Origin: Pseudomonadota bacterium
GTDB lineage: Bacteria > Pseudomonadota > Gammaproteobacteria > Burkholderiales > Rhodocyclaceae
Length of the DNA: 64,000 nucleotides
Direction: 5' to 3'
NCBI GenBank assembly: GCA_018240785.1
Contig: JAFEFC010000033.1
Span: 24,996 to 88,995, forward strand
Shown here: piece by piece, positions 1-64,000 of the stretch
Position numbering within the stretch: the stretch's first letter is position 1
Layout: the number at the start of each line of letters is the position of its first letter
The notes under the pieces: model-generated
What the model saw: only the letters and a program-made list of their open reading frames with translations
Database searches by the model: none
Told to the model about the DNA's origin: nothing
Program-made: the position numbers and the translations under genes

Positions 1-476
1 ATGCCGCCGACCGAGTAACCGCTGAACATCAGCGTCACCATCGTGGCGCGGATGCGCTTGGGCGAATACTCGGTCATCTGCGCGATCACGTTCGGCATCA
101 CGCCGCCGATGCCCACGCCGGCCAGGAAGCGGGTCACGCTGAATAGCACCGGATCGCTGGTGAGGCCGGCGGCGGCGGTGAACACGCTGAACAGGCCGAT
201 GCAGATGGCGATGGCCCAGCGCCGGCCGATGCGGTCGGAGATCGTGCCGAGGAAGATGTTGCCGAACATCATGCCGAACAGTGCCGAACTCACCATGAAG
301 CCGGCGCTGGTCGCATCCACGCCCATCTCCTTCATGATGGACGGCAGGGCGATGCCGGCGACGGCGAGGTCGTAGCCGTCGAACACGATGATGAGCGCGC
401 ACCACAGCAGCACGAGGCCGTGGAATCCGTTGAAGCGGGCTTCGTCTGCCAGCTTGTGTATGTCGATCTGACGCAT
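1..476 (-). CDS. MFS transporter, aromatic acid:H+ symporter (AAHS) type, N-terminal part
   Basis: The gene runs off the left edge, so only about 158 N-terminal residues are visible. They contain a first membrane segment with the GYDLA stretch typical of the AAHS family, and after the second segment the loop motif SDRIGRR that marks major facilitator proteins. The ATG at 474-476 is preceded by a good GGAGG ribosome site. Family members such as BenK and PcaK import benzoate or hydroxybenzoates with protons across the inner membrane. It lies 113 bp downstream of benC on the same strand and is probably co-transcribed, which supports a benzoate-like substrate. The exact substrate cannot be read from this fragment. 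Confidence 0.85.
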   Translation of the reverse strand, partial: MRQIDIHKLADEARFNGFHGLVLLWCALIIVFDGYDLAVAGIALPSIMKEMGVDATSAGFMVSSALFGMMFGNIFLGTISDRIGRRWAIAICIGLFSVFTAAAGLTSDPVLFSVTRFLAGVGIGGVMPNVIAQMTEYSPKRIRATMVTLMFSGYSVGG

Positions 477-589
477 GGGGTGTCTCCTCCGTTGGGGTCT
501 GTCTGCTGGATCGCGGGCGGCAGCCGGCCGTCCGCCGCGCATGGCGTGCGGTGCCTCGGGGCGGCCGGCTCGGGTGCGCCCGCGTGGGC

Positions 590-1609
590 TCAGGCGGCGC
601 TGGCCGCGAACTTCTCGTAGTGGAACGAGGCCGACTTCACGTCGATCTCGCGCAGGTGGCGGGCGACCGCCTCGACCATGGGCGGGGGGCCGCACAGGTA
701 GATGTCGACCTCGCCGTCGTTGAGGTGCGCCGGCTCGATGTGCTGCATCACGTAGCCCTTGCGCGCATGTCGGCTGTCCTCATCGACCACGCAGACGGCG
801 AAGCTGAAGTTCGGGATCAGGCGGGCGAAGGCTTCGAGGCGCTCGGTCTCGACCACGTCGCCGTCGCTATTGACGCCGTAGATCAGGTGGATGGGATGCG
901 GGCTGCCACCGGCCGCGACGACCTTGTCGAGCATCGCCAGGAAGGGCGCCAGGCCGGTGCCCCCGGCGAGCATCAGCACCGGGCGCTGGATGGGGCGCAG
1001 GTAGAAGCTGCCGAAGGGGCCGCTCAGCGCGATCGGATCGCCAGCCTGGGCGCGGTCGGCGAGGAAGCCGCTCATGCGCCCGCCGGGAACGTTGCGGATC
1101 AGGAAGGACGCCGTGTCGCCACCCGGCGCCATGGAGCTGAACGAATAGGCGCGGTGATGGGCGCCGTCGCCGGGCACCTGCAGGTTGGCGTACTGGCCGG
1201 GCAGGAACAGCAGTTGCCGCAGCGCTTCGCCCTGCAGCACCAGCGAGAAGGTGCTGTCGGACAGACGGCGAACCTCGCGGATGTTCGCCGTGTAGCTCTC
1301 CTGGCGCGTGTTGCACACCGAGGAATCCGCCGGGATGCGCACGACGCAGTCCGAGGTCGGCCGCATCTGGCAGGCCAGCGCATAGCCTTGCGCCGCCTCG
1401 TCCGCGCTCAGCGCATCGTCGATGTAGTCGCCGAGCGCGTAGCTGCCCGATTCGACGCGGCACTTGCAGGCGGCGCAGGCGCCCTCGCGGCAGTCCATCG
1501 GAATGTTGATGCCCTGGCGGTAGGCGGCATCGACCACCGATTCGGTGTCCTTGCACTTGATGAAGCGGGTCGCGCCGTCCTCGAAATCCAGCGCAATGGT
1601 GTAACTCAT
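590..1609 (-). CDS. benC: Benzoate 1,2-dioxygenase electron transfer component (reductase)
   Basis: This is a 339-residue NADH:ferredoxin reductase. An N-terminal plant-type [2Fe-2S] ferredoxin domain carries Cys40, Cys45, Cys48 and Cys80. It is followed by an FAD domain (RAYSFSS, about 153-159) and an NAD domain (GGTGLAPF, 216-223; CGPPPM, 306-311). This order and length match BenC/XylZ/AntC, which pass electrons from NADH to the terminal ring-hydroxylating oxygenase. The ATG at 1609 follows a GGAG site and gives the family's usual N terminus; longer upstream open frame is ignored. The oxygenase genes benA and benB are not next to it in this window, which is unusual, so the partner oxygenase (benzoate, toluate or anthranilate) is inferred. 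Confidence 0.88.
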   Translation of the reverse strand: MSYTIALDFEDGATRFIKCKDTESVVDAAYRQGINIPMDCREGACAACKCRVESGSYALGDYIDDALSADEAAQGYALACQMRPTSDCVVRIPADSSVCNTRQESYTANIREVRRLSDSTFSLVLQGEALRQLLFLPGQYANLQVPGDGAHHRAYSFSSMAPGGDTASFLIRNVPGGRMSGFLADRAQAGDPIALSGPFGSFYLRPIQRPVLMLAGGTGLAPFLAMLDKVVAAGGSPHPIHLIYGVNSDGDVVETERLEAFARLIPNFSFAVCVVDEDSRHARKGYVMQHIEPAHLNDGEVDIYLCGPPPMVEAVARHLREIDVKSASFHYEKFAASAA

Positions 1610-1999
1610 CGACTTGTCTCCAGTTTCGTCGGCTGCGCCGACCGGGTTCCGGCCCTTCTTGGATGCGTCTGATGGCCGGACGCAGGGCTGCGGTGATCTG
1701 GAGCGGGATTTAAAAATATCGAGAAAAGCCGGTATAGCCGAAATCTGCGCCGATGCGGCGCGACGAAGTCCACTTCCTGCAGAATGCCGGCGGCCACCTC
1801 GGTCGCGCCGGCCCTTCAGCCGGAAATGGCATTGTCCGCAGCGGGATTCATCCACAAATGGCGCGCGCCGGCGATGCGCGGCCGACCGTCCTTGCATGCG
1901 CCGGGCGCATGGTGTTTGATGCAGATCAAACGGAACGCTCACTTTGTTGTCGCCGGCGCCTCGTCGCAGTACGGGACGCCTGCCGCTGGACGGATGCCC
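1610..1999. other. Divergent control region between benC and the AraC-type gene
   Basis: This 390-bp stretch has no convincing gene. It separates the divergent starts of benC and the AraC/XylS-type regulator, so promoters for both should lie here. It holds a short AT-rich patch near 1708-1725 and a perfect FNR-type palindrome at 1916-1929. Confidence 0.7.
1916..1929. promoter_or_regulatory. FNR/ANR-type binding box
   Basis: The 14 bases TTGATGCAGATCAA match the FNR consensus TTGAT-N4-ATCAA at every defined position. The box lies 71 bp upstream of the AraC-type start and about 310 bp upstream of benC. It suggests that oxygen supply influences the regulator and, through it, the aromatic pathway. 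Binding is inferred. Confidence 0.7.
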
Positions 2000-3034
2000 A
2001 TGCCTGCCAAGTCAAGCGCCCTTGCCCCGCTCTACGGAAACTGCCTGTTCCGGTCCGACGAGCGTGTGACCGTCCACGACTACGTCGCGCGCGAGCTCAT
2101 CGACCATGAGCTGCGCTGGAAGCGCGGCCGGCCCGACGTGGCGATGTACAAGGGGCAGGCGAGCCGCATGCAGGTGTATCTGCTGAGGTATGGCGCGGAG
2201 GTCGAGGTGACGCCGCAGCCGTTCGACGATTTCGCGCTGGTGCACACCTCCCTGACCGGTGCCGCGGAGATCGAGTCCGATGCTCATCGCATCGAGCTGG
2301 CCGAGGGCAGGACGGCCGTCCTGGCGCCGCGGCAGCGCCTGCGCCTGCGCTGGTATCCGGGCACCGAGCAACTGATCGTCAAGGTGCCGCACGCGCTGCT
2401 GCGTGACGTCGCCGGGAGCGAGGAAGACCAGCCGCTCGGCCTGCCGCCCGGCTTCATGTTCGCGCGCGCGCACGGTGCCCAGTGGAGCCTGCTGCTGCAG
2501 TCGCTGCTGAACGTGACCACGATGCCGGGCGCGCCGGGGGCCGCTGGAATGAGCCGGGCATGGCTCGAGCACTTCGAGCGCAACCTCGCGCTGTTCCTGC
2601 TGACGCACCAGCCCGACGGCCTGCCGGCGGGCGCGCCGATCGCCGGCCCTGGTGGCGTGGCGCAGATGGAGGCGGCGGGCGAGGCGCCGCTGCGCGATGG
2701 CGGCGATGGCCGCCTGGCGGCGCTGATGGAGTACATGGAGGCTCGCCTGTGCGCGCCGATCACGCTCGAGGATCTCGCACGCGCGGCGGGCAGCAGCGTG
2801 CGCACCCTCAACCAGCTCTGCCATCGTCACTACGGTGTCACGCCGATGGATCTGCTGCGTAACCTGCGGCTCGATGCGGTGCATGCGCGCCTGCGCCTGC
2901 ACCCCGAGCTCAGCATCACGGAAACCGCGCTGGCCTTCGGTTTTGGCCATCCGGGCCGCTTCGCCCAGTATTACCAGGCGCGTTTCAACGAGCTGCCTCG
3001 CCAGACCCAGGCCCGGCACAGGGACCACGACTGA
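2000..3034 (+). CDS. AraC/XylS-family transcriptional regulator
   Basis: A 344-residue protein. The N-terminal part resembles the AraC_binding_2 effector domain found in XylS and BenR. The C-terminal 100 residues form the double helix-turn-helix (ITLEDLARAAGSSVRTL, then SITETALAFGFGHPGRFAQY). It is divergent from benC, so it is a good candidate activator of the benzoate genes, acting as BenR does on its own locus. In-frame ATGs at 1994 and 2000 are both possible starts. A longer upstream frame would run across the FNR box and is not favoured. The central part (about 170-235) is rich in Ala and Gly and probably a linker. Confidence 0.85.
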   Translation: MPAKSSALAPLYGNCLFRSDERVTVHDYVARELIDHELRWKRGRPDVAMYKGQASRMQVYLLRYGAEVEVTPQPFDDFALVHTSLTGAAEIESDAHRIELAEGRTAVLAPRQRLRLRWYPGTEQLIVKVPHALLRDVAGSEEDQPLGLPPGFMFARAHGAQWSLLLQSLLNVTTMPGAPGAAGMSRAWLEHFERNLALFLLTHQPDGLPAGAPIAGPGGVAQMEAAGEAPLRDGGDGRLAALMEYMEARLCAPITLEDLARAAGSSVRTLNQLCHRHYGVTPMDLLRNLRLDAVHARLRLHPELSITETALAFGFGHPGRFAQYYQARFNELPRQTQARHRDHD

Positions 3035-3217
3035 AGACGTGACGGCGACCGTCCCCCTGGCTGGCGCAACAGGCAGGCGGATCCATGGCACGCCGCACGG
3101 CCGATCCGCCGCAGCCCTTTGTCAATTCTTGTGAAACAAACAATCAAGGAGATGGCGATTTATTGATGTGAGCTGCGCGCATAAAATCACCGGCCGTATT
3201 CGTGCCGCAGTCCGCCC

Positions 3218-4411
3218 ATGTCGTCGCCCCTCGTCATCCTGATCCTGTCCCTGCTGCTCGGCCTGCAGCCGATCACCACCGATCTTTACCTGCCGGCGCT
3301 GCCCGCCCTGACCGAGGCTTTCGGCACCGTGCCGGCCCGTGCGCAACTGACGCTCACCGCGCTGTTGCTCGCTTTCGGCCTGTCGCAACTGGTGTGGGGG
3401 CCGGTGTCGGACGTGGTGGGGCGGCGCAAGGTGCTGCTGGTCGGACTGGCCGGCTACACGCTGGCGGCGGTCGGCAGCGCGCTGGCCGCGTCGATCGAGG
3501 CGCTGGTGGTGTGGCGCACGGTGCAGGGCGCCTGCATGGGCGCGGGCACCGTATGTGCGCGTGCCATCGTGCGCGACCTCTATGCGCCGGAGCAGGGCGC
3601 ACGTGCGATGAGCAAGGGCCTGTCGGGGCTGGGCGTGGCCGCCTGCCTGAGCCCGCCACTGGGCGGCCTGGTCGCCGAGTTGTTCGGCTGGCGTGTGGCG
3701 CTGATGTTGCTGGTGCTGTTCGGGGCGGCCACGCTGTTCGTGATCGCGCGCCATTTCGACGAGACACTGCAGGAGCGGCATCCGGAGGCGCTGCGACCGG
3801 CCTTGCTGGCAGGCATGGTGGGCCACATCCTGGGCAACGGCACCTTCTGGGCCTTCACGCTGCTGTCTTCCGCTTCGTTCGGTGGCCTGTTCAGCTTTCT
3901 GGCTTCGTCTTCCTTCGTCTTCATCAGGCTGTTCGGCTTTTCCTCGACGGCCTACGGCATGGTGTTGCTGTCGCTGTCGGCCTTCTACATCAGCGGCACC
4001 ATGCTGTGCCGGCGCATGTTGCTGCGCATCGGCGTGAAGGGCGCGGTGCGGGTGGGCGGGCTGCTGTCCCTGTGCGGCGGCGGGCTGATGGCTGCGCTGC
4101 TGCTGGCGGGCGTGAACAGCCCGTGGGCGGTGATGGCGCCGGCGTGGATCTACATGCTGGGCCACGGCATCCACCAGCCCTGCGGGCAGAGCGGGGCGAT
4201 CGGCCCCTTTCCCCGCGCCGCCGGCGCCGCTTCGGCCCTTGCCGGCTTCCTGATGATGGTGGTGGCGTTCGGCGCCGGCAGCTGGATGGGAGCGCACATG
4301 GACGGCACGGCGGCGCCGCTGATCGAGGGCATGGCGTTCTGGAGCGTCACGGTGGCACTGGTGGCGTGGATCCTGGTGCAGCGCGCCGGCCCCCGGGCAG
4401 TATCGCGTTGA
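3218..4411 (+). CDS. Bcr/CflA-type MFS multidrug efflux transporter
   Basis: A 397-residue inner-membrane protein with about 12 predicted membrane segments. The start (LQPITTDLYLPALP) is the hallmark first segment of the Bcr/CflA branch of drug:proton antiporters. Motif A (GPVSDVVGRRK) follows segment 2 and the antiporter motif region is present in segment 5. Such proteins export drugs such as bicyclomycin or chloramphenicol, or sulfonamides; the substrate here is unknown. A MarR-family gene follows 130 bp downstream on the same strand and could control it. Confidence 0.88.
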   Translation: MSSPLVILILSLLLGLQPITTDLYLPALPALTEAFGTVPARAQLTLTALLLAFGLSQLVWGPVSDVVGRRKVLLVGLAGYTLAAVGSALAASIEALVVWRTVQGACMGAGTVCARAIVRDLYAPEQGARAMSKGLSGLGVAACLSPPLGGLVAELFGWRVALMLLVLFGAATLFVIARHFDETLQERHPEALRPALLAGMVGHILGNGTFWAFTLLSSASFGGLFSFLASSSFVFIRLFGFSSTAYGMVLLSLSAFYISGTMLCRRMLLRIGVKGAVRVGGLLSLCGGGLMAALLLAGVNSPWAVMAPAWIYMLGHGIHQPCGQSGAIGPFPRAAGAASALAGFLMMVVAFGAGSWMGAHMDGTAAPLIEGMAFWSVTVALVAWILVQRAGPRAVSR

Positions 4412-4541
4412 GACGCACGAGCGTCTGCAGTTGCGGCGCCGTGCTCGCCGGCGGGAGCGAGGGGATATACTTCCACATTGAAATGATTCCGCAGGCTGTG
4501 CCGCTTCGCGGCAACCAGACGCGCCACCGACCGACGCAACC

Positions 4542-5012
4542 ATGACCACGAGAAAAACCAATCGCTTCCTGCCCGACAGCGAATCTTTCCGCTACGAGGA
4601 CTTCCCCTTCTACTGGCTCGCGCGGGTACATGCCACCTATGCGCTCGAGATGGAGCGGGTGCTGAAGAAGCTGGGTACCGATATCCCGACCCGGCGCGTG
4701 CTGATGATGCTGCGCCTGCACGGCACGGTGAGCGTGTCGGAGCTGTCGACCCATTCCGTCATCAAGCTATCTACGCTGACCCGCATCATCCAGCGCATGC
4801 GCGACGAGGCCCTGGTCGAGACGCGCACCAATGCTGAGGACGCGCGCATCACCGACGTGTCCATCACGCCCAAGGGCGAGGAACTCGCCGATCGCATCCA
4901 GCAGGCGACACGCAAGATCTTCGCAAAGGGCTATCAGGGCCTGACCGAGGCGCAACTTGCCAGGTTCACCGAGACCCTGCAGGTGATCTTCAAGAACTTC
5001 ACCGACGACTGA
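4542..5012 (+). CDS. MarR-family transcriptional regulator
   Basis: A 156-residue winged-helix protein. The core (about 45-115) shows the MarR pattern: a recognition-helix region (VSELSTHSVIKLSTLTRIIQ), then the wing with the DARITDVSITPKG segment. Family members are dimers that usually repress neighbouring transporter or catabolic genes and let go when they bind a phenolic ligand. The extended N terminus with FYWLARVHATYALEME resembles regulators linked to aromatic metabolism. It follows the MFS gene on the same strand, while the next gene converges on it, so the MFS gene is the likeliest target. Confidence 0.85.
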   Translation: MTTRKTNRFLPDSESFRYEDFPFYWLARVHATYALEMERVLKKLGTDIPTRRVLMMLRLHGTVSVSELSTHSVIKLSTLTRIIQRMRDEALVETRTNAEDARITDVSITPKGEELADRIQQATRKIFAKGYQGLTEAQLARFTETLQVIFKNFTDD

Positions 5013-5039
5013 TATCGCCAGCGCCCTTGGGCGCGGCTG

Positions 5040-5600
5040 TCAGCCTTCGAAGTCGTCGCACTGGCCGGCCGTCCGGCCCCGGACCCTGTTGCGGTAAGCG
5101 TCCGGCGCCGGGCGGTTCCCTTCACATTGAAGATTGCCGCCGATGCGGTTCTGACCGATCGAGAGCGCGCCGCGGTTGCCGACCGCCTGCAGGTTGCCGG
5201 CGATTGCATTGCGACCGACACGCATCTCGCCGCGGTTGCCGTCGAGCTGAAGGTTGCCGCCGATGCGCGACTCCGTCAGCCTGATCTCGTGCGTGCGGTG
5301 CACCTGCACGTTGCCGCGTACCGTCGAGTCGGCGGTGAGTTCCAAACGTTCGGCGCGGTTCGCCTGCAGATTGCCGGCGATGTGCGCGCCGCGAACTTCC
5401 AGCGCTGCGCCCTCCTCGACGCGCACGTTGCCGCGCACCGCGGTGCCGTCCAGCACGCACCGCTCGCCCTGGGGAACGACGAGATCGTCGACGTCGATGT
5501 CTTCCACATAGCCGATGCAGGTAGCCCGCTCCGCCCAGGCCGGTGATGTGGCGAGGCCGGATGCCGTGATGAAGGCCGCCAACAGAATCTTGCTGCGCAT
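5040..5600 (-). CDS. Secreted repeat protein of unknown function
   Basis: A 186-residue protein. An N-terminal signal peptide ends at SPAWA (about residue 23). The rest consists of degenerate repeats of about 20 residues built on GNLQ, GNV and GG cores (RGNVRVEEG, AGNLQANRA, RGNVQVHRT, GGNLQLDGN, AGNLQAVGN, GGNLQCEGN). This pattern predicts a small right-handed beta-helix, as seen in polymer-forming or adhesin-like periplasmic proteins. I do not recognise a named family. The ATG at 5600 has a GGAAG site; the gene converges with the MarR gene and stands alone. There are cysteines near each end that could form a disulfide. Confidence 0.75.
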   Translation of the reverse strand: MRSKILLAAFITASGLATSPAWAERATCIGYVEDIDVDDLVVPQGERCVLDGTAVRGNVRVEEGAALEVRGAHIAGNLQANRAERLELTADSTVRGNVQVHRTHEIRLTESRIGGNLQLDGNRGEMRVGRNAIAGNLQAVGNRGALSIGQNRIGGNLQCEGNRPAPDAYRNRVRGRTAGQCDDFEG

Positions 5601-5766
5601 GAGTCTTCCGCCTTGAGTAGATTCCATGCGCCGTGACCGGGCAAACCCGGGGCCACGACGCTGACGGGGTGGAAGGGTACATGCGGGCGCCGGCCGCGGC
5701 GGGCTGGAACTGTTGCGAAGCATTGCCGCGCTGCGGCGCCGGTTCAGTACGCGCCGGGTGTGCGCA

Positions 5767-5882
5767 TCAGGCAGCGGCGGGCAGCGGGAAATTGACTGCG
5801 ATCTTGATCCCGTCCGGGGCGTCGAACAGCAAGTGGAACATGCCGTACGCGCGCAGCGGCCGCCATTGGGCTTGAAGTCGCG
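5767..5882 (-). pseudogene. Remnant of a glyoxalase/VOC-type gene (C-terminal end only)
   Basis: Read on the minus strand, this stretch encodes YGMFHLLFDAPDGIKIAVNF followed by a few residues and a stop. That resembles the last beta strand of VOC/glyoxalase-fold proteins (YGxxHxxxxDPDGxxxE/VNF). The codons here are GC-rich at third positions as in real genes, but upstream the frame continues into non-coding-looking sequence with no fold. I read it as the leftover 3' end of a deleted gene. The match is by eye and short. Confidence 0.4.
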
Positions 5883-5922
5883 GCCGCATCCTCATCCAGG
5901 CGGTCGGCTTTTCTGCAACATT

Positions 5923-5956
5923 CATTTTCGAGAATGTGTAAAATCTCGAGAAAATG
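5923..5956. promoter_or_regulatory. Imperfect inverted repeat before the MHS transporter
   Basis: CATTTTCGAGA (5923-5933) and TCTCGAGAAAATG (5944-5956) form an inverted repeat with a two-base insertion. It sits 60 bp before the transporter ATG in an AT-rich patch and could be an operator. Function is inferred. Confidence 0.4.
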
Positions 5957-6016
5957 GGCCGGGCCACCCAGTCTCCAGCTATCTGTCGCCGCACCCCATA
6001 CGCAAGGGAAAACCCA

Positions 6017-7342
6017 ATGAATCAAGCCTCCGCGGGCGTCAGCGCCCTACCGATCACTTCGACCGAGGACGTCGGCCAGCGTACCCGCATGCGCGCGCTG
6101 GCGGGCAGCGCCATCGGCAGTGCGGTGGAGTGGTACGACTACTTCCTGTACGGCACCATGGCCAGCATCATCTTCGGCCGCCTGTTCTTTCCGTCGGCAG
6201 ACAAGACCACCGAAACCCTGCTGTCCCTGGCCTCGTTTGCGCTCGCCTTCGTCGTGCGGCCGCTGGGCGGCATCCTGTTCAGCCACATCGGCGACAGGAT
6301 CGGACGCAAGAAGACGCTGGTGATGACGCTGTCGCTGATGGGTGCATCCACCGCGGGCATGGGCCTGCTGCCCGATCACGCCGCCATCGGCGTGTGGGCC
6401 GGCGTCCTGCTCACGCTGCTGCGACTGATCCAGGGCCTCGCGCTGGGCGGCGAATGGGGTGGCGGCCTGCTGCTGGCGGTGGAATACGCGCCCAAGGCCA
6501 AGCGGGGCTTCTACGGCGCGGTGCCGCAGGTGGGGGCGCTGATCGGCCTCGCGCTGGGCAACTTCACCGTGGCCGGCATGAACGCGATCCTGACCGAGGA
6601 GCAGTTCCTGTCGTGGGGCTGGCGCATTCCGTTCCTGCTGTCGATCCTGCTGGTGCTGTTCGGCCTGTGGGTGCGCAAGGCGGTCGATGAGACGCCGTCG
6701 TTTCAGAAAGTGCGTGCTGCCGGCCACACCGCCAAGCTGCCGATCGCCGAGACGCTGAGCAAGCACGGCAGGGCGGTGCTGGTCACCATCGGCGCCAAGT
6801 TCATCGAGACCTCCACCTTCTTCCTGTTCGCCACCTTCACCGTGTCCTACGCGGTGTCGCTCGGCTACACGCGGGCGCAGGCGCTCAACGCGGTGCTCAT
6901 CGCCGCCCTGGTGGCAATCCCGGTGATGCTGTTCATGGGTGCGCTGTCGGACCGCATCGGCCGCAAGAAGCTGTTCGCCATCGGCACCGTGCTGGTGATG
7001 ATCTACATCCTTCCCTTCCTGTGGATGGTGAACCAGAAGGATCCGCTGCTGCTGACCATCGCCACCGTCGTCGGCTTCGGCGTCATCTGGTCGATGTACG
7101 GCGCGGTGCTGGGCACCTTCTTCGCCGAGAGCTATACCGCCGACGTGCGCTACACCGGTGCTTCGCTCGGCTACCAGATCGGCGCGGCGCTGGTCGGCGG
7201 CCCCGCGCCGCTGATCGCCACTGCCCTGCTGGCGGCTTATGCCAGCTATGTGCCGGTGGGCATCTTCATCATCGTCTGCGGCCTGATTTCGCTGCTGGCG
7301 ATCTCCTTCGCCAAGGAGCGGGCGGGCGCCGATCTGGACTGA
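6017..7342 (+). CDS. MFS transporter, metabolite:H+ symporter (MHS) family
   Basis: A 441-residue inner-membrane protein. It carries the MHS signature near the first segment (GSAIGSAVEWYDYFLYG) and motif A after segment 2 (GDRIGRKKTLV), repeated in the second half (SDRIGRKKLFA). The glycine-rich stretch GLALGGEWGGG in segment 5 is also typical. Relatives such as ShiA, YhjE and KgtP import organic acids with protons. The start at 6017 has an AAGGG site; upstream in-frame codons are not needed. There is no enzyme gene beside it to name a substrate; the next gene converges. Confidence 0.88.
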   Translation: MNQASAGVSALPITSTEDVGQRTRMRALAGSAIGSAVEWYDYFLYGTMASIIFGRLFFPSADKTTETLLSLASFALAFVVRPLGGILFSHIGDRIGRKKTLVMTLSLMGASTAGMGLLPDHAAIGVWAGVLLTLLRLIQGLALGGEWGGGLLLAVEYAPKAKRGFYGAVPQVGALIGLALGNFTVAGMNAILTEEQFLSWGWRIPFLLSILLVLFGLWVRKAVDETPSFQKVRAAGHTAKLPIAETLSKHGRAVLVTIGAKFIETSTFFLFATFTVSYAVSLGYTRAQALNAVLIAALVAIPVMLFMGALSDRIGRKKLFAIGTVLVMIYILPFLWMVNQKDPLLLTIATVVGFGVIWSMYGAVLGTFFAESYTADVRYTGASLGYQIGAALVGGPAPLIATALLAAYASYVPVGIFIIVCGLISLLAISFAKERAGADLD

Positions 7343-7397
7343 CGCACGCCGGCAGGCGTGAAGTCTGCGGCTCGATTGCGAAAGCTCCGCCGCAGGC

Positions 7398-8141
7398 TCA
7401 CAGCCTGCCGATGCGCATGTTGATCGGCCAGGTGATGGGGCGCGCGACATCCGCGTCGCCCCAGGCCTTCGCGATGTCTTCGGCGAGGGCCTGCAGCAGT
7501 GCGTCACGCCCGGCCTCGCGCGCCCGGCGGACGGCCGACCAGGTCTGCACATAGCCGAGCAGCTCGTGCAGGCGCCACTGCAGGCGGATCTCCATCGCCG
7601 GCGCGCGAAACTCGTCGAACGGGAAATCGAGCGTCGCATAGCCCGAATCCACCATTTGCCGCTCGGCGGGCCAGTACGGGCCGATCTCCTGCCAGTAGAA
7701 CTGCTTGAAGCGCGCGTCGAGCGCAGGCTCCAGCGCCGGCACGCCGTAGCTCACCAGCGCGAGCACCGCACCCTCCACCGCCACGCGCCGCGCCTCGCCG
7801 TAGAAGGCGGGCAGGTCGAACCAGTGTGCCGCCTGCGCGGCGGTGATCAGGCTGGCGCTGCGGTCGGCGAGCGGCAGCCGTTCGGCCGGCGCGCACTGGT
7901 AGCGGATGCGCTCGTGCCGCGCGGCATTGGCGATCTGGTCGGCACTCGGGTCGAGCCCGATCACCGTGTCGAAGTGCTCGGCGAGAAGCCGCGTCAATTG
8001 TCCGTTGCCGCAGCCCACGTCGAGGGCAAGTCGACGATCCGGCGCCACCGAGGCGAGGAACGCAGCCAACTGCGACGGATATTCAGGGCGAAACCGTGCG
8101 TAGGCCTGTCCGCCCTGGTCGAACCAGTTTCTGGGTGTCAT
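7398..8141 (-). CDS. Class I SAM-dependent methyltransferase
   Basis: A 247-residue protein with the Rossmann-like methyltransferase fold. Motif I (DVGCGNG, 41-47) binds S-adenosylmethionine, GLDPSADQI follows as the acidic loop, and PAERLPLADRSASLIT matches the motif II/III region of the Methyltransf_11 type. The pattern RPxYPxxL at the N terminus with WFDxxxFYxEARRV is common in proteins annotated as trans-aconitate or general small-molecule methyltransferases. The substrate is unknown. The ATG at 8141 lacks a strong ribosome site; a GTG at 8168 in frame is an alternative. Confidence 0.85.
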   Translation of the reverse strand: MTPRNWFDQGGQAYARFRPEYPSQLAAFLASVAPDRRLALDVGCGNGQLTRLLAEHFDTVIGLDPSADQIANAARHERIRYQCAPAERLPLADRSASLITAAQAAHWFDLPAFYGEARRVAVEGAVLALVSYGVPALEPALDARFKQFYWQEIGPYWPAERQMVDSGYATLDFPFDEFRAPAMEIRLQWRLHELLGYVQTWSAVRRAREAGRDALLQALAEDIAKAWGDADVARPITWPINMRIGRL

Positions 8142-8287
8142 GCTCAGATTCAAGACATTCACCAGCACGACCCCGACCGCGTCGCGCTGCAGGGAGTCGG
8201 TGATCCGGGTGAGGTCAAGGGCCTGCCCTTGCGCAAGCGTCGGTCCTTGAAGCGGACCTCGATGATGCCATCGCGGCGCGGCAGGAG

Positions 8288-9007
8288 TCAGTAATGCGGC
8301 GTCTCGTTCGGCCGCAGGTCGAACAGCAGCACTTCGGCCCGATCGCCGTTGGCGAAGTCGATGGTGCGCGGATGGCGCAGCTTCACCGCGTCGCCCGCCG
8401 ACAGGCGCTGGCCGTTGATGTCGATTGCGCCGCGCGCGACATGGACGTAGGCGTAACGGGGTTCAGCGAAGCCGACGCTGTGCCGCTCGTCGCCATCGAA
8501 CAGCCCGGCATGGACGCGGACGTCCTGATGCACTGACAGCGAGCCGTCCGCGGCGTCGGGCGAGATGACCAGCCGCAAGCGGCCGCGCTTTTCCTCGGGG
8601 GTGAAGTGACGCTGCTGATAGCGGGGTTCGACGCCCTTGCGGTCGGGTACGATCCAGATCTGCAGGAAATGCACGAGCTCCTCGCGCGAGGCGTTGTATT
8701 CGCTGTGACGCACGCCGCTGCCGGCGCTCATCATCTGCACATCGCCCGGACGGATCACCGAGCCGGTGCCCATCGAGTCCTTGTGTTCGAGTGCGCCGTC
8801 GAGGACGTAGGAGAAGATTTCCATGTCGCGGTGGCCGTGCGTGTCGAAACCGCGACCGGGGCGCACGCGATCCTCGTTGATCACCAGCAGGTCGGAGAAC
8901 CCCATGTGCTTGGGGTCGTAGTAGCTGCCGAAGGAGAAACTGTGCAGCGAATGCAGCCAGCCGAAGTTCGCCAGGCCGCGTTCGGCGGCCGGTCTGAGTT
9001 CCATCAT
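8288..9007 (-). CDS. Pirin-family bicupin protein
   Basis: A 239-residue bicupin. The metal ligands expected from YhhW-type pirins are all present: His57 and His59 (FDTHGHRD), His101 and Glu103 (GVRHSEYN). Some of these proteins have quercetin 2,3-dioxygenase activity in vitro, but the cellular role is generally unclear. The double ATG start at 9005-9007 follows a clean GGAGG site. A LysR-type gene is divergent with only 115 bp between starts; this pirin/LysR pairing is common in proteobacteria and suggests direct regulation. Confidence 0.92.
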   Translation of the reverse strand: MMELRPAAERGLANFGWLHSLHSFSFGSYYDPKHMGFSDLLVINEDRVRPGRGFDTHGHRDMEIFSYVLDGALEHKDSMGTGSVIRPGDVQMMSAGSGVRHSEYNASREELVHFLQIWIVPDRKGVEPRYQQRHFTPEEKRGRLRLVISPDAADGSLSVHQDVRVHAGLFDGDERHSVGFAEPRYAYVHVARGAIDINGQRLSAGDAVKLRHPRTIDFANGDRAEVLLFDLRPNETPHY

Positions 9008-9122
9008 GTGCGCGTCCTCCTCGTCGTCTGCGTCTGGGCGATTGCGATGGGCGTACTCTAGTCGGCTGCCGTGTAGCGAAATAGACCACAATCGACAAAT
9101 CACCATTGCCACAGAAGCAACA

Positions 9123-10013
9123 ATGAACCGACTGGATGCGATGAATCTCTTCGTGCGGGTGGCCGATCTGGGCAGCTTTGCGGCGGTGGCCAACCAGTTC
9201 GGTGTGGCGCGCTCGGTGGTGACGCGCCAGATCGCGGCGCTCGAGGAGCATCTGGGCGTGAAACTGATGGTGCGCACGACGCGGCATCTGACGCTGACCA
9301 CGGCTGGAACGAGCTATCTGCAGAAATGCCGCACCATCCTGGACCTCATCGACGTCGCCGAGGCCGACGTGATGGAAGAGCGACTGACCCCGCGCGGCAA
9401 CCTGCGCGTCAGCCTGCCGCTGAGTTTCGGTCTCAAGCGCATCGCGCCCTTGCTGCCGGACTTCCTCAAGCGCTACCCCGACATCAGCCTCGCGCTGGAT
9501 TTCACCGACCGCCACGTCAATCTGATCGACGAAGGCGTCGACCTGTCCATCCGCATCACGGCGCGGCTCGATCCAGGCGATGTCGCGCGCAAGCTCAGCG
9601 AAATGCGCCTGCTGGCGGTCGCCTCGCCCGCCTATCTGGCGCAGCACGGGCGCCCGGCGGATCCGTCCGAGTTGTCGGCGCACGCCTGCCTGGGCTACTC
9701 ACCGAAGGCGAACAACCGCCCGTTGACCTTCCAGATCGACGGCCAGACGGAGAACATCTACCTGCCCTTCCGCCTGCAGGCCAACAACGGCGATGCGCTG
9801 GCCGAAGCCGCCGCGCAGGGGCTGGGCATCACGCTGCAGCCGGATTTCATCGTCGCCGACTACCTGGCCAGCGGTGCGCTCGAAGCCGTGCTCGAGCACT
9901 TCGCGCCGCCGCCGTTGGGCATCTACGCGATGCTGCCGAGCAACCGCTACCTGCCGCACCGTGTGCGGGCGCTGATCGACTTCCTCGCCGCTGCACTGGG
10001 GCAGGGCGCCTGA
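9123..10013 (+). CDS. LysR-family transcriptional regulator
   Basis: A 296-residue regulator. The N-terminal winged helix-turn-helix is clear (MNLFVRVADLGSFAAVANQF, then SVVTRQIAALEEHLGVKL). A LysR substrate-binding domain of the CrgA/AaeR-like type follows from about residue 90 to the end. LysR proteins bind as tetramers near divergent promoters. The pirin gene starts 115 bp away on the other strand and is the obvious target. The natural inducer is not known. Confidence 0.92.
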   Translation: MNRLDAMNLFVRVADLGSFAAVANQFGVARSVVTRQIAALEEHLGVKLMVRTTRHLTLTTAGTSYLQKCRTILDLIDVAEADVMEERLTPRGNLRVSLPLSFGLKRIAPLLPDFLKRYPDISLALDFTDRHVNLIDEGVDLSIRITARLDPGDVARKLSEMRLLAVASPAYLAQHGRPADPSELSAHACLGYSPKANNRPLTFQIDGQTENIYLPFRLQANNGDALAEAAAQGLGITLQPDFIVADYLASGALEAVLEHFAPPPLGIYAMLPSNRYLPHRVRALIDFLAAALGQGA

Positions 10014-10133
10014 ACACGCTGGCGGCGCTTCGCGGGCGGGCGGGCAAACTCGCGGCGGCGCCGGGAGCGAGCCAAGCCCGCCGCATCCGTGACCGATTCG
10101 GCGTGACGGCCATCCTGCGGGGCGGCCTGCTCG

Positions 10134-11510
10134 TCACCCGGCAGGCGGAGCGCCCGGCCCGGCCGATCGCGACGGCTGGCGCATCAGCACGAATTCTTCT
10201 GCCGCCGTCGGATGGACGGCGATGGTGCGATCGAAATCGCGCTTGGTCGCGCCGCAGGTCAGGGCGACTGCAAGGCTCTGCACGATTTCCGGTGCATCGG
10301 CGCCGATCATGTGGATGCCCAGCACACGGTCGCTGAGGCCGTCGACCACCAGCTTCATGTAGCTGCGTGCGTCGCTGCCGGCGAAGGCCGTCTTCATCGG
10401 GCGGAAGTCCGACTCGTAAACATCCACCGGGCCGAGCTTCATGGCGTCGGCCTCGGACAGCCCGACCGTGGCGATCGGCGGATCGGTGAACACCGCGCTG
10501 GCCACGGTGCGGTGGTCCACCCGGACGTGCCTGCCGCCGAACTCGGTGTCGGCGAACGCGCGGCCTTCGGCGATCGCCACCGGCGTCAGGTTCACGCGGT
10601 CGGTCACGTCACCGATCGCCCAGATGCCGGGCGCGCTGCTGCGGCTGTCGGCGTCCACCGCGACGGCGCCGCCGGCGGTGAGGCGCACACCCGCTTCCTC
10701 CAGCCCCAGCCCTGCGGTGTTCGGTCGCCGGCCGGTGGCGTTGAGCGCGGCGTCGGCGGTCAGCACCGAGCCATCGGTCCGCTGCAGCGCAAAGCCCGAC
10801 TCGCCGCGGTGCAACGCCTTCAGCCCTACTCCGGCAGCCAGCGTGATGCCGCGCGCTTCCAGCGCCTGTGCCAGCCGCGTGCACAAGTCGGTATCGAAGC
10901 CGCGAAGCGGATGGGCGCCGCGGTAGGCGACGGTGACCTTCGCACCCAGACCCGCCAGGATGCTGGCGAACTCCATCGCGATGTAGCCGCCGCCGATGAC
11001 GATCAGCGACTGCGGCACTTCACGCAGGTTCAGCACGTCGTTGGACGTCATCGCCAGTTCGAGTCCGGGCAGGGCGCCATGTGCCGGCGCGCCCCCGGTC
11101 GCGATCAGGATGCGACCCGCGCGCACCGTGCGTCCGTCGATGTCGACCGTATCGGGGGCCAGCAGGCGCGCGCGGCCCGGCACCAGCTCGACGCCGCCGT
11201 CGGCCAGCATCTTGCGGTAGATGCCTTCCAGACGATCGATCTCGCGTGCCTTGGCGTCCGCCCAGCGCGACATCTCGAAGCGGCCGCCGACATCGGTCCA
11301 GCCATAGCCCGCCGCCTCCTGCAGCGCCTGGGCGTAACCCGCGGCGTACATCATCAGCTTCTTGGGCACGCAGCCGCGGATCACGCAGGTGCCGCCCACG
11401 CGGTCGGCCTCGGCGATCAGCACGCGCGCGCCATGCACCGCCGCCCGCCGCGACGCCGCCACACCTCCGGAACCGGCGCCGATGACGATCAGGTCGAATT
11501 GCTCGTTCAC
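10134..11510 (-). CDS. gor: Glutathione-disulfide reductase
   Basis: A 458-residue flavoenzyme of the pyridine nucleotide-disulfide family. It has the FAD-binding GAGSGG near residue 11, the redox-active disulfide Cys42/Cys47 in GGTCVIRGCVPKK, an NADPH-binding GGGYIAMEFASILAGLG, the second FAD motif WAIGDV, and the C-terminal active-site HPTAAEE. These features fit glutathione reductase rather than lipoamide dehydrogenase, which has GGTCLNVGC. It reduces GSSG with NADPH in the cytoplasm. The start is a GTG at 11508-11510 with an AAGGAGA site. It could in principle be a related trypanothione-type reductase, but that is unlikely in bacteria. Confidence 0.92.
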   Translation of the reverse strand: MNEQFDLIVIGAGSGGVAASRRAAVHGARVLIAEADRVGGTCVIRGCVPKKLMMYAAGYAQALQEAAGYGWTDVGGRFEMSRWADAKAREIDRLEGIYRKMLADGGVELVPGRARLLAPDTVDIDGRTVRAGRILIATGGAPAHGALPGLELAMTSNDVLNLREVPQSLIVIGGGYIAMEFASILAGLGAKVTVAYRGAHPLRGFDTDLCTRLAQALEARGITLAAGVGLKALHRGESGFALQRTDGSVLTADAALNATGRRPNTAGLGLEEAGVRLTAGGAVAVDADSRSSAPGIWAIGDVTDRVNLTPVAIAEGRAFADTEFGGRHVRVDHRTVASAVFTDPPIATVGLSEADAMKLGPVDVYESDFRPMKTAFAGSDARSYMKLVVDGLSDRVLGIHMIGADAPEIVQSLAVALTCGATKRDFDRTIAVHPTAAEEFVLMRQPSRSAGPGAPPAG

Positions 11511-11631
11511 TCGGGGTCTCCTTTGCACTTGAGCCGTGGACGCGCGAAGCCGGCTGGGCTCACGACCGATAGCCGGCTGTGAGGGTGGGGTGCCAGCGTG
11601 GGCGGGGCATGGACCACACTAACCATCCACG

Positions 11632-11655
11632 GGCCGGCCGGGAAACCGGTCGGCC
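11632..11655. repeat. GC-rich stem-loop
   Basis: GGCCGGCCGG (11632-11641) pairs with CCGGTCGGCC (11646-11655) with one mismatch around a GAAA loop. There is no run of T on either side, so it may be a structural RNA hairpin or simply a GC-rich chance stem. Confidence 0.4.
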
Positions 11656-11761
11656 ATCCATCCGCCTTCGCGCCTGCGCTCCACACGAGTGGTGCGCGCC
11701 GGTCACATCCTCCGGCATGTATCGGCTGCCTCGGAATCGCCAAGTCCGGTCACAGGGGCGC

Positions 11762-11789
11762 GTCCCTACCGGTTTCGCGCCGCGCTCAC
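11762..11789. repeat. 28-base intergenic repeat, copy 1
   Basis: This segment matches 13358-13385 at 24 of 28 positions in the same orientation, ending in the shared CCGCGCTCAC. Both copies are intergenic and both are followed about 12 bases later by TAGGC. Confidence 0.45.
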
Positions 11790-11863
11790 CGCCCGCAGTC
11801 TAGGCCGAATGGCGCCGTGATGTCAGCGGTTGTCTCGCGTGGCGACTGGCGCGGCGGCGCGAG

Positions 11864-11900
11864 CTGTCGCAGGCGCAGATGGTGAAACTGCCTGCGACAG
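11864..11900. repeat. Perfect inverted repeat downstream of the DUF1345 gene
   Basis: CTGTCGCAGGC (11864-11874) and GCCTGCGACAG (11890-11900) are exact reverse complements with a 15-base spacer. It begins 38 bp beyond the DUF1345 stop and could stabilise or end that transcript. No T-run follows. Confidence 0.5.
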
Positions 11901-11937
11901 GCGCAAGGTGAAGTGCCGGTCGTCTCCCTTTTCGACA

Positions 11938-12636
11938 TCAGGCGAGGCTGCCGGCGAACACATTCACTGCGAGGGCCAGGACAACGAGGTTGAACGCGAA
12001 GGACAGCACCCCGTGGGTGAGCGTCAGCCGCCGCAGATGCCGGTTGGCGACTGCCACGTCCGATACCTGCGACGTCATGCCGATGACGAGCGAGAAGTAG
12101 AGGAAGTCCAGGTAATCCGGCTCCTTGTCGCCGGGGAAGAGCAGGCCGCGGCGCGGTTCGTGTTCCTCGTCGCGCAGGCCGTAGTAGACATGCGCGTAAT
12201 GCAGCGCGAACACCGTCTGCAGCAGCAGCCAGGCCGACGCCAGCGATGCCATCGACAGGGCGAGGTAGCCCCAGCGGACCATCCCGTGCAACGCGCGGCT
12301 GGTGCCGACCGCCTGCGCCACGGCGATGACGCTCGCGCAGGCCGCGACGGTGGCGAACACGAACAGCGCCGCCGCCCCGGGGTCGATCCACTGCGCGCGG
12401 CGGCGCGTCGCCTGCGCATCCAGGCCGGCGATCCAGTGCCAGGTGATGCCGAAATACGTGACGCTGTAGGCCAGCCAGCCGATCAGCCAGGGAAACTCAT
12501 CGCTGGGCAGCGTGCCGCGTGTGACGACCAGCATGGCGAGCGCCGCAGCGCCCAGCGCCAGGCCCTGGCGCTGCAGTGCGCTCAAGCGGACCGACCAGTG
12601 CAGGCCGTACAGCGGATGAGGGATGGGTTGCGGCAT
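11938..12636 (-). CDS. DUF1345 family inner-membrane protein
   Basis: A 232-residue protein with about five or six hydrophobic segments. Conserved DUF1345 landmarks are visible: WLIGWLAY, a central WLLLQTVFALHYAHVYY, and FLYFSLVIGMTSQVSDV. The family is widespread in proteobacteria and has no proven function. The MPQP start at 12636 follows a weak AGG site. It is divergent from a second small membrane protein gene (DUF202) with 288 bp between them. Nothing nearby indicates a substrate. Confidence 0.85.
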   Translation of the reverse strand: MPQPIPHPLYGLHWSVRLSALQRQGLALGAAALAMLVVTRGTLPSDEFPWLIGWLAYSVTYFGITWHWIAGLDAQATRRRAQWIDPGAAALFVFATVAACASVIAVAQAVGTSRALHGMVRWGYLALSMASLASAWLLLQTVFALHYAHVYYGLRDEEHEPRRGLLFPGDKEPDYLDFLYFSLVIGMTSQVSDVAVANRHLRRLTLTHGVLSFAFNLVVLALAVNVFAGSLA

Positions 12637-12924
12637 GACGGACCTGTCGGTGGGCGGGTCTGCGATCGGGAAGGGACGGGGCGGGCGCCCTCTGGCGGAC
12701 ACCTTGCGCCCTGGGCAAATATCCGCGGGTGGTGAAGGAGTAGTCAACACGAAAGCGTGGGCCTATCCTGTGCCGAATACTGTGGGGTTGCGCCAGGCAG
12801 CATCAGCCCTTGGTCATGCTCTGCGAACGCAGGACAGGGCGGCGGGCGCAGAGAGCATGCACGACCCCCGGCCGGTGTGGCGCGCGCCGCGCCGACGCCC
12901 CGCTGACTTTGACGGAACCGCCAC

Positions 12925-13290
12925 ATGTCCGACCTCAATGACCCGCGCGTGTTCTTCGCCGCCGAGCGCACCTTGCTGGCGTGGAACCGCACCAGCCTGG
13001 GGCTGATGGCCTTCGGCTTCGTCATTGAGCGTTTCGGCCTGTTCATGCACCTGATCCTGCGTGCGGGCGACCCCCAACTGCAGCGCGGCGCGTCGTTCTG
13101 GATTGGCCTGGGCTTCGTGCTGCTGGGCGCGCTGGTGGCGGTCAGTTCTGCCTGGCAGTACCGCAAGGTGGTCCGGACGCTCAAGCCGATCGAGATTCCA
13201 GACGGCTACAGCGTCAATGCCGGCCCCGCGATCAACCTCATCGTCGCCGTGCTCGGGCTCGTTCTGCTCGCCTTCCTCTTCATCAACTGA
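12925..13290 (+). CDS. DUF202 family small membrane protein
   Basis: A 121-residue protein with three predicted membrane segments. The N-terminal NDPRVFFAAERTLLAWNRT is the diagnostic DUF202/YidH motif (ERTxLAWxRT). Family members are inner-membrane proteins of unknown role. The ATG at 12925 has only a weak GGA site. It stands alone on the plus strand. Confidence 0.88.
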   Translation: MSDLNDPRVFFAAERTLLAWNRTSLGLMAFGFVIERFGLFMHLILRAGDPQLQRGASFWIGLGFVLLGALVAVSSAWQYRKVVRTLKPIEIPDGYSVNAGPAINLIVAVLGLVLLAFLFIN

Positions 13291-13357
13291 CGGACGTTGC
13301 AAGCGATACCAGCAGTCCGACCGATCGCGAGGGTTTGGGTATCAGCCTGTGGCCGGC

Positions 13358-13385
13358 GTTCCTGCCGGGTTCGCACCGCGCTCAC
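13358..13385. repeat. 28-base intergenic repeat, copy 2
   Basis: Partner of 11762-11789 (24 of 28 identical, same orientation). It lies in the 257-bp space between the DUF202 gene and bdhA, where nothing else was recognised. Confidence 0.45.
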
Positions 13386-13547
13386 GGCGTCCCGTTTAGG
13401 CGGTCTGGCGGTCGATGCCTGTTCAGCGCGCATCCGGTTCAGCCAGGGCCGCCTGCCGGATGTTGTTGAAGCGGCCCTTCTACACCTGGTCAGAAACATG
13501 GCGAGCGCGGTTGATCAAAAACGGTAACGCGCGGTCATGCCTTGCCC

Positions 13548-14327
13548 TTACTGCATGTGCCAACCGTGACTGACGACGAAGGACTGGCCGGTGAGGGCGC
13601 CGGTCGGGAAGGTCGCGAGGAACAGGGCGGTCTGCGCCACGTCCGCGGTGGTGGTGAAGACACCGTCGACCGTGTCGCTGAGCATGATGTCCTTGACCAC
13701 CTCGGCTTCGCTGATCCCCAGTTCCTTCGCCTGCTCGGGAATCTGCTTTTCGACCAATGGCGTGCACACGAACCCCGGACAGATCACATGCGAATGCACG
13801 TTGTGCGCAGCCCCTTCCTTGGCGAGCACGCGCGACAGGCCCAGCAGGGCGTGCTTGGCGGCGACATAGGCCGATTTGAGCTTCGACCCTTCGTGCGAAT
13901 GCACCGAGCCCATGTAGATCACCTTGCCTCCGCGATCGTCCCGGTACATGTACCGCAGCGCCGCCCTGGTGGTGAGAAAGGCACCGTCCACGTGGATGGC
14001 CTGCATCTTCTTCCAGTCCGCAAAGGTGTAATCCTCGATCGGATTGACGATCTGGATGCCGGCGTTCGACACCAGGATGTCGAGCGCGCCGAAAGTGTCG
14101 ACCACCGCCTTGGTCCCGGCATTGACGGCGTCTTCGCTGGTGACGTCCATCGCGACGCCGAGCGCCCGGCCGCCGCCGGCCTTGATCTCGTCAGCAGTCT
14201 GCTGCGCGGCCACCAGGTTGATGTCGGCAATGGCCACGGCCGCGCCAGCCTTGGCATAGACGAGGGCGATTTCCTTGCCGATGCCGCTCGCGGCACCGGT
14301 GATGAGGGCAACTTTTCCGTTCAGCAT
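13548..14327 (-). CDS. bdhA: 3-Hydroxybutyrate dehydrogenase
   Basis: A 259-residue short-chain dehydrogenase. The NAD-binding TGAASGIG (10-17), the NNAG-type SNAG (87-90), and catalytic Ser141, Tyr154 and Lys158 (YVAAK) are all present. The C-terminal half ([18 protein letters not shown] and the [11 protein letters not shown] region) is characteristic of D-3-hydroxybutyrate dehydrogenases. It interconverts 3-hydroxybutyrate and acetoacetate with NAD in the cytoplasm, a step in PHB breakdown. The ATG at 14327 has an AAGGAG site. It lies 101 bp downstream of the FAD/patatin fusion gene and is probably in the same operon. Confidence 0.93.
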
Positions 14328-14428
14328 GGTGAGGCTCCTTGTCGATTCAATCAGTACGATCGAAGACCGCGTCACCCGACCCAAGGGTCAGGCCGGCCCT
14401 GATGTGGCGCGTGCCTGGGCGCCCGCGC

Positions 14429-16669
14429 TCACCGCTCCAGCGCCTTGCGGGTCATTCTGTAGCCCGACTCGACCAGTTGGTCGATGGTCTGGCGCGAGAA
14501 GTCGTAATCCTTGGATGACGGATCATCCTCGCCGTTCTCGCGGATGATCCGGGTGATCGTCATCGGCGCATCCTCGCCCATCATCGCGATGAATCGAGGG
14601 CGATGGCGGATGCGCTCGGCGGTGGCGGCCGGCAGTTCGGCGACGATCTCAGCGACGAGCCTGCGGAAATCGTTCACCAGTTCGCGGGTGCTCAGATCGC
14701 TGCGAACACGCTCGCTGTAAAGGATTTCGCTCTGCCGGGCCATGGCTTCCGCGAGGTTGGCGGGCATGACGTTCCGCTTGCCGGGGAACAGGTCGATGAT
14801 GAAGACGCGCTTGCCGGCGGATCCGCAGCGTTGCACGACCAGGTCCAGCGGCGAATTGCTGACGATGCCCCCGTCCCAGTAATGCCTGCCGTCGATCGTC
14901 GTCCATCGAAAACCGGGCGGCAGGCTGCCGCTGGCGATGATGTGCGCCGGCGCCAGCTCGTCCACGTAGCTGTCGAACACGACGAGTTCGCTGGTCTGCA
15001 CATCGACCGCACTCACCATGAGCCGGATCGGACTTGACCTCAGCTTGCCGAAGTCGACGTACCTTTCGAGTAGCTTGACGGCCGGCGCGGTGTCGTAAAG
15101 GCTGAACCAGCGGTTCGGCCACTGCTCCGGGCCAAGCATCGGCTGCAACCAGCGCGGCTTGAAGAACTGGGGCACGCCGAACAGGGCGATCTGCCCGCAG
15201 GCGAATTCCCGACGCAGATTCTCATCCGCGATGAACGGCGTGGCGATGGCCAGGTCGTTCCAGAACGCAGTCAGCGCTTCCGCGGCGTGATCGGGATTAG
15301 CGGCGATGATGGCGCCGTTGAAGGCGCCAATCGACACCCCGGCGACCACGTCCGGGCGGATGCCGGACTCCTCCAGCGCGCGAACCGCGCCGCACTCGAA
15401 TCCGCCGAAGGCGCCACCGCCCTGCAGGATGTAGATGGTCTGGTTGGGGATGTGGCACAGCGTGTAGTCGGGATCGGAGAGGCGTGCCTTGCTGGACTTG
15501 AGGTTCACCCGGTTCTTGATGAGCAGCTCGGTCACCTTCGTCTCTTCGGTCGGCCGTCCGAACGAGAACAGCGCGCGCGGCACGTCGTGCCGCAGGAAGA
15601 ACGAGGCGAAGGATCCCGACTGCAGCGATCCGCGCTCGATCCGCTCATCGCTGGCTTCGAATTGACCGAGCAGGTTGAAGCTCAGATCGAACACTTCGCT
15701 ATAGAAATAGGTGACTTCGTCGTACGGCACGCGCTGGCCAAGCATGTTGCGGGCCGCGGTGCGTCCCTGCCGGATGGCGTTGTCCCAGTGTTCGACGCGG
15801 CGCTGGCGGCTGAAGATGGGATCGAAGAAGTTGGCCACGTCGCCGGCGGCAAAGACTCCGGGCTGATTCGTCTGCAGGAAGCGATCGACGACGATGCCGT
15901 CGTCCACGGCGATGCCGCTGCCCTGCAGAAAGCCGGTTTCCGGTATCACGCCGGCGCCGATGACCACCATGTCGCAGGCAATGGTCCGGCCGCCCTGCGT
16001 CAGCACGGCCTCGACCGCGGTCTCGCCCCGGATTGCCGTCGGGCTGTCGCCGACGATGACGTCAACGCCATGCGCACCGAAGCCGCGCTGGAAAAAGCTC
16101 GAAACCCCCGGCATGTGGAGCTTCCCGAGCAATTCGTGGCGTTCGAGCAAGGTGACGTCGATGCCTCTTTGCCGCAGCGAGGCCGCGGCCTCCAGGCCGA
16201 TGAAGCTGCCACCGATCACCACGGCGCGGCGCGCCTTCTGCGCACTCGTGCGGATGGCTTCGGCGTCTTCCAGCGAGCGAAGATAGAACACGCCGGGCAG
16301 CGCCGCGCCGGGCAGCGACAGACGCCTCGCCGATGCCCCGGTGGCGATCAGCAGGTGCCCGTAGCGGATGTCCGCGCCGTGCCCGGTGCGAACCATGTGC
16401 CGTCCGGGATCGATGGCGGCAACAGGGGTGCCGAGCAGCAGTTCGATCTGCAACTCGTGGTATCGGGCCTTGCTGAGCACCTGCTGAGGGGGTGGTGCCT
16501 TCCCGGCCGTGAGGGCGACCTTGGACAGCGGCGGGCGATGGTAGGGGAGATGCGGCTCGGCGGCGAGCAGCAGAATGCTTCCCTCCGCGCCCTCGGTCCG
16601 CAAGGTTTCCACCGCCGTGGCGCCGGCCAGGCCACCGCCGACGACGACGAAATCAACGTGCCTGGTCAT
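14429..16669 (-). CDS. FAD-dependent oxidoreductase fused to a patatin-like phospholipase
   Basis: A 746-residue two-part protein. Residues 1 to about 390 are a ferredoxin-reductase-type flavoprotein: FAD motif GGGLAG (11-16), ATG (110-112), NAD motif GGSFIGLEAA (153-162), and GVFAAGD (271-277). Residues about 410-746 are a patatin lipase: oxyanion-hole loop QGGGAFGGFECG (416-427), nucleophile Ser446 in GVSIG, and Asp599 in DGG. The C-terminal region beyond the core resembles the DUF3734-type extension. The frame is continuous, with no sign of a frameshift. A patatin gene next to bdhA is a known arrangement (bdhA-patD in Legionella); the flavoprotein fusion is the odd part. A role in PHB or membrane-lipid turnover is inferred. 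Confidence 0.88.
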   Translation of the reverse strand: MTRHVDFVVVGGGLAGATAVETLRTEGAEGSILLLAAEPHLPYHRPPLSKVALTAGKAPPPQQVLSKARYHELQIELLLGTPVAAIDPGRHMVRTGHGADIRYGHLLIATGASARRLSLPGAALPGVFYLRSLEDAEAIRTSAQKARRAVVIGGSFIGLEAAASLRQRGIDVTLLERHELLGKLHMPGVSSFFQRGFGAHGVDVIVGDSPTAIRGETAVEAVLTQGGRTIACDMVVIGAGVIPETGFLQGSGIAVDDGIVVDRFLQTNQPGVFAAGDVANFFDPIFSRQRRVEHWDNAIRQGRTAARNMLGQRVPYDEVTYFYSEVFDLSFNLLGQFEASDERIERGSLQSGSFASFFLRHDVPRALFSFGRPTEETKVTELLIKNRVNLKSSKARLSDPDYTLCHIPNQTIYILQGGGAFGGFECGAVRALEESGIRPDVVAGVSIGAFNGAIIAANPDHAAEALTAFWNDLAIATPFIADENLRREFACGQIALFGVPQFFKPRWLQPMLGPEQWPNRWFSLYDTAPAVKLLERYVDFGKLRSSPIRLMVSAVDVQTSELVVFDSYVDELAPAHIIASGSLPPGFRWTTIDGRHYWDGGIVSNSPLDLVVQRCGSAGKRVFIIDLFPGKRNVMPANLAEAMARQSEILYSERVRSDLSTRELVNDFRRLVAEIVAELPAATAERIRHRPRFIAMMGEDAPMTITRIIRENGEDDPSSKDYDFSRQTIDQLVESGYRMTRKALER

Positions 16670-16801
16670 GTTCCGGTTTCCGTGGTTTCGTCGGCTGTGT
16701 CCGTCGGAGCAGTGTCCGGTATGCCGGTGACCCGCCGATCGCGCCCGCTGTGGCGACCCTGCTGGGCCGCCACGGCATCTCCTGGCCGATAACGTGCCAA
16801 G

Positions 16802-17377
16802 CTATGATTTGCGCGGTGGTAGTACGGTCAGCACCCGCACGATGAAGGCATGCAGTTCCGTCATGTAATTGCGCAGGAAATCGGCCGTCCCTTCATTGGT
16901 GACCGTGCCGTCCTCGGTGATGAGTCCTGGGGTGAGATGGATGTAGGCTTCGGGGGAGTTCATCTGCGGCGAATTGCAGAAGCTGAGCACGCCGCGCAGG
17001 CTCTGCTGCGCCACGGCGGTGCCGATCGAGCCCACTGATGCACCGATGACGGCAGACGGTTTGTGCGCGAATGAGTTCTGTCCCCATGGCCGGCTCGCCC
17101 AGTCGATGGCGTTCTTCAGCCCGCCGGGGATGGAGCGGTTGTATTCCGGTGTGACGAACAACAATGCGTCGACATCGGCGATCGCTTTCTTGAATGCGCG
17201 CGCCACCGGCGGAAAGTCGGCGTCGTAGTCGTAGCTGTAGAGCGGCAGATCCCTGATCGCAATCTCGGTGAATTCCAGCTCCGCTGGTGCAAGGCGGATC
17301 AGGGCCTTGGAGAGGAGGCGGTTGATGGAGGCGGTGGCGAGACTGCCGACGAAGTAACCGACCTTGTAAGTGGCCAT
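16802..17377 (-). CDS. NADPH-dependent FMN reductase-family protein
   Basis: A 191-residue flavodoxin-like protein. It has the phosphate-binding GSLATASINR (11-20) and the conserved PEYNRSIPGGLKNAIDW segment (77-93), which together define the FMN_red family (ChrR, YieF, azoreductase-like). Such soluble homotetramers reduce quinones, chromate or azo dyes with NAD(P)H. The ATG at 17377 has an AAGGAG site. It is followed by the fusion gene on the same strand after 132 bp and preceded by a DoxX gene, so a redox-stress operon is possible but not shown. Confidence 0.9.
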   Translation of the reverse strand: MATYKVGYFVGSLATASINRLLSKALIRLAPAELEFTEIAIRDLPLYSYDYDADFPPVARAFKKAIADVDALLFVTPEYNRSIPGGLKNAIDWASRPWGQNSFAHKPSAVIGASVGSIGTAVAQQSLRGVLSFCNSPQMNSPEAYIHLTPGLITEDGTVTNEGTADFLRNYMTELHAFIVRVLTVLPPRKS

Positions 17378-17590
17378 GCGAACTCCTTGAGGGGTATCAA
17401 TTCGACTTCCAAACCACCCGCTGCGGTGGCGCTACTGCGAAGTGTCCGGCCGATCACGCCGCAGCACGCCGCAAATCTGATTCGGTCCATGGCTAAAGCA
17501 AGGACTGGCTGACCGGACCGTCCGTCGGATCAGCCATCGTTCGCTGCCTCAATGATTGCGCTGGCCGCGAGGCGGCGGTCGCGGTGCGCC

Positions 17591-18001
17591 CTAGGGCCGG
17601 CTGGATCTGCCCAAGCTGCCTCGCCCTGGTCCAAGGGCGGCAACTACCAACATGCCGCCGGCAACCGCCATGTTCTTCAAGAACAGCAATTGCTGCATCA
17701 TTTGCTGGTCGGCCGGCAGCGACCAATAGCGGTGGAAGATGAAACTCGCCACCAGGGTGAACGCTGCCAGCGCGAGTGCTGCCCAGCGTGCCATGAAGCC
17801 CGTGGCGATCGCCAGGCCGCCCAGCAGTTCGATCAAGCCGACCAGCACCGCCAATGCGGGCAATGCGGGCAAACCGGCGCTCCCCATGTAGGCGGCAGTG
17901 CCGCCGCTGTTCGTCAACTTGCCGATGCCGGCAAGCACGAACATCAAGGCGAGAAGGATGCGACCTACGACTGTCAGCGGGGTCCTGAGCGAGTCGAGCA
18001 T
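17591..18001 (-). CDS. DoxX family membrane protein
   Basis: A 136-residue protein with four predicted membrane segments. The first (VGRILLALMFVLAGIGKL) and the later GLIELLGGLAIATGF with ALALAAFTLVASFIFH are typical DoxX landmarks. The family contains the thiosulfate:quinone oxidoreductase small subunit, but most bacterial members are uncharacterised and often sit beside oxidoreductases. The ATG at 18001 has a GGAG site; a GTG four codons upstream is an alternative. An FMN reductase gene lies 213 bp downstream on the same strand. Confidence 0.88.
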   Translation of the reverse strand: MLDSLRTPLTVVGRILLALMFVLAGIGKLTNSGGTAAYMGSAGLPALPALAVLVGLIELLGGLAIATGFMARWAALALAAFTLVASFIFHRYWSLPADQQMMQQLLFLKNMAVAGGMLVVAALGPGRGSLGRSSRP

Positions 18002-18303
18002 GGTGTTCTCCACGGTGACGGGGCGCTGCGGAGGGACGGGTTGATCCCCTGTCGGGACTGTCGCGGCGCCACGCTAATCCTGAGAGGCCGTCTTGATTCG
18101 CATTTGCTAAAAAGCGATTTAGGTAGGCAGCATCCGAAAAGCAAGTAGGTACCAAACGGAGGCGTGGGCTGCGCGGAAATTGCTTGGTCGCATCCCCATA
18201 GCCGAGTTTGCACAGGCAGTGCGTGTTTGGCGTCGCGCCAACGCAATCGGGGATCTATGGTTGAACTCTGCAGGCGGGCAAGCGGCACGAGAGGAGAACG
18301 ACC
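18002..18303. other. 302-bp divergent intergenic region
   Basis: The region lies between the divergent DoxX and VOC genes. It has one AT-rich patch near 18090-18125 that probably holds the DoxX promoter. I see no gene or clear operator. Confidence 0.5.
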
Positions 18304-18723
18304 ATGTTGGTTCAACCCTATCTGAACTTCAACGGCTGCTGCGAAGAGGCGCTGGCCTTCTACCAGGCGGCGCTGGGCGCCCAGGTCGAGATGCTGATGC
18401 GCTTTCGCGAAAGCCCCGATGAGCCGCCGCCGGGGATGATCCCGCCCGACTGGGGCGACAAGGTGATGCATGCCAGCGTGCGCATCGGGGATTCGATGGT
18501 GATGGCGTCCGATGGCGGCTGCACCGACAAGCCCGGCTTCGCGGGCTTTTCTTTGACGCTGTCGGTGGCCGATCCAACTGAGGCCGAACGTCGCTTCGCC
18601 GCGCTGGCAGACGGCGGCGAGGTGCGGATGCCACTGGCCGAGACCTTCTTCGCGACCAGCTTCGGCATGGTGGCTGACCGCTTCGGCGTGCAGTGGATGG
18701 TGATCGCGATGAAGGAGGGCTAG
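18304..18723 (+). CDS. VOC (PhnB-like glyoxalase/dioxygenase superfamily) protein
   Basis: A 139-residue protein of the PhnB/YjdN-like VOC type. The start LVQPYLNFNGCCEEALAFYQAALGA is diagnostic: the first beta-alpha unit in this group always reads like a bleomycin-resistance fold with a C/A-EEAxxFY core. GDKVMHASVRIGD and FGMVADRFGVQWMV are the other conserved blocks. Members are small cytoplasmic dimers; most lack a known reaction. An AGGAG site precedes the ATG. No partner gene is adjacent. Confidence 0.9.
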   Translation: MLVQPYLNFNGCCEEALAFYQAALGAQVEMLMRFRESPDEPPPGMIPPDWGDKVMHASVRIGDSMVMASDGGCTDKPGFAGFSLTLSVADPTEAERRFAALADGGEVRMPLAETFFATSFGMVADRFGVQWMVIAMKEG

Positions 18724-18787
18724 CGCAGGGCACGAGCTGACCGCGGGCTGCGGGTGGGGCGTAGCAGCAGCCGCGGCAGGCTTTCCT

Positions 18788-19960
18788 TCAGCGCAAGACG
18801 CATGCGATGCGTTCGGCCGCTTCCAGCAGGCGTTCGCGGCGCGTGGTGTAGGCGATGCGCAGGTGGCGGCGCGGCAGGTGGTCGCCGAAGTCGATGCCCG
18901 GCGTGGCGGCGACGCCGGCTTCCTCGATCAGGCGGCGGGCGAGCGCTTCGGCGTCGTCCGCCAGCGGCGACACGTCGGCGTAGATGTAGAACGCGCCCTG
19001 CGGCTCGGCGGCGATGGTGAAGCCGATGTCGCGCAGCGCCGGCAGCAGGGTGTCGCGCCGCTCGGCGAACTCGTGCCGGCGCGCTTCCAGGATGTCGAGC
19101 GTGGACGGCGCGAAGGCGGCCATTGCCGCGTGCTGGGCGGGCGTCGAAGGGGCGATGAAGAAGTGCTGCGCCAGCTTCTCGATGGTGCGCACATAGCCCT
19201 GCGGCGCGACCAGCCAGCCGAGGCGCCAGCCGGTCATGCCGAAATACTTGGAGAAGCTGTTGACCACGAAGAGGTCGTCGGCGGCGTTGAGCGCCGGTCG
19301 CGACAGCGCGGTGGAGGCGTCGACGCCGTAGGTGAGGCCCTGGTAGATCTCGTCGACCAGCAGCAGGCCGCCGCGCGCGTGGGTGACGCGGTGCAGGGTT
19401 TCGATCTCGTCGCCGGTGAGCAGGGTGCCGGTGGGGTTGGACGGGGTGGCCACCATGAGGCCACGGGTGCGCGCGCGCCAGGCCGCGTCCACCTGGCCGG
19501 GGGTGGGCTGGTAGCGGCGGGCGGCATCGACCGGCAGGCCGCGGGCGACGCCCTCGAAGCTGCGCACCAGGTGGCGGTTGGATGGATAGCCCGGATCGGG
19601 CAGCAGCCATTCGTCGCCCGGGTCGGTGGTGGTGGCCAGCGCCAGCATCAGCGCGCCCGAGGCGCCGGCGGTGACGATGATGCGCTCGGGCGCCACGTCG
19701 GCGCCGAAGCGGTCGCAGTAGAAGCGGGCGATGGCTTCGCGCAGCGCCGGCAGGCCCAGGCCCGAGGTGTAATGCACGTCGCCCGACGCGATGAAGCGGG
19801 TCGCGGCGTTGAGCATGGGCTGGGGCGTGGGAAAGTCGGGCTCGCCGACTTCCATGTGGATGATGTCGCGCCCCTGCGCCTCGAGCTCGCGCGCACGGCG
19901 CAGCAGTTCCATGACGTGGAAGGGCTGGATGTCGGCGGTGCGGCGGGCGAGATGGAGCAT
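18788..19960 (-). CDS. PLP-dependent aminotransferase, class I/II
   Basis: A 390-residue fold-type I aminotransferase. The cofactor lysine is Lys238 in SFSKYFGMTGWRLGW. Other landmarks are the early VGEPDFPTP, the central NPTG (175-178), and DEIYQGL. This set fits the aspartate aminotransferase Ib-like branch, which includes MalY-unrelated AlaT/AspC-like enzymes. The precise amino donor cannot be assigned by eye. It is separated from the upstream pckG gene by a bidirectional-looking terminator and a REP hairpin, so it is likely a separate transcription unit. Confidence 0.9.
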   Translation of the reverse strand: MLHLARRTADIQPFHVMELLRRARELEAQGRDIIHMEVGEPDFPTPQPMLNAATRFIASGDVHYTSGLGLPALREAIARFYCDRFGADVAPERIIVTAGASGALMLALATTTDPGDEWLLPDPGYPSNRHLVRSFEGVARGLPVDAARRYQPTPGQVDAAWRARTRGLMVATPSNPTGTLLTGDEIETLHRVTHARGGLLLVDEIYQGLTYGVDASTALSRPALNAADDLFVVNSFSKYFGMTGWRLGWLVAPQGYVRTIEKLAQHFFIAPSTPAQHAAMAAFAPSTLDILEARRHEFAERRDTLLPALRDIGFTIAAEPQGAFYIYADVSPLADDAEALARRLIEEAGVAATPGIDFGDHLPRRHLRIAYTTRRERLLEAAERIACVLR

Positions 19961-20007
19961 GATGGTGATCCTGGTCTGCGAAGTGCGGAATCGTAGCGCG
20001 GAAAAGG

Positions 20008-20031
20008 AAAAAGCGCCTTGCGGCGCTTTTT
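20008..20031. terminator. Rho-independent terminator after pckG
   Basis: AAAAAGCGCC (20008-20017) and GGCGCTTTTT (20022-20031) form a perfect 10-bp stem around TTGC. A and T runs on both sides let it work in either direction. It lies between pckG and the aminotransferase gene. Confidence 0.85.
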
Positions 20032-20063
20032 GGCGGTCAAACCTGCTCCTGATAAACGGGGTG

Positions 20064-20119
20064 TAGGAGCGCGCTTGAGCGCGATCAGCCCCGGCGAATC
20101 GCGCCCAAGCGCGCTCCTA
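20064..20119. repeat. REP-like paired hairpin (copy 1)
   Basis: The 22-base arm TAGGAGCGCGCTTGAGCGCG plus AT (20064-20085) pairs with 20098-20119 with one mismatch. The spacer is 12 bases. The same unit recurs at 43476-43583. The form (two inverted GTAGGAGCGCGC units after a gene) is that of bacterial REP/BIME elements spread by RAYT transposases. Confidence 0.85.
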
Positions 20120-20177
20120 CGTCGGTTTTCGCAGTGTAGGTGCAGGCCTGGCCGCGATTTCCTTGACCTTCGGGCCG

Positions 20178-22025
<1,848 letters not shown>

Positions 22026-22427
22026 GGGAAATCCTCTCCTCTCTCCACAATTCGGAAGCGAAACCGTTTCCCGTCGGTCGAGCCCGTTACGTCTCGAAGG
22101 CCTTGCGGCCGGCGGGCGGGCGGCGGAATGGCCGGGTTGAGGATGGGGCGCAGCCCGGCGATCCGCACTTCGTCGACCGGTAGCCCTAGGGGTTTACCTC
22201 GATCAGCGAAGCCGCAGGATTATGCCACGCCCGGCCTTGCACGCGCGCGCACCTTTGTCCGGATATCACATGTTTTCACATGGTAATTTACGATTTCATT
22301 ATGTGAGAAATTCTGCAAAGAAGAGTATGCTTTGCGCCCTGAGACCATCGGGCGGCGTTAGTCTATGCGCCGGGCCAGCGGCGGTCCGCGAGGGAAAACC
22401 GCGTCAACGACAGGAGGGACGACCGAC
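22026..22427. other. Divergent control region of pckG and maeB
   Basis: A 402-bp gene-free stretch. The maeB-proximal half (about 22262-22335) is much more AT-rich than its surroundings and contains a direct repeat CACATG-TTTT-CACATG and an inverted pair TCACAT/ATGTGA (22273-22304 region). These are probable promoter and operator elements. I cannot assign the regulator. Confidence 0.55.
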
Positions 22428-24701
<2,274 letters not shown>

Positions 24702-24775
24702 ATCACGCTGCGCCCGCAGGCGCGGTTCTTCGTCCTCACTCCCCTGTGCCATGATGGTTGCAGGGGAGGCGCGGG

Positions 24776-25912
24776 ATGGGGAGCAAGGCGGGGCGGGCGG
24801 CACTGGTACTGACGGGAGGCGGCGCGCGCGCCGCCTATCAGGTCGGCGTGCTGTCTGCGATCCGCGAGATCCGCGGGCGGCAGCCCGGGAATCCCTTCCC
24901 GATCCTGTGCGGGACGTCGGCGGGCGGCATCAACGCCGTCGCGCTGGCGGTGCATTCGGCCAACTTCAATCACGCGGTGCGCCATCTCGCGCGCATCTGG
25001 CGCAATTTCCATGTCGGCCGCGTGTATCGGGTCGATCCGGTCGCGCTGTTCGGCAGTGGCCTGCGCTGGGGGGCGGCGGCCTTCACCGGCTGGCTGGTGC
25101 ACCAGACGCCGCGGTCGCTGCTCGACAATGCCCCGCTGCGCGAGCTGCTCACGCGTGTGCTCGACTACCCTGCCATCGACCTTGCGATCAACGCAGGCTA
25201 TCTGCGGGCAATCAGCGTGACCGCCTCGGGCTATTCCTCGGGCGAGAGCCTGAGCTTCTTCGAGGGCTCGCTCGACATCGAGCCCTGGCACCGCGCACAT
25301 CGCATGGGGGTGCGGGCGCGCCTCGGCGTCGATCACCTGATGGCGACCAGTGCCCTGCCGCTGGTGTTTCCGGCGGTGCGCATCAATCGAGAGTTCTTCG
25401 GCGACGGCTCCATGCGCCAGCTCGCGCCGGTGAGCCCGGCGATCCATCTCGGTGCCGACCGCATCCTGGTGATCGGTGCCGGCCGCCTGGCTGAGGAAGG
25501 GCGGCAGCGCGCCGGCGGCTATCCCTCGCCGGCGCAGATCTCTGGCCATGCGCTTTCCAGCATTTTCCTCGACACGCTGGCGGTCGATCTCGAGCGGCTC
25601 GAGCGCATCAACCAGATCATCGGCTGCCTCAGCGGCGAGCAGCGCGATGCGGCAGCCGGCGGCCTGCGGCGCATCGAGACGCTCGTGATCCTGCCCTCGC
25701 GGCGAATCGACACCATCGCGGCGCAGTACCGGCAGGAGATCCCGCCACTGCTGGCGGCCGTGCTGCGCGGGATCGGCGCGATGCGGCGCGACGGTTCCAC
25801 CTTGTTGTCCTACCTGCTGTTCGAGCCAGGCTTCATCCGCGCGCTGATGGATCTTGGCTACGGCGACGCGATGGCGCGCCGCGACGAAATCGCCGCGTTC
25901 CTCGACCTGTAG
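24776..25912 (+). CDS. Patatin-like phospholipase family protein
   Basis: A 378-residue patatin. It has the oxyanion-hole loop LTGGGARAAYQVGVL near residue 12, nucleophile Ser48 in GTSAGG, and a catalytic Asp in GDGS (about residue 210) with DGS where DGG is usual. The C-terminal half is helical and variable. Such proteins hydrolyse acyl esters of phospholipids or storage lipids. The ATG at 24776 has a GGGGAGG site. It follows maeB by 74 bp on the same strand and may be read through from it. It is not closely similar to the patatin half of the fusion protein at 14429. Confidence 0.88.
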   Translation: MGSKAGRAALVLTGGGARAAYQVGVLSAIREIRGRQPGNPFPILCGTSAGGINAVALAVHSANFNHAVRHLARIWRNFHVGRVYRVDPVALFGSGLRWGAAAFTGWLVHQTPRSLLDNAPLRELLTRVLDYPAIDLAINAGYLRAISVTASGYSSGESLSFFEGSLDIEPWHRAHRMGVRARLGVDHLMATSALPLVFPAVRINREFFGDGSMRQLAPVSPAIHLGADRILVIGAGRLAEEGRQRAGGYPSPAQISGHALSSIFLDTLAVDLERLERINQIIGCLSGEQRDAAAGGLRRIETLVILPSRRIDTIAAQYRQEIPPLLAAVLRGIGAMRRDGSTLLSYLLFEPGFIRALMDLGYGDAMARRDEIAAFLDL

Positions 25913-26023
25913 CACGGCGCTCGCCGCCGCACCCGGCCCGGTGGCCGCCCCCCATTTGTTTGTAAAGATTCGGCCACGTTCTGCCGTTCATGGGAGAATG
26001 GCGACAAGAATTTTCGAAACACC

Positions 26024-26052
26024 TTGAAAAGAACTTGCTATCTGCTTATTTT
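26024..26052 (+). promoter_or_regulatory. Sigma-70 type promoter for the PBP7-like gene
   Basis: TTGAAA (26024-26029) and TATTTT (26047-26052) are separated by exactly 17 bases in a locally AT-rich stretch 74 bp before the ATG at 26126. Both boxes differ from consensus at one or two positions. Confidence 0.6.
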
Positions 26053-26125
26053 GGTTGAGAATTAACACATAGCCTGCTGCGCCGTGTGTCTGCCTTTCCG
26101 CCCGTACTTTCGCTTTCCCGCCGCC

Positions 26126-27313
26126 ATGAAGCCCCGACTTCTCCTTGCCCTTCTTCTTGGCCTGTCCGTCGCGCACACCAGCATCGGCACCGCTGCTGCC
26201 GCAACCGCGTCCCACGCCAACAAATCCACCAAGGCCGCGAGCAATCACGCGCGCGCCGCCGCCAAGACGACAGCCAGGTCGGCCGCGAAGAGCACAGCCA
26301 AGCCCGTCGCCAAGACGGCTGGCCGCAGCACCGAAAAGGCCGCAGTGCGCGTCTCCAAGGTGTCCGAACGCGCCGAGGCACGCCGTGGCGCCAAGGCGCA
26401 CCGGCTCGCCGAGGCCCGCCGCGGCGCGAAAGGTGGCGCGATGCGCGTGTCGCTGCGCCGCGAGCCGGTGGTGGCCAAGGCCGCGCCCGCGCTCGCCGCG
26501 CCGGCGGAACCGTCCTTCAGCGTTGACGCGCACGGCATGCCGCATCTGGGCTCGGCGGCCTTCTACGTCGTGAACCAGCACACCGGCGAGGTGCTGCTCG
26601 AGCGCAACTCCTCCTCCGTATTGCCGATCGCCTCCATCACCAAGCTGATGACGGCAATGGTCGTGCTCGACGGCGGCCAGAGCCTGTCCGAAGAGCTCTC
26701 GATCAGTGATGGCGACATCGACACGTTGAAGGGCACCGGCTCGCGCCTGGTGCTGGGAACGCGCCTGACGCGCGAGCAGTTGCTCAATCTCGCCCTGATG
26801 TCCTCCGAGAACCGCGCGGCGTCGGCCCTCGCACGCAACTATCAGGGCGGCGAGCAGGCGTTCATCCATGCCATGAACGTGAAGGCACGCATGCTGGGCC
26901 TGAGCGACACGCGATTCTACGACAGCACCGGCCTGACGCCGCAGAACGTCTCCAGTCCGCGTGACCTGGCCAAGATGGTGGCGGCGGCGGCCTCCTACCC
27001 GCTGATCCGCGAGTTCTCGACCACGCCCGAGCGCTACGTCGAGATCGGCACGCGCCAGTTGCGCTTCGGCAACACGAATTCGCTGGTGAAGAACCCCGAC
27101 TGGCAGATCGCCGTGCAAAAGACCGGCTACATCAGTGAGGCGGGCCGCTGCCTGGTGATGCAGGCCTGGATCCAGAAGCAGCCGGTGGTGATGGTGCTGA
27201 TGGATTCGAACGGCCGTTACACGCGCACGGCGGATGCGCAGCGCGTGCGCAAGTGGCTCGAGGCCGAGGGCGCGGAGCGTCTTGCTGCCGCGCCGAAGGA
27301 CCGCGCCGGCTGA
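26126..27313 (+). CDS. pbpG: D-alanyl-D-alanine endopeptidase (PBP7/8-like serine peptidase)
   Basis: A 395-residue exported peptidase. A signal peptide covers about residues 1-25. Residues 28-125 are a Lys/Ala/Arg-rich low-complexity stretch. The S11 peptidase domain from about 135 carries Ser170-x-x-Lys173 (SITK), SEN (227-229), and KTG in VQKTGYI. These are the three penicillin-binding motifs. The enzyme should cleave D-Ala-mDAP cross-links in the periplasm. The long basic linker is unusual for the family and might bind peptidoglycan or anionic polymers; that is inference. A hairpin follows the stop codon. Confidence 0.9.
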   Translation: MKPRLLLALLLGLSVAHTSIGTAAAATASHANKSTKAASNHARAAAKTTARSAAKSTAKPVAKTAGRSTEKAAVRVSKVSERAEARRGAKAHRLAEARRGAKGGAMRVSLRREPVVAKAAPALAAPAEPSFSVDAHGMPHLGSAAFYVVNQHTGEVLLERNSSSVLPIASITKLMTAMVVLDGGQSLSEELSISDGDIDTLKGTGSRLVLGTRLTREQLLNLALMSSENRAASALARNYQGGEQAFIHAMNVKARMLGLSDTRFYDSTGLTPQNVSSPRDLAKMVAAAASYPLIREFSTTPERYVEIGTRQLRFGNTNSLVKNPDWQIAVQKTGYISEAGRCLVMQAWIQKQPVVMVLMDSNGRYTRTADAQRVRKWLEAEGAERLAAAPKDRAG

Positions 27314-27332
27314 GCAGCGCGCCAGAGGCGAG

Positions 27333-27352
27333 GAGCCCCGCTTGCGGGGCTC
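27333..27352. terminator. Hairpin between the convergent pbpG-like and iclR-like genes
   Basis: GAGCCCCG (27333-27340) and CGGGGCTC (27345-27352) form an 8-bp stem with a CTTG loop. It sits 20 bp after one stop codon and 20 bp before the end of the next gene. T-runs are absent, so termination strength is uncertain. Confidence 0.55.
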
Positions 27353-27371
27353 TGATCGTGATGTCCTGAGT

Positions 27372-28172
27372 TCAGTGGCGCGCGCCGCTGTAGCCGAGCG
27401 CCTGCGACACTTCGTCGGCCGTCTCGCGCACCAGCGGGGCCCAGTCCGGATTGAAGCGTTCGGACGGCGTCGATAGCGACAGACCGGCGATCAGCTCGCC
27501 ATTGTTGTCGCGGATGCCGGCGGCAATGCAGCGCACACCCGATTCCACTTCGTCGAGGTCGAAGGCGACGCCATGGCGACGTACGCGGTCGAGTTCCTTC
27601 TCGAGCGCGGCGAACGTGGTGATGGACGCCGGTGTGGAGGGCGGCAGGCTGGTGCGCCGTGCATAGTCGCGTACCTGCTCGAGCCCGTCCTCGACCAGGA
27701 ACAGCTTGCCGGTGGCGGTGGTGTGCAGCGGCGCGCGCGCGCCGACGATGTGCACCACGCGCACCGACGAGCGCCCGCTGGAAGTCCGCTCGACATAGAC
27801 GATCTCGTCGCCTGCGCGAATGCCCAGGTTGACGCTTTCCCCGGTGGCCGCATGCAGCTTCAGCATGTAGGGCATCGCCGTGTCACGCAGCGAGATGCGC
27901 GACTTCACCAGGCTGCCGAGCTCGAGCAGACGGATGCCCAGCCGATAGACGCCGGCGTCGGAACGTTCGACGAAACCGCTCTGCGACATCGCACCCAGGA
28001 TGCGGTGCGCGGTCGAAGGGTGCAGCCCGGTTTCGAGCGCCAGTTGCTTTAGCGGCACTGGATCGGCATGCTGCGCCAGGACGTCGAGCAGTTTCATCAT
28101 GCGCTCGATGACCTGGATGGGGTTCTTGCCTTCGCCGGCGGCGGGAGTGGTTTCAGTCTTGGGCGGGGACAC
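27372..28172 (-). CDS. IclR-family transcriptional regulator
   Basis: A 266-residue regulator. The N-terminal winged helix-turn-helix (PLKQLALETGLHPSTAHRIL, about 45-65) is followed by the IclR effector domain. The latter contains the usual GESVNLGIRAGDEIVYVER, ARAPLHTTATGK, and AAGIRDNNGELIAGLSLS blocks. The start is a GTG at 28170-28172 with an AAGG site; family members often begin 15-20 residues before the helix-turn-helix, so a shorter start is possible. It diverges from the Mrp antiporter operon, 115 bp away, but IclR proteins usually control carbon metabolism, so that target is not certain. Confidence 0.9.
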   Translation of the reverse strand: MSPPKTETTPAAGEGKNPIQVIERMMKLLDVLAQHADPVPLKQLALETGLHPSTAHRILGAMSQSGFVERSDAGVYRLGIRLLELGSLVKSRISLRDTAMPYMLKLHAATGESVNLGIRAGDEIVYVERTSSGRSSVRVVHIVGARAPLHTTATGKLFLVEDGLEQVRDYARRTSLPPSTPASITTFAALEKELDRVRRHGVAFDLDEVESGVRCIAAGIRDNNGELIAGLSLSTPSERFNPDWAPLVRETADEVSQALGYSGARH

Positions 28173-28287
28173 TTCGGCCTTGCAATTGATGTTGCGATGG
28201 GGTGCGGTACTGGGGTGAATGGTAACCCCGTCGCCTCATTTCGCCTAGTGAAATGAACTTCCAGTCCACGGTGCGCCCCGACTGCCG

Positions 28288-31107
28288 ATGAGCCTGCCAC
28301 TGATCGTCCTGCTGCCCTTCATCGGCGCGCCCCTGGCTGCGCTGACGATCCGTGCCGGCCGCAACGCCTGCGCCGGGACGGCGTTCGCCTTCAGCCTCGG
28401 CGCCTTCGCTTTGCTGTTGTCGCATCTGCCCGACGTGCTGCAGGGCGAGCCGATCGAGGCGGGCTGGAGCTGGCTGCCGTCGCTGGGGCTGGACCTGGAC
28501 TTCCGCCTTGATGGCCTGGGCTTGCTGTTCGCGCTGCTCATCCTGGGCATCGGCCTGCTGATCATCGTCTATGCGCGCTTCTACCTTTCCGGGCGCGACC
28601 CGATGGGCAGCTTCATGGCCTATCTGCTGGCCTTCCAGGGCGCGATGCTGGGCATCGTGCTGGCGGACAACGTGCTGCTGCTGCTGGTGTTCTGGGAACT
28701 GACCAGCCTGTCGTCCTTCCTGCTGATCGGCTACTGGAAGCACCTGCCCGAAGGGCGGCAGGGCGCGCGCATGGCGCTGACGGTGACCGCGGCCGGCGGG
28801 CTGGCGATGATCGCCGGCATGCTGATCCTCGGCGACGTCGCCGAGTCCTACCGCCTGTCGGACATCCTGCAGCAGGGCGAGGCCATCCGCAGCTCGCCGC
28901 ACTACCTGCCGGCGCTGCTGCTGATCCTCGCCGGCTGCTTCAGCAAGAGCGCGCAGTTTCCCTTCCACTTCTGGCTGCCGCATGCGATGGCGGCGCCGAC
29001 GCCGGTGTCGGCCTACCTGCATTCGGCGACGATGGTGAAGGCGGGCGTGTTCCTGCTGGCGCGGCTGTGGCCGGTGCTCGCCGGCACCGACGCCTGGTTC
29101 TACCTGGTGGCGACGACCGGACTGGTGACCATGCTGGCGGGCGCGTTGATCGCGCTGTTCAAGGACGACCTGAAGGCGGTGCTGGCGTATTCGACTGTCA
29201 GCCACCTGGGGCTGGTGACGATGCTGCTGGGCTTCGGTACGCCGATGGCGGCGCTGGCGGCGGTGTTCCACGTCCTCAACCACGCGAGCTTCAAGGCCGC
29301 GCTGTTCATGATCGCCGGCATCGTCGACCACGAAGCCGGCACGCGCGACATCCGGCGCCTGGGCGGGCTCGCGCAGGGGATGCCGATCGCCGCCACGCTC
29401 GCCCTGGTGGCCGGGGCCTCGATGGCCGGGGTGCCGCCGCTGAACGGCTTCCTGTCCAAGGAGATGATGCTGCAGGAGGCGACGCTTGCCGACTGGGCTG
29501 GCAACGGCTGGCTGGTGGCGGCATTGGCGACGCTGGCGGCCTGCCTGTCCGTGGCCTACTCCTTGCGCTTCGTCATTCATGTCTTCTTCGGCCGCCCGCG
29601 CGCCGTGCTGGCGCAGCACCCGCATGATCCGCCCGCCGGCATGTGGTTGCCGCCGGCCTTGCTGGTCGTGCTGGTGGTGGCCATCGGCCTGATGCCGTCA
29701 GCGCTTGCCGGCGCGCTCGTCGCGGCGGCTGCGTCCGCCGTCACCGGCGGCGAGCTGCCGGCGCACGAGCTGGCCCTGTGGCACGGCTTCAACCCCGCGT
29801 TGGGGCTCAGCGCGCTCGCGCTGCTGTCGGGGCTGGTGCTGCTGAAGGCCTATCGCAGCGCGCGCGCCTCGTGGTCGGCCGGGCCGCACCCGCAGGCGAA
29901 AGCGATGTTCGACGCGGTCATCGACTACGTCGTCGACCTCGCGCGCACCATCACCCAGGGCTTGCACAACGGCTCGCTGCAGCGCCAGCTCGCGTTCGCC
30001 GTTGGTGCGGTGGTGGTGCTCGGCTTCGGTACCTTCCTGACGACGCCCTACGAGGCCGGTGAGCGCGCGACGCTGCCGGCGGAACCGGTGGCGGTGGTCG
30101 GCTGGCTGCTGCTGCTGGCCGCCACGGGCGCGGTGCTCGCGCTGCATCGCAATCGTCTGCTGGCGCTGGTCATCGTCGGCGTGATCGGCCTCATCGTGTC
30201 GCTCGGCTTCGCCTACCTGTCGGCGCCGGATCTGGCGCTGACCCAGATCGCGGTGGAGGTGGTGACGGTCATCCTGCTGCTGCTGGCGCTTGCCCACCTG
30301 CCGCGCCACACGCCGCGTGAGCCCGGTTGGCTGCGCCGGCTGCGCGATGCCGGCCTTGCCGTGGCCGCCGGCCTGGGCGCGGGCGGCGCGGTGTGGGCGA
30401 TGATGACGCGGGAGTTCGAGACCCTGTCCGGCTATTACCTGGAGCAGTCGGTGCCCGGCGGTGGCGGGGCGAACGTGGTGAATGTGATTCTGGTCGACTT
30501 CCGCGGTTTCGACACGTTTGGCGAGATCACCGTGCTGGGCATCGCCGCGCTGGCGATCTTTGCGCTGCTGGACCGCGGCGCGCCGTCCGCGCACGGTGCG
30601 CTGCCCGTTGTGCCGCCGGCGCAGGAGGCGCCCTACTCGCTGATGATGGCGGTGGCGATGCGCATCATGCTGGCGCTGTCGATCGTCGTCGGCGCATTCA
30701 TCTTCCTGCGCGGCCACAATGCGCCGGGCGGCGGCTTTGTCGCCGGCCTGGTGGTGGCGATCGCGCTCGCGCTGCAGTACATGGCGCACGGCATGCGCTG
30801 GGCGGATACGCACCTGCGCATCGACTACCACACGCCGATCGGCTGGGGCGTGGTCGTGGCCGCGACCACCGGGGTGGGCGCCTGGCTGGCCGGGCATCCC
30901 TTCCTGACGAGCACGGTGTGGCACCTGGACGTGCCGATGGTGGGCGAGGTGCACGTCGCCTCGGCGATGTTCTTCGACACCGGCGTGTTCCTTGTCGTCG
31001 TGGGTGCGACGCTGCTGGCGCTCACCAGCCTTGCGCGCCTGCGCAGCGGCGGTGGCGGGGCGCGCCAGCCCGGGAGCGCCGGCGCGGCCGCGCGCAAGGA
31101 GGCCTGA
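28288..31107 (+). CDS. mrpA: Na+(K+)/H+ antiporter subunit A with fused subunit B domain (MrpAB/PhaAB type)
   Basis: A 939-residue integral membrane protein. The N-terminal two-thirds is homologous to NuoL-type proton pumps: VFWELTSLSSFLLIGYW, HFWLPHAMAAPTPVSAYLHSATMVKAG, and DDLKAVLAYSTVSHLG are classic blocks with the pumping Glu and Lys. The last about 150 residues (MRIMLALSIVVGAFIFLRGH, then GGGFVAGLV) are a complete MrpB domain. This A-B fusion is typical of proteobacterial group 2 Mrp systems. With the following five genes it forms a multi-subunit cation/proton exchanger for pH and salt balance. Confidence 0.94.
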   Translation: MSLPLIVLLPFIGAPLAALTIRAGRNACAGTAFAFSLGAFALLLSHLPDVLQGEPIEAGWSWLPSLGLDLDFRLDGLGLLFALLILGIGLLIIVYARFYLSGRDPMGSFMAYLLAFQGAMLGIVLADNVLLLLVFWELTSLSSFLLIGYWKHLPEGRQGARMALTVTAAGGLAMIAGMLILGDVAESYRLSDILQQGEAIRSSPHYLPALLLILAGCFSKSAQFPFHFWLPHAMAAPTPVSAYLHSATMVKAGVFLLARLWPVLAGTDAWFYLVATTGLVTMLAGALIALFKDDLKAVLAYSTVSHLGLVTMLLGFGTPMAALAAVFHVLNHASFKAALFMIAGIVDHEAGTRDIRRLGGLAQGMPIAATLALVAGASMAGVPPLNGFLSKEMMLQEATLADWAGNGWLVAALATLAACLSVAYSLRFVIHVFFGRPRAVLAQHPHDPPAGMWLPPALLVVLVVAIGLMPSALAGALVAAAASAVTGGELPAHELALWHGFNPALGLSALALLSGLVLLKAYRSARASWSAGPHPQAKAMFDAVIDYVVDLARTITQGLHNGSLQRQLAFAVGAVVVLGFGTFLTTPYEAGERATLPAEPVAVVGWLLLLAATGAVLALHRNRLLALVIVGVIGLIVSLGFAYLSAPDLALTQIAVEVVTVILLLLALAHLPRHTPREPGWLRRLRDAGLAVAAGLGAGGAVWAMMTREFETLSGYYLEQSVPGGGGANVVNVILVDFRGFDTFGEITVLGIAALAIFALLDRGAPSAHGALPVVPPAQEAPYSLMMAVAMRIMLALSIVVGAFIFLRGHNAPGGGFVAGLVVAIALALQYMAHGMRWADTHLRIDYHTPIGWGVVVAATTGVGAWLAGHPFLTSTVWHLDVPMVGEVHVASAMFFDTGVFLVVVGATLLALTSLARLRSGGGGARQPGSAGAAARKEA

Positions 31108-31108
31108 C

Positions 31109-31465
31109 ATGGAATTCCTGGTTGCCAGTTCGGTGGGCGTGCTGACGGCGGCGGGCGTATACCTGCTGTTGCGCGCGCACACTTTTCCGGTCGTGCTGGG
31201 GCTCACGCTGCTGTCCTACGCCACCAACGTCTACCTGTTCGCGACGGGCCGGCTGGCGATCAACGCGCCGCCGCTGATCGACGAGCAGGTTGCCCGCTAC
31301 ACCGACCCGCTGCCACAGGCCCTGGTGCTGACCGCCATCGTGATCTCCTTCGGCATGACGGCGCTGCTGGTGGTCATGGCGCTGCGCAGTTGGTCCGCCA
31401 GCGGCGACGATCATGTCGACGGCGGCCAGGCGGCACCCGGTACGGCGCCGGAGGACAGGCGGTGA
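31109..31465 (+). CDS. mrpC: Na+/H+ antiporter subunit C
   Basis: A 118-residue NuoK-like protein with three membrane segments. VLGLTLLSYATNVYLFATG and DPLPQALVLTAIVISFGMTALLVVM are the conserved MrpC blocks. An AAGGAGG site lies before the ATG, which comes one base after the stop of mrpA. The C-terminal tail is a short hydrophilic extension. It is part of the Mrp membrane complex. Confidence 0.94.
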   Translation: MEFLVASSVGVLTAAGVYLLLRAHTFPVVLGLTLLSYATNVYLFATGRLAINAPPLIDEQVARYTDPLPQALVLTAIVISFGMTALLVVMALRSWSASGDDHVDGGQAAPGTAPEDRR

Positions 31466-33021
31466 ACCACTGGATCTTGCTGCCGGTGCTGCTGCCCGCG
31501 CTGCTCGGCAGCGTGCTGGTGCTGATCGGCCGGCGCGATCCCGTCATCGCGCGCACGCTTTCCGTTACGTCGTGCGCGGCGCTGCTGGCGCTGGTGGTGT
31601 CGTTGCTGGCGACGGCATCGACCGCGGGGCCGCAGGTGTATGCGCTGGGCGACTGGCCTGCGCCCTTCGGCATCGTGCTGGTGCTCGACCGGCTGGCGGC
31701 GCTGATGCTGGTGCTGGCCAACCTGCTCGCGCTGCTCGTGCTGCTGTCGGCCATCGGTGGCGCAGATCGCGAGGGACAGCATTTCCATGCGCTGTGGCAG
31801 TTCCAGGTGATGGGCATCAACGGCGCCTTCCTGACCGGCGATTTCTTCAACCTGTTCGTGTTCTTCGAGATCCTGCTCATCGCATCCTACGGGCTGATGG
31901 TCCATGGCGGCGGACGCGAACGGCTCAGGGCCGGCGTGCAGTACGTGGTGGTGAACCTTGTCGGCTCCACGCTCTTCCTGCTGGCGGTGGGGCTGATCTA
32001 CAGCGTGACCGGCACGCTGAACATGGCCGATCTCGCGTCGCGCGTGCCTGAGGTTGCGGCGGGCGATCGCGCGCTGCTGCACACCGGGGCGCTGCTGCTG
32101 CTGCTCGTGTTCGCGCTGAAGGCGGCGCTGGTCCCGGTGCATTTCTGGCTGCCCGGTACCTACGCGCACGCGCCGGCGGCGGTTGCCGCGCTATTCGCGA
32201 TCATGACCAAGGTGGGTGCCTACGCCATCATCCGCCTGTTCACCCTGGCCTTTGGCGACGATGCCGGTGCCTCGTCCTGGCTGGCCGCACCCTGGCTGTT
32301 GCCTGCGGCCATGCTGACCTTGCTGGCCGGCATGACCGGCGTGCTGGGGGCGCAATCGCTCGCACAACTGGCGGGTTTCGCGGTGATCGGCTCGATGGGT
32401 ACGCTGCTGATGGCCGTGGCGCTGTTCACCGAGGAGGCGCTGAGCGCCGCCCTGTACTACCTGCTGCATTCCACGCTCGCGGCCGCGGCGTTGTTCCTGC
32501 TCGTCGGCATGATCGCGCAGCGGCGCGGCAGCGCCGGCGATCGGCTGCGCGTTGCGCCGCCGGTGGCGCAGGCGCCGTTGCTCGGCGCGCTGTTCTTCAT
32601 CGCCGCGATCGCGGTGTGCGGCATGCCGCCGCTGTCGGGCTTCATCGGCAAGCTGCTGATCCTCGACAGCGCGCGGGAATCGGTGAGCGCGTCGTGGATC
32701 TGGGGCCTCATCCTGGGAACGTCGTTGCTGGCCATCATCGGCTTTTCACGTGCAGGCAGCCTGGTGTTCTGGAAGAGCGTCGCGCAGCCTGAGGCGCAGG
32801 ACGCAGGGGGCGGGGGCGCTGCCGAAGATGAGGGCGCTGCGCCGCCTGCCAGGGGCGGCGCGCTGCCGCTGGTGGCGACGTCCGCGTTGCTGGCCGGCCT
32901 GGTCGGACTGACGGTGTTCGCCGGCCCGGTGAGCGAGTGGCTGGACGACACCGCCGCTCAGGTGCACGAGCCTGCGCAGTATGTGGATGCGGTGCTGGGC
33001 GCCGCAGCGGGGAACGAATGA
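31462..33021 (+). CDS. mrpD: Na+/H+ antiporter subunit D
   Basis: A 519-residue NuoM/NuoN-like proton channel with about 14 membrane segments. The lysine-containing LVFALKAALVPVHFWLPGTYAHAPAAVAA block and FFEILLIASYGLMVHGG are typical. The GTG start at 31462 overlaps the stop of mrpC by four bases (GTGA), with GGAGGA upstream, so translation is coupled. A low-complexity Gly/Ala insert near residues 445-465 precedes the last segments. Confidence 0.94.
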   Translation: MNHWILLPVLLPALLGSVLVLIGRRDPVIARTLSVTSCAALLALVVSLLATASTAGPQVYALGDWPAPFGIVLVLDRLAALMLVLANLLALLVLLSAIGGADREGQHFHALWQFQVMGINGAFLTGDFFNLFVFFEILLIASYGLMVHGGGRERLRAGVQYVVVNLVGSTLFLLAVGLIYSVTGTLNMADLASRVPEVAAGDRALLHTGALLLLLVFALKAALVPVHFWLPGTYAHAPAAVAALFAIMTKVGAYAIIRLFTLAFGDDAGASSWLAAPWLLPAAMLTLLAGMTGVLGAQSLAQLAGFAVIGSMGTLLMAVALFTEEALSAALYYLLHSTLAAAALFLLVGMIAQRRGSAGDRLRVAPPVAQAPLLGALFFIAAIAVCGMPPLSGFIGKLLILDSARESVSASWIWGLILGTSLLAIIGFSRAGSLVFWKSVAQPEAQDAGGGGAAEDEGAAPPARGGALPLVATSALLAGLVGLTVFAGPVSEWLDDTAAQVHEPAQYVDAVLGAAAGNE

Positions 33022-33548
33022 TGGCACGCGACGCCTCCACCGCGCTGCCGCGCCCGTCCAGCCGTCGCTGGCTGCCGCATCCGTTGATCAGCGCGGTGCT
33101 GGTGCTCGTCTGGCTGCTGCTGCAGAACGATTTCAGCCTGGGCCAGTTGCTCATCGGCCTCGTCCTCGGCCTTGTCGTGCCGTGGCTCAGCGCGGGCCTC
33201 TGGCCGGCGCCGCCCTGCATCCTGAGCTACCGCAAGGCCATCGCCTTTGTGCTGCTGGTGGCGTGGGACATTGCCGTCGCCAATGTGGTGGTGGCACGGC
33301 TGGTGCTTTTCCGGCCGGTGGCGGAATTGCGCATGCGCTGGGTGCGCGTGCCGCTGGAACTCGAGGCGGCCGAGGCGATCGCCGCCTTTGCCGCAACGAT
33401 CACGCTCACGCCCGGCACCGTCAGTTGCGAGCTGTCCGCGGACGGCCGCAGCCTGCTGGTGCATTGTCTGGACGTCGGTGACGCAGAAGAAGCGGCCAGC
33501 GACATGAAGCGACGCTACGAGGCGCGCCTGAAGGAGATCTTCGGATGA
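33018..33548 (+). CDS. mrpE: Na+/H+ antiporter subunit E
   Basis: A 176-residue MrpE. Two membrane segments near the N terminus (LISAVLVLVWLLL and LLIGLVLGLVVPWL) precede a soluble part with TLTPGTVSCELSADGRSLLVHCLDV, the conserved MrpE signature. The start ATGATG overlaps the mrpD stop (ATGA). It is needed for assembly of the antiporter in other bacteria. Confidence 0.93.
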   Translation: MMARDASTALPRPSSRRWLPHPLISAVLVLVWLLLQNDFSLGQLLIGLVLGLVVPWLSAGLWPAPPCILSYRKAIAFVLLVAWDIAVANVVVARLVLFRPVAELRMRWVRVPLELEAAEAIAAFAATITLTPGTVSCELSADGRSLLVHCLDVGDAEEAASDMKRRYEARLKEIFG

Positions 33549-33829
33549 CGACCCACGCCCCGCTCGATTACGCGCTCGCCTTCGGCTTTGCCGCCTTCGC
33601 GCTGGCGCTGCTGATGAACCTGGTGCGCCTGCTGAAAGGGCCGACGTTGATGGACCGTGTGCTGGCGGCCGACACCATGGTGATCAACGTGATCGCGCTC
33701 ATCGTGCTGCTCGGCATCCACCAGGCCACCAAGGCACACTTCGAGGCGGCGCTGCTGTTCGCGATGTTCGGTTTCGTGGCCACCGTGGCGTTTTGCCGCT
33801 TCATGCTGCGCGGCCGGCTGATCGACTGA
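33545..33829 (+). CDS. mrpF: Na+/H+ antiporter subunit F
   Basis: A 94-residue protein with three membrane segments and the MrpF hallmark LLKGPTLMDRVLAADTMVINVIAL. Its ATG overlaps the mrpE stop (ATGA). It belongs to the same complex. Confidence 0.94.
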   Translation: MTTHAPLDYALAFGFAAFALALLMNLVRLLKGPTLMDRVLAADTMVINVIALIVLLGIHQATKAHFEAALLFAMFGFVATVAFCRFMLRGRLID

Positions 33830-33839
33830 GGAGGTGGCG

Positions 33840-34229
33840 ATGAACCTTTATGCCGAGATCGCCGTGGCCCTCCTCATCGTGGTCGGCGCCAGCTTCGGCC
33901 TCGTCGGCTCGTGGGGCTTGCTGCGGCTGCCGCACCTGATGGCGCGGCTGCATGCGCCAACGAAGGCGACCACGCTGGGCGTGGGCAGCGTGCTGCTGGC
34001 GTCGATGGTGTACTTCCTGGCGACCGGCGAGGGTTTCTCGGTGCATGAAGCGCTGATCGTGCTGTTCCTGTTCCTCACCGCGCCGGTTTCCGCGAGCTTC
34101 GTGGCCAGGGCTTATCTGCGCGCGCATGTCGACCCCGCCGAGCTGCCCGGCGCAGGCGAGCAGGGATGGGCGAGCTTCGCGCCACGGGCAGGCGATGGCG
34201 GCGATCAGGCTGAAGCATCGTCGTCCTAG
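33840..34229 (+). CDS. mrpG: Na+/H+ antiporter subunit G
   Basis: A 129-residue MrpG. The conserved start [28 protein letters not shown] and the later [18 protein letters not shown] identify it. The ATG at 33840 has GAGGAGG upstream. A hydrophilic tail of about 30 residues follows the third membrane segment. It is the last gene of the Mrp operon. Confidence 0.93.
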
Positions 34230-34338
34230 GACGTTCGAGAGGACTGATGCGCCGCGGCCGGCTCGCGCCGGTCGGCCGGGCTGGCGCATAATCGCGCCCT
34301 GTTTTCGCATCGCGCCATCCGGCGCTCCGAGGTCTGTC

Positions 34339-35328
34339 TTGGTTTCGATCCGCAAGAATCCCCCGCAACCGGCGCCGTCGCGCATTGCTGGCACGCTCAA
34401 GGTCAAGAAGCGCGCGCCCGAACCGGCGGCGGAAGAAGCCGCAGCGGAGGCGCCTCACGAGCCCGCGCGGCCTCCTGCACGGGAAGAGCGCGGCAGTGCG
34501 CAGGCGCCTCGCAAGCCCGCGCGGCCCCCTGCACGGGAAGAACGCAGCCGCGCGCAGGCGCCTGCTCCCCGGGAAACCCCGCCGGGTGCGCCCGCGCCGG
34601 CAGAGGGGGTGCGCCTGTCCAAGGTGATGGCCGACCGTGGCATCTGCTCGCGTCGCGAGGCGGATGAGCTCATCGCGCGCGGCTGGGTGTTCGTGGACGG
34701 CAAGCGTGTTTCGGAACTGGGCACCCGCATCGATCCGTCGGCGGGCATCACGCTGGCTCCGGAAGCCCGGCGCGAGCAGGCGCAGCGGGTGACGATCCTG
34801 CTGCACAAGCCGGTCGGCTATGTGTCGGGCCAGCCGGAGCCCGGTTTCGAGCCGGCGGTGAGCCTGATCGGGCCGCACAACCAGTTCGACCGCGACACCG
34901 CGCAGCGCTTCCATCCCTCGCAGTTGAAGAACCTCGCGCCGGCCGGCCGCCTCGACATCGACTCCACCGGCCTGCTGGTGCTGACCCAGGACGGCCGTGT
35001 GGCGCGCCAGTTGATCGGTGAGAACTCCGGGATCGACAAGGAATACCTCGTGCGGGTGGAGGGTGCGCTGGTGCGGGACGGGCTCGAGCTGCTCAACCAC
35101 GGGCTGGAACTCGACGGCCGCAAGCTGCGCCCGGCACAGGTGGAATGGATCAACGACGACCAGTTGCGTTTCGTGCTGCGCGAGGGGCGCAAGCGCCAGA
35201 TCCGGCGCATGTGCGAGCTGGTCGGGCTGAAAGTGATCGGCCTCAAGCGCGTGCGCATCGGGCGCGTTCGCCTGGGCGACCTGCCGCTCGGGCAGTGGCG
35301 CTATCTGCGCGAGGATGAGGCCTTCTGA
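34339..35328 (+). CDS. rluF: 23S rRNA pseudouridine synthase, RluF type
   Basis: About 329 residues. A Pro/Ala/Arg-rich N-terminal extension (about 1-90, with a repeated ARPPAREER unit) precedes an S4 RNA-binding domain ([21 protein letters not shown]). The catalytic domain has the essential Asp in [14 protein letters not shown], then [16 protein letters not shown]. The spacing and the ending [12 protein letters not shown] match RluF rather than RluB. It isomerises a uridine of 23S rRNA. The start is uncertain: a TTG at 34339 with GAGG upstream is the best I see, and a later start within the extension is possible. RluB/RluE remain alternatives. Confidence 0.82.
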
Positions 35329-35334
35329 AATGCC

Positions 35335-35368
35335 GGAGGGGCAGCCGGCTGTGCCGGACTGCCCCTCC
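35335..35368. terminator. Terminator hairpin after the rluF-like gene
   Basis: GGAGGGGCAG (35335-35344) pairs with CTGCCCCTCC (35359-35368). Inside, CCGGC pairs with GCCGG around TGT, with one bulged base. It starts six bases after the stop codon. Confidence 0.7.
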
Positions 35369-35380
35369 TCCTCCGTTCCT

Positions 35381-35398
35381 GCCCCGCGTTTGCGGGGC
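35381..35398. terminator. Second hairpin between convergent genes
   Basis: GCCCCGC (35381-35387) and GCGGGGC (35392-35398) form a 7-bp stem with a GTTT loop. It lies just beyond the stop of the cysteine-rich gene on the minus strand and may end that transcript. Confidence 0.5.
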
Positions 35399-35405
35399 GC
35401 AATCA

Positions 35406-35654
35406 TCAGGCGGTGACTGCCTCACGCACCTTCCTGTGGGCGGCGCGCTCGACCGCTTCGTGGGCTGCCCTTGCAGCCAGATCACCGGCCATCTCTTCGG
35501 ACACTCCGCTGAAGGTCGCGAAACATCCTTCCAGCGGGCACTTGAACCCGGGCGGACATCCGTGTTCGCAAGCGCATTCCCTTTGGGTTTCGTCCAGCAG
35601 GACCATTTCCCTGACGGCTTCGCACCGGCCGATCGGCGAATCAAAAAAGCACAT
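35406..35654 (-). CDS. Small cysteine-rich protein of unknown function
   Basis: An 82-residue protein that I cannot assign to a named family. Seven cysteines lie in the first 44 residues: Cys2, 11, 27, 29, 33, 39 and 44, the last five in the pattern CxCxHxCPxxxxCxxxxC. This looks like a metal-binding (zinc or iron-sulfur) knot. The rest is a charged helix (AARAAHEAVERAAHRKVRE). The ATG has a strong GAGGAGG site, located inside the end of a 23-codon ORF whose stop is one base upstream. It may be anaerobically controlled, given the FNR-like palindrome about 120 bp upstream. Confidence 0.75.
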   Translation of the reverse strand: MCFFDSPIGRCEAVREMVLLDETQRECACEHGCPPGFKCPLEGCFATFSGVSEEMAGDLAARAAHEAVERAAHRKVREAVTA

Positions 35655-35655
35655 T

Positions 35656-35727
35656 TCAGCCTCCTCTTCTCTTGTCCAGTTTTTTACTGCTGCCGTGAAA
35701 AACCGCACAAATTTTTGTTGTTTTCAT
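35656..35727 (-). CDS. Possible 23-residue micro-ORF upstream of the Cys-rich gene
   Basis: Reads MKTTKICAVFHGSSKKLDKR then RGG and stop. The ATG has a GAGGAG site four bases away, and its TGA stop is one base before the ATG of the Cys-rich gene (TGAAATG), so translation would be coupled. It could be a leader peptide or merely a short frame preserved by chance. The base composition is lower in GC than its neighbours. There is no homology evidence. Confidence 0.4.
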   Translation of the reverse strand: MKTTKICAVFHGSSKKLDKRRGG

Positions 35728-35728
35728 G

Positions 35729-36076
35729 TTACTCCTCGAAGCGATTTTTACCCGGCAATTTGAATACTCGTTGACTTTCGTCAACACCTTCATTGGGCCA
35801 ATTGAAGTTGCGTTCGGTGTATGCAAACGGCTTTAGACAGCGGCTATCGTGGAAGGGGCCGCGTGCCCACTCCCAGCCCGGGCCGGGACGTGTCTGCAGG
35901 CAGATCTCGCGGCTGTTCAGGGTGCTGCGCCACAGATGCCACGGCGCGGGCGCTGCGCAAAGCGGGCCGCTTGCGCCCGTGGCGAGGATGAAGGCCGCGC
36001 ACCACGCGCGCGGCCGGCGGACGCTCCCACATCGCCTCGCGGACTGCGACGTTGCCAGCAACGTGCTATTCGGCAC
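35729..36076 (-). CDS. Small secreted protein of unknown function, last in the ABC export operon
   Basis: Up to 115 residues from a GTG at 36074-36076 that overlaps the end of the permease gene by 11 bases. A basic stretch then CAAFILATGASGPLCA looks like a signal peptide. The mature part (WHLWRSTLNSREICLQT, then GPGWEWARGPFHDSRC) is rich in Trp and has two cysteines. Codons in this part are strongly GC3-biased as in real genes. The last about 25 codons (after RNFNW) are AT-rich and unlike the rest, and overlap an FNR-like palindrome, so the true end of the ancestral gene may differ. Family unknown. Confidence 0.55.
   Translation of the reverse strand: MPNSTLLATSQSARRCGSVRRPRAWCAAFILATGASGPLCAAPAPWHLWRSTLNSREICLQTRPGPGWEWARGPFHDSRCLKPFAYTERNFNWPNEGVDESQRVFKLPGKNRFEE
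35771..35784. promoter_or_regulatory. FNR/DNR-like palindrome before the Cys-rich gene
   Basis: TTGACTTTCGTCAA is a perfect TTGAC-N4-GTCAA palindrome of the FNR/CRP superfamily type. On the minus strand a TAAAAAT sequence lies where a -10 box would be if this were a class II site centred near -41.5. It lies 44 bp before the micro-ORF and 117 bp before the Cys-rich gene. Confidence 0.5.
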
Positions 36077-37265
36077 GCAGCGCCTCGACCGCGTTGAGGC
36101 GGGCAGCCTTGCGCGCTGGCAGCACGCCGGCCGCGAGGCCGATGACCACCGCCACCGCCTCGGCGAGAAACACGAAGCTCCATGGCGTGGTGACGGGCAG
36201 GGCCGGTGCCAGCAGGCCGACGAGCTGCGCGATGCCGGCGCCGAGGGCTAGGCCCAGGAAGCCGCCGATGGCGGCCAGGGCCACCGCCTCGCCGAGGAAC
36301 AGGCCGAGGATGGTGCGCCGCCGCGCGCCGAGCGCGACCAGCAGGCCGATCTCGTTGGTGCGCTCGGCCACGGCGATGGTCATGATGGTGACGATGCCCA
36401 CCGCGCCCACCAGCAGCGAGATGCCGCCCAGCGCGCCGACCGCGGCGGTGAGGATGCCGAGGATGTTCGATAGCGTGGCGAGCATGTCTTCCTGGGTGAT
36501 GAGGGTGAAATCCTCGCGGCCATGGCGCGCGACCAGAATCTTGCGGATGCCGTCGGTCACGCGCGCGGCCGGCACGCCTTCCTCGTAGGTGATGTTGATT
36601 TCCATCAGGCCGGTGCGGTTGTAGAGCGCCATCGCGCGGGCGGTGGGAATGTAGGCGGCGTCGTCGAGGTCGATGCCGAGGAACTGGCCCTTGCGTTCCA
36701 TGACGCCGATCACGCGGAAGCGTTCGCTGCCGATCTGCACCCGCTCGCCGAGCGGGTTCTCAGTGCCGAACAGCTCCTGCCGCAGCGTGGCGCCCAGCAC
36801 CAGGAAGGCGCGCGGATTCTCCGGGTCGTCGTGCGGCAGGAAGCTGCCTACCTTGATCCTCATCGCGAACGCGCGCTGCATGTCGGGGCCGGCGCCGACG
36901 ATGAAGGTGCGGCGCGTGCGCCCATTGGCGCGTACCTCGGAGTTGCCCGACACCGAAGGCGTCAGGCCGGTGACATGCGGCGCGCGGCGCAGCGCGGCGG
37001 CGTCGTCCAGGGTCAGTTCGCGCGCGGTGGAGGGCAGGCCGGGCGGGCCGCCTTTGGGGCTGCGACGGCCCGGCTGCACGGTGACGATGTTGGTGCCGAA
37101 CTGCGAGAACTCCTTCAGCACGAACTGGTGCAGGCCCTCGCCGATGGAGGTGAGCAGGATCACCGCGGCAATGCCGACGGCGATGCCCAGCAAAGTCAGG
37201 AAGCTGCGCAGCCGGTGCGCGGTCAGCGCGCGCAGCGCAAGGTGGAGGAAATCCTGCCAGCGCAC
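36066..37265 (-). CDS. MacB-like ABC transporter permease (second copy)
   Basis: A 399-residue permease with an N-terminal membrane helix (LLGIAVGIAAVILLTSIGEG), a large periplasmic MacB_PCD domain, and an FtsX domain with three helices at the C terminus (ERTNEIGLLVALGARRR, PARKAARLNAVEALRAE). The ATPase is on a separate gene. The start is a GTG at 37263-37265, eight bases after the stop of the other permease. Two related permeases plus one ATPase and one adaptor suggest a heterodimeric tripartite exporter. Substrate unknown. Confidence 0.92.
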   Translation of the reverse strand: MRWQDFLHLALRALTAHRLRSFLTLLGIAVGIAAVILLTSIGEGLHQFVLKEFSQFGTNIVTVQPGRRSPKGGPPGLPSTARELTLDDAAALRRAPHVTGLTPSVSGNSEVRANGRTRRTFIVGAGPDMQRAFAMRIKVGSFLPHDDPENPRAFLVLGATLRQELFGTENPLGERVQIGSERFRVIGVMERKGQFLGIDLDDAAYIPTARAMALYNRTGLMEINITYEEGVPAARVTDGIRKILVARHGREDFTLITQEDMLATLSNILGILTAAVGALGGISLLVGAVGIVTIMTIAVAERTNEIGLLVALGARRRTILGLFLGEAVALAAIGGFLGLALGAGIAQLVGLLAPALPVTTPWSFVFLAEAVAVVIGLAAGVLPARKAARLNAVEALRAE

Positions 37266-37272
37266 GGTGGCC

Positions 37273-38481
37273 TCAGCGCTTCATCAGCGCCTGCACCGGG
37301 TCGAGCCGGGCGGCGCGGCGCGCCGGCATCACGCCGAACAGCAGGCCGGTGGTGAGCGCGGTGCCGAGCGCGGCGATCACCGCCCACTGCGGCGGCCAGG
37401 CGGGCAGCACCGGCCAGGTCAGGCGGATGCCCCAGGCGCCCAGGTGGCCGAGCGCGAAGCCGACGAATGCGCCGGCGAGGGACAGCAGGGCGGCTTCGGT
37501 CAGGAACGCGAGGCGGATGTGGCGCCCGCTGGCACCGAGCGCCTTCAGCAGGCCGATCTCGCCGGTGCGCTGGGTCACCGCGACCAGCATCACGTTCATC
37601 ACCAGGATGCCGGCCACCGCCAGGCTGATCGCGGCGATGCCGGCCACCGCCAGCGTCAGCGCGCCGAGGATGCGGTCGAAGGTGCCGAGCACCGCGTCCT
37701 GCGTGATCAGCGTGACGTCGAGCTCGCCCTCGTGGCGGGCACGCATGATCTTCTCCATCTCGCGCTGCGCCGGCACGATGGCTTCGCGGTTGCGCACCTC
37801 GACCATGATGCGGAACAGGGTGTTGGTGTTGAACATCGCTTGCGCGGTGGCCACCGGCACGATGACGATCTCGTCGGTGTTCATGCCCAGGCCCTGGCCC
37901 GACGGTGCCATCACGCCCACCACCCGCAGGCGGTGGTCGCCGATGCGCGCCATGCGTCCCACCGCCGGCTCGTTGCCGAACAGCTCGCGCCGCAGCGTGT
38001 CGCCGATGACCGCCACTGCGGCAGCACGCCCGAGATCCTCGCGCGGCAGGAACTGGCCGGCGGCGACATGGTAGTTGCGGATGTCGACATAGTCGGCCGT
38101 GGTGCCCAGCACCAGCACTTCGCGCAGCTTGCCGCCCACCGAGATTTCCGAATTGCCCAGCGACAGCGGTGCGACGCGGGTCACCAGGGGGGCGCGCAGC
38201 AGCGCACTGGCGTCGGCCACCGTGAGGTCGCGCGGCGTGCTGGTGACGAAGCTGCCGGCATTGACGCCACCAGTCTGGTTGCGCCCGGGCAGCACGATGA
38301 CGAGGTTGGCGCCGAGCGACGCGAACTGGCCGACGACGTAGCGCCGCGCGCCGTCGCCGAGCGCGGTGAGCACCACCACCGCAGCGACGCCGATCGCCAT
38401 CGCCAGCACCATCAGCGCGGTGCGCAGCGGATAGGCGAGCGCGGCGCGGCTGGCAAAGCGCAGGGTGTCGGCGGGTGTCAT
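37273..38481 (-). CDS. MacB-like ABC transporter permease (first copy)
   Basis: A 402-residue paralogue of the downstream permease with the same layout: an N-terminal helix (MVLAMAIGVAAVVVLTALGDG), a periplasmic domain with SLGANLVIVLPGRNQ, and a C-terminal FtsX part (QRTGEIGLLKALGASGR; PARRAARLDPVQAL). The ATG is four bases after the ATPase stop, so the two are co-translated. It should form the membrane part of a periplasm-to-outside export pump driven by mechanotransmission. Confidence 0.92.
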   Translation of the reverse strand: MTPADTLRFASRAALAYPLRTALMVLAMAIGVAAVVVLTALGDGARRYVVGQFASLGANLVIVLPGRNQTGGVNAGSFVTSTPRDLTVADASALLRAPLVTRVAPLSLGNSEISVGGKLREVLVLGTTADYVDIRNYHVAAGQFLPREDLGRAAAVAVIGDTLRRELFGNEPAVGRMARIGDHRLRVVGVMAPSGQGLGMNTDEIVIVPVATAQAMFNTNTLFRIMVEVRNREAIVPAQREMEKIMRARHEGELDVTLITQDAVLGTFDRILGALTLAVAGIAAISLAVAGILVMNVMLVAVTQRTGEIGLLKALGASGRHIRLAFLTEAALLSLAGAFVGFALGHLGAWGIRLTWPVLPAWPPQWAVIAALGTALTTGLLFGVMPARRAARLDPVQALMKR

Positions 38482-38485
38482 GGGC

Positions 38486-39193
38486 TCAACCGGCGGCCGT
38501 GGCGGCCGCGTCCGCGCGGCGGACGTCCTGGCGCAGCGCGCCGTCTTCCATCAGCAACTGGCGGCGCGCGCGCGCGCCCATCGAGGGGTCGTGCGTGACC
38601 ACGATCAGCGTGGTGCCGCCGGCGTTGAGCGCCTCGAGCAGCGCGGTGACTTCCTGGCCGGTGGCGCGGTCGAGGTTGCCGGTGGGCTCGTCGGCCAGCA
38701 GCATCGCCGGCCGCATGATGGTGGCGCGCGCGATCGCCACGCGCTGGCGCTGGCCGCCCGACAGTTCCTCGGGGCGGTGGCCGGCGCGGCTTTCGAGGCC
38801 GAAGTCCTTCAGCGCGCGCTCGACGCGGCTGGCGCGCTCGGCCGGCGCCACGCCGGCCAGCATCAGCGGCAGGGCGATGTTCTCGGCGGCGGTGAGGCGC
38901 GGCACGAGATGAAAGCTCTGGAACACGAAGCCGATGCGGGCGCGCCGGACTTCGGCCTGCTCGTCGGCCGACAGCGTGGTGACGTCGCGCCCTTCCAGCC
39001 GGTAATGGCCGGCATCCGGGCGGTCGAGCAGGCCGAGCAGGTTCAGCAGGGTGGACTTGCCGGAGCCCGACGGGCCCATCACCGCGACGTATTCGCCGGC
39101 CTCGATCGACACCGACAGGTCGCGCAACGCGTGCACCTCGCTGTCGCCGAGGCGGAAGATGCGCTCGATGCCGCTCAACTCGATCTGCGCCAT
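38486..39193 (-). CDS. MacB/LolD-like ABC transporter ATP-binding protein
   Basis: A 235-residue ATPase. It shows Walker A GPSGSGKST, the Q-loop GFVFQSFHLVPRLTAAEN, signature LSGGQRQRVAIARA, Walker B MLLADEPTGNLD, and the H-loop VTHDP. The FHLVPRLTAAENI segment and the DEPTGNLD box place it in the LolD/MacB group. It energises the two permeases encoded directly downstream. The C-terminal tail is Ala/Arg-rich and probably unstructured. Confidence 0.94.
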   Translation of the reverse strand: MAQIELSGIERIFRLGDSEVHALRDLSVSIEAGEYVAVMGPSGSGKSTLLNLLGLLDRPDAGHYRLEGRDVTTLSADEQAEVRRARIGFVFQSFHLVPRLTAAENIALPLMLAGVAPAERASRVERALKDFGLESRAGHRPEELSGGQRQRVAIARATIMRPAMLLADEPTGNLDRATGQEVTALLEALNAGGTTLIVVTHDPSMGARARRQLLMEDGALRQDVRRADAAATAAG

Positions 39194-39225
39194 TTCGCCC
39201 CCGTCCCGACCTTGGTCCGTGGCCG

Positions 39226-40371
39226 CTAGCGGCTGCCGGGTTCCGCCACCACGTGCGCGCCGGCTTTCACGCCTTCACGCTCGAGCGAGGTGACGATGCG
39301 CTCGCCTGCATTGAGGCCTTCCAGCACCTCGGTGTATTCCCAGTTGGCGACGCCGGTCTTCACCGTGCGCTCGACCAGGCGGCCGTCCTCGACCACCAGC
39401 ACCTTGCTGCCTTCGCGCAGCGCCGCGGTGGGGATGCGCAGCGTGTCCGGCCGCGTCGCGAGCACGATCTCGACGTCCGCGCTGTAGCCGACGAGCATGC
39501 CCTTCGCCTCTTCCGGATGCACGAAGTCGACATCGACCTCGACCGTGCGCGCCTGCTTCTCGACCGCGGTGATATAGGGCGCGACACGCTTCACCCGGCC
39601 GTCGAAAACGCGGCCCGCCAATGCTTCCAGTGTGATGCGCACCGGCTGGCCGGGTCGGATCTTCGGTGCGTCAACCTCGTCCATCGGCGCCGTCACGTAC
39701 AGGCAGGAATCGTCGATGAGGTCGATCGCGGGCGGAGTGGGCACGCCCGGCGGCGAGGGGATCGAGATCTCGCCCAGCTCGCCGGTGATCTTCGCCACCG
39801 TGCCGGCGAAGGGCGCCACCAGCACCAGGCGCTGGCGCTCGGTGGTGGTGGCGTCGATCTGCGCCTGGGCAGTGGCGACGTCGGCGCGCGCGGTGTCGCA
39901 GGTGGCGCGGCGCGCGCGCGCTTCGGTGCGCGCCTTTTCCTCGACGCTGGCCGACACGAAGCCGCGCTGCACCAGTTGTGCCTGGCGCTCGGCCTCGCGC
40001 GCGGCGTTGTCCGCCACCGTACAGGCTTCCCGCACGCGCTGGCGCGCGGTGGCGAGCTGCGCCTGATTCACCGCCAGCCGGGCGTCGAGGTCGCCGTGCC
40101 ACAAGCGCATCAGCACCTGCCCTGCCTGCACACGGTCGCCTTCCTTCACGCCGAGATACTCGATGCGCCCGCCGACGATGGTCGCCATCTTGGTGCGCTG
40201 GCAGGCTTCGATCTCGCCCGCGCGCGTGTTCGCCAGCGTCGCCTCCACCACGCCGCGCGCCACCTCATGCACCACCACCGCAACCGGCTTCGGCCGGGTG
40301 AACCACCAGCCGGCGGCGGCAAGCGCGGCAAGGATCGCGAGCAGCGGAAGCGCGCGGCGCATGAATTTCAT
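39226..40371 (-). CDS. MacA-like periplasmic adaptor (HlyD/RND membrane-fusion family)
   Basis: A 381-residue adaptor with an N-terminal signal anchor (LPLLAILAALAAAGWW). The lipoyl-like domain (IVGGRIEYLGVKEGDRVQAGQVLMRL) is split by an alpha-helical hairpin rich in Ala/Arg/Gln (about 95-185), then APFAGTVAKITGELGE. A beta-barrel and membrane-proximal domain follow. It would link the inner-membrane ABC permeases to an outer-membrane TolC-type channel, which is not encoded here. The gene begins 19 bp after glnS and heads the export operon adaptor-ATPase-permease-permease. Confidence 0.92.
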   Translation of the reverse strand: MKFMRRALPLLAILAALAAAGWWFTRPKPVAVVVHEVARGVVEATLANTRAGEIEACQRTKMATIVGGRIEYLGVKEGDRVQAGQVLMRLWHGDLDARLAVNQAQLATARQRVREACTVADNAAREAERQAQLVQRGFVSASVEEKARTEARARRATCDTARADVATAQAQIDATTTERQRLVLVAPFAGTVAKITGELGEISIPSPPGVPTPPAIDLIDDSCLYVTAPMDEVDAPKIRPGQPVRITLEALAGRVFDGRVKRVAPYITAVEKQARTVEVDVDFVHPEEAKGMLVGYSADVEIVLATRPDTLRIPTAALREGSKVLVVEDGRLVERTVKTGVANWEYTEVLEGLNAGERIVTSLEREGVKAGAHVVAEPGSR

Positions 40372-40390
40372 GGATGTGCGCCCCGAGGCT

Positions 40391-42124
40391 TCACTTCCCG
40401 CCCTTCGCCCACGAATCCTTCAGCGTGACGGTGCGGTTGAACACCGGTCCGCCGGGTTTCGAGTCGACGCGGTCGGCAACGAAGTAGCCGTGGCGTTCGA
40501 ACTGGAAGCGCTCCTCGGGCTGGGCGTTCTTCAGTGCCGGCTCGAGGAAGGCGGTAATGCTGCGCTTGCTGTCCGGGTTGATGTCGGTGAGGAAGTCGCG
40601 CTCGAAATCGGGCGCGTCGCCTTCACGGCGCTGGCCAGGATGAGGATGGGCGAACAGGCGGTCGTACAGCCGCACTTCGGCCTCGTAGCCGTGCGCTGCC
40701 GACACCCAGTGCAGGTTGCCCTTGACCTTGTAGTTGTCCGCGCCCGGCGTGCCGGACCTGGAGTCGGGCATGTACTCTGCGAGCACCGCGGTGACCTTGC
40801 CGGCGGCGTCCTTCTCGCAGCCGGTGCACTTCACCACGAAGCCATAGCGCAGGCGCACCATGTTGCCCGGGTAAAGGCGGTGGAAACCCTTCACCGGCGC
40901 TTCCATGAAGTCCTCGCATTCGATCCACAGCTCGCGGGAAAACGGCATGTCGCGCTTGCCCAGCTCGGGCTTGAGCGGATGGTTCGGTGCCTGGCACAGC
41001 TCGGACTGCCCTTCCGGGTAGTTGGTGATGACGAGCTTCAGCGGGTCGAGCACCGCGACGCGGCGCTCGGCGGCCTCGTTGAGGTCGTCGCGCATGCATT
41101 CTTCCAGCACGCTCATGTCGATCCACGAGTCGGCCTTCGACACGCCGATGCGCTCGGCGAAACGGCGGAAACCGGCGGCGGTGAAGCCGCGGCGGCGGGC
41201 GCCGACGAGCGTCGGCAGGCGCGGGTCGTCCCAGCCGTCGACGTGGCCTTCGTTCACCAACTGGATCAGCTTGCGCTTGGACAGCACCACGTAGGTGAGG
41301 TTGAGGCGGGCGAACTCGATCTGCTGCGGCAGCGGGCGCGGGAAAAGGCCTTCGGTGGCGAGCGCGTCCAGCAGCCAGTCGTAGAACGGGCGCTGGTCCT
41401 CGAATTCGAGCGTGCAGATCGAGTGGGTGATGTTCTCGATCGCGTCCTCGATCGGATGCGCGAAGGTGTACATCGGGTAGATGTGCCACTTGTCGTCGGT
41501 GCGGTGGTGGGCGGCGTGGCGGATGCGGTAGATCGCCGGATCGCGCAGGTTGATGTTGGGGCTTGCCATGTCGACCCTGGCGCGCAGCACGTGGCTGCCT
41601 TCGGCAAACTCGCCGGTGCGCATGCGGGCGAAGAGGTCGAGGTTCTCGGCCACGCTACGGTCGCGGTAAGGGCTGTTCTTGCCGGGCTCGGTGAGGGTGC
41701 CGCGGTTGGCGCGCATCTCTTCGGCCGACTGCGAGTCGACGTAAGCCTTGCCGGCCTTGATCAGGCTCAGCGCGCAGTCGTGCATGCGGTCGAAGTAGTC
41801 CGAGGCAAAGTACAGGTGCGAGCCCCAGTCGAAGCCGAGCCACTGCACCGCCTCGATGATGGCGTCGACGTACTCCTGCTCTTCCTTCTCCGGGTTGGTG
41901 TCGTCGAAGCGCATGTGGCAGACGCCACCATAGGACTCCGCCAGGCCGAAGTTCAGGCAGATCGACTTGGCGTGGCCGTAGTGCAGGTAGCCGTTGGGCT
42001 CGGGAGGGAAGCGCGTCTCGACGCGGCCGCCCCATTTCCCGGCGCGATTGTCCTCGTCGATGATGTTGCGGATGAAGTTGGAGACGACGGGAGCGGCGGA
42101 TTCGTTGGCGTTGTTCGGGTTCAT
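40391..42124 (-). CDS. glnS: Glutaminyl-tRNA synthetase
   Basis: A 577-residue class I synthetase. FPPEPNGYLHYGHAKSI contains the HIGH motif (HYGH), LTYVVLSKRKL the KMSKS equivalent (LSKRK), and the two C-terminal beta-barrel anticodon domains follow from about residue 350. GlnRS of this type charges tRNA-Gln directly, as in most beta- and gammaproteobacteria. The ATG at 42124 gives the usual N terminus. It is divergent from the fluoride channel gene and followed closely by the MacA-like gene, so the exporter may share its promoter. Confidence 0.97.
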   Translation of the reverse strand: MNPNNANESAAPVVSNFIRNIIDEDNRAGKWGGRVETRFPPEPNGYLHYGHAKSICLNFGLAESYGGVCHMRFDDTNPEKEEQEYVDAIIEAVQWLGFDWGSHLYFASDYFDRMHDCALSLIKAGKAYVDSQSAEEMRANRGTLTEPGKNSPYRDRSVAENLDLFARMRTGEFAEGSHVLRARVDMASPNINLRDPAIYRIRHAAHHRTDDKWHIYPMYTFAHPIEDAIENITHSICTLEFEDQRPFYDWLLDALATEGLFPRPLPQQIEFARLNLTYVVLSKRKLIQLVNEGHVDGWDDPRLPTLVGARRRGFTAAGFRRFAERIGVSKADSWIDMSVLEECMRDDLNEAAERRVAVLDPLKLVITNYPEGQSELCQAPNHPLKPELGKRDMPFSRELWIECEDFMEAPVKGFHRLYPGNMVRLRYGFVVKCTGCEKDAAGKVTAVLAEYMPDSRSGTPGADNYKVKGNLHWVSAAHGYEAEVRLYDRLFAHPHPGQRREGDAPDFERDFLTDINPDSKRSITAFLEPALKNAQPEERFQFERHGYFVADRVDSKPGGPVFNRTVTLKDSWAKGGK

Positions 42125-42300
42125 CGGTCTGGGTGCTTGGACGGAGTCGGTGTGACGGGATCGACCGTGGGGCTGTCGCCATGAGACGGCCGGTCGCGGA
42201 CCGGGTTGGAATGCCGCGATTGTAGCCGATGCCGCTCGGCGGCCGGCCAAGGCAACGCTGGCGTTAGAATGAACAGCAGATCCACTGTTTACCGAGATCC

Positions 42301-42684
42301 ATGAACTTCTCCGCATTCGCCGCGGTCGGTGCTGGCGCCGCCTGCGGTGCCTGGCTGCGATGGGGCCTGGGGGTGTGGCTCAACCCGGCCTTCACCCTGA
42401 TTCCGCCGGGCACCCTCGTCGCCAACCTGCTCGGTGGCTTCGTGATGGGAATCGTGCTCGCCGCGGTGCACGCCTGGCCGGACATGCCGGCAGCGCTCAA
42501 GCTGCTGCTCACGACGGGCCTGCTCGGTGGCCTCACCACTTTTTCCACGTTTTCTGCCGAATCGTTTCACCTGATCCAGCGCGGCGCATGGGGCTGGCTC
42601 ACCCTTCATCTGTGCGTGCATGTCGCAGGCTCGGTGCTGCTGACCTGGGCCGGCTATTCACTTTTCAATGCGCTGCGCGGATGA
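42301..42684 (+). CDS. crcB: Fluoride channel (Fluc/CrcB)
   Basis: A 127-residue protein with four membrane segments. The family signature GGLTTFSTF is at 76-84, and the N-terminal GAACGAWLRWGL and NLLGGFVMG are conserved. CrcB/Fluc works as a dual-topology dimer that lets fluoride leave the cytoplasm. No crcB-type riboswitch could be recognised in the 176 bp before it. The start is divergent from glnS. Confidence 0.95.
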   Translation: MNFSAFAAVGAGAACGAWLRWGLGVWLNPAFTLIPPGTLVANLLGGFVMGIVLAAVHAWPDMPAALKLLLTTGLLGGLTTFSTFSAESFHLIQRGAWGWLTLHLCVHVAGSVLLTWAGYSLFNALRG

Positions 42685-42796
42685 TGCGATGATCTCGCAT
42701 GGTCGTCGTCAAACCTTTGTTGCACTCTGGCGCCGCGGCGCGGCTCATCCGGGCCGGATAATTCGTCCGGCCCATTCCCTACTGGAGGCTCACAAC

Positions 42797-43462
42797 ATGA
42801 AGAAGATCGTCGTTGCCCTCACCGCAGTCACCTTCGCCACCAGCGGCCTGGTCGGCTGCGCCAACATGAACGAAACCCAGCGCGACACCGGAGCCGGCGC
42901 CGCGATCGGCGCAATCGCCGGCGGCCTGATCGGTGCGGCGACCGGTGGCGGCAACAAGGGCAAGTCTGCCGCGATCGGCGCAGCCGCGGGCGCGGCGCTC
43001 GGCGCAGGCGGCGGCTACCTGTGGTCGCAGCGCATGCAGGAACAGAAGGCGGCCATGGAACAGGCCACGGCCGGTACCGGCGTCGGCGTGTCGCAGACCG
43101 CCGACAACCGCCTCAAGCTCGACATCCCGAGCGACATCTCGTTCGACAGCGGCAAGTATGCGATCAAGCCCAACATGCGTCCGATCCTCGACCGCTTCGC
43201 CACCACGCTGAACCAGAACCCGGTGACGACGGTGACCATCATCGGCCACACCGACAGCACCGGAAGCGATGCGGTGAACAATCCGCTGTCGGTGAACCGT
43301 GCCGCGTCGGTTCGTGATTACCTCACCGCGCGCGGCGTATCGGCGTCGCGCATCGGCGTCGATGGCCGTGGCTCGCGCGAACCGGTGGCGGACAACTCGA
43401 CCGCGTCCGGCCGTGCGATGAACCGCCGCGTCGAGATCTTCGTCGCCGAGGCGGCGCGCTAA
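42797..43462 (+). CDS. OmpA-family lipoprotein (YiaD-like) with glycine zipper
   Basis: A 221-residue lipoprotein. The lipobox LVGC places the acylated residue at Cys21. A glycine-zipper stretch follows (GAGAAIGAIAGGLIGAATGG, then AAIGAAAGAALGAGGG). The OmpA C-like peptidoglycan-binding domain covers about 110-215, with FDSGKYAIKPNM, IIGHTDSTGSD and the closing GRAMNRRVEI. It should anchor the outer membrane to peptidoglycan. A GGAGG site precedes ATG 42797. REP hairpins follow the gene. Confidence 0.92.
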   Translation: MKKIVVALTAVTFATSGLVGCANMNETQRDTGAGAAIGAIAGGLIGAATGGGNKGKSAAIGAAAGAALGAGGGYLWSQRMQEQKAAMEQATAGTGVGVSQTADNRLKLDIPSDISFDSGKYAIKPNMRPILDRFATTLNQNPVTTVTIIGHTDSTGSDAVNNPLSVNRAASVRDYLTARGVSASRIGVDGRGSREPVADNSTASGRAMNRRVEIFVAEAAR

Positions 43463-43475
43463 ACGCAACTCCCGG

Positions 43476-43531
43476 TAGGAGCGCGCTTGAGCGCGACCCC
43501 GCGCGTGAAATCGCGGTCGAGCCCGCTCCTA
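43476..43531. repeat. REP-like paired hairpin (copy 2)
   Basis: TAGGAGCGCGCTTGAGCGCG plus AC (43476-43497) faces ATCGCGGTCGAGCCCGCTCC plus TA (43510-43531) as an imperfect inverted pair. The left arm equals the left arm at 20064-20085 in 21 of 22 bases. Confidence 0.85.
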
Positions 43532-43561
43532 CAAGATCATCTCCCGCCGTCGCATCCGTTG

Positions 43562-43583
43562 CAGGAGCGGGCCTGAGCGCGAC
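43562..43583 (+). repeat. REP-like single unit (copy 3)
   Basis: CAGGAGCGGGCCTGAGCGCG plus AC is a diverged single copy of the same REP unit, same orientation as 43476-43497. It lies 31 bp before the stop of the helicase gene. Confidence 0.75.
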
Positions 43584-43614
43584 CGGCGGCTGAACCGCCG
43601 GCCCCGTTCCAGCA

Positions 43615-46600
43615 TCACTTCACCGGATCAGGCAGCGGCGCCAGCAGCGCTGCGATGTCCGCCTCGCCGAACTTCGCCAGCGCGTCGGCATCCTCCGACA
43701 GCACGCCGGCCGCCAGCGCCGCCTTCCTATCCTGCAGGGCGAGGATCTTCTCCTCGATGCTGCCGGCGCATACCAGCTTGAACACGAACACCGGCTTGTC
43801 CTGCCCAATGCGGTGAGCGCGGTCGGTGGCCTGATTCTCGGCGGCAGGGTTCCACCACGGGTCGAAGTGGATCACCGTGTCGGCGGCGGTGAGGTTGAGG
43901 CCGACGCCGCCCGCCTTCAGGCTGATCAGGAACACCGGCGCGCGGCCCTTCTGGAAATCCTCCACCGGTATGCGGCGATCGCGCGTGTCGCCGGTCAGGC
44001 TCACCCAGCCGATCCGCGCGCGGTCCAGCTCGGCGGCGATCAGCGCCAGCATGGTGGTGAACTGCGAGAAGATCAGGATGCGTCGGCCTTCGGCAATCAG
44101 CTCGGGCAGCATGTCCATCAGCAGCTCGAGTTTGGCGCGCTCCTTGACCTTCGCGGCCGCGGGCGTCTTCAGCAGGCGCGGGTCGCAGCACACCTGGCGC
44201 AGCTTCAGCAGCGCATCGAGGATCACGATGTGGCTGCGCCCGAAGCCCTTGTCGGCGATCTCGCCGCGCACCTTTTCGTCCATCGCCGCGCGCACCGTCT
44301 CGTAGAGGTCGCGCTGTCCGCCGGCGAGGCCGACGCTGCGCACGATCACCGTCTTGGGCGGCAGCTCTGCGGCCACGTCTTCCTTGCGGCGGCGCAGGAT
44401 GAAGGGCCTCAGGCGCGCCGCCAGCAGGTCGCGGCGCACGGTGTCGCCGTGCTTCTCGATCGGCGTGCGCCAGGTCGCGGTGAACTGCTTCTGCGAGCCG
44501 AGGAAACCCGGCAGCAGGAAATCGAACTGCGCCCACAGTTCGCCCAGGTGGTTTTCCAGCGGTGTCCCGGTGAGACCAAGACGGTGGCGCGCCCGCAACT
44601 GACGGATCACCTGCGCGCCCCTGCTCGCCGCGTTCTTCACCGTCTGCGCCTCGTCGAGAATCAGCAGGCTCCATTCGCGCGCCTGCAGCGCTTCGGCGTC
44701 GCGCCACAACAAAGGGTAGGTGGTGAGCGCCACATCCACGCCCTCGATTTCGTCGAAGCGCGCATGGCGGTCGGCGCCGTGCAGGTTCAGCATCTTCAGA
44801 TCCGGAGCGAAGCGTGCCGCCTCGGCCTGCCAGTTGAACACCAGCGAGGTCGGCAGGATCACCAGCGCCGGCTGGTCGAGTTTGCCCGCATGCTTGAGTG
44901 TGAGCAGATGGGCGAGCGTCTGCGCCGTCTTGCCCAGGCCCATGTCGTCGGCCAGGATGCCGGCCAGGTCGTGCTTTGCCAGATGCTGCAGCCAGGCCAG
45001 GCCTTCGAGCTGGTAGGGGCGCAGCTCGGCGCGGAAGCCTTCGGGCGCCAGCACCGCGGTGATGCCGGCGGCGTCGCGCAGGCGCTGCGCCATGGCGGAG
45101 ACGAGTTCGCGGCCGCGGCCGGGCAGGTCGAGGTCGGCCAGCCGCGGGGCATCGAGCCGGGAGAGCCGGAAGCTGCCGTCCGGGCGGTCGAAGAGGTCCA
45201 CCAGCGCGCGGACCAGCGGCTTCAGGCGCCGCGCCGGAATGCGCAGGCGGCCGAGTTCCGCATGGTGCAGGATGACGGACTCGCTGTCGGCGATGTCGTC
45301 GAGGCGGCCCGACAACCAGCGTCCGTCTTCCGCGAACAGGTTCGCGAGCAGCGGCCCGAGTGCCACCGGCCGGCCATCGACCTCGATGCCGGGCGAAATG
45401 GCGAGCCCGCCGGCATCGGCTTCGTCGACATCGAGCACCAGCGCATCGACATCGGTGGCGTGGTGGCGGAAGTCGGCCGGCATGTCGATCTGCCAGCCGG
45501 CCGCCTGCAGCTCGGGCAGCACATCGGTCATGAAGCCCGCCCAGTCGTCCGCGCTGGCCAGCCCCAGCGCGCCATCGGGCAAGGGCTTGCGCGCGGACTG
45601 CATCCGCCCCGGCGGCACCGGCGCGAAACCCGCCTTCGACAGCCTGGCCTGGGCGGCATGTTCGGCCTTCGCGTCGCGGGTCACGCGTGCGTTGCGGCCG
45701 TCGGGCAGCGTGTGGAACAGCCCTGGATCGTCGGCGGCCAGCGTCAGCGGTCCGTAGCGGAAGGCCAGCGTGGCGTAGTCGAGCGCCCAGTCGCCATGAG
45801 GCGCGTAGTCGCGGAACAGGCTGCCGGCGACCGGCGTCGTCGCCAGCCGCAGCACCGGCACTGCGGGCCCGCCCAGTTGCACTGCGGGCTCGGCGCCCTG
45901 GGTCGGGGAGGGGAGCTCGGGGGTGAGCTCCGCCATCGCCTGCGCCACCAGTTCCGCCTCCACCTCGGTGAGCGGCGGTAGCCAGAGCAGCCGGAGCACC
46001 CGTTCGGGCGCCACTTCCAGCGCGAGCGGACCCACCTCGGCGCGCGTCGTATCCACATACCACAGGGGCTGCAGGGGCAGCACCACGTCGGCCGCCGGCT
46101 CGCAACGCAGCGTGGCAGCGCGGCGGCCGTCCGCGGTGGTCAGCCAGTCGGGCCAGCCGCGTCGGGCATCGCCCACGTGCAGCGGCGGCCCGCTGAAGTC
46201 GCCGAAGTAGGTCCGTCCGCATGCGGCCAGCCGCTGCATCAGTTCGTCGGCGTGGCGGCCTTGGAGCGGCAGGGCCTGCAGCGGCGCGTGATGGCGCGGG
46301 CGCTGCATCCACAGCAGGCGCAGGATCTCGAGATCGTCTTCGTCGATGAAGGCGGGCGGTGCCTCGAGCGCGCGCTCGATGTTGTTCCAGTATTCGGTGT
46401 GCCGGACCAGGCCCTGTTTGTCGAAGCGCGCCTTGAAGCAGCGCACCACCGGCGGCTGGGCGGCGGAGGACGACGCGAGCAGATAGACGAGGCCGTGCGT
46501 GGTGGCGGGGCGCCGCCTGGGCGCGCCGGCGGCATCCTTGCCGCCGATGGCGCCGCGCAGCGCCTCGACCCAGGCCAGCACCTGTTCGCGCGGGCGCTCG

Positions 46601-46893
46601 GGGCTGCCGCGCTGGCGCAGCCAGGTCAGCATCATCGCCGCGACGTGCTTGCAGTTGCGGCCCACCGGGCAGGTGCAGTCGGACATCAGGCGCCACAGGC
46701 CGTTGCGGCCTTCGGCGACCTCCATGTACACGCTGTAGGGCGTCCGTTTCGTCCCCTTCACTTGCGCCGACACGCTGAAGTCGTTGCTCGAAAGCTGGCT
46801 GACGCGAGCGATATAGCCCAGGCCCTTTGCGACCTCGTTCGCGCCCAGCCAATCGACGAGGGTTTTCTGGGTGATCTGGTCGAGAGCGGACAT
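43615..46893 (-). CDS. SNF2/RapA-type helicase with N-terminal SWIM zinc finger
   Basis: A 1092-residue protein. A SWIM zinc finger near the N terminus has Cys73, Cys75, Cys81 and His83 (CTCPVGRNCKH). A long poorly conserved middle part follows. The SNF2 ATPase begins near residue 640 with GILADDMGLGKTAQTLA (Walker A), LILDEAQ (Walker B) and LTGTPLENHLGELW, and ends with the helicase C lobe (FSQFTTMLALI, DPWWNPAAENQATDRAHRIGQ). Bacterial members probably remodel protein-DNA complexes; function here unknown. The ATG at 46893 is chosen because upstream codons would cross the acx control region. The gene is divergent from acxA. Confidence 0.92.
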   Translation of the reverse strand: MSALDQITQKTLVDWLGANEVAKGLGYIARVSQLSSNDFSVSAQVKGTKRTPYSVYMEVAEGRNGLWRLMSDCTCPVGRNCKHVAAMMLTWLRQRGSPERPREQVLAWVEALRGAIGGKDAAGAPRRRPATTHGLVYLLASSSAAQPPVVRCFKARFDKQGLVRHTEYWNNIERALEAPPAFIDEDDLEILRLLWMQRPRHHAPLQALPLQGRHADELMQRLAACGRTYFGDFSGPPLHVGDARRGWPDWLTTADGRRAATLRCEPAADVVLPLQPLWYVDTTRAEVGPLALEVAPERVLRLLWLPPLTEVEAELVAQAMAELTPELPSPTQGAEPAVQLGGPAVPVLRLATTPVAGSLFRDYAPHGDWALDYATLAFRYGPLTLAADDPGLFHTLPDGRNARVTRDAKAEHAAQARLSKAGFAPVPPGRMQSARKPLPDGALGLASADDWAGFMTDVLPELQAAGWQIDMPADFRHHATDVDALVLDVDEADAGGLAISPGIEVDGRPVALGPLLANLFAEDGRWLSGRLDDIADSESVILHHAELGRLRIPARRLKPLVRALVDLFDRPDGSFRLSRLDAPRLADLDLPGRGRELVSAMAQRLRDAAGITAVLAPEGFRAELRPYQLEGLAWLQHLAKHDLAGILADDMGLGKTAQTLAHLLTLKHAGKLDQPALVILPTSLVFNWQAEAARFAPDLKMLNLHGADRHARFDEIEGVDVALTTYPLLWRDAEALQAREWSLLILDEAQTVKNAASRGAQVIRQLRARHRLGLTGTPLENHLGELWAQFDFLLPGFLGSQKQFTATWRTPIEKHGDTVRRDLLAARLRPFILRRRKEDVAAELPPKTVIVRSVGLAGGQRDLYETVRAAMDEKVRGEIADKGFGRSHIVILDALLKLRQVCCDPRLLKTPAAAKVKERAKLELLMDMLPELIAEGRRILIFSQFTTMLALIAAELDRARIGWVSLTGDTRDRRIPVEDFQKGRAPVFLISLKAGGVGLNLTAADTVIHFDPWWNPAAENQATDRAHRIGQDKPVFVFKLVCAGSIEEKILALQDRKAALAAGVLSEDADALAKFGEADIAALLAPLPDPVK

Positions 46894-47018
46894 GCGGAAG
46901 ACGGCGGTCTGTAGGTTCGGCGCGCGCGCCGGGCCGGATGCGGTTGGCGCGCCGCGCGCGGCGGCGGGGCCGAATGTTCGCATGAAAACGGGCGCCGACG
47001 CATCCGACGTGTGCCGGA

Positions 47019-47035
47019 CGTCCGGATTTCGGACG
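47019..47035. promoter_or_regulatory. Palindromic upstream activator site before acxA
   Basis: CGTCCGGATTTCGGACG has perfect 6-bp inverted arms with a 5-base spacer. The same arrangement occurs twice before the sigma-54 activator gene at 54713. Its centre is about 130 bp upstream of the -24 element, a typical enhancer distance. Confidence 0.75.
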
Positions 47036-47154
47036 GCAATAGCGAAAACGGTCGGCCTACAGCGGCGGCACCGCTGCTGCGTTGCAGCGTGGTCGTGCCC
47101 TGAATGCTTTCGCCCAGCGTCTTCCGGGAATTTTGCGCTGCACATGCGCCGCCG

Positions 47155-47169
47155 TGGCATGCGGGTTGC
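47155..47169 (+). promoter_or_regulatory. Sigma-54 promoter of acxABC
   Basis: TGGCATGCGGGTTGC matches the -24/-12 consensus TGGCAC-N5-TTGC with the invariant GG and GC ten bases apart. Predicted start of transcription is near 47180, about 50 bp before the acxA ATG. Confidence 0.85.
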
Positions 47170-47231
47170 GATGAGGGAAGTGGTGCCAAGCACACCACCA
47201 GTCCATCCAACCAGAAGGAACGGAGACAACC

Positions 47232-49382
47232 ATGCAAGTCCAGACCGCATCACGGGTACAGGTGATGGGCATCGATGCCGGCGGCACGATGACCGACACC
47301 TTCTTCGTGCGCGACGACGGCCGCTTCGTCGTCGGCAAGGCGCAGAGCAATCCGGCGGACGAATCGCTCGCCATCTTCAATTCCTCGCAGGACGCGCTCG
47401 CCCACTGGGGGCGCGATGTCGACGAGGTCTATCCCGAGCTGGCGACCTGCGTCTATTCCGGCACCGCGATGCTCAACCGCATCCTGATGCGCAAGGGCCT
47501 CGACGTCGGCCTGATCTGCAACCGCGGCTTCGAGCAGATCCACTCGATGGGCCGCGCGCTGCAGAGCTACCTCGGCTATGCGCTGGAAGATCGCATCCAC
47601 CTCAACACCCACCGCTACGACGAGCCGCTGGTGCCGGTGTCGCGCACCCGTGGCGTGACCGAGCGCACCGACGTGCAGGGCAAGGTCGTGATCCCGCTGC
47701 GCGAGGAGGAAGTGCGCCAGGCGACGCGCGACCTGGTGGAAGCCGGTTCGCAGGCGATCGTGATCTGCCTGCTGCAGTCCCACAAGAACGAGAGCAGTGA
47801 GCAGCGCGCCCGCGACCTGGTCAGGGACGAGCTGAAGCGGCTCAAGGCGGATATCCCGGTGTTTGCGTCGGTGGATTACTACCCGTCGCGCAAGGAAAGC
47901 CACCGGATGAACACCACCATCCTGGAGGCCTACGGCGCCGAGCCTTCGCGTCAGACGCTGAAGAAGGTGAGCGACCGCTTCAAGAAGCACGGCGCGAAGT
48001 TCGACCTGCGCGTGATGGCCACGCACGGCGGCACGATCTCGTGGAAGGCCAAGGAGCTGGCCCGTACCATCGTCTCCGGCCCGATCGGCGGCGTCATCGG
48101 CTCCAAGCTGCTCGGCGAGTACCTGGGCGACGAGAACATCGCCTGCTCGGACATCGGCGGCACCTCCTTCGACGTCGCGCTGATCACCAAGGGCAGCTTC
48201 GCGATCAAGTCCGACCCCGACATGGCCCGCCTGGTGCTGTCGCTGCCGCTGGTCGCGATGGATTCGGTCGGCGCCGGTGCCGGCAGCTTCGTGCGCCTCG
48301 ACCCGTACAGCAAGTCGATCAAGCTCGGCCCGGACAGCGCCGGCTACCGCGTCGGCACCTGTTGGCCGGAAAGCGGCCTGGATACGGTGTCGGTGTCCGA
48401 CTGCCACGTCGTGCTGGGCTACCTCAACCCCGAGAACTTCCTCGGCGGCGCAATCAAGCTCGACGTGCAGCGCGCGCGCGACCACATCAAGGCGCAGATC
48501 GCCGATCCGCTCGGGCTGTCGGTGGAGGATGCGGCCGCGGGCGTGATCGAGCTGCTCGACCTGACGCTGTCCGAGTACCTGCGCGCCAACATCAGCGCCA
48601 AGGGCTACAACCCGGCCGAGTTCACCTGCTTCTCCTACGGCGGTGCCGGCCCGGTGCATACCTATGGCTATACCGAGGGCGTCGGCTTCAAGGACGTCGT
48701 GGTCCCTGCCTGGGCGGCCGGCTTCTCGGCCTTCGGCTGCGCCTGCGCCGACTTCGAGTATCGCTACGACAAGTCGGTCGACCTCGGCGTGGCCCAGTTC
48801 GCCGGCGATGCCGAGAAGGCGGCGGCCTGCGCCAGCCTCCAGCAAGCCTGGGAAGAGCTGGCGGTCAAGGTCATCGATGAGTTCGTGATCAACGGCTACA
48901 AGCCGGAAGACGTGATGCTGATCCCCGGCTACAAGATGCAGTACATGGGCCAGTTGAACGACCTCGAGATCGTCTCCCCGGTGTCCTCCGCGGCGACAGC
49001 GGCCGACTGGAACCAGATCATCGAGGCCTTCGAGAACACCTACGGCCGTGTCTATGCCAACTCGGCGCGTTCGCCGGAACTGGGTTTCTCGATCACCGGC
49101 GCGATCCTGCGCGGCATGGTCGTGACGCAGAAGCCGGTCCTGCCGGAAGACGCCGACTGCGGCCCGACGCCGCCGAAGGAAGCCTACCTGGGCACGCGCC
49201 CCTTCTACCGTCACAAGCGGTGGGTCGATGCCGCGCTGTGGAAGATGGAGTCGCTCAAGGCCGGCAACCACATCGTCGGTCCCGCGATCATCGAATCCGA
49301 CGCGACGACCTTCGTTGTGCCCGACGGCTTCGAGACGACGGTCGACAAGCACCGCCTGTTCCACCTTAAGGAAGTGAAGTAA
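47232..49382 (+). CDS. acxA: Acetone carboxylase beta subunit
   Basis: A 716-residue protein of the hydantoinase A/oxoprolinase family, almost exactly the length of Xanthobacter AcxA. The N-terminal nucleotide-binding fold shows GIDAGGTMTDTFF, and the second phosphate loop reads DIGGTSFDVALI. These are ATP-handling elements. With AcxB and AcxC it forms an alpha2beta2gamma2 enzyme that carboxylates acetone to acetoacetate using ATP. Related acetophenone carboxylases have a different subunit set, and the presence of acxC argues for acetone or butanone. An AAGGAACGGAG site precedes the ATG. Confidence 0.96.
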   Translation: MQVQTASRVQVMGIDAGGTMTDTFFVRDDGRFVVGKAQSNPADESLAIFNSSQDALAHWGRDVDEVYPELATCVYSGTAMLNRILMRKGLDVGLICNRGFEQIHSMGRALQSYLGYALEDRIHLNTHRYDEPLVPVSRTRGVTERTDVQGKVVIPLREEEVRQATRDLVEAGSQAIVICLLQSHKNESSEQRARDLVRDELKRLKADIPVFASVDYYPSRKESHRMNTTILEAYGAEPSRQTLKKVSDRFKKHGAKFDLRVMATHGGTISWKAKELARTIVSGPIGGVIGSKLLGEYLGDENIACSDIGGTSFDVALITKGSFAIKSDPDMARLVLSLPLVAMDSVGAGAGSFVRLDPYSKSIKLGPDSAGYRVGTCWPESGLDTVSVSDCHVVLGYLNPENFLGGAIKLDVQRARDHIKAQIADPLGLSVEDAAAGVIELLDLTLSEYLRANISAKGYNPAEFTCFSYGGAGPVHTYGYTEGVGFKDVVVPAWAAGFSAFGCACADFEYRYDKSVDLGVAQFAGDAEKAAACASLQQAWEELAVKVIDEFVINGYKPEDVMLIPGYKMQYMGQLNDLEIVSPVSSAATAADWNQIIEAFENTYGRVYANSARSPELGFSITGAILRGMVVTQKPVLPEDADCGPTPPKEAYLGTRPFYRHKRWVDAALWKMESLKAGNHIVGPAIIESDATTFVVPDGFETTVDKHRLFHLKEVK

Positions 49383-49393
49383 GGAGACACGCC

Positions 49394-51718
49394 ATGAACA
49401 TGATGACAAGCAAGGAAGTCGGCTTCGCCGACCTGCTCAAGAACGGCCAGACGCTCAAGCAGTTCCGCGACGGCATCATCGAGCGGACCCAGGCCAGCGG
49501 CCATTACAACGGGCTGCAGAAGCTGGAGTTCCGCGACAGTGACCCGATCGGCTACGAGAAGCTCTTCTCCAAGTTGCGCGGCGGTCTGGTGCATGCCCGC
49601 GAAACCGCCAAGAAGATCGCCGCGAGCCCCATCGTCGAGCAGGAAGGCGAGCTGTGCTTCACGCTCTACAACGCCGCAGGCGACTGCGTGCTGACCTCGA
49701 CCGGCATCATCATCCACGTCGGCACGATGGGCGCGGCGATCAAGTACATGATCGAGAACAACTGGGAAGGCAACCCCGGCATCAATCCCGGCGACATGTT
49801 CACCACCAACGACTGCGCGATCGGCAATGTGCACCCCTGCGACATCGCGACGATCGTGCCGATCTTCTGGGAAGGCCGGCTGATCGGCTGGGTGGGCGGC
49901 GTGACCCACGTGATCGACACCGGTGCGGTGACGCCGGGCTCGATGTCTACCGGCCAGACCCAGCGCTTTGGCGACGGCTACATGATCACCTGCCGCAAGA
50001 CCGGCGTGAACGACGAGCCGCTGCGCGACTGGCTGCACGAGTCGCAGCGCTCGGTACGCACGCCGAAGTACTGGATCCTCGACGAGAAGACCCGCATCGC
50101 CGGCTGCCACATGATCCGCGAGCTGGTCGAGGACGTGATCCGCGCCGACGGCATCGAGGCCTACGAGAAGTTCGCCTTCGAAGTCATCGAGGAAGGCCGC
50201 CGCGGGCTGATGAGCCGCATCAAGGCGATGACCCTGCCGGGCAAGTACCGCAAGGTGTCCTTCGTCGATGTGCCCTTCAAGCATGAAGACGTGCAGGTGT
50301 CGAACGCCTTCGCCAAGCTCGACTCGATCATGCACTCGCCGTGCGAGATGACGATCCGGCCGGACGGCAAGTGGAGGCTGGACTTCGAGGGCGCGAGCCG
50401 TTGGGGCTGGCATACCTTCAATGCCCACCAGGTGGCCTTCACCTCGGGCATCTGGGTGATGATGTGCCAGACGCTGGTGCCGACGCAGCGCATCAACGAC
50501 GGCGCCTACTACGCCACCGAGTTCCGCCTGCCCAAGGGCACCTGGTGCAACCCGGACGACCGTCGCACCGGCCACGCCTATGCCTGGCACTTCCTGGTCT
50601 CGGGCTGGGCGGCGCTGTGGCGCGGCCTGTCGCAGTCCTACTTCAGCCGCGGCTACCTGGAAGAGGTTAACGCCGGCAACGCCAACACCTCGAACTGGCT
50701 GCAGGGCGGCGGCATCAACCAGGACGGCGAGATCCACGCGGTCAATAGCTTCGAAGCCTCGAGCTGCGGCACCGGTGCGTGCGCGGTCAAGGACGGCCTC
50801 AACCATGCCGCCGCGATCTGGAACCCCGAAGGCGACATGGGCGACATCGAGATCTGGGAGATGGCCGAGCCGCTCCTGTATCTGGGCCGCAACGTCAAGG
50901 CCAACTCCGGGGGCTATGGCAAGTACCGCGGCGGCTGCGGCTTCGAGACCCTGCGCATGGTGTGGAACGCCCAGGACTGGACGATGTTCTTCATGGGCAA
51001 CGGCTTCATGAACAGCGACTGGGGGATGATGGGCGGTTACCCGTCGGCGACCGGCTACCGCTTCGAAGCGCACAAGACCGGCCTGGAGCAGCGCATCGCC
51101 ATCGGTGACTCGCTGCCGCTCGGGGGTGACATCGATCCGGCCCATCCGGACTACGAGCGCCACATCGACGCGACCGCCGTGGTCAAGCGCGACAAGCAGT
51201 GCATGACCACCGAGGACTGCTATGACAACCACGACCTGTACCTGAACTACCTGCGCGGCGGCCCCGGTTTCGGCGACCCGATCGACCGCGAGCCGAAGGC
51301 GATCGAGAACGACCTGAACCAGAAGTTCCTGCTGCCCGAATACGCGCAGAAGGTCTATGGCGCGGTGTTCACGCAGGACGCCAAGGGCGTGTTCTCGGTC
51401 GATCCCGCGAAGACGCAGGCCCGCCGTGCCGAAATCCGCAAGGAGCGTCTGGCCCGTGCGCTGCCGACCCGCGAGTGGATGAAGGAAGAGCGCGAACGCA
51501 TCGTGAATAAGCATGCCGCTGTGCAGGTGCAGCACATGTTCGCGACGAGCTTCGCACTGTCGGAAAAATTCACGAACGAGTTCAAGGCCTTCTGGAGCCT
51601 GCCGGCCGACTGGCAGCTGCTGGAGGAAGAACTGGGCGTGCCGTCCTACGGCTCGAAGCACCGCATGGACCTGTCGCTGCTGCCCGACGTCACGACCGTC
51701 GTCCAGGTCGAAGAGTGA
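49394..51718 (+). CDS. acxB: Acetone carboxylase alpha subunit
   Basis: A 774-residue hydantoinase B-family protein, matching the about 776 residues of known AcxB. Conserved stretches include GTMGAAIKYMIENNW, GDMFTTNDCAIGNVHPCD and VTHVIDTGAVTPGSMST. In the Xanthobacter structure this subunit carries the Mn site and the carboxylation centre; the His/Asp-rich blocks DCAIGNVHPCDI would supply ligands here. The ATG has an AAGGAGA site, 11 bp after acxA. It acts in the cytoplasm in the three-subunit complex. Confidence 0.96.
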   Translation: MNMMTSKEVGFADLLKNGQTLKQFRDGIIERTQASGHYNGLQKLEFRDSDPIGYEKLFSKLRGGLVHARETAKKIAASPIVEQEGELCFTLYNAAGDCVLTSTGIIIHVGTMGAAIKYMIENNWEGNPGINPGDMFTTNDCAIGNVHPCDIATIVPIFWEGRLIGWVGGVTHVIDTGAVTPGSMSTGQTQRFGDGYMITCRKTGVNDEPLRDWLHESQRSVRTPKYWILDEKTRIAGCHMIRELVEDVIRADGIEAYEKFAFEVIEEGRRGLMSRIKAMTLPGKYRKVSFVDVPFKHEDVQVSNAFAKLDSIMHSPCEMTIRPDGKWRLDFEGASRWGWHTFNAHQVAFTSGIWVMMCQTLVPTQRINDGAYYATEFRLPKGTWCNPDDRRTGHAYAWHFLVSGWAALWRGLSQSYFSRGYLEEVNAGNANTSNWLQGGGINQDGEIHAVNSFEASSCGTGACAVKDGLNHAAAIWNPEGDMGDIEIWEMAEPLLYLGRNVKANSGGYGKYRGGCGFETLRMVWNAQDWTMFFMGNGFMNSDWGMMGGYPSATGYRFEAHKTGLEQRIAIGDSLPLGGDIDPAHPDYERHIDATAVVKRDKQCMTTEDCYDNHDLYLNYLRGGPGFGDPIDREPKAIENDLNQKFLLPEYAQKVYGAVFTQDAKGVFSVDPAKTQARRAEIRKERLARALPTREWMKEERERIVNKHAAVQVQHMFATSFALSEKFTNEFKAFWSLPADWQLLEEELGVPSYGSKHRMDLSLLPDVTTVVQVEE

Positions 51719-51740
51719 TCACCGAATCAAGGAGCCGGAA

Positions 51741-52247
51741 ATGACTACGTACACCAATGAACAGGTCGCCCACCTCGTCGAGGGTTCGCTCGACTGGGAG
51801 ACCACCTTCCGCATGCTGTCGATGCCCAAGGACAACAGCCGCTTCGAGCAGTACCTGAAGGCGCTGCAGGCCAAGGTCAGCTTCAAGGACAAGATCGTGC
51901 TGCCGCTCGGGCCGCATCTCTACATCGTGCAATCGGCCAAGACCAAGCAGTGGGTCACCCAGTGCGACTGCGGCCACGTGTTCGGCGACTATCGCGAAAA
52001 CTGGAAGCTGCACGCCGCTATCTACGTGCGCGACACCGAGGAAGCGATGACCGAGGTGTATCCGAAGCTGATGGCGCCGGACACGCAGTGGCAGGTTTAT
52101 CGCGAGTACTACTGCCCCACCTGCGGCACGATGCACGACGTCGAGGCGCCCACGCCGTGGTACCCGGTGATCCATGACTTCGAGCCCGACATCGAGGCCT
52201 TCTACAAGGAGTGGGTGGGCCTGCCGGTGCCGGAACGCGCCGACTGA
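51741..52247 (+). CDS. acxC: Acetone carboxylase gamma subunit
   Basis: A 168-residue subunit, the family length. Four cysteines, Cys75 and Cys77 (QCDCGHVFG), and Cys125 and Cys128 (YCPTCGTMHD), form a likely zinc site, as in the solved enzyme. The ATG at 51741 follows AAGGAG, 22 bp after acxB. A very stable hairpin begins 5 bp after its stop and separates it from the ligase gene. Confidence 0.96.
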   Translation: MTTYTNEQVAHLVEGSLDWETTFRMLSMPKDNSRFEQYLKALQAKVSFKDKIVLPLGPHLYIVQSAKTKQWVTQCDCGHVFGDYRENWKLHAAIYVRDTEEAMTEVYPKLMAPDTQWQVYREYYCPTCGTMHDVEAPTPWYPVIHDFEPDIEAFYKEWVGLPVPERAD

Positions 52248-52251
52248 GGCC

Positions 52252-52282
52252 AACAGCGCGGCGCGATCCGCGCCGCGCTGTT
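52252..52282. terminator. Strong hairpin between acxC and the ligase gene
   Basis: AACAGCGCGGCGCG (52252-52265) pairs perfectly with CGCGCCGCGCTGTT (52269-52282) around ATC: a 14-bp stem. It begins five bases after the acxC stop. Only a short T-containing tail follows, so it may be a partial terminator or an mRNA-stabilising processing element that lowers ligase expression relative to acxABC. Confidence 0.7.
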
Positions 52283-52307
52283 CTCTCGGACATTGCAAGG
52301 GAACAGC

Positions 52308-54329
<2,022 letters not shown>

Positions 54330-54343
54330 ATCGTCGTCCAGGC

Positions 54344-54360
54344 CGTCCGGTTTTCGGACG
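54344..54360. promoter_or_regulatory. Activator palindrome before acxR, site 1
   Basis: CGTCCGGTTTTCGGACG: perfect 6-bp arms, 5-base spacer, identical arms to the site before acxA. Confidence 0.72.
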
Positions 54361-54376
54361 CCGTCCGTGCGGCGGC

Positions 54377-54393
54377 CGTTCGAAAATCGGACG
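54377..54393. promoter_or_regulatory. Activator palindrome before acxR, site 2
   Basis: CGTTCGAAAATCGGACG: same architecture with one arm mismatch. Its centre is 33 bp (about three helical turns) from site 1, so dimers bound at both would face the same side of the DNA. Confidence 0.68.
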
Positions 54394-54520
54394 GTCGTCG
54401 CACGGGTGGCTGCCCGCGTGCCTTCCTGTCTCGTCTCATGCGGGGCCTTCGGTCGCGCGAAGCCCGATTCTGCCGCCGGCGGCGACTGCGCTGCCGATCC
54501 CCTGCCCAGGCTGGGGTTTT

Positions 54521-54535
54521 TGGCATTGCCTTTGC
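54521..54535 (+). promoter_or_regulatory. Sigma-54 promoter of acxR
   Basis: TGGCATTGCCTTTGC matches TGGCAC-N5-TTGC with correctly spaced GG and GC. It implies that the activator gene is itself sigma-54 dependent and autoactivated. Confidence 0.82.
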
Positions 54536-54712
54536 TATTCTTCAAGTCGAGGTGCGATGCGTCCGCCGTGCGGCTACGCATCGCGCCGGCCGGTCGCCCG
54601 ATTCCGGGCGGCTGCAGCACACCGGAACCGATGCGGCAGAACTGACAGGGATCTCAACCCTCCGGTCGCACACAGCGACCCGCCGCGTTGCGTTTTCGCG
54701 AGGAGGAGAGAC

Positions 54713-56746
<2,034 letters not shown>

Positions 56747-56793
56747 CGCGTCGTGCCGCGCCGCTCCGGCGCCAGGCTTCGCGTCCGCGCCTG

Positions 56794-58833
<2,040 letters not shown>

Positions 58834-58960
58834 CGGTCTCCTCCGTTCCGGTCTCTGGTCGGCCGGAATTCTCTGGGGCACGGTCGAGCGCGACTGCCGC
58901 GCCGCAGCGCTCGCTGCCGTACCTGAAGACTATGTGCGCTGGTGTGCCAAGGCAATGCGT

Positions 58961-58990
58961 ACACGTGTCTCATGCGGGTGAGACAGGTGT
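58961..58990. promoter_or_regulatory. AcoR-type upstream activator palindrome
   Basis: ACACGTGTCTCA (58961-58972) and TGAGACAGGTGT (58979-58990) are inverted arms matching at 11 of 12 positions around TGCGGG; the inner TGTCTCA/TGAGACA is perfect. Its centre is about 174 bp from the -24 element of the acoX promoter. Confidence 0.78.
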
Positions 58991-59147
58991 GATCCGTGAC
59001 CGCCTCGTCGAGGCATCTGTCCGCTCAGGGCAGCACACCGAATGTGGCGGCAACTCGCCATCCGGATTCCGGTTGAGGTTCGCAGTGCATTGATTTACAT
59101 ATGAAATTGCGCGATCAGCCGAATTACCCGGCGATCCGTTGCGCGCC

Positions 59148-59162
59148 GGGCACGACTCCTGC
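59148..59162 (+). promoter_or_regulatory. Sigma-54 promoter of acoXABC
   Basis: GGGCACGACTCCTGC has the invariant GG and GC ten bases apart and GGCACG as in the consensus; T is replaced at the -26 and -15 positions. Transcription would start near 59173, about 25 bp before the acoX GTG. Confidence 0.72.
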
Positions 59163-59197
59163 CTCGGGAAGGTCAAGTACGCCGTCCAGGAGCCACC

Positions 59198-60313
59198 GTG
59201 GCCAGCACCGTGCAGCGCGACATCACCGTCGGCATCATCGCCAACCCGGCATCCGGGCGCGACATTCGCCGCCTGACGGCCAAGGCCTCGGTCTTTCCCA
59301 CCGCGGAGAAGGCCAACATGATCCAGCGCCTGCTTGGCCCCCTGGGGCGGCTCGGCGTGGGCCGGGTGCTGATGATGCCGGACATGACCGGCATCGCCGC
59401 CGGCGTGCTGCGCGCGGTGCAGACGCATCACGCTTCCCGCCTGCCACCGTGGCCCAGGGTGGACTTCCTCGACATGAAGCTCGCCGGTGACGCCTCCGAC
59501 AGTGCCCGCGCCGCAGGGCTGATCCATCAGGCGGGCGCGGCGCTGGTGGTGGTCCTGGGCGGAGACGGCACCCACCGCGTGGTGGCCGATGCCTGTGACG
59601 AGCTGCCGATGGCCACGCTGTCGACCGGCACCAACAACGTCTTTCCCGATCTGCGCGAAGCCACCGTCACCGGCCTCGCCGCTGCGCTCTTCGCCACCGG
59701 GCGGGTGGCGGCCGACGACGCGCTGAAGCGCAACAAGCGCCTGGTGGTGAGCGTGGGCGCGCGGCGCGAGATCGCCCTCGTCGATGCCTGCGTGACCCGC
59801 CTCGACCACGTCGGCGCCCGCGCGGTGTGGGATCCGGCGACCATCGCCGAGCTCTACGTGAGCTTTGCCGAGCCCGACGCCATCGGCCTGTCGGCGATCG
59901 CCGCGGCAGTGGCGCCGGTGGCGCGGGATGCCGCGTACGGCCTGCGGGTGTGCTGCGGCGCGGGCGGTCGCCCGGTGCTGGCACCGATCGCGCCCGGCGT
60001 GCTCGCCGAACTGCCGGTGACGCTGGTCGAGCCGCTGCTGCCGGACGTGGATTACCCGGTGGCCGCGCTGCGCGGCTCCATCGCCCTCGACGGCGAGCGC
60101 GAGATCGAGCTCGGCGAAACCAGCCAGGCGTCGCTGCGCCTCGACCTGCACGGTCCGCTAACCCTCGACGTTCCCGCCACGCTCGCTGCCGCAGCGCGCG
60201 CGGGAGGCGCGCCGGGGCAGCCCGGCCTGCCGTTTTCAGTTGCTGCGCCATCCCCAGGAGGATGGCCGCATCCGGTCGATTCGACCACCCACCAAGGAAG
60301 GAGACAGACGTGA
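59198..60313 (+). CDS. acoX: AcoX, ATP-NAD kinase-like protein of the acetoin operon
   Basis: A 371-residue protein of the NAD kinase/diacylglycerol kinase fold. The nucleotide motif GGDGTHR lies near residue 125, with TGTNNVF after it; the N terminus (VGIIANPASGRDIRRL) is a typical start. AcoX is found in aco operons of betaproteobacteria but its reaction is unknown. The start is a GTG at 59198 after AGGAG. Its stop overlaps the acoA start (GTGA). Confidence 0.92.
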   Translation: MASTVQRDITVGIIANPASGRDIRRLTAKASVFPTAEKANMIQRLLGPLGRLGVGRVLMMPDMTGIAAGVLRAVQTHHASRLPPWPRVDFLDMKLAGDASDSARAAGLIHQAGAALVVVLGGDGTHRVVADACDELPMATLSTGTNNVFPDLREATVTGLAAALFATGRVAADDALKRNKRLVVSVGARREIALVDACVTRLDHVGARAVWDPATIAELYVSFAEPDAIGLSAIAAAVAPVARDAAYGLRVCCGAGGRPVLAPIAPGVLAELPVTLVEPLLPDVDYPVAALRGSIALDGEREIELGETSQASLRLDLHGPLTLDVPATLAAAARAGGAPGQPGLPFSVAAPSPGGWPHPVDSTTHQGRRQT

Positions 60314-61284
60314 CCAGCACGCTCAATCGCGAAGGCCTGCTCAAGGCCTACCGGACGATGCGCACCATCCGCGAGTTCGAGGAAAGGGTGCATGCCGACT
60401 TCGCCACCGGCGAAATCCCCGGCTTCGTACACCTCTACGCCGGCGAGGAGGCCTCGGCCACCGGCGTGTGCATGCACCTCGACCGCAAGGACTACATCGC
60501 CAGCACCCACCGCGGCCACGGCCACTGCATCGCCAAGGGCGTGGATCCGGTGGGCATGATGGCCGAGATCTGGGGCAAGGCCACCGGCACCTGCAAGGGC
60601 AAGGGCGGCTCGATGCACATCGCCGATCTGTCGGTGGGCATGCTCGGCGCCAACGGCATCGTCGGCGGCGGCGGGCCACTGATCTGCGGCACTGCGCTGG
60701 CGGGCAAGCTGCGCGGCGACCGTTCGGTGGGCGTGTGCTTCTTCGGCGACGGCGCCTCCAACCAGGGCACCATCTTCGAGGCGATGAACCTGGCCACGGT
60801 GTGGAACCTGCCGGCGATCTTCGTAGCCGAGAACAACGGCTATGCCGAAGCCACCTCCAGCAACTATTCGGTGGCCTGCGACAACATCGCCGACCGCGCC
60901 TCGGCGTTCGGCATGCCCGGCGTGATCGTCGATGGCTTCGACTTCTTCGCCGTGCACGAAGCCGCGGGCGAGGCCATCGAGCGCGCCCGCAACGGCGGCG
61001 GCCCCACCCTGCTGGAAGTGAAGGTGTCCCGCTACTACGGCCATTTCGAGGGCGACCAGCAGCGCTACCGCGCAGCGGGCGAGGTGCAGGCTTTGCGCGA
61101 AACCCGCGACTGCCTGCTGCAGTTCCGCCGCCGCGTCACCGCCAGCGGCGAGATCACCGAGGCGCAGCTCGACGCTATCGATGCCGAAGTGAAGGCGCTG
61201 ATCGACGATTCGGTGGCCAAGGCCAAGGCCGACCCCAAGCCGGCCGCCGCCGACCTGATGACCGATGTGTACGTGAGCTACTGA
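60310..61284 (+). CDS. acoA: Acetoin dehydrogenase E1 component, alpha subunit
   Basis: A 324-residue thiamine-diphosphate enzyme subunit. The TPP motif is GDGASNQGTIFEAMNLATVW (GDG to N), and the phosphorylation-loop-like RYYGHFEGDQQRYR region is present. It pairs with AcoB to cleave acetoin to acetaldehyde and a hydroxyethyl group passed to AcoC. A GTG at 60310 overlaps the acoX stop, with AAGGAG upstream. Confidence 0.95.
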   Translation: MTSTLNREGLLKAYRTMRTIREFEERVHADFATGEIPGFVHLYAGEEASATGVCMHLDRKDYIASTHRGHGHCIAKGVDPVGMMAEIWGKATGTCKGKGGSMHIADLSVGMLGANGIVGGGGPLICGTALAGKLRGDRSVGVCFFGDGASNQGTIFEAMNLATVWNLPAIFVAENNGYAEATSSNYSVACDNIADRASAFGMPGVIVDGFDFFAVHEAAGEAIERARNGGGPTLLEVKVSRYYGHFEGDQQRYRAAGEVQALRETRDCLLQFRRRVTASGEITEAQLDAIDAEVKALIDDSVAKAKADPKPAAADLMTDVYVSY

Positions 61285-61303
61285 CAGGACCGAGGAGACG
61301 ACC

Positions 61304-62314
61304 ATGGCAAGAAAGATCACTTACCAGCAGGCCATCAACGAGGCCCTGGACCAGGAGATGAGCCGCGATCCGTCCGTGATCGTGATGGGCGAGGACAACG
61401 CCGGCGGGGCGGGCGCGCCGGGCGAGGAGGATGCCTGGGGCGGCGTGCTCGGCGTCACCAAGGGCCTCTTCCACAAGCATCCGGGCCGCGTGCTCGACAC
61501 GCCGATCTCGGAGTCGGGATTCATCGGCGCCGCGGTGGGGGCGGCCTGCAACGGACTGCGTCCGGTAGCCGAACTCATGTTCGTGGATTTCATGGGCGTA
61601 TGCCTGGACCAGATCTTCAACCAGGCGGCCAAGTTCAAGTACATGTTCGGCGGCAAGGCGCAGACGCCGGTGGTGATCCGCACCATGTACGGCGCCGGCT
61701 TCCGTGCCGCGGCCCAGCACTCGCAGTGCCTCTACAACGTCTTCACCCACATTCCGGGGCTGAAGGTGGTGGTGCCCTCCAACCCCTACGACGCCAAGGG
61801 CCTGCTGATCCAGGCGATCCGTGACAACGACCCGGTGATCTTCATGGAGCACAAGGTGCTCTACACGATGCAGGGCGAAGTGCCCGAGGAGAGCTACGCG
61901 ATTCCCTTCGGTGAGGCCAACGTGCTGCGCGAAGGCGACGACGTCACCATCGTGGCCTTCGGCCGCATGGTGAACTTCGCCAGCGAAGCGGCGGCTGCGG
62001 CGCAGAAGAAGGGCGTGCATTGCGAGGTCATCGATCCGCGCACCACGTCGCCGCTGGACGAGGACACCATCCTCGAGAGCGTGGAGAAGACCGGCCGCCT
62101 GGTCGTGGTGGACGAGTCCAACCCGCGCTGCAGCATGGCCAGCGACATCGCCGGCCTGGTGGCGCAGAAGGCCTTCGGGGCGCTCAAGGCGCCCATCGAG
62201 CTGGTCACCGCGCCGCATGTGCCGGTGCCGTTCAGCGATGCGCTGGAGGATCTCTACGTGCCCAGCGTGGCCCGCATCGAGGCGGCCATCATCAAAGCGA
62301 AGGAGTACAAGTGA
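61304..62314 (+). CDS. acoB: Acetoin dehydrogenase E1 component, beta subunit
   Basis: A 336-residue subunit. It has the transketolase pyrimidine-binding domain (VIVMGEDN, ETPISESGFIGAAVGAACNG-like block at about 67-85 reading DTPISESGFIG) and the C-terminal domain with VVVDESNPRCS. It completes the active site for TPP with AcoA. A GAGGAG site precedes ATG 61304. Its stop overlaps the acoC start. Confidence 0.95.
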   Translation: MARKITYQQAINEALDQEMSRDPSVIVMGEDNAGGAGAPGEEDAWGGVLGVTKGLFHKHPGRVLDTPISESGFIGAAVGAACNGLRPVAELMFVDFMGVCLDQIFNQAAKFKYMFGGKAQTPVVIRTMYGAGFRAAAQHSQCLYNVFTHIPGLKVVVPSNPYDAKGLLIQAIRDNDPVIFMEHKVLYTMQGEVPEESYAIPFGEANVLREGDDVTIVAFGRMVNFASEAAAAAQKKGVHCEVIDPRTTSPLDEDTILESVEKTGRLVVVDESNPRCSMASDIAGLVAQKAFGALKAPIELVTAPHVPVPFSDALEDLYVPSVARIEAAIIKAKEYK

Positions 62315-63426
62315 TGTCGCGCATCCACACCCTCACCATGCCGAAGTGGGGCCTTTCGATGAAGGAGGGCAAGGTCAATGGCTGGCTCCGGAAGCTCGGC
62401 GAGCCGGTCGCGGTCGGCGACGAGATCATCGAAGTCGAGAGCGAGAAGATCGCCGGCGGCATCGAGTCTCCGGTGGCCGGCGTGCTGCGCCGGCAACTGG
62501 CGAAGGCGGAGGACGTGCTGCCGGTGGGCGGCCTGCTCGGCATCGTCGCCGACGCCGAGGTGCCCGATGCCGAGATCGACGCTGCGGTAGAAGCCTTCAA
62601 CGCGAGTTTCGTGCCGCTAAGCGAGGAGGGCGAGGAAGCCGGTCCCGGCACGCAGACGGTCGAGGTGGGCGGGCGCCGCATCCGCTTCCTGAAGCGCGGC
62701 TCGGGCGGCGAGCCCATGGTGCTCATCCATGGCTTCGGCGGCGATCTCAACAACTGGCTCTTCAACCACGAGGCGCTGGCCGCCGGGCGCGCGGTGTATG
62801 CGCTCGACCTGCCGGGGCATGGCGAGTCGGTGAAGGAGGTGGGCGATGGCAGCCTGGGTACGCTGGCCGACGTGGTGCTTGGCTTCATGGACAGCCAGGG
62901 CCTGCAGGCCGCGCACCTGGCGGGCCACTCGATGGGCGGTGCGGTATCCCTCGCGATCGCCGGCAAGGCGCCGCAGCGGGTGCATTCGCTGACCCTGATC
63001 GGCAGCGCGGGGCTGGGCGAGGAGATCAACGCCGGCTACATCGACGGCTTCGTCTCCGCCGCGGACCGGCGCACGCTCAAGCCGCTGCTGACTCAGCTCT
63101 TCGCCGACGAGAGCCTGGTCACCCGCCAACTGGTCGACGACATCCTCAAGTACAAGCGGCTCGAGGGCGTGGATGCGGCGCTCGCCGCGATCTCCGCTGC
63201 GCTGTTCGACGAAGGCCGCCAGAAGACGGTGCTGGCCGAGCTGCCCGAGCGGCTGGGCAAGCCGGTGCTGGCGATCTGGGGCGCGGAGGACCGCATCATC
63301 CCGGTGAAGCACGCTCCCAGGGCCGCTGGCGAGGTACGCGTGGAAGTGCTGCCGGGCAAGGGGCACATGGTGCAGATGGAAGCCGCCAACGAGGTGAACC
63401 GGCTCATCGATCACTTCCTGTCCTGA
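62314..63426 (+). CDS. acoC: Acetoin dehydrogenase E2: lipoyl domain fused to alpha/beta hydrolase-type acetyltransferase
   Basis: A 370-residue AcoC. The N-terminal lipoyl domain carries the target Lys45 in EVESEKIAGG. After a short acidic linker (about 100-115) comes an alpha/beta hydrolase domain, with nucleophile Ser206 in GHSMGG and the catalytic His in GKGHMV. This replaces the usual trimer-forming E2 catalytic domain and is the known form of AcoC. No E3-binding domain is visible and no acoL gene follows. A strong terminator lies downstream. Confidence 0.94.
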   Translation: MSRIHTLTMPKWGLSMKEGKVNGWLRKLGEPVAVGDEIIEVESEKIAGGIESPVAGVLRRQLAKAEDVLPVGGLLGIVADAEVPDAEIDAAVEAFNASFVPLSEEGEEAGPGTQTVEVGGRRIRFLKRGSGGEPMVLIHGFGGDLNNWLFNHEALAAGRAVYALDLPGHGESVKEVGDGSLGTLADVVLGFMDSQGLQAAHLAGHSMGGAVSLAIAGKAPQRVHSLTLIGSAGLGEEINAGYIDGFVSAADRRTLKPLLTQLFADESLVTRQLVDDILKYKRLEGVDAALAAISAALFDEGRQKTVLAELPERLGKPVLAIWGAEDRIIPVKHAPRAAGEVRVEVLPGKGHMVQMEAANEVNRLIDHFLS

Positions 63427-63561
63427 AGCGGGGGCGCGGCAGGATCGCCTGGTGCGCGACGCCTTTCTTGCCGGGCGCATGCCCAGGCGACGCTACGCCG
63501 GCAGCCCGAGTTCGCCGCTGGAAGGCGTGATCAGCGGCAGCGCCTGATCCGGCGCGCGCCA

Positions 63562-63599
63562 CAACGACAACGGGCCGCATCCGCGGCCCGTTGTCGTTG
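63562..63599. terminator. Bidirectional terminator between acoC and thiC
   Basis: CAACGACAACGGGCCGC (63562-63578) and GCGGCCCGTTGTCGTTG (63583-63599) are exact reverse complements: a 17-bp stem with an ATCC loop. It sits between the convergent acoC and thiC genes. Confidence 0.88.
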
Positions 63600-63633
63600 C
63601 GCTGCCGGGCCTTCTCAGCCCGTCCGGCAGTCC

Positions 63634-64000
<367 letters not shown>

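What the first reader, a model, noticed from the sequence alone, without database searches (positions are those of the whole stretch)
47019..54393. Shared palindrome CGTCCG-N5-CGGACG marks a sigma-54 acetone regulon
The same 17-bp palindrome appears once before acxA (47019-47035) and twice before acxR (54344-54360 and 54377-54393), always upstream of a good -24/-12 promoter. The arms are identical in two of the three copies, and the acxR pair is 33 bp apart. Such a shared element strongly suggests it is the binding site of the activator encoded at 54713, giving activation of acxABC and positive autoregulation. I do not know of a described operator sequence for acetone carboxylase activators.
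Basis: partly seen in the sequence, partly recalled or inferred. Interest (0 to 1): 0.78.

Follow-up and report, generated by a model that had tools for sequence, protein, structure and literature searches.

The report
DNA switch site for acetone-use genes
A short mirror-image DNA sequence sits in front of both the acetone-degrading genes and the gene for their controller, recurs at corresponding places in related bacteria, and is very probably the controller's landing site: an ordinary kind of gene switch whose sequence I did not find described.

Summary
Three 17-bp palindromes lie at 47019, 54344 and 54377, each upstream of a good -24/-12 (sigma-54) promoter, in front of acxA (one) and acxR (two, 33 bp apart). 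Arms alone are weak evidence in this GC-rich DNA, but with the AT-rich spacer included (CGTYCG-RWWWY-CGRACG) the 4.7-Mb genome holds three exact matches, all here, and none at one mismatch. A matrix trained only on acxR-side sites finds a site upstream of acxA in 20 of 20 genomes examined (9 genera), in 12 of them 129-132 bp from the -24 box. On the acxR side a site is present in 17 of 22, in 15 as a pair; the closest relative (91% AcxR) lacks it, so autoregulation is the less conserved part. Several remoter AcxR loci, Cupriavidus metallidurans included, have a TGTCC-N7-GGACA version. Best reading: the enhancer (UAS) of AcxR, a GAF-AAA+-Fis sigma-54 activator, driving acxABC and acxR. That AcxR controls acxABC is known; I found no described operator in my paper searches. 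The acxR-side copies tend to be reverse complements of each other, deviant bases included: suggestive, not proved. Binding is untested.

The parts
47019..47035 (.). AcxR operator (UAS) of acxA, strong site CGTCCGGATTTCGGACG
   Evidence: exact refined motif; matrix score 24.8; centre 129 bp from the -24 box; a site upstream of acxA in 20 of 20 regions examined
47038..47054 (.). possible weak companion site AATAGCGAAAACGGTCG, 19 bp from the strong site
   Evidence: poor absolute score (-11.4), but above all 9 control spacing blocks in the window; a companion at 17-21 bp outranks all control blocks in 15 of 21 acxA regions
47155..47169 (+). -24/-12 (sigma-54) promoter of acxA, TGGCATGCGGGTTGC
47232..49382 (+). 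acxA, acetone carboxylase subunit (hydantoinase A family)
   Evidence: 91% and 93% identical to AcxA of two Cupriavidus species
49394..51718 (+). acxB, acetone carboxylase subunit (hydantoinase B family)
51741..52247 (+). acxC, acetone carboxylase gamma subunit
   Evidence: PF08882, E 2.7e-57
52308..54329 (+). AMP-forming acyl-CoA synthetase, by inference acetoacetyl-CoA synthetase of the same operon
   Evidence: best NCBIfam models acetate-, propionate- and acetoacetate-CoA ligase, those shown all below cut-off; a homologue lies in the same stretch in 18 of 21 orthologue loci L111-L131
54344..54360 (.). AcxR operator, distal acxR-side copy CGTCCGGTTTTCGGACG
54377..54393 (.). AcxR operator, proximal acxR-side copy CGTTCGAAAATCGGACG, 33 bp from the distal copy
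54360..54410 (+). 24-pair RNA hairpin centred on the proximal copy (five of its pairs are G-U by my reading of the arms); possible second layer of function or by-product of palindrome repair
   Evidence: -53.7 kcal/mol for 54330-54410, z -6.35, 0 of 200 shuffles fold as well
54521..54535 (+). -24/-12 (sigma-54) promoter of acxR, TGGCATTGCCTTTGC
54713..56746 (+). acxR (TTG start): GAF - sigma-54 AAA+ with GAFTGA - Fis-type HTH activator

Best explanation
The 17-bp palindrome is the upstream activating sequence (enhancer) of AcxR, the sigma-54-dependent activator encoded at 54713-56746. Dimers of its C-terminal Fis-type HTH bind the 6-5-6 palindrome, CGTYCG-RWWWY-CGRACG. On sensing acetone or a related ketone, presumably through the GAF domain, AcxR assembles its AAA+ ring on one strong (perhaps plus one weak) site about 130 bp upstream of the acxA -24 box, or on two strong sites upstream of acxR, loops to the sigma-54 polymerase, and opens both promoters. 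This turns on acxABC with the linked acyl-CoA synthetase and, through acxR itself, amplifies the response. Shown here: the sites, their genome-wide exclusivity, their conservation and spacing, the promoters, the GAFTGA and HTH of AcxR, and the co-occurrence of motif and AcxR. Known for relatives: AcxR is needed for acetone carboxylase. Inferred: the binding itself, the signal, the operon structure, and autoregulation in this organism.
For: Refined motif in own genome: 3 exact places, all at acx. acxA side, matrix trained only on acxR-side sites: 20 of 20 regions score at least 9.6, where 5 sites of 9.5 or more occur in 426 kb of other DNA of the same loci, that is 0.0033 per 280 bp; centre to -24 distance 129-132 bp in 12, 144 in one and 100-109 in seven. 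acxR side: 15 of 22 orthologue loci have a pair 30-33 bp apart and 2 a single site, 16 of these 17 above a TGGCAY-N5-TTGCT promoter and one above AGGCAT-N5-TTGCT. Motif and close AcxR co-occur over 199 genomes, p = 8e-11. In the alignment the activators with CGTYCG-type sites read AKST[LV]Y in the recognition helix, while remoter AcxRs whose sites have a T-A outer pair on at least one side read [SA]RSTLY. AcxR has GAF, sigma-54 AAA+ and HTH_8 domains with GAFTGA. [quoted passage not shown]
Against: No binding or expression data. Only 8 of the 20 acxA sites match CGTYCG-N5-CGRACG exactly; 7 have one mismatch, 4 have two (L118, L119, L123, L125) and L117 has three (L117 counted by hand). The closest relative examined (L111, AcxR 91%) has the acxR -24/-12 but no operator there; L128-L131 have neither an acxR-side operator nor a -24/-12 with fewer than 3 mismatches. 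Ten of 168 genomes without a close AcxR have one exact motif each; the stretches of 4.5-18 kb fetched around them show no acxA. AcxR-like regulators of 49-55% identity L003, L005, L007, L157 and L158, and L134-L140, show no site upstream of themselves, and of 10 plasmid-borne acx loci two (L150, L151) show none. The outer base rule has exceptions: one copy in L122, L132, L141 and L143 carries a T-A outer pair although the helix reads AKST. The acxR-side counts are partly circular, since those sites trained the matrix. Caution from a related system: for the butanol activator BmoR the inverted repeat first taken as its site could be deleted with little effect (PMC8899819, passages seen).
Confidence: 0.86

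Rival explanations
1. The acxR-side pair works mainly as RNA: a hairpin at the 3' end of the acxABC-synthetase transcript (terminator, insulator or stabiliser) rather than as an operator.
For: The first copy starts 15 nt after the synthetase stop codon; 54330-54410 folds with z -6.35 and a 24-pair stem; in many of the 24 loci folded the two copies pair as a long stem; in 8 of 10 loci checked a co-directional open frame precedes acxR, the other two gave no clear gene.
Against: The same element occurs upstream of acxA, where in the window the preceding gene is on the other strand, and a like element occurs in the divergent acxR-acxA regions of L002 and L147; no terminator-like match at the pair; folding energy is lower on the acxR strand in only 9 of 24 loci, and G-U mismatches between copies (20) outnumber A-C ones (9) only modestly, a count that includes the mis-picked pair of L142; in L144 the pair lies about 500 bp past the upstream stop.
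Confidence: 0.06
2. The palindrome is bound by another regulator, for example the neighbouring AcoR-like activator (56794-58881) or a repressor, not by AcxR.
For: The AcoR-like gene lies next to acxR and also encodes a sigma-54 activator.
Against: No exact or one-mismatch motif lies near the acetoin genes; the nearest is a two-mismatch match at 61559 inside a coding region. The motif follows close AcxRs over 199 genomes; the HTH letters of AcxR change largely together with the operator type. The test by presence of AcoR did not separate the two: the 5 same-genus genomes searched have neither a close AcoR nor a close AcxR.
Confidence: 0.06
3. A chance or structural repeat without regulatory role.
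For: Arms alone are at chance in the window when mismatches are allowed.
Against: Genome-wide exclusivity and conservation at set promoter distances.
Confidence: 0.02

Closest known systems
AcxR of Xanthobacter autotrophicus Py2 and Cupriavidus metallidurans CH34 (sigma-54 activator of acxABC)
   Same: GAFTGA motif in both, and for CH34 a sigma-54 promoter TGGCATG-N4-TTGC in the acxRA intergenic region (PMC2864759, passages), the form also seen before acxA here. The CH34 divergent region holds TGTCCGGATTCCGGACA.
   Different: CH34 AcxR is only 42% identical and divergent from acxABC; here acxR lies downstream of acxABC plus a synthetase in the same direction. The operator outer base pair is C-G here and T-A there. 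I found no operator described for either; the 2002 X. autotrophicus paper (PMC135078) is not held and was not seen.
GAF/PAS-AAA+-Fis activators with several UAS sites (AdhR and others of Clostridiales)
   Same: Multiple UAS sites upstream of a sigma-54 promoter; for AdhR disrupting any one of three UAS severely impaired promoter activity (PMC7017808, passages).
   Different: Fifteen clostridial groups, AdhR included, use TGT-N10-12-ACA; clostridial AcoR has a distinct motif whose letters I did not see (PMC6615313, passages).
NtrC enhancers
   Same: 6-5-6 palindrome of 17 bp, paired sites, action at a distance (recalled, no call).
   Different: Different letters; NtrC answers a histidine kinase (recalled), AcxR has a GAF domain.

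Membership tests
Bacterial enhancer-binding proteins (sigma-54 activators) | AAA+ sigma-54 interaction domain with GAFTGA loop | tested here: met
   PF00158 E 4e-61; [13 protein letters not shown]
Bacterial enhancer-binding proteins (sigma-54 activators) | Fis-type HTH at the C-terminus | tested here: met
   PF02954 at 629-665
Bacterial enhancer-binding proteins (sigma-54 activators) | -24/-12 promoter at the target with a UAS some 80-200 bp upstream (range recalled) | tested here: met
   centre to -24: 129 bp at acxA, 137 bp for the proximal acxR site
Bacterial enhancer-binding proteins (sigma-54 activators) | Binds the UAS and hydrolyses ATP to open the promoter | not testable with these tools
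   needs purified protein
AcxR, activator of acetone carboxylase | Linked to acxABC and homologous to named AcxRs | tested here: met
   acxABC in the same cluster; 42% identity to the regulator divergent from acxA in CH34
AcxR, activator of acetone carboxylase | Required for acetone-induced acxABC expression | not testable with these tools
   reported for CH34 in PMC11886801 (passages), not for this organism
AcxR operator (proposed here) | Motif conserved upstream of acxA in genomes with close AcxR | tested here: met
   matrix score at least 9.6 in 20 of 20 regions examined; exact pattern in 8 of 20
AcxR operator (proposed here) | Motif conserved upstream of acxR (autoregulation) | tested here: inconclusive
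   17 of 22; absent in L111 and L128-L131
Intrinsic terminator | GC-rich stem followed by a run of T | tested here: not met
   no such match at the pair in 54200-54800; the one match is at 54500

The most novel reading that the evidence does not exclude
The two acxR-side operator copies evolve in concert as one large inverted repeat: each copy is kept as the reverse complement of the other, deviant bases included, rather than each being kept self-symmetric, perhaps through template-switch repair of hairpin-prone DNA or because the pair is also selected as a hairpin. If so, a bacterial enhancer pair shows gene-conversion-like homogenisation.
Probability: 0.35. Interest if true: 0.55.

Novelty: new member of a known kind. 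Interest (0 to 1): 0.45.

Why it matters
It gives a concrete, testable operator for acetone-carboxylase activators, lets acetone and ketone regulons be predicted from genome sequence, offers parts for acetone biosensors, and suggests which recognition-helix letters go with which operator type. The mechanism itself is textbook sigma-54 activation.

Tried and rejected
Arms-only pattern with mismatches in the window: not enriched, so the AT-rich spacer was added. One search translated the regulator in the wrong frame; corrected. The first sigma-54 scan had an indexing error in my script and found nothing; repeated correctly. A looser pattern in five genomes gave hundreds of matches per genome and was not used.

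RNA-terminator reading: considered because the acxR pair follows the synthetase stop codon and folds strongly; rejected as the main function. Test of AcoR as binder by presence and absence in same-genus genomes: uninformative, since none of the five has either protein in close form.

Concerted evolution of the pair: 25 loci have a pair, 21 distinct; mirror mismatches 1.95 within pairs against 4.07 between genomes, 0 of 20000 shuffles as low; complementary at variable positions 99 of 120 between copies against 56 of 120 within copies over 20 distinct pairs (four repeats of an identical pair dropped, and L142 dropped because the script had picked its second and third sites, though it is still in the figures). 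Relatedness-aware controls are weaker: nearest-copy neighbours 1.65 against 2.37, p = 0.12; within-genus permutations 14 of 216 as low, using 9 loci of three genera. Left as suggestive.

Paper searches for a described operator. Only searches listed all the papers found (4 and 22); the others listed 20 each of 369, 604, 3413, 754 and 23. I saw passages of PMC2864759, PMC8899819, PMC8784404, PMC7017808, PMC6615313, PMC12849132, PMC3621897, PMC11886801 and PMC2244623; a term search in PMC4630880 gave no match. No AcxR operator was found in these. Most subscription papers are not held, so this is not proof of absence.

Full report
What is there. Reading the two regions shows the three palindromes at the stated places. 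They lie upstream of acxA (47232) and acxR (54713, TTG start), with -24/-12 elements TGGCATGCGGGTTGC at 47155 and TGGCATTGCCTTTGC at 54521. Pfam identifies the genes between as acetone carboxylase subunits (hydantoinase A and B families and the gamma subunit PF08882) and an AMP-forming acyl-CoA synthetase; the regulator is a GAF - sigma-54 AAA+ - Fis HTH protein with an intact GAFTGA. A second sigma-54 activator, AcoR-like by its place beside an acetoin dehydrogenase gene, sits tail to tail at 56794-58881.

Is it more than chance? Arms with two mismatches are at chance in the window (15 found, 16.2 expected). The discriminating feature is the AT-rich centre. CGTYCG-N5-CGRACG has five places in the 4.7-Mb genome, three of them here; CGTYCGRWWWYCGRACG has three, all here, none at one mismatch and 25 at two. 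The predicted regulon in this genome is therefore acxABC (with the synthetase) and acxR only.

Conservation. In 199 family genomes, 40 have a relative of AcxR at E 1e-150 or better. Of the 31 with a close one (54% identity or more), 18 carry the exact refined motif, against 10 of the other 168 (Fisher p = 8e-11, not corrected for relatedness). I fetched 4.5-18 kb around the motif in those ten: none shows acxA. I fetched 36 stretches of up to 20 kb from genomes and used seven named ones (L001-L007, the first seven of 80 loci, best-segment identity 50-71%). For the 22 orthologues of 59% or more (own included, 9 genera), acxR-side sites are found in 17: a pair 30-33 bp apart in 15 and one site in 2; L111 and L128-L131 have none. 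A matrix trained on acxR-side sites only, and so independent of acxA, finds a site upstream of acxA in 20 of 20 genomes whose acxA upstream region I held (scores 9.6 to 26.9; 0.0033 sites of 9.5 or more expected per 280 bp). Against the plain pattern CGTYCG-N5-CGRACG, 8 of the 20 are exact, 7 have one mismatch, 4 have two and L117 has three. For the other two of the 22 (L120 and L122, contigs that end before the start of acxA) the region was not held. The centre of the acxA site lies 129-132 bp from the -24 G in 12 genomes, 144 in one and 100-109 in seven. A weaker companion at 17-21 bp outranks all control blocks in 15 of 21 acxA regions (in the window its absolute score is poor). Over the window and L111-L146, sites scoring 12 or more number 60 in 26.5 kb of acxA and acxR upstream DNA and 27 in 709 kb elsewhere (partly circular for acxR). 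Outside the family, AcxR at E 1e-180 was found in 2 of 368 other genomes drawn from the class; one of the two (L158) has an exact site 165 bp before acxA, and neither has one before its regulator.

Wider family. Ten plasmid-borne acx loci were read (10 of the 20 listed from 62 records). Eight of ten have a related dyad near acxA or the regulator: TGTCCGGATTCCGGACA in C. metallidurans CH34, TGTCCGATTTCCGGACA in C. pinatubonensis, TGTCCAGAATTCGGACA in Paraburkholderia sp. PGU19, TGTCCGAAAACCGGACA in Paracoccus yeei, a CGTYCG type at both genes in Paraburkholderia phymatum, and C...A hybrids in Ancylobacter, Rhodovulum and Paracoccus sp. MA; L150 and L151 have none. Activators with CGTYCG sites read AKST[LV]Y in the recognition helix; those with a T-A outer pair on at least one side read [SA]RSTLY, except that the helix of PGU19 was not seen and that one copy in L122, L132, L141 and L143 has a T-A outer pair with AKST. 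This covariation is confounded with phylogeny. AcxR-like regulators of 53-59% identity without acxABC in the fetched stretch (15 loci, L132-L146) have the motif upstream of themselves in 8 of 15; in L132 a further site lies before a thiolase, ligase and CoA-transferase cluster, so cross-talk between ketone regulons is possible in genomes that hold both kinds.

How it probably works. AcxR dimers bind the 17-bp dyads; the ketone signal (inferred) licenses the AAA+ ring, which loops to sigma-54 polymerase and opens PacxA and PacxR. For C. metallidurans the need for acxR in acetone carboxylase production is reported (PMC11886801, passages seen), and control of X. autotrophicus acxABC by sigma-54 and AcxR is stated in PMC2244623 (passage seen). 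That AcxR binds this element is inferred, not shown. A caution: in the BmoR system an inverted repeat first taken as the binding site could be deleted with little effect on the butanol response (PMC8899819, passages seen).

The mirrored pair. On the acxR side the two copies are exact reverse complements, deviations from the consensus included, in 7 of 25 loci with a pair (L113, L118, L119, L121, L123, L125, L144). In the window the proximal copy sits in a 24-pair RNA hairpin. Shuffles over all genomes are strongly significant, but controls that respect relatedness are not decisive (p = 0.12; 14 of 216). Template-switch repair of hairpins, selection as an RNA hairpin, or shared ancestry could each account for it.

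Novelty. In the papers I could search (five of these seven listed only 20 of the papers found) I found sigma-54 control of acx but no operator sequence; the 2002 X. autotrophicus paper is not held. I therefore file the element as a new member of a known kind: a UAS of a GAF-type sigma-54 activator.

Noticed in passing
47077-47087 and acxA upstream regions of relatives: A TGC dyad CTGC-N3-GCAG lies between operator and promoter of acxA; exact or near copies are marked in 7 of 25 acxA regions printed (window, L111, L117, L125, L162-L164). The form resembles PhaR (polyhydroxyalkanoate regulator) sites as I recall them; the window has 5 such exact matches in all.
   Followed up: partly
L151, L152, L155, L156: The regulators beside acx genes in four Rhodobacterales plasmid loci lack the GAFTGA loop, and no -24/-12 within 3 mismatches precedes acxA there: perhaps sigma-54-independent relatives of AcxR, three of them with a similar dyad nearby.
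   Followed up: no
L132, L133, L135-L138, L140-L143: AcxR-like proteins in these ten loci have GSFTGA instead of GAFTGA.
   Followed up: no
L112 and its genus (G137, G192, G167, G044, G100): acxA lies about 15.5 kb upstream of acxR; in L112 the stretch between holds an MMPL transporter, DUF1302, DUF1329, the synthetase and two CoA-transferase subunits, suggesting a long ketone-use operon.
   Followed up: partly
window 56794-63426: AcoR-like activator and acetoin dehydrogenase genes directly beside acxR; no exact AcxR-type motif there.
   Followed up: partly
window 38509-38525: A fourth exact-arm palindrome with GC spacer (CGTCCGCGCGGCGGACG), 28 bp before the start of a reverse-strand open frame that looks like an ABC-transporter permease by my reading; no sign of a link to acx.
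   Followed up: no
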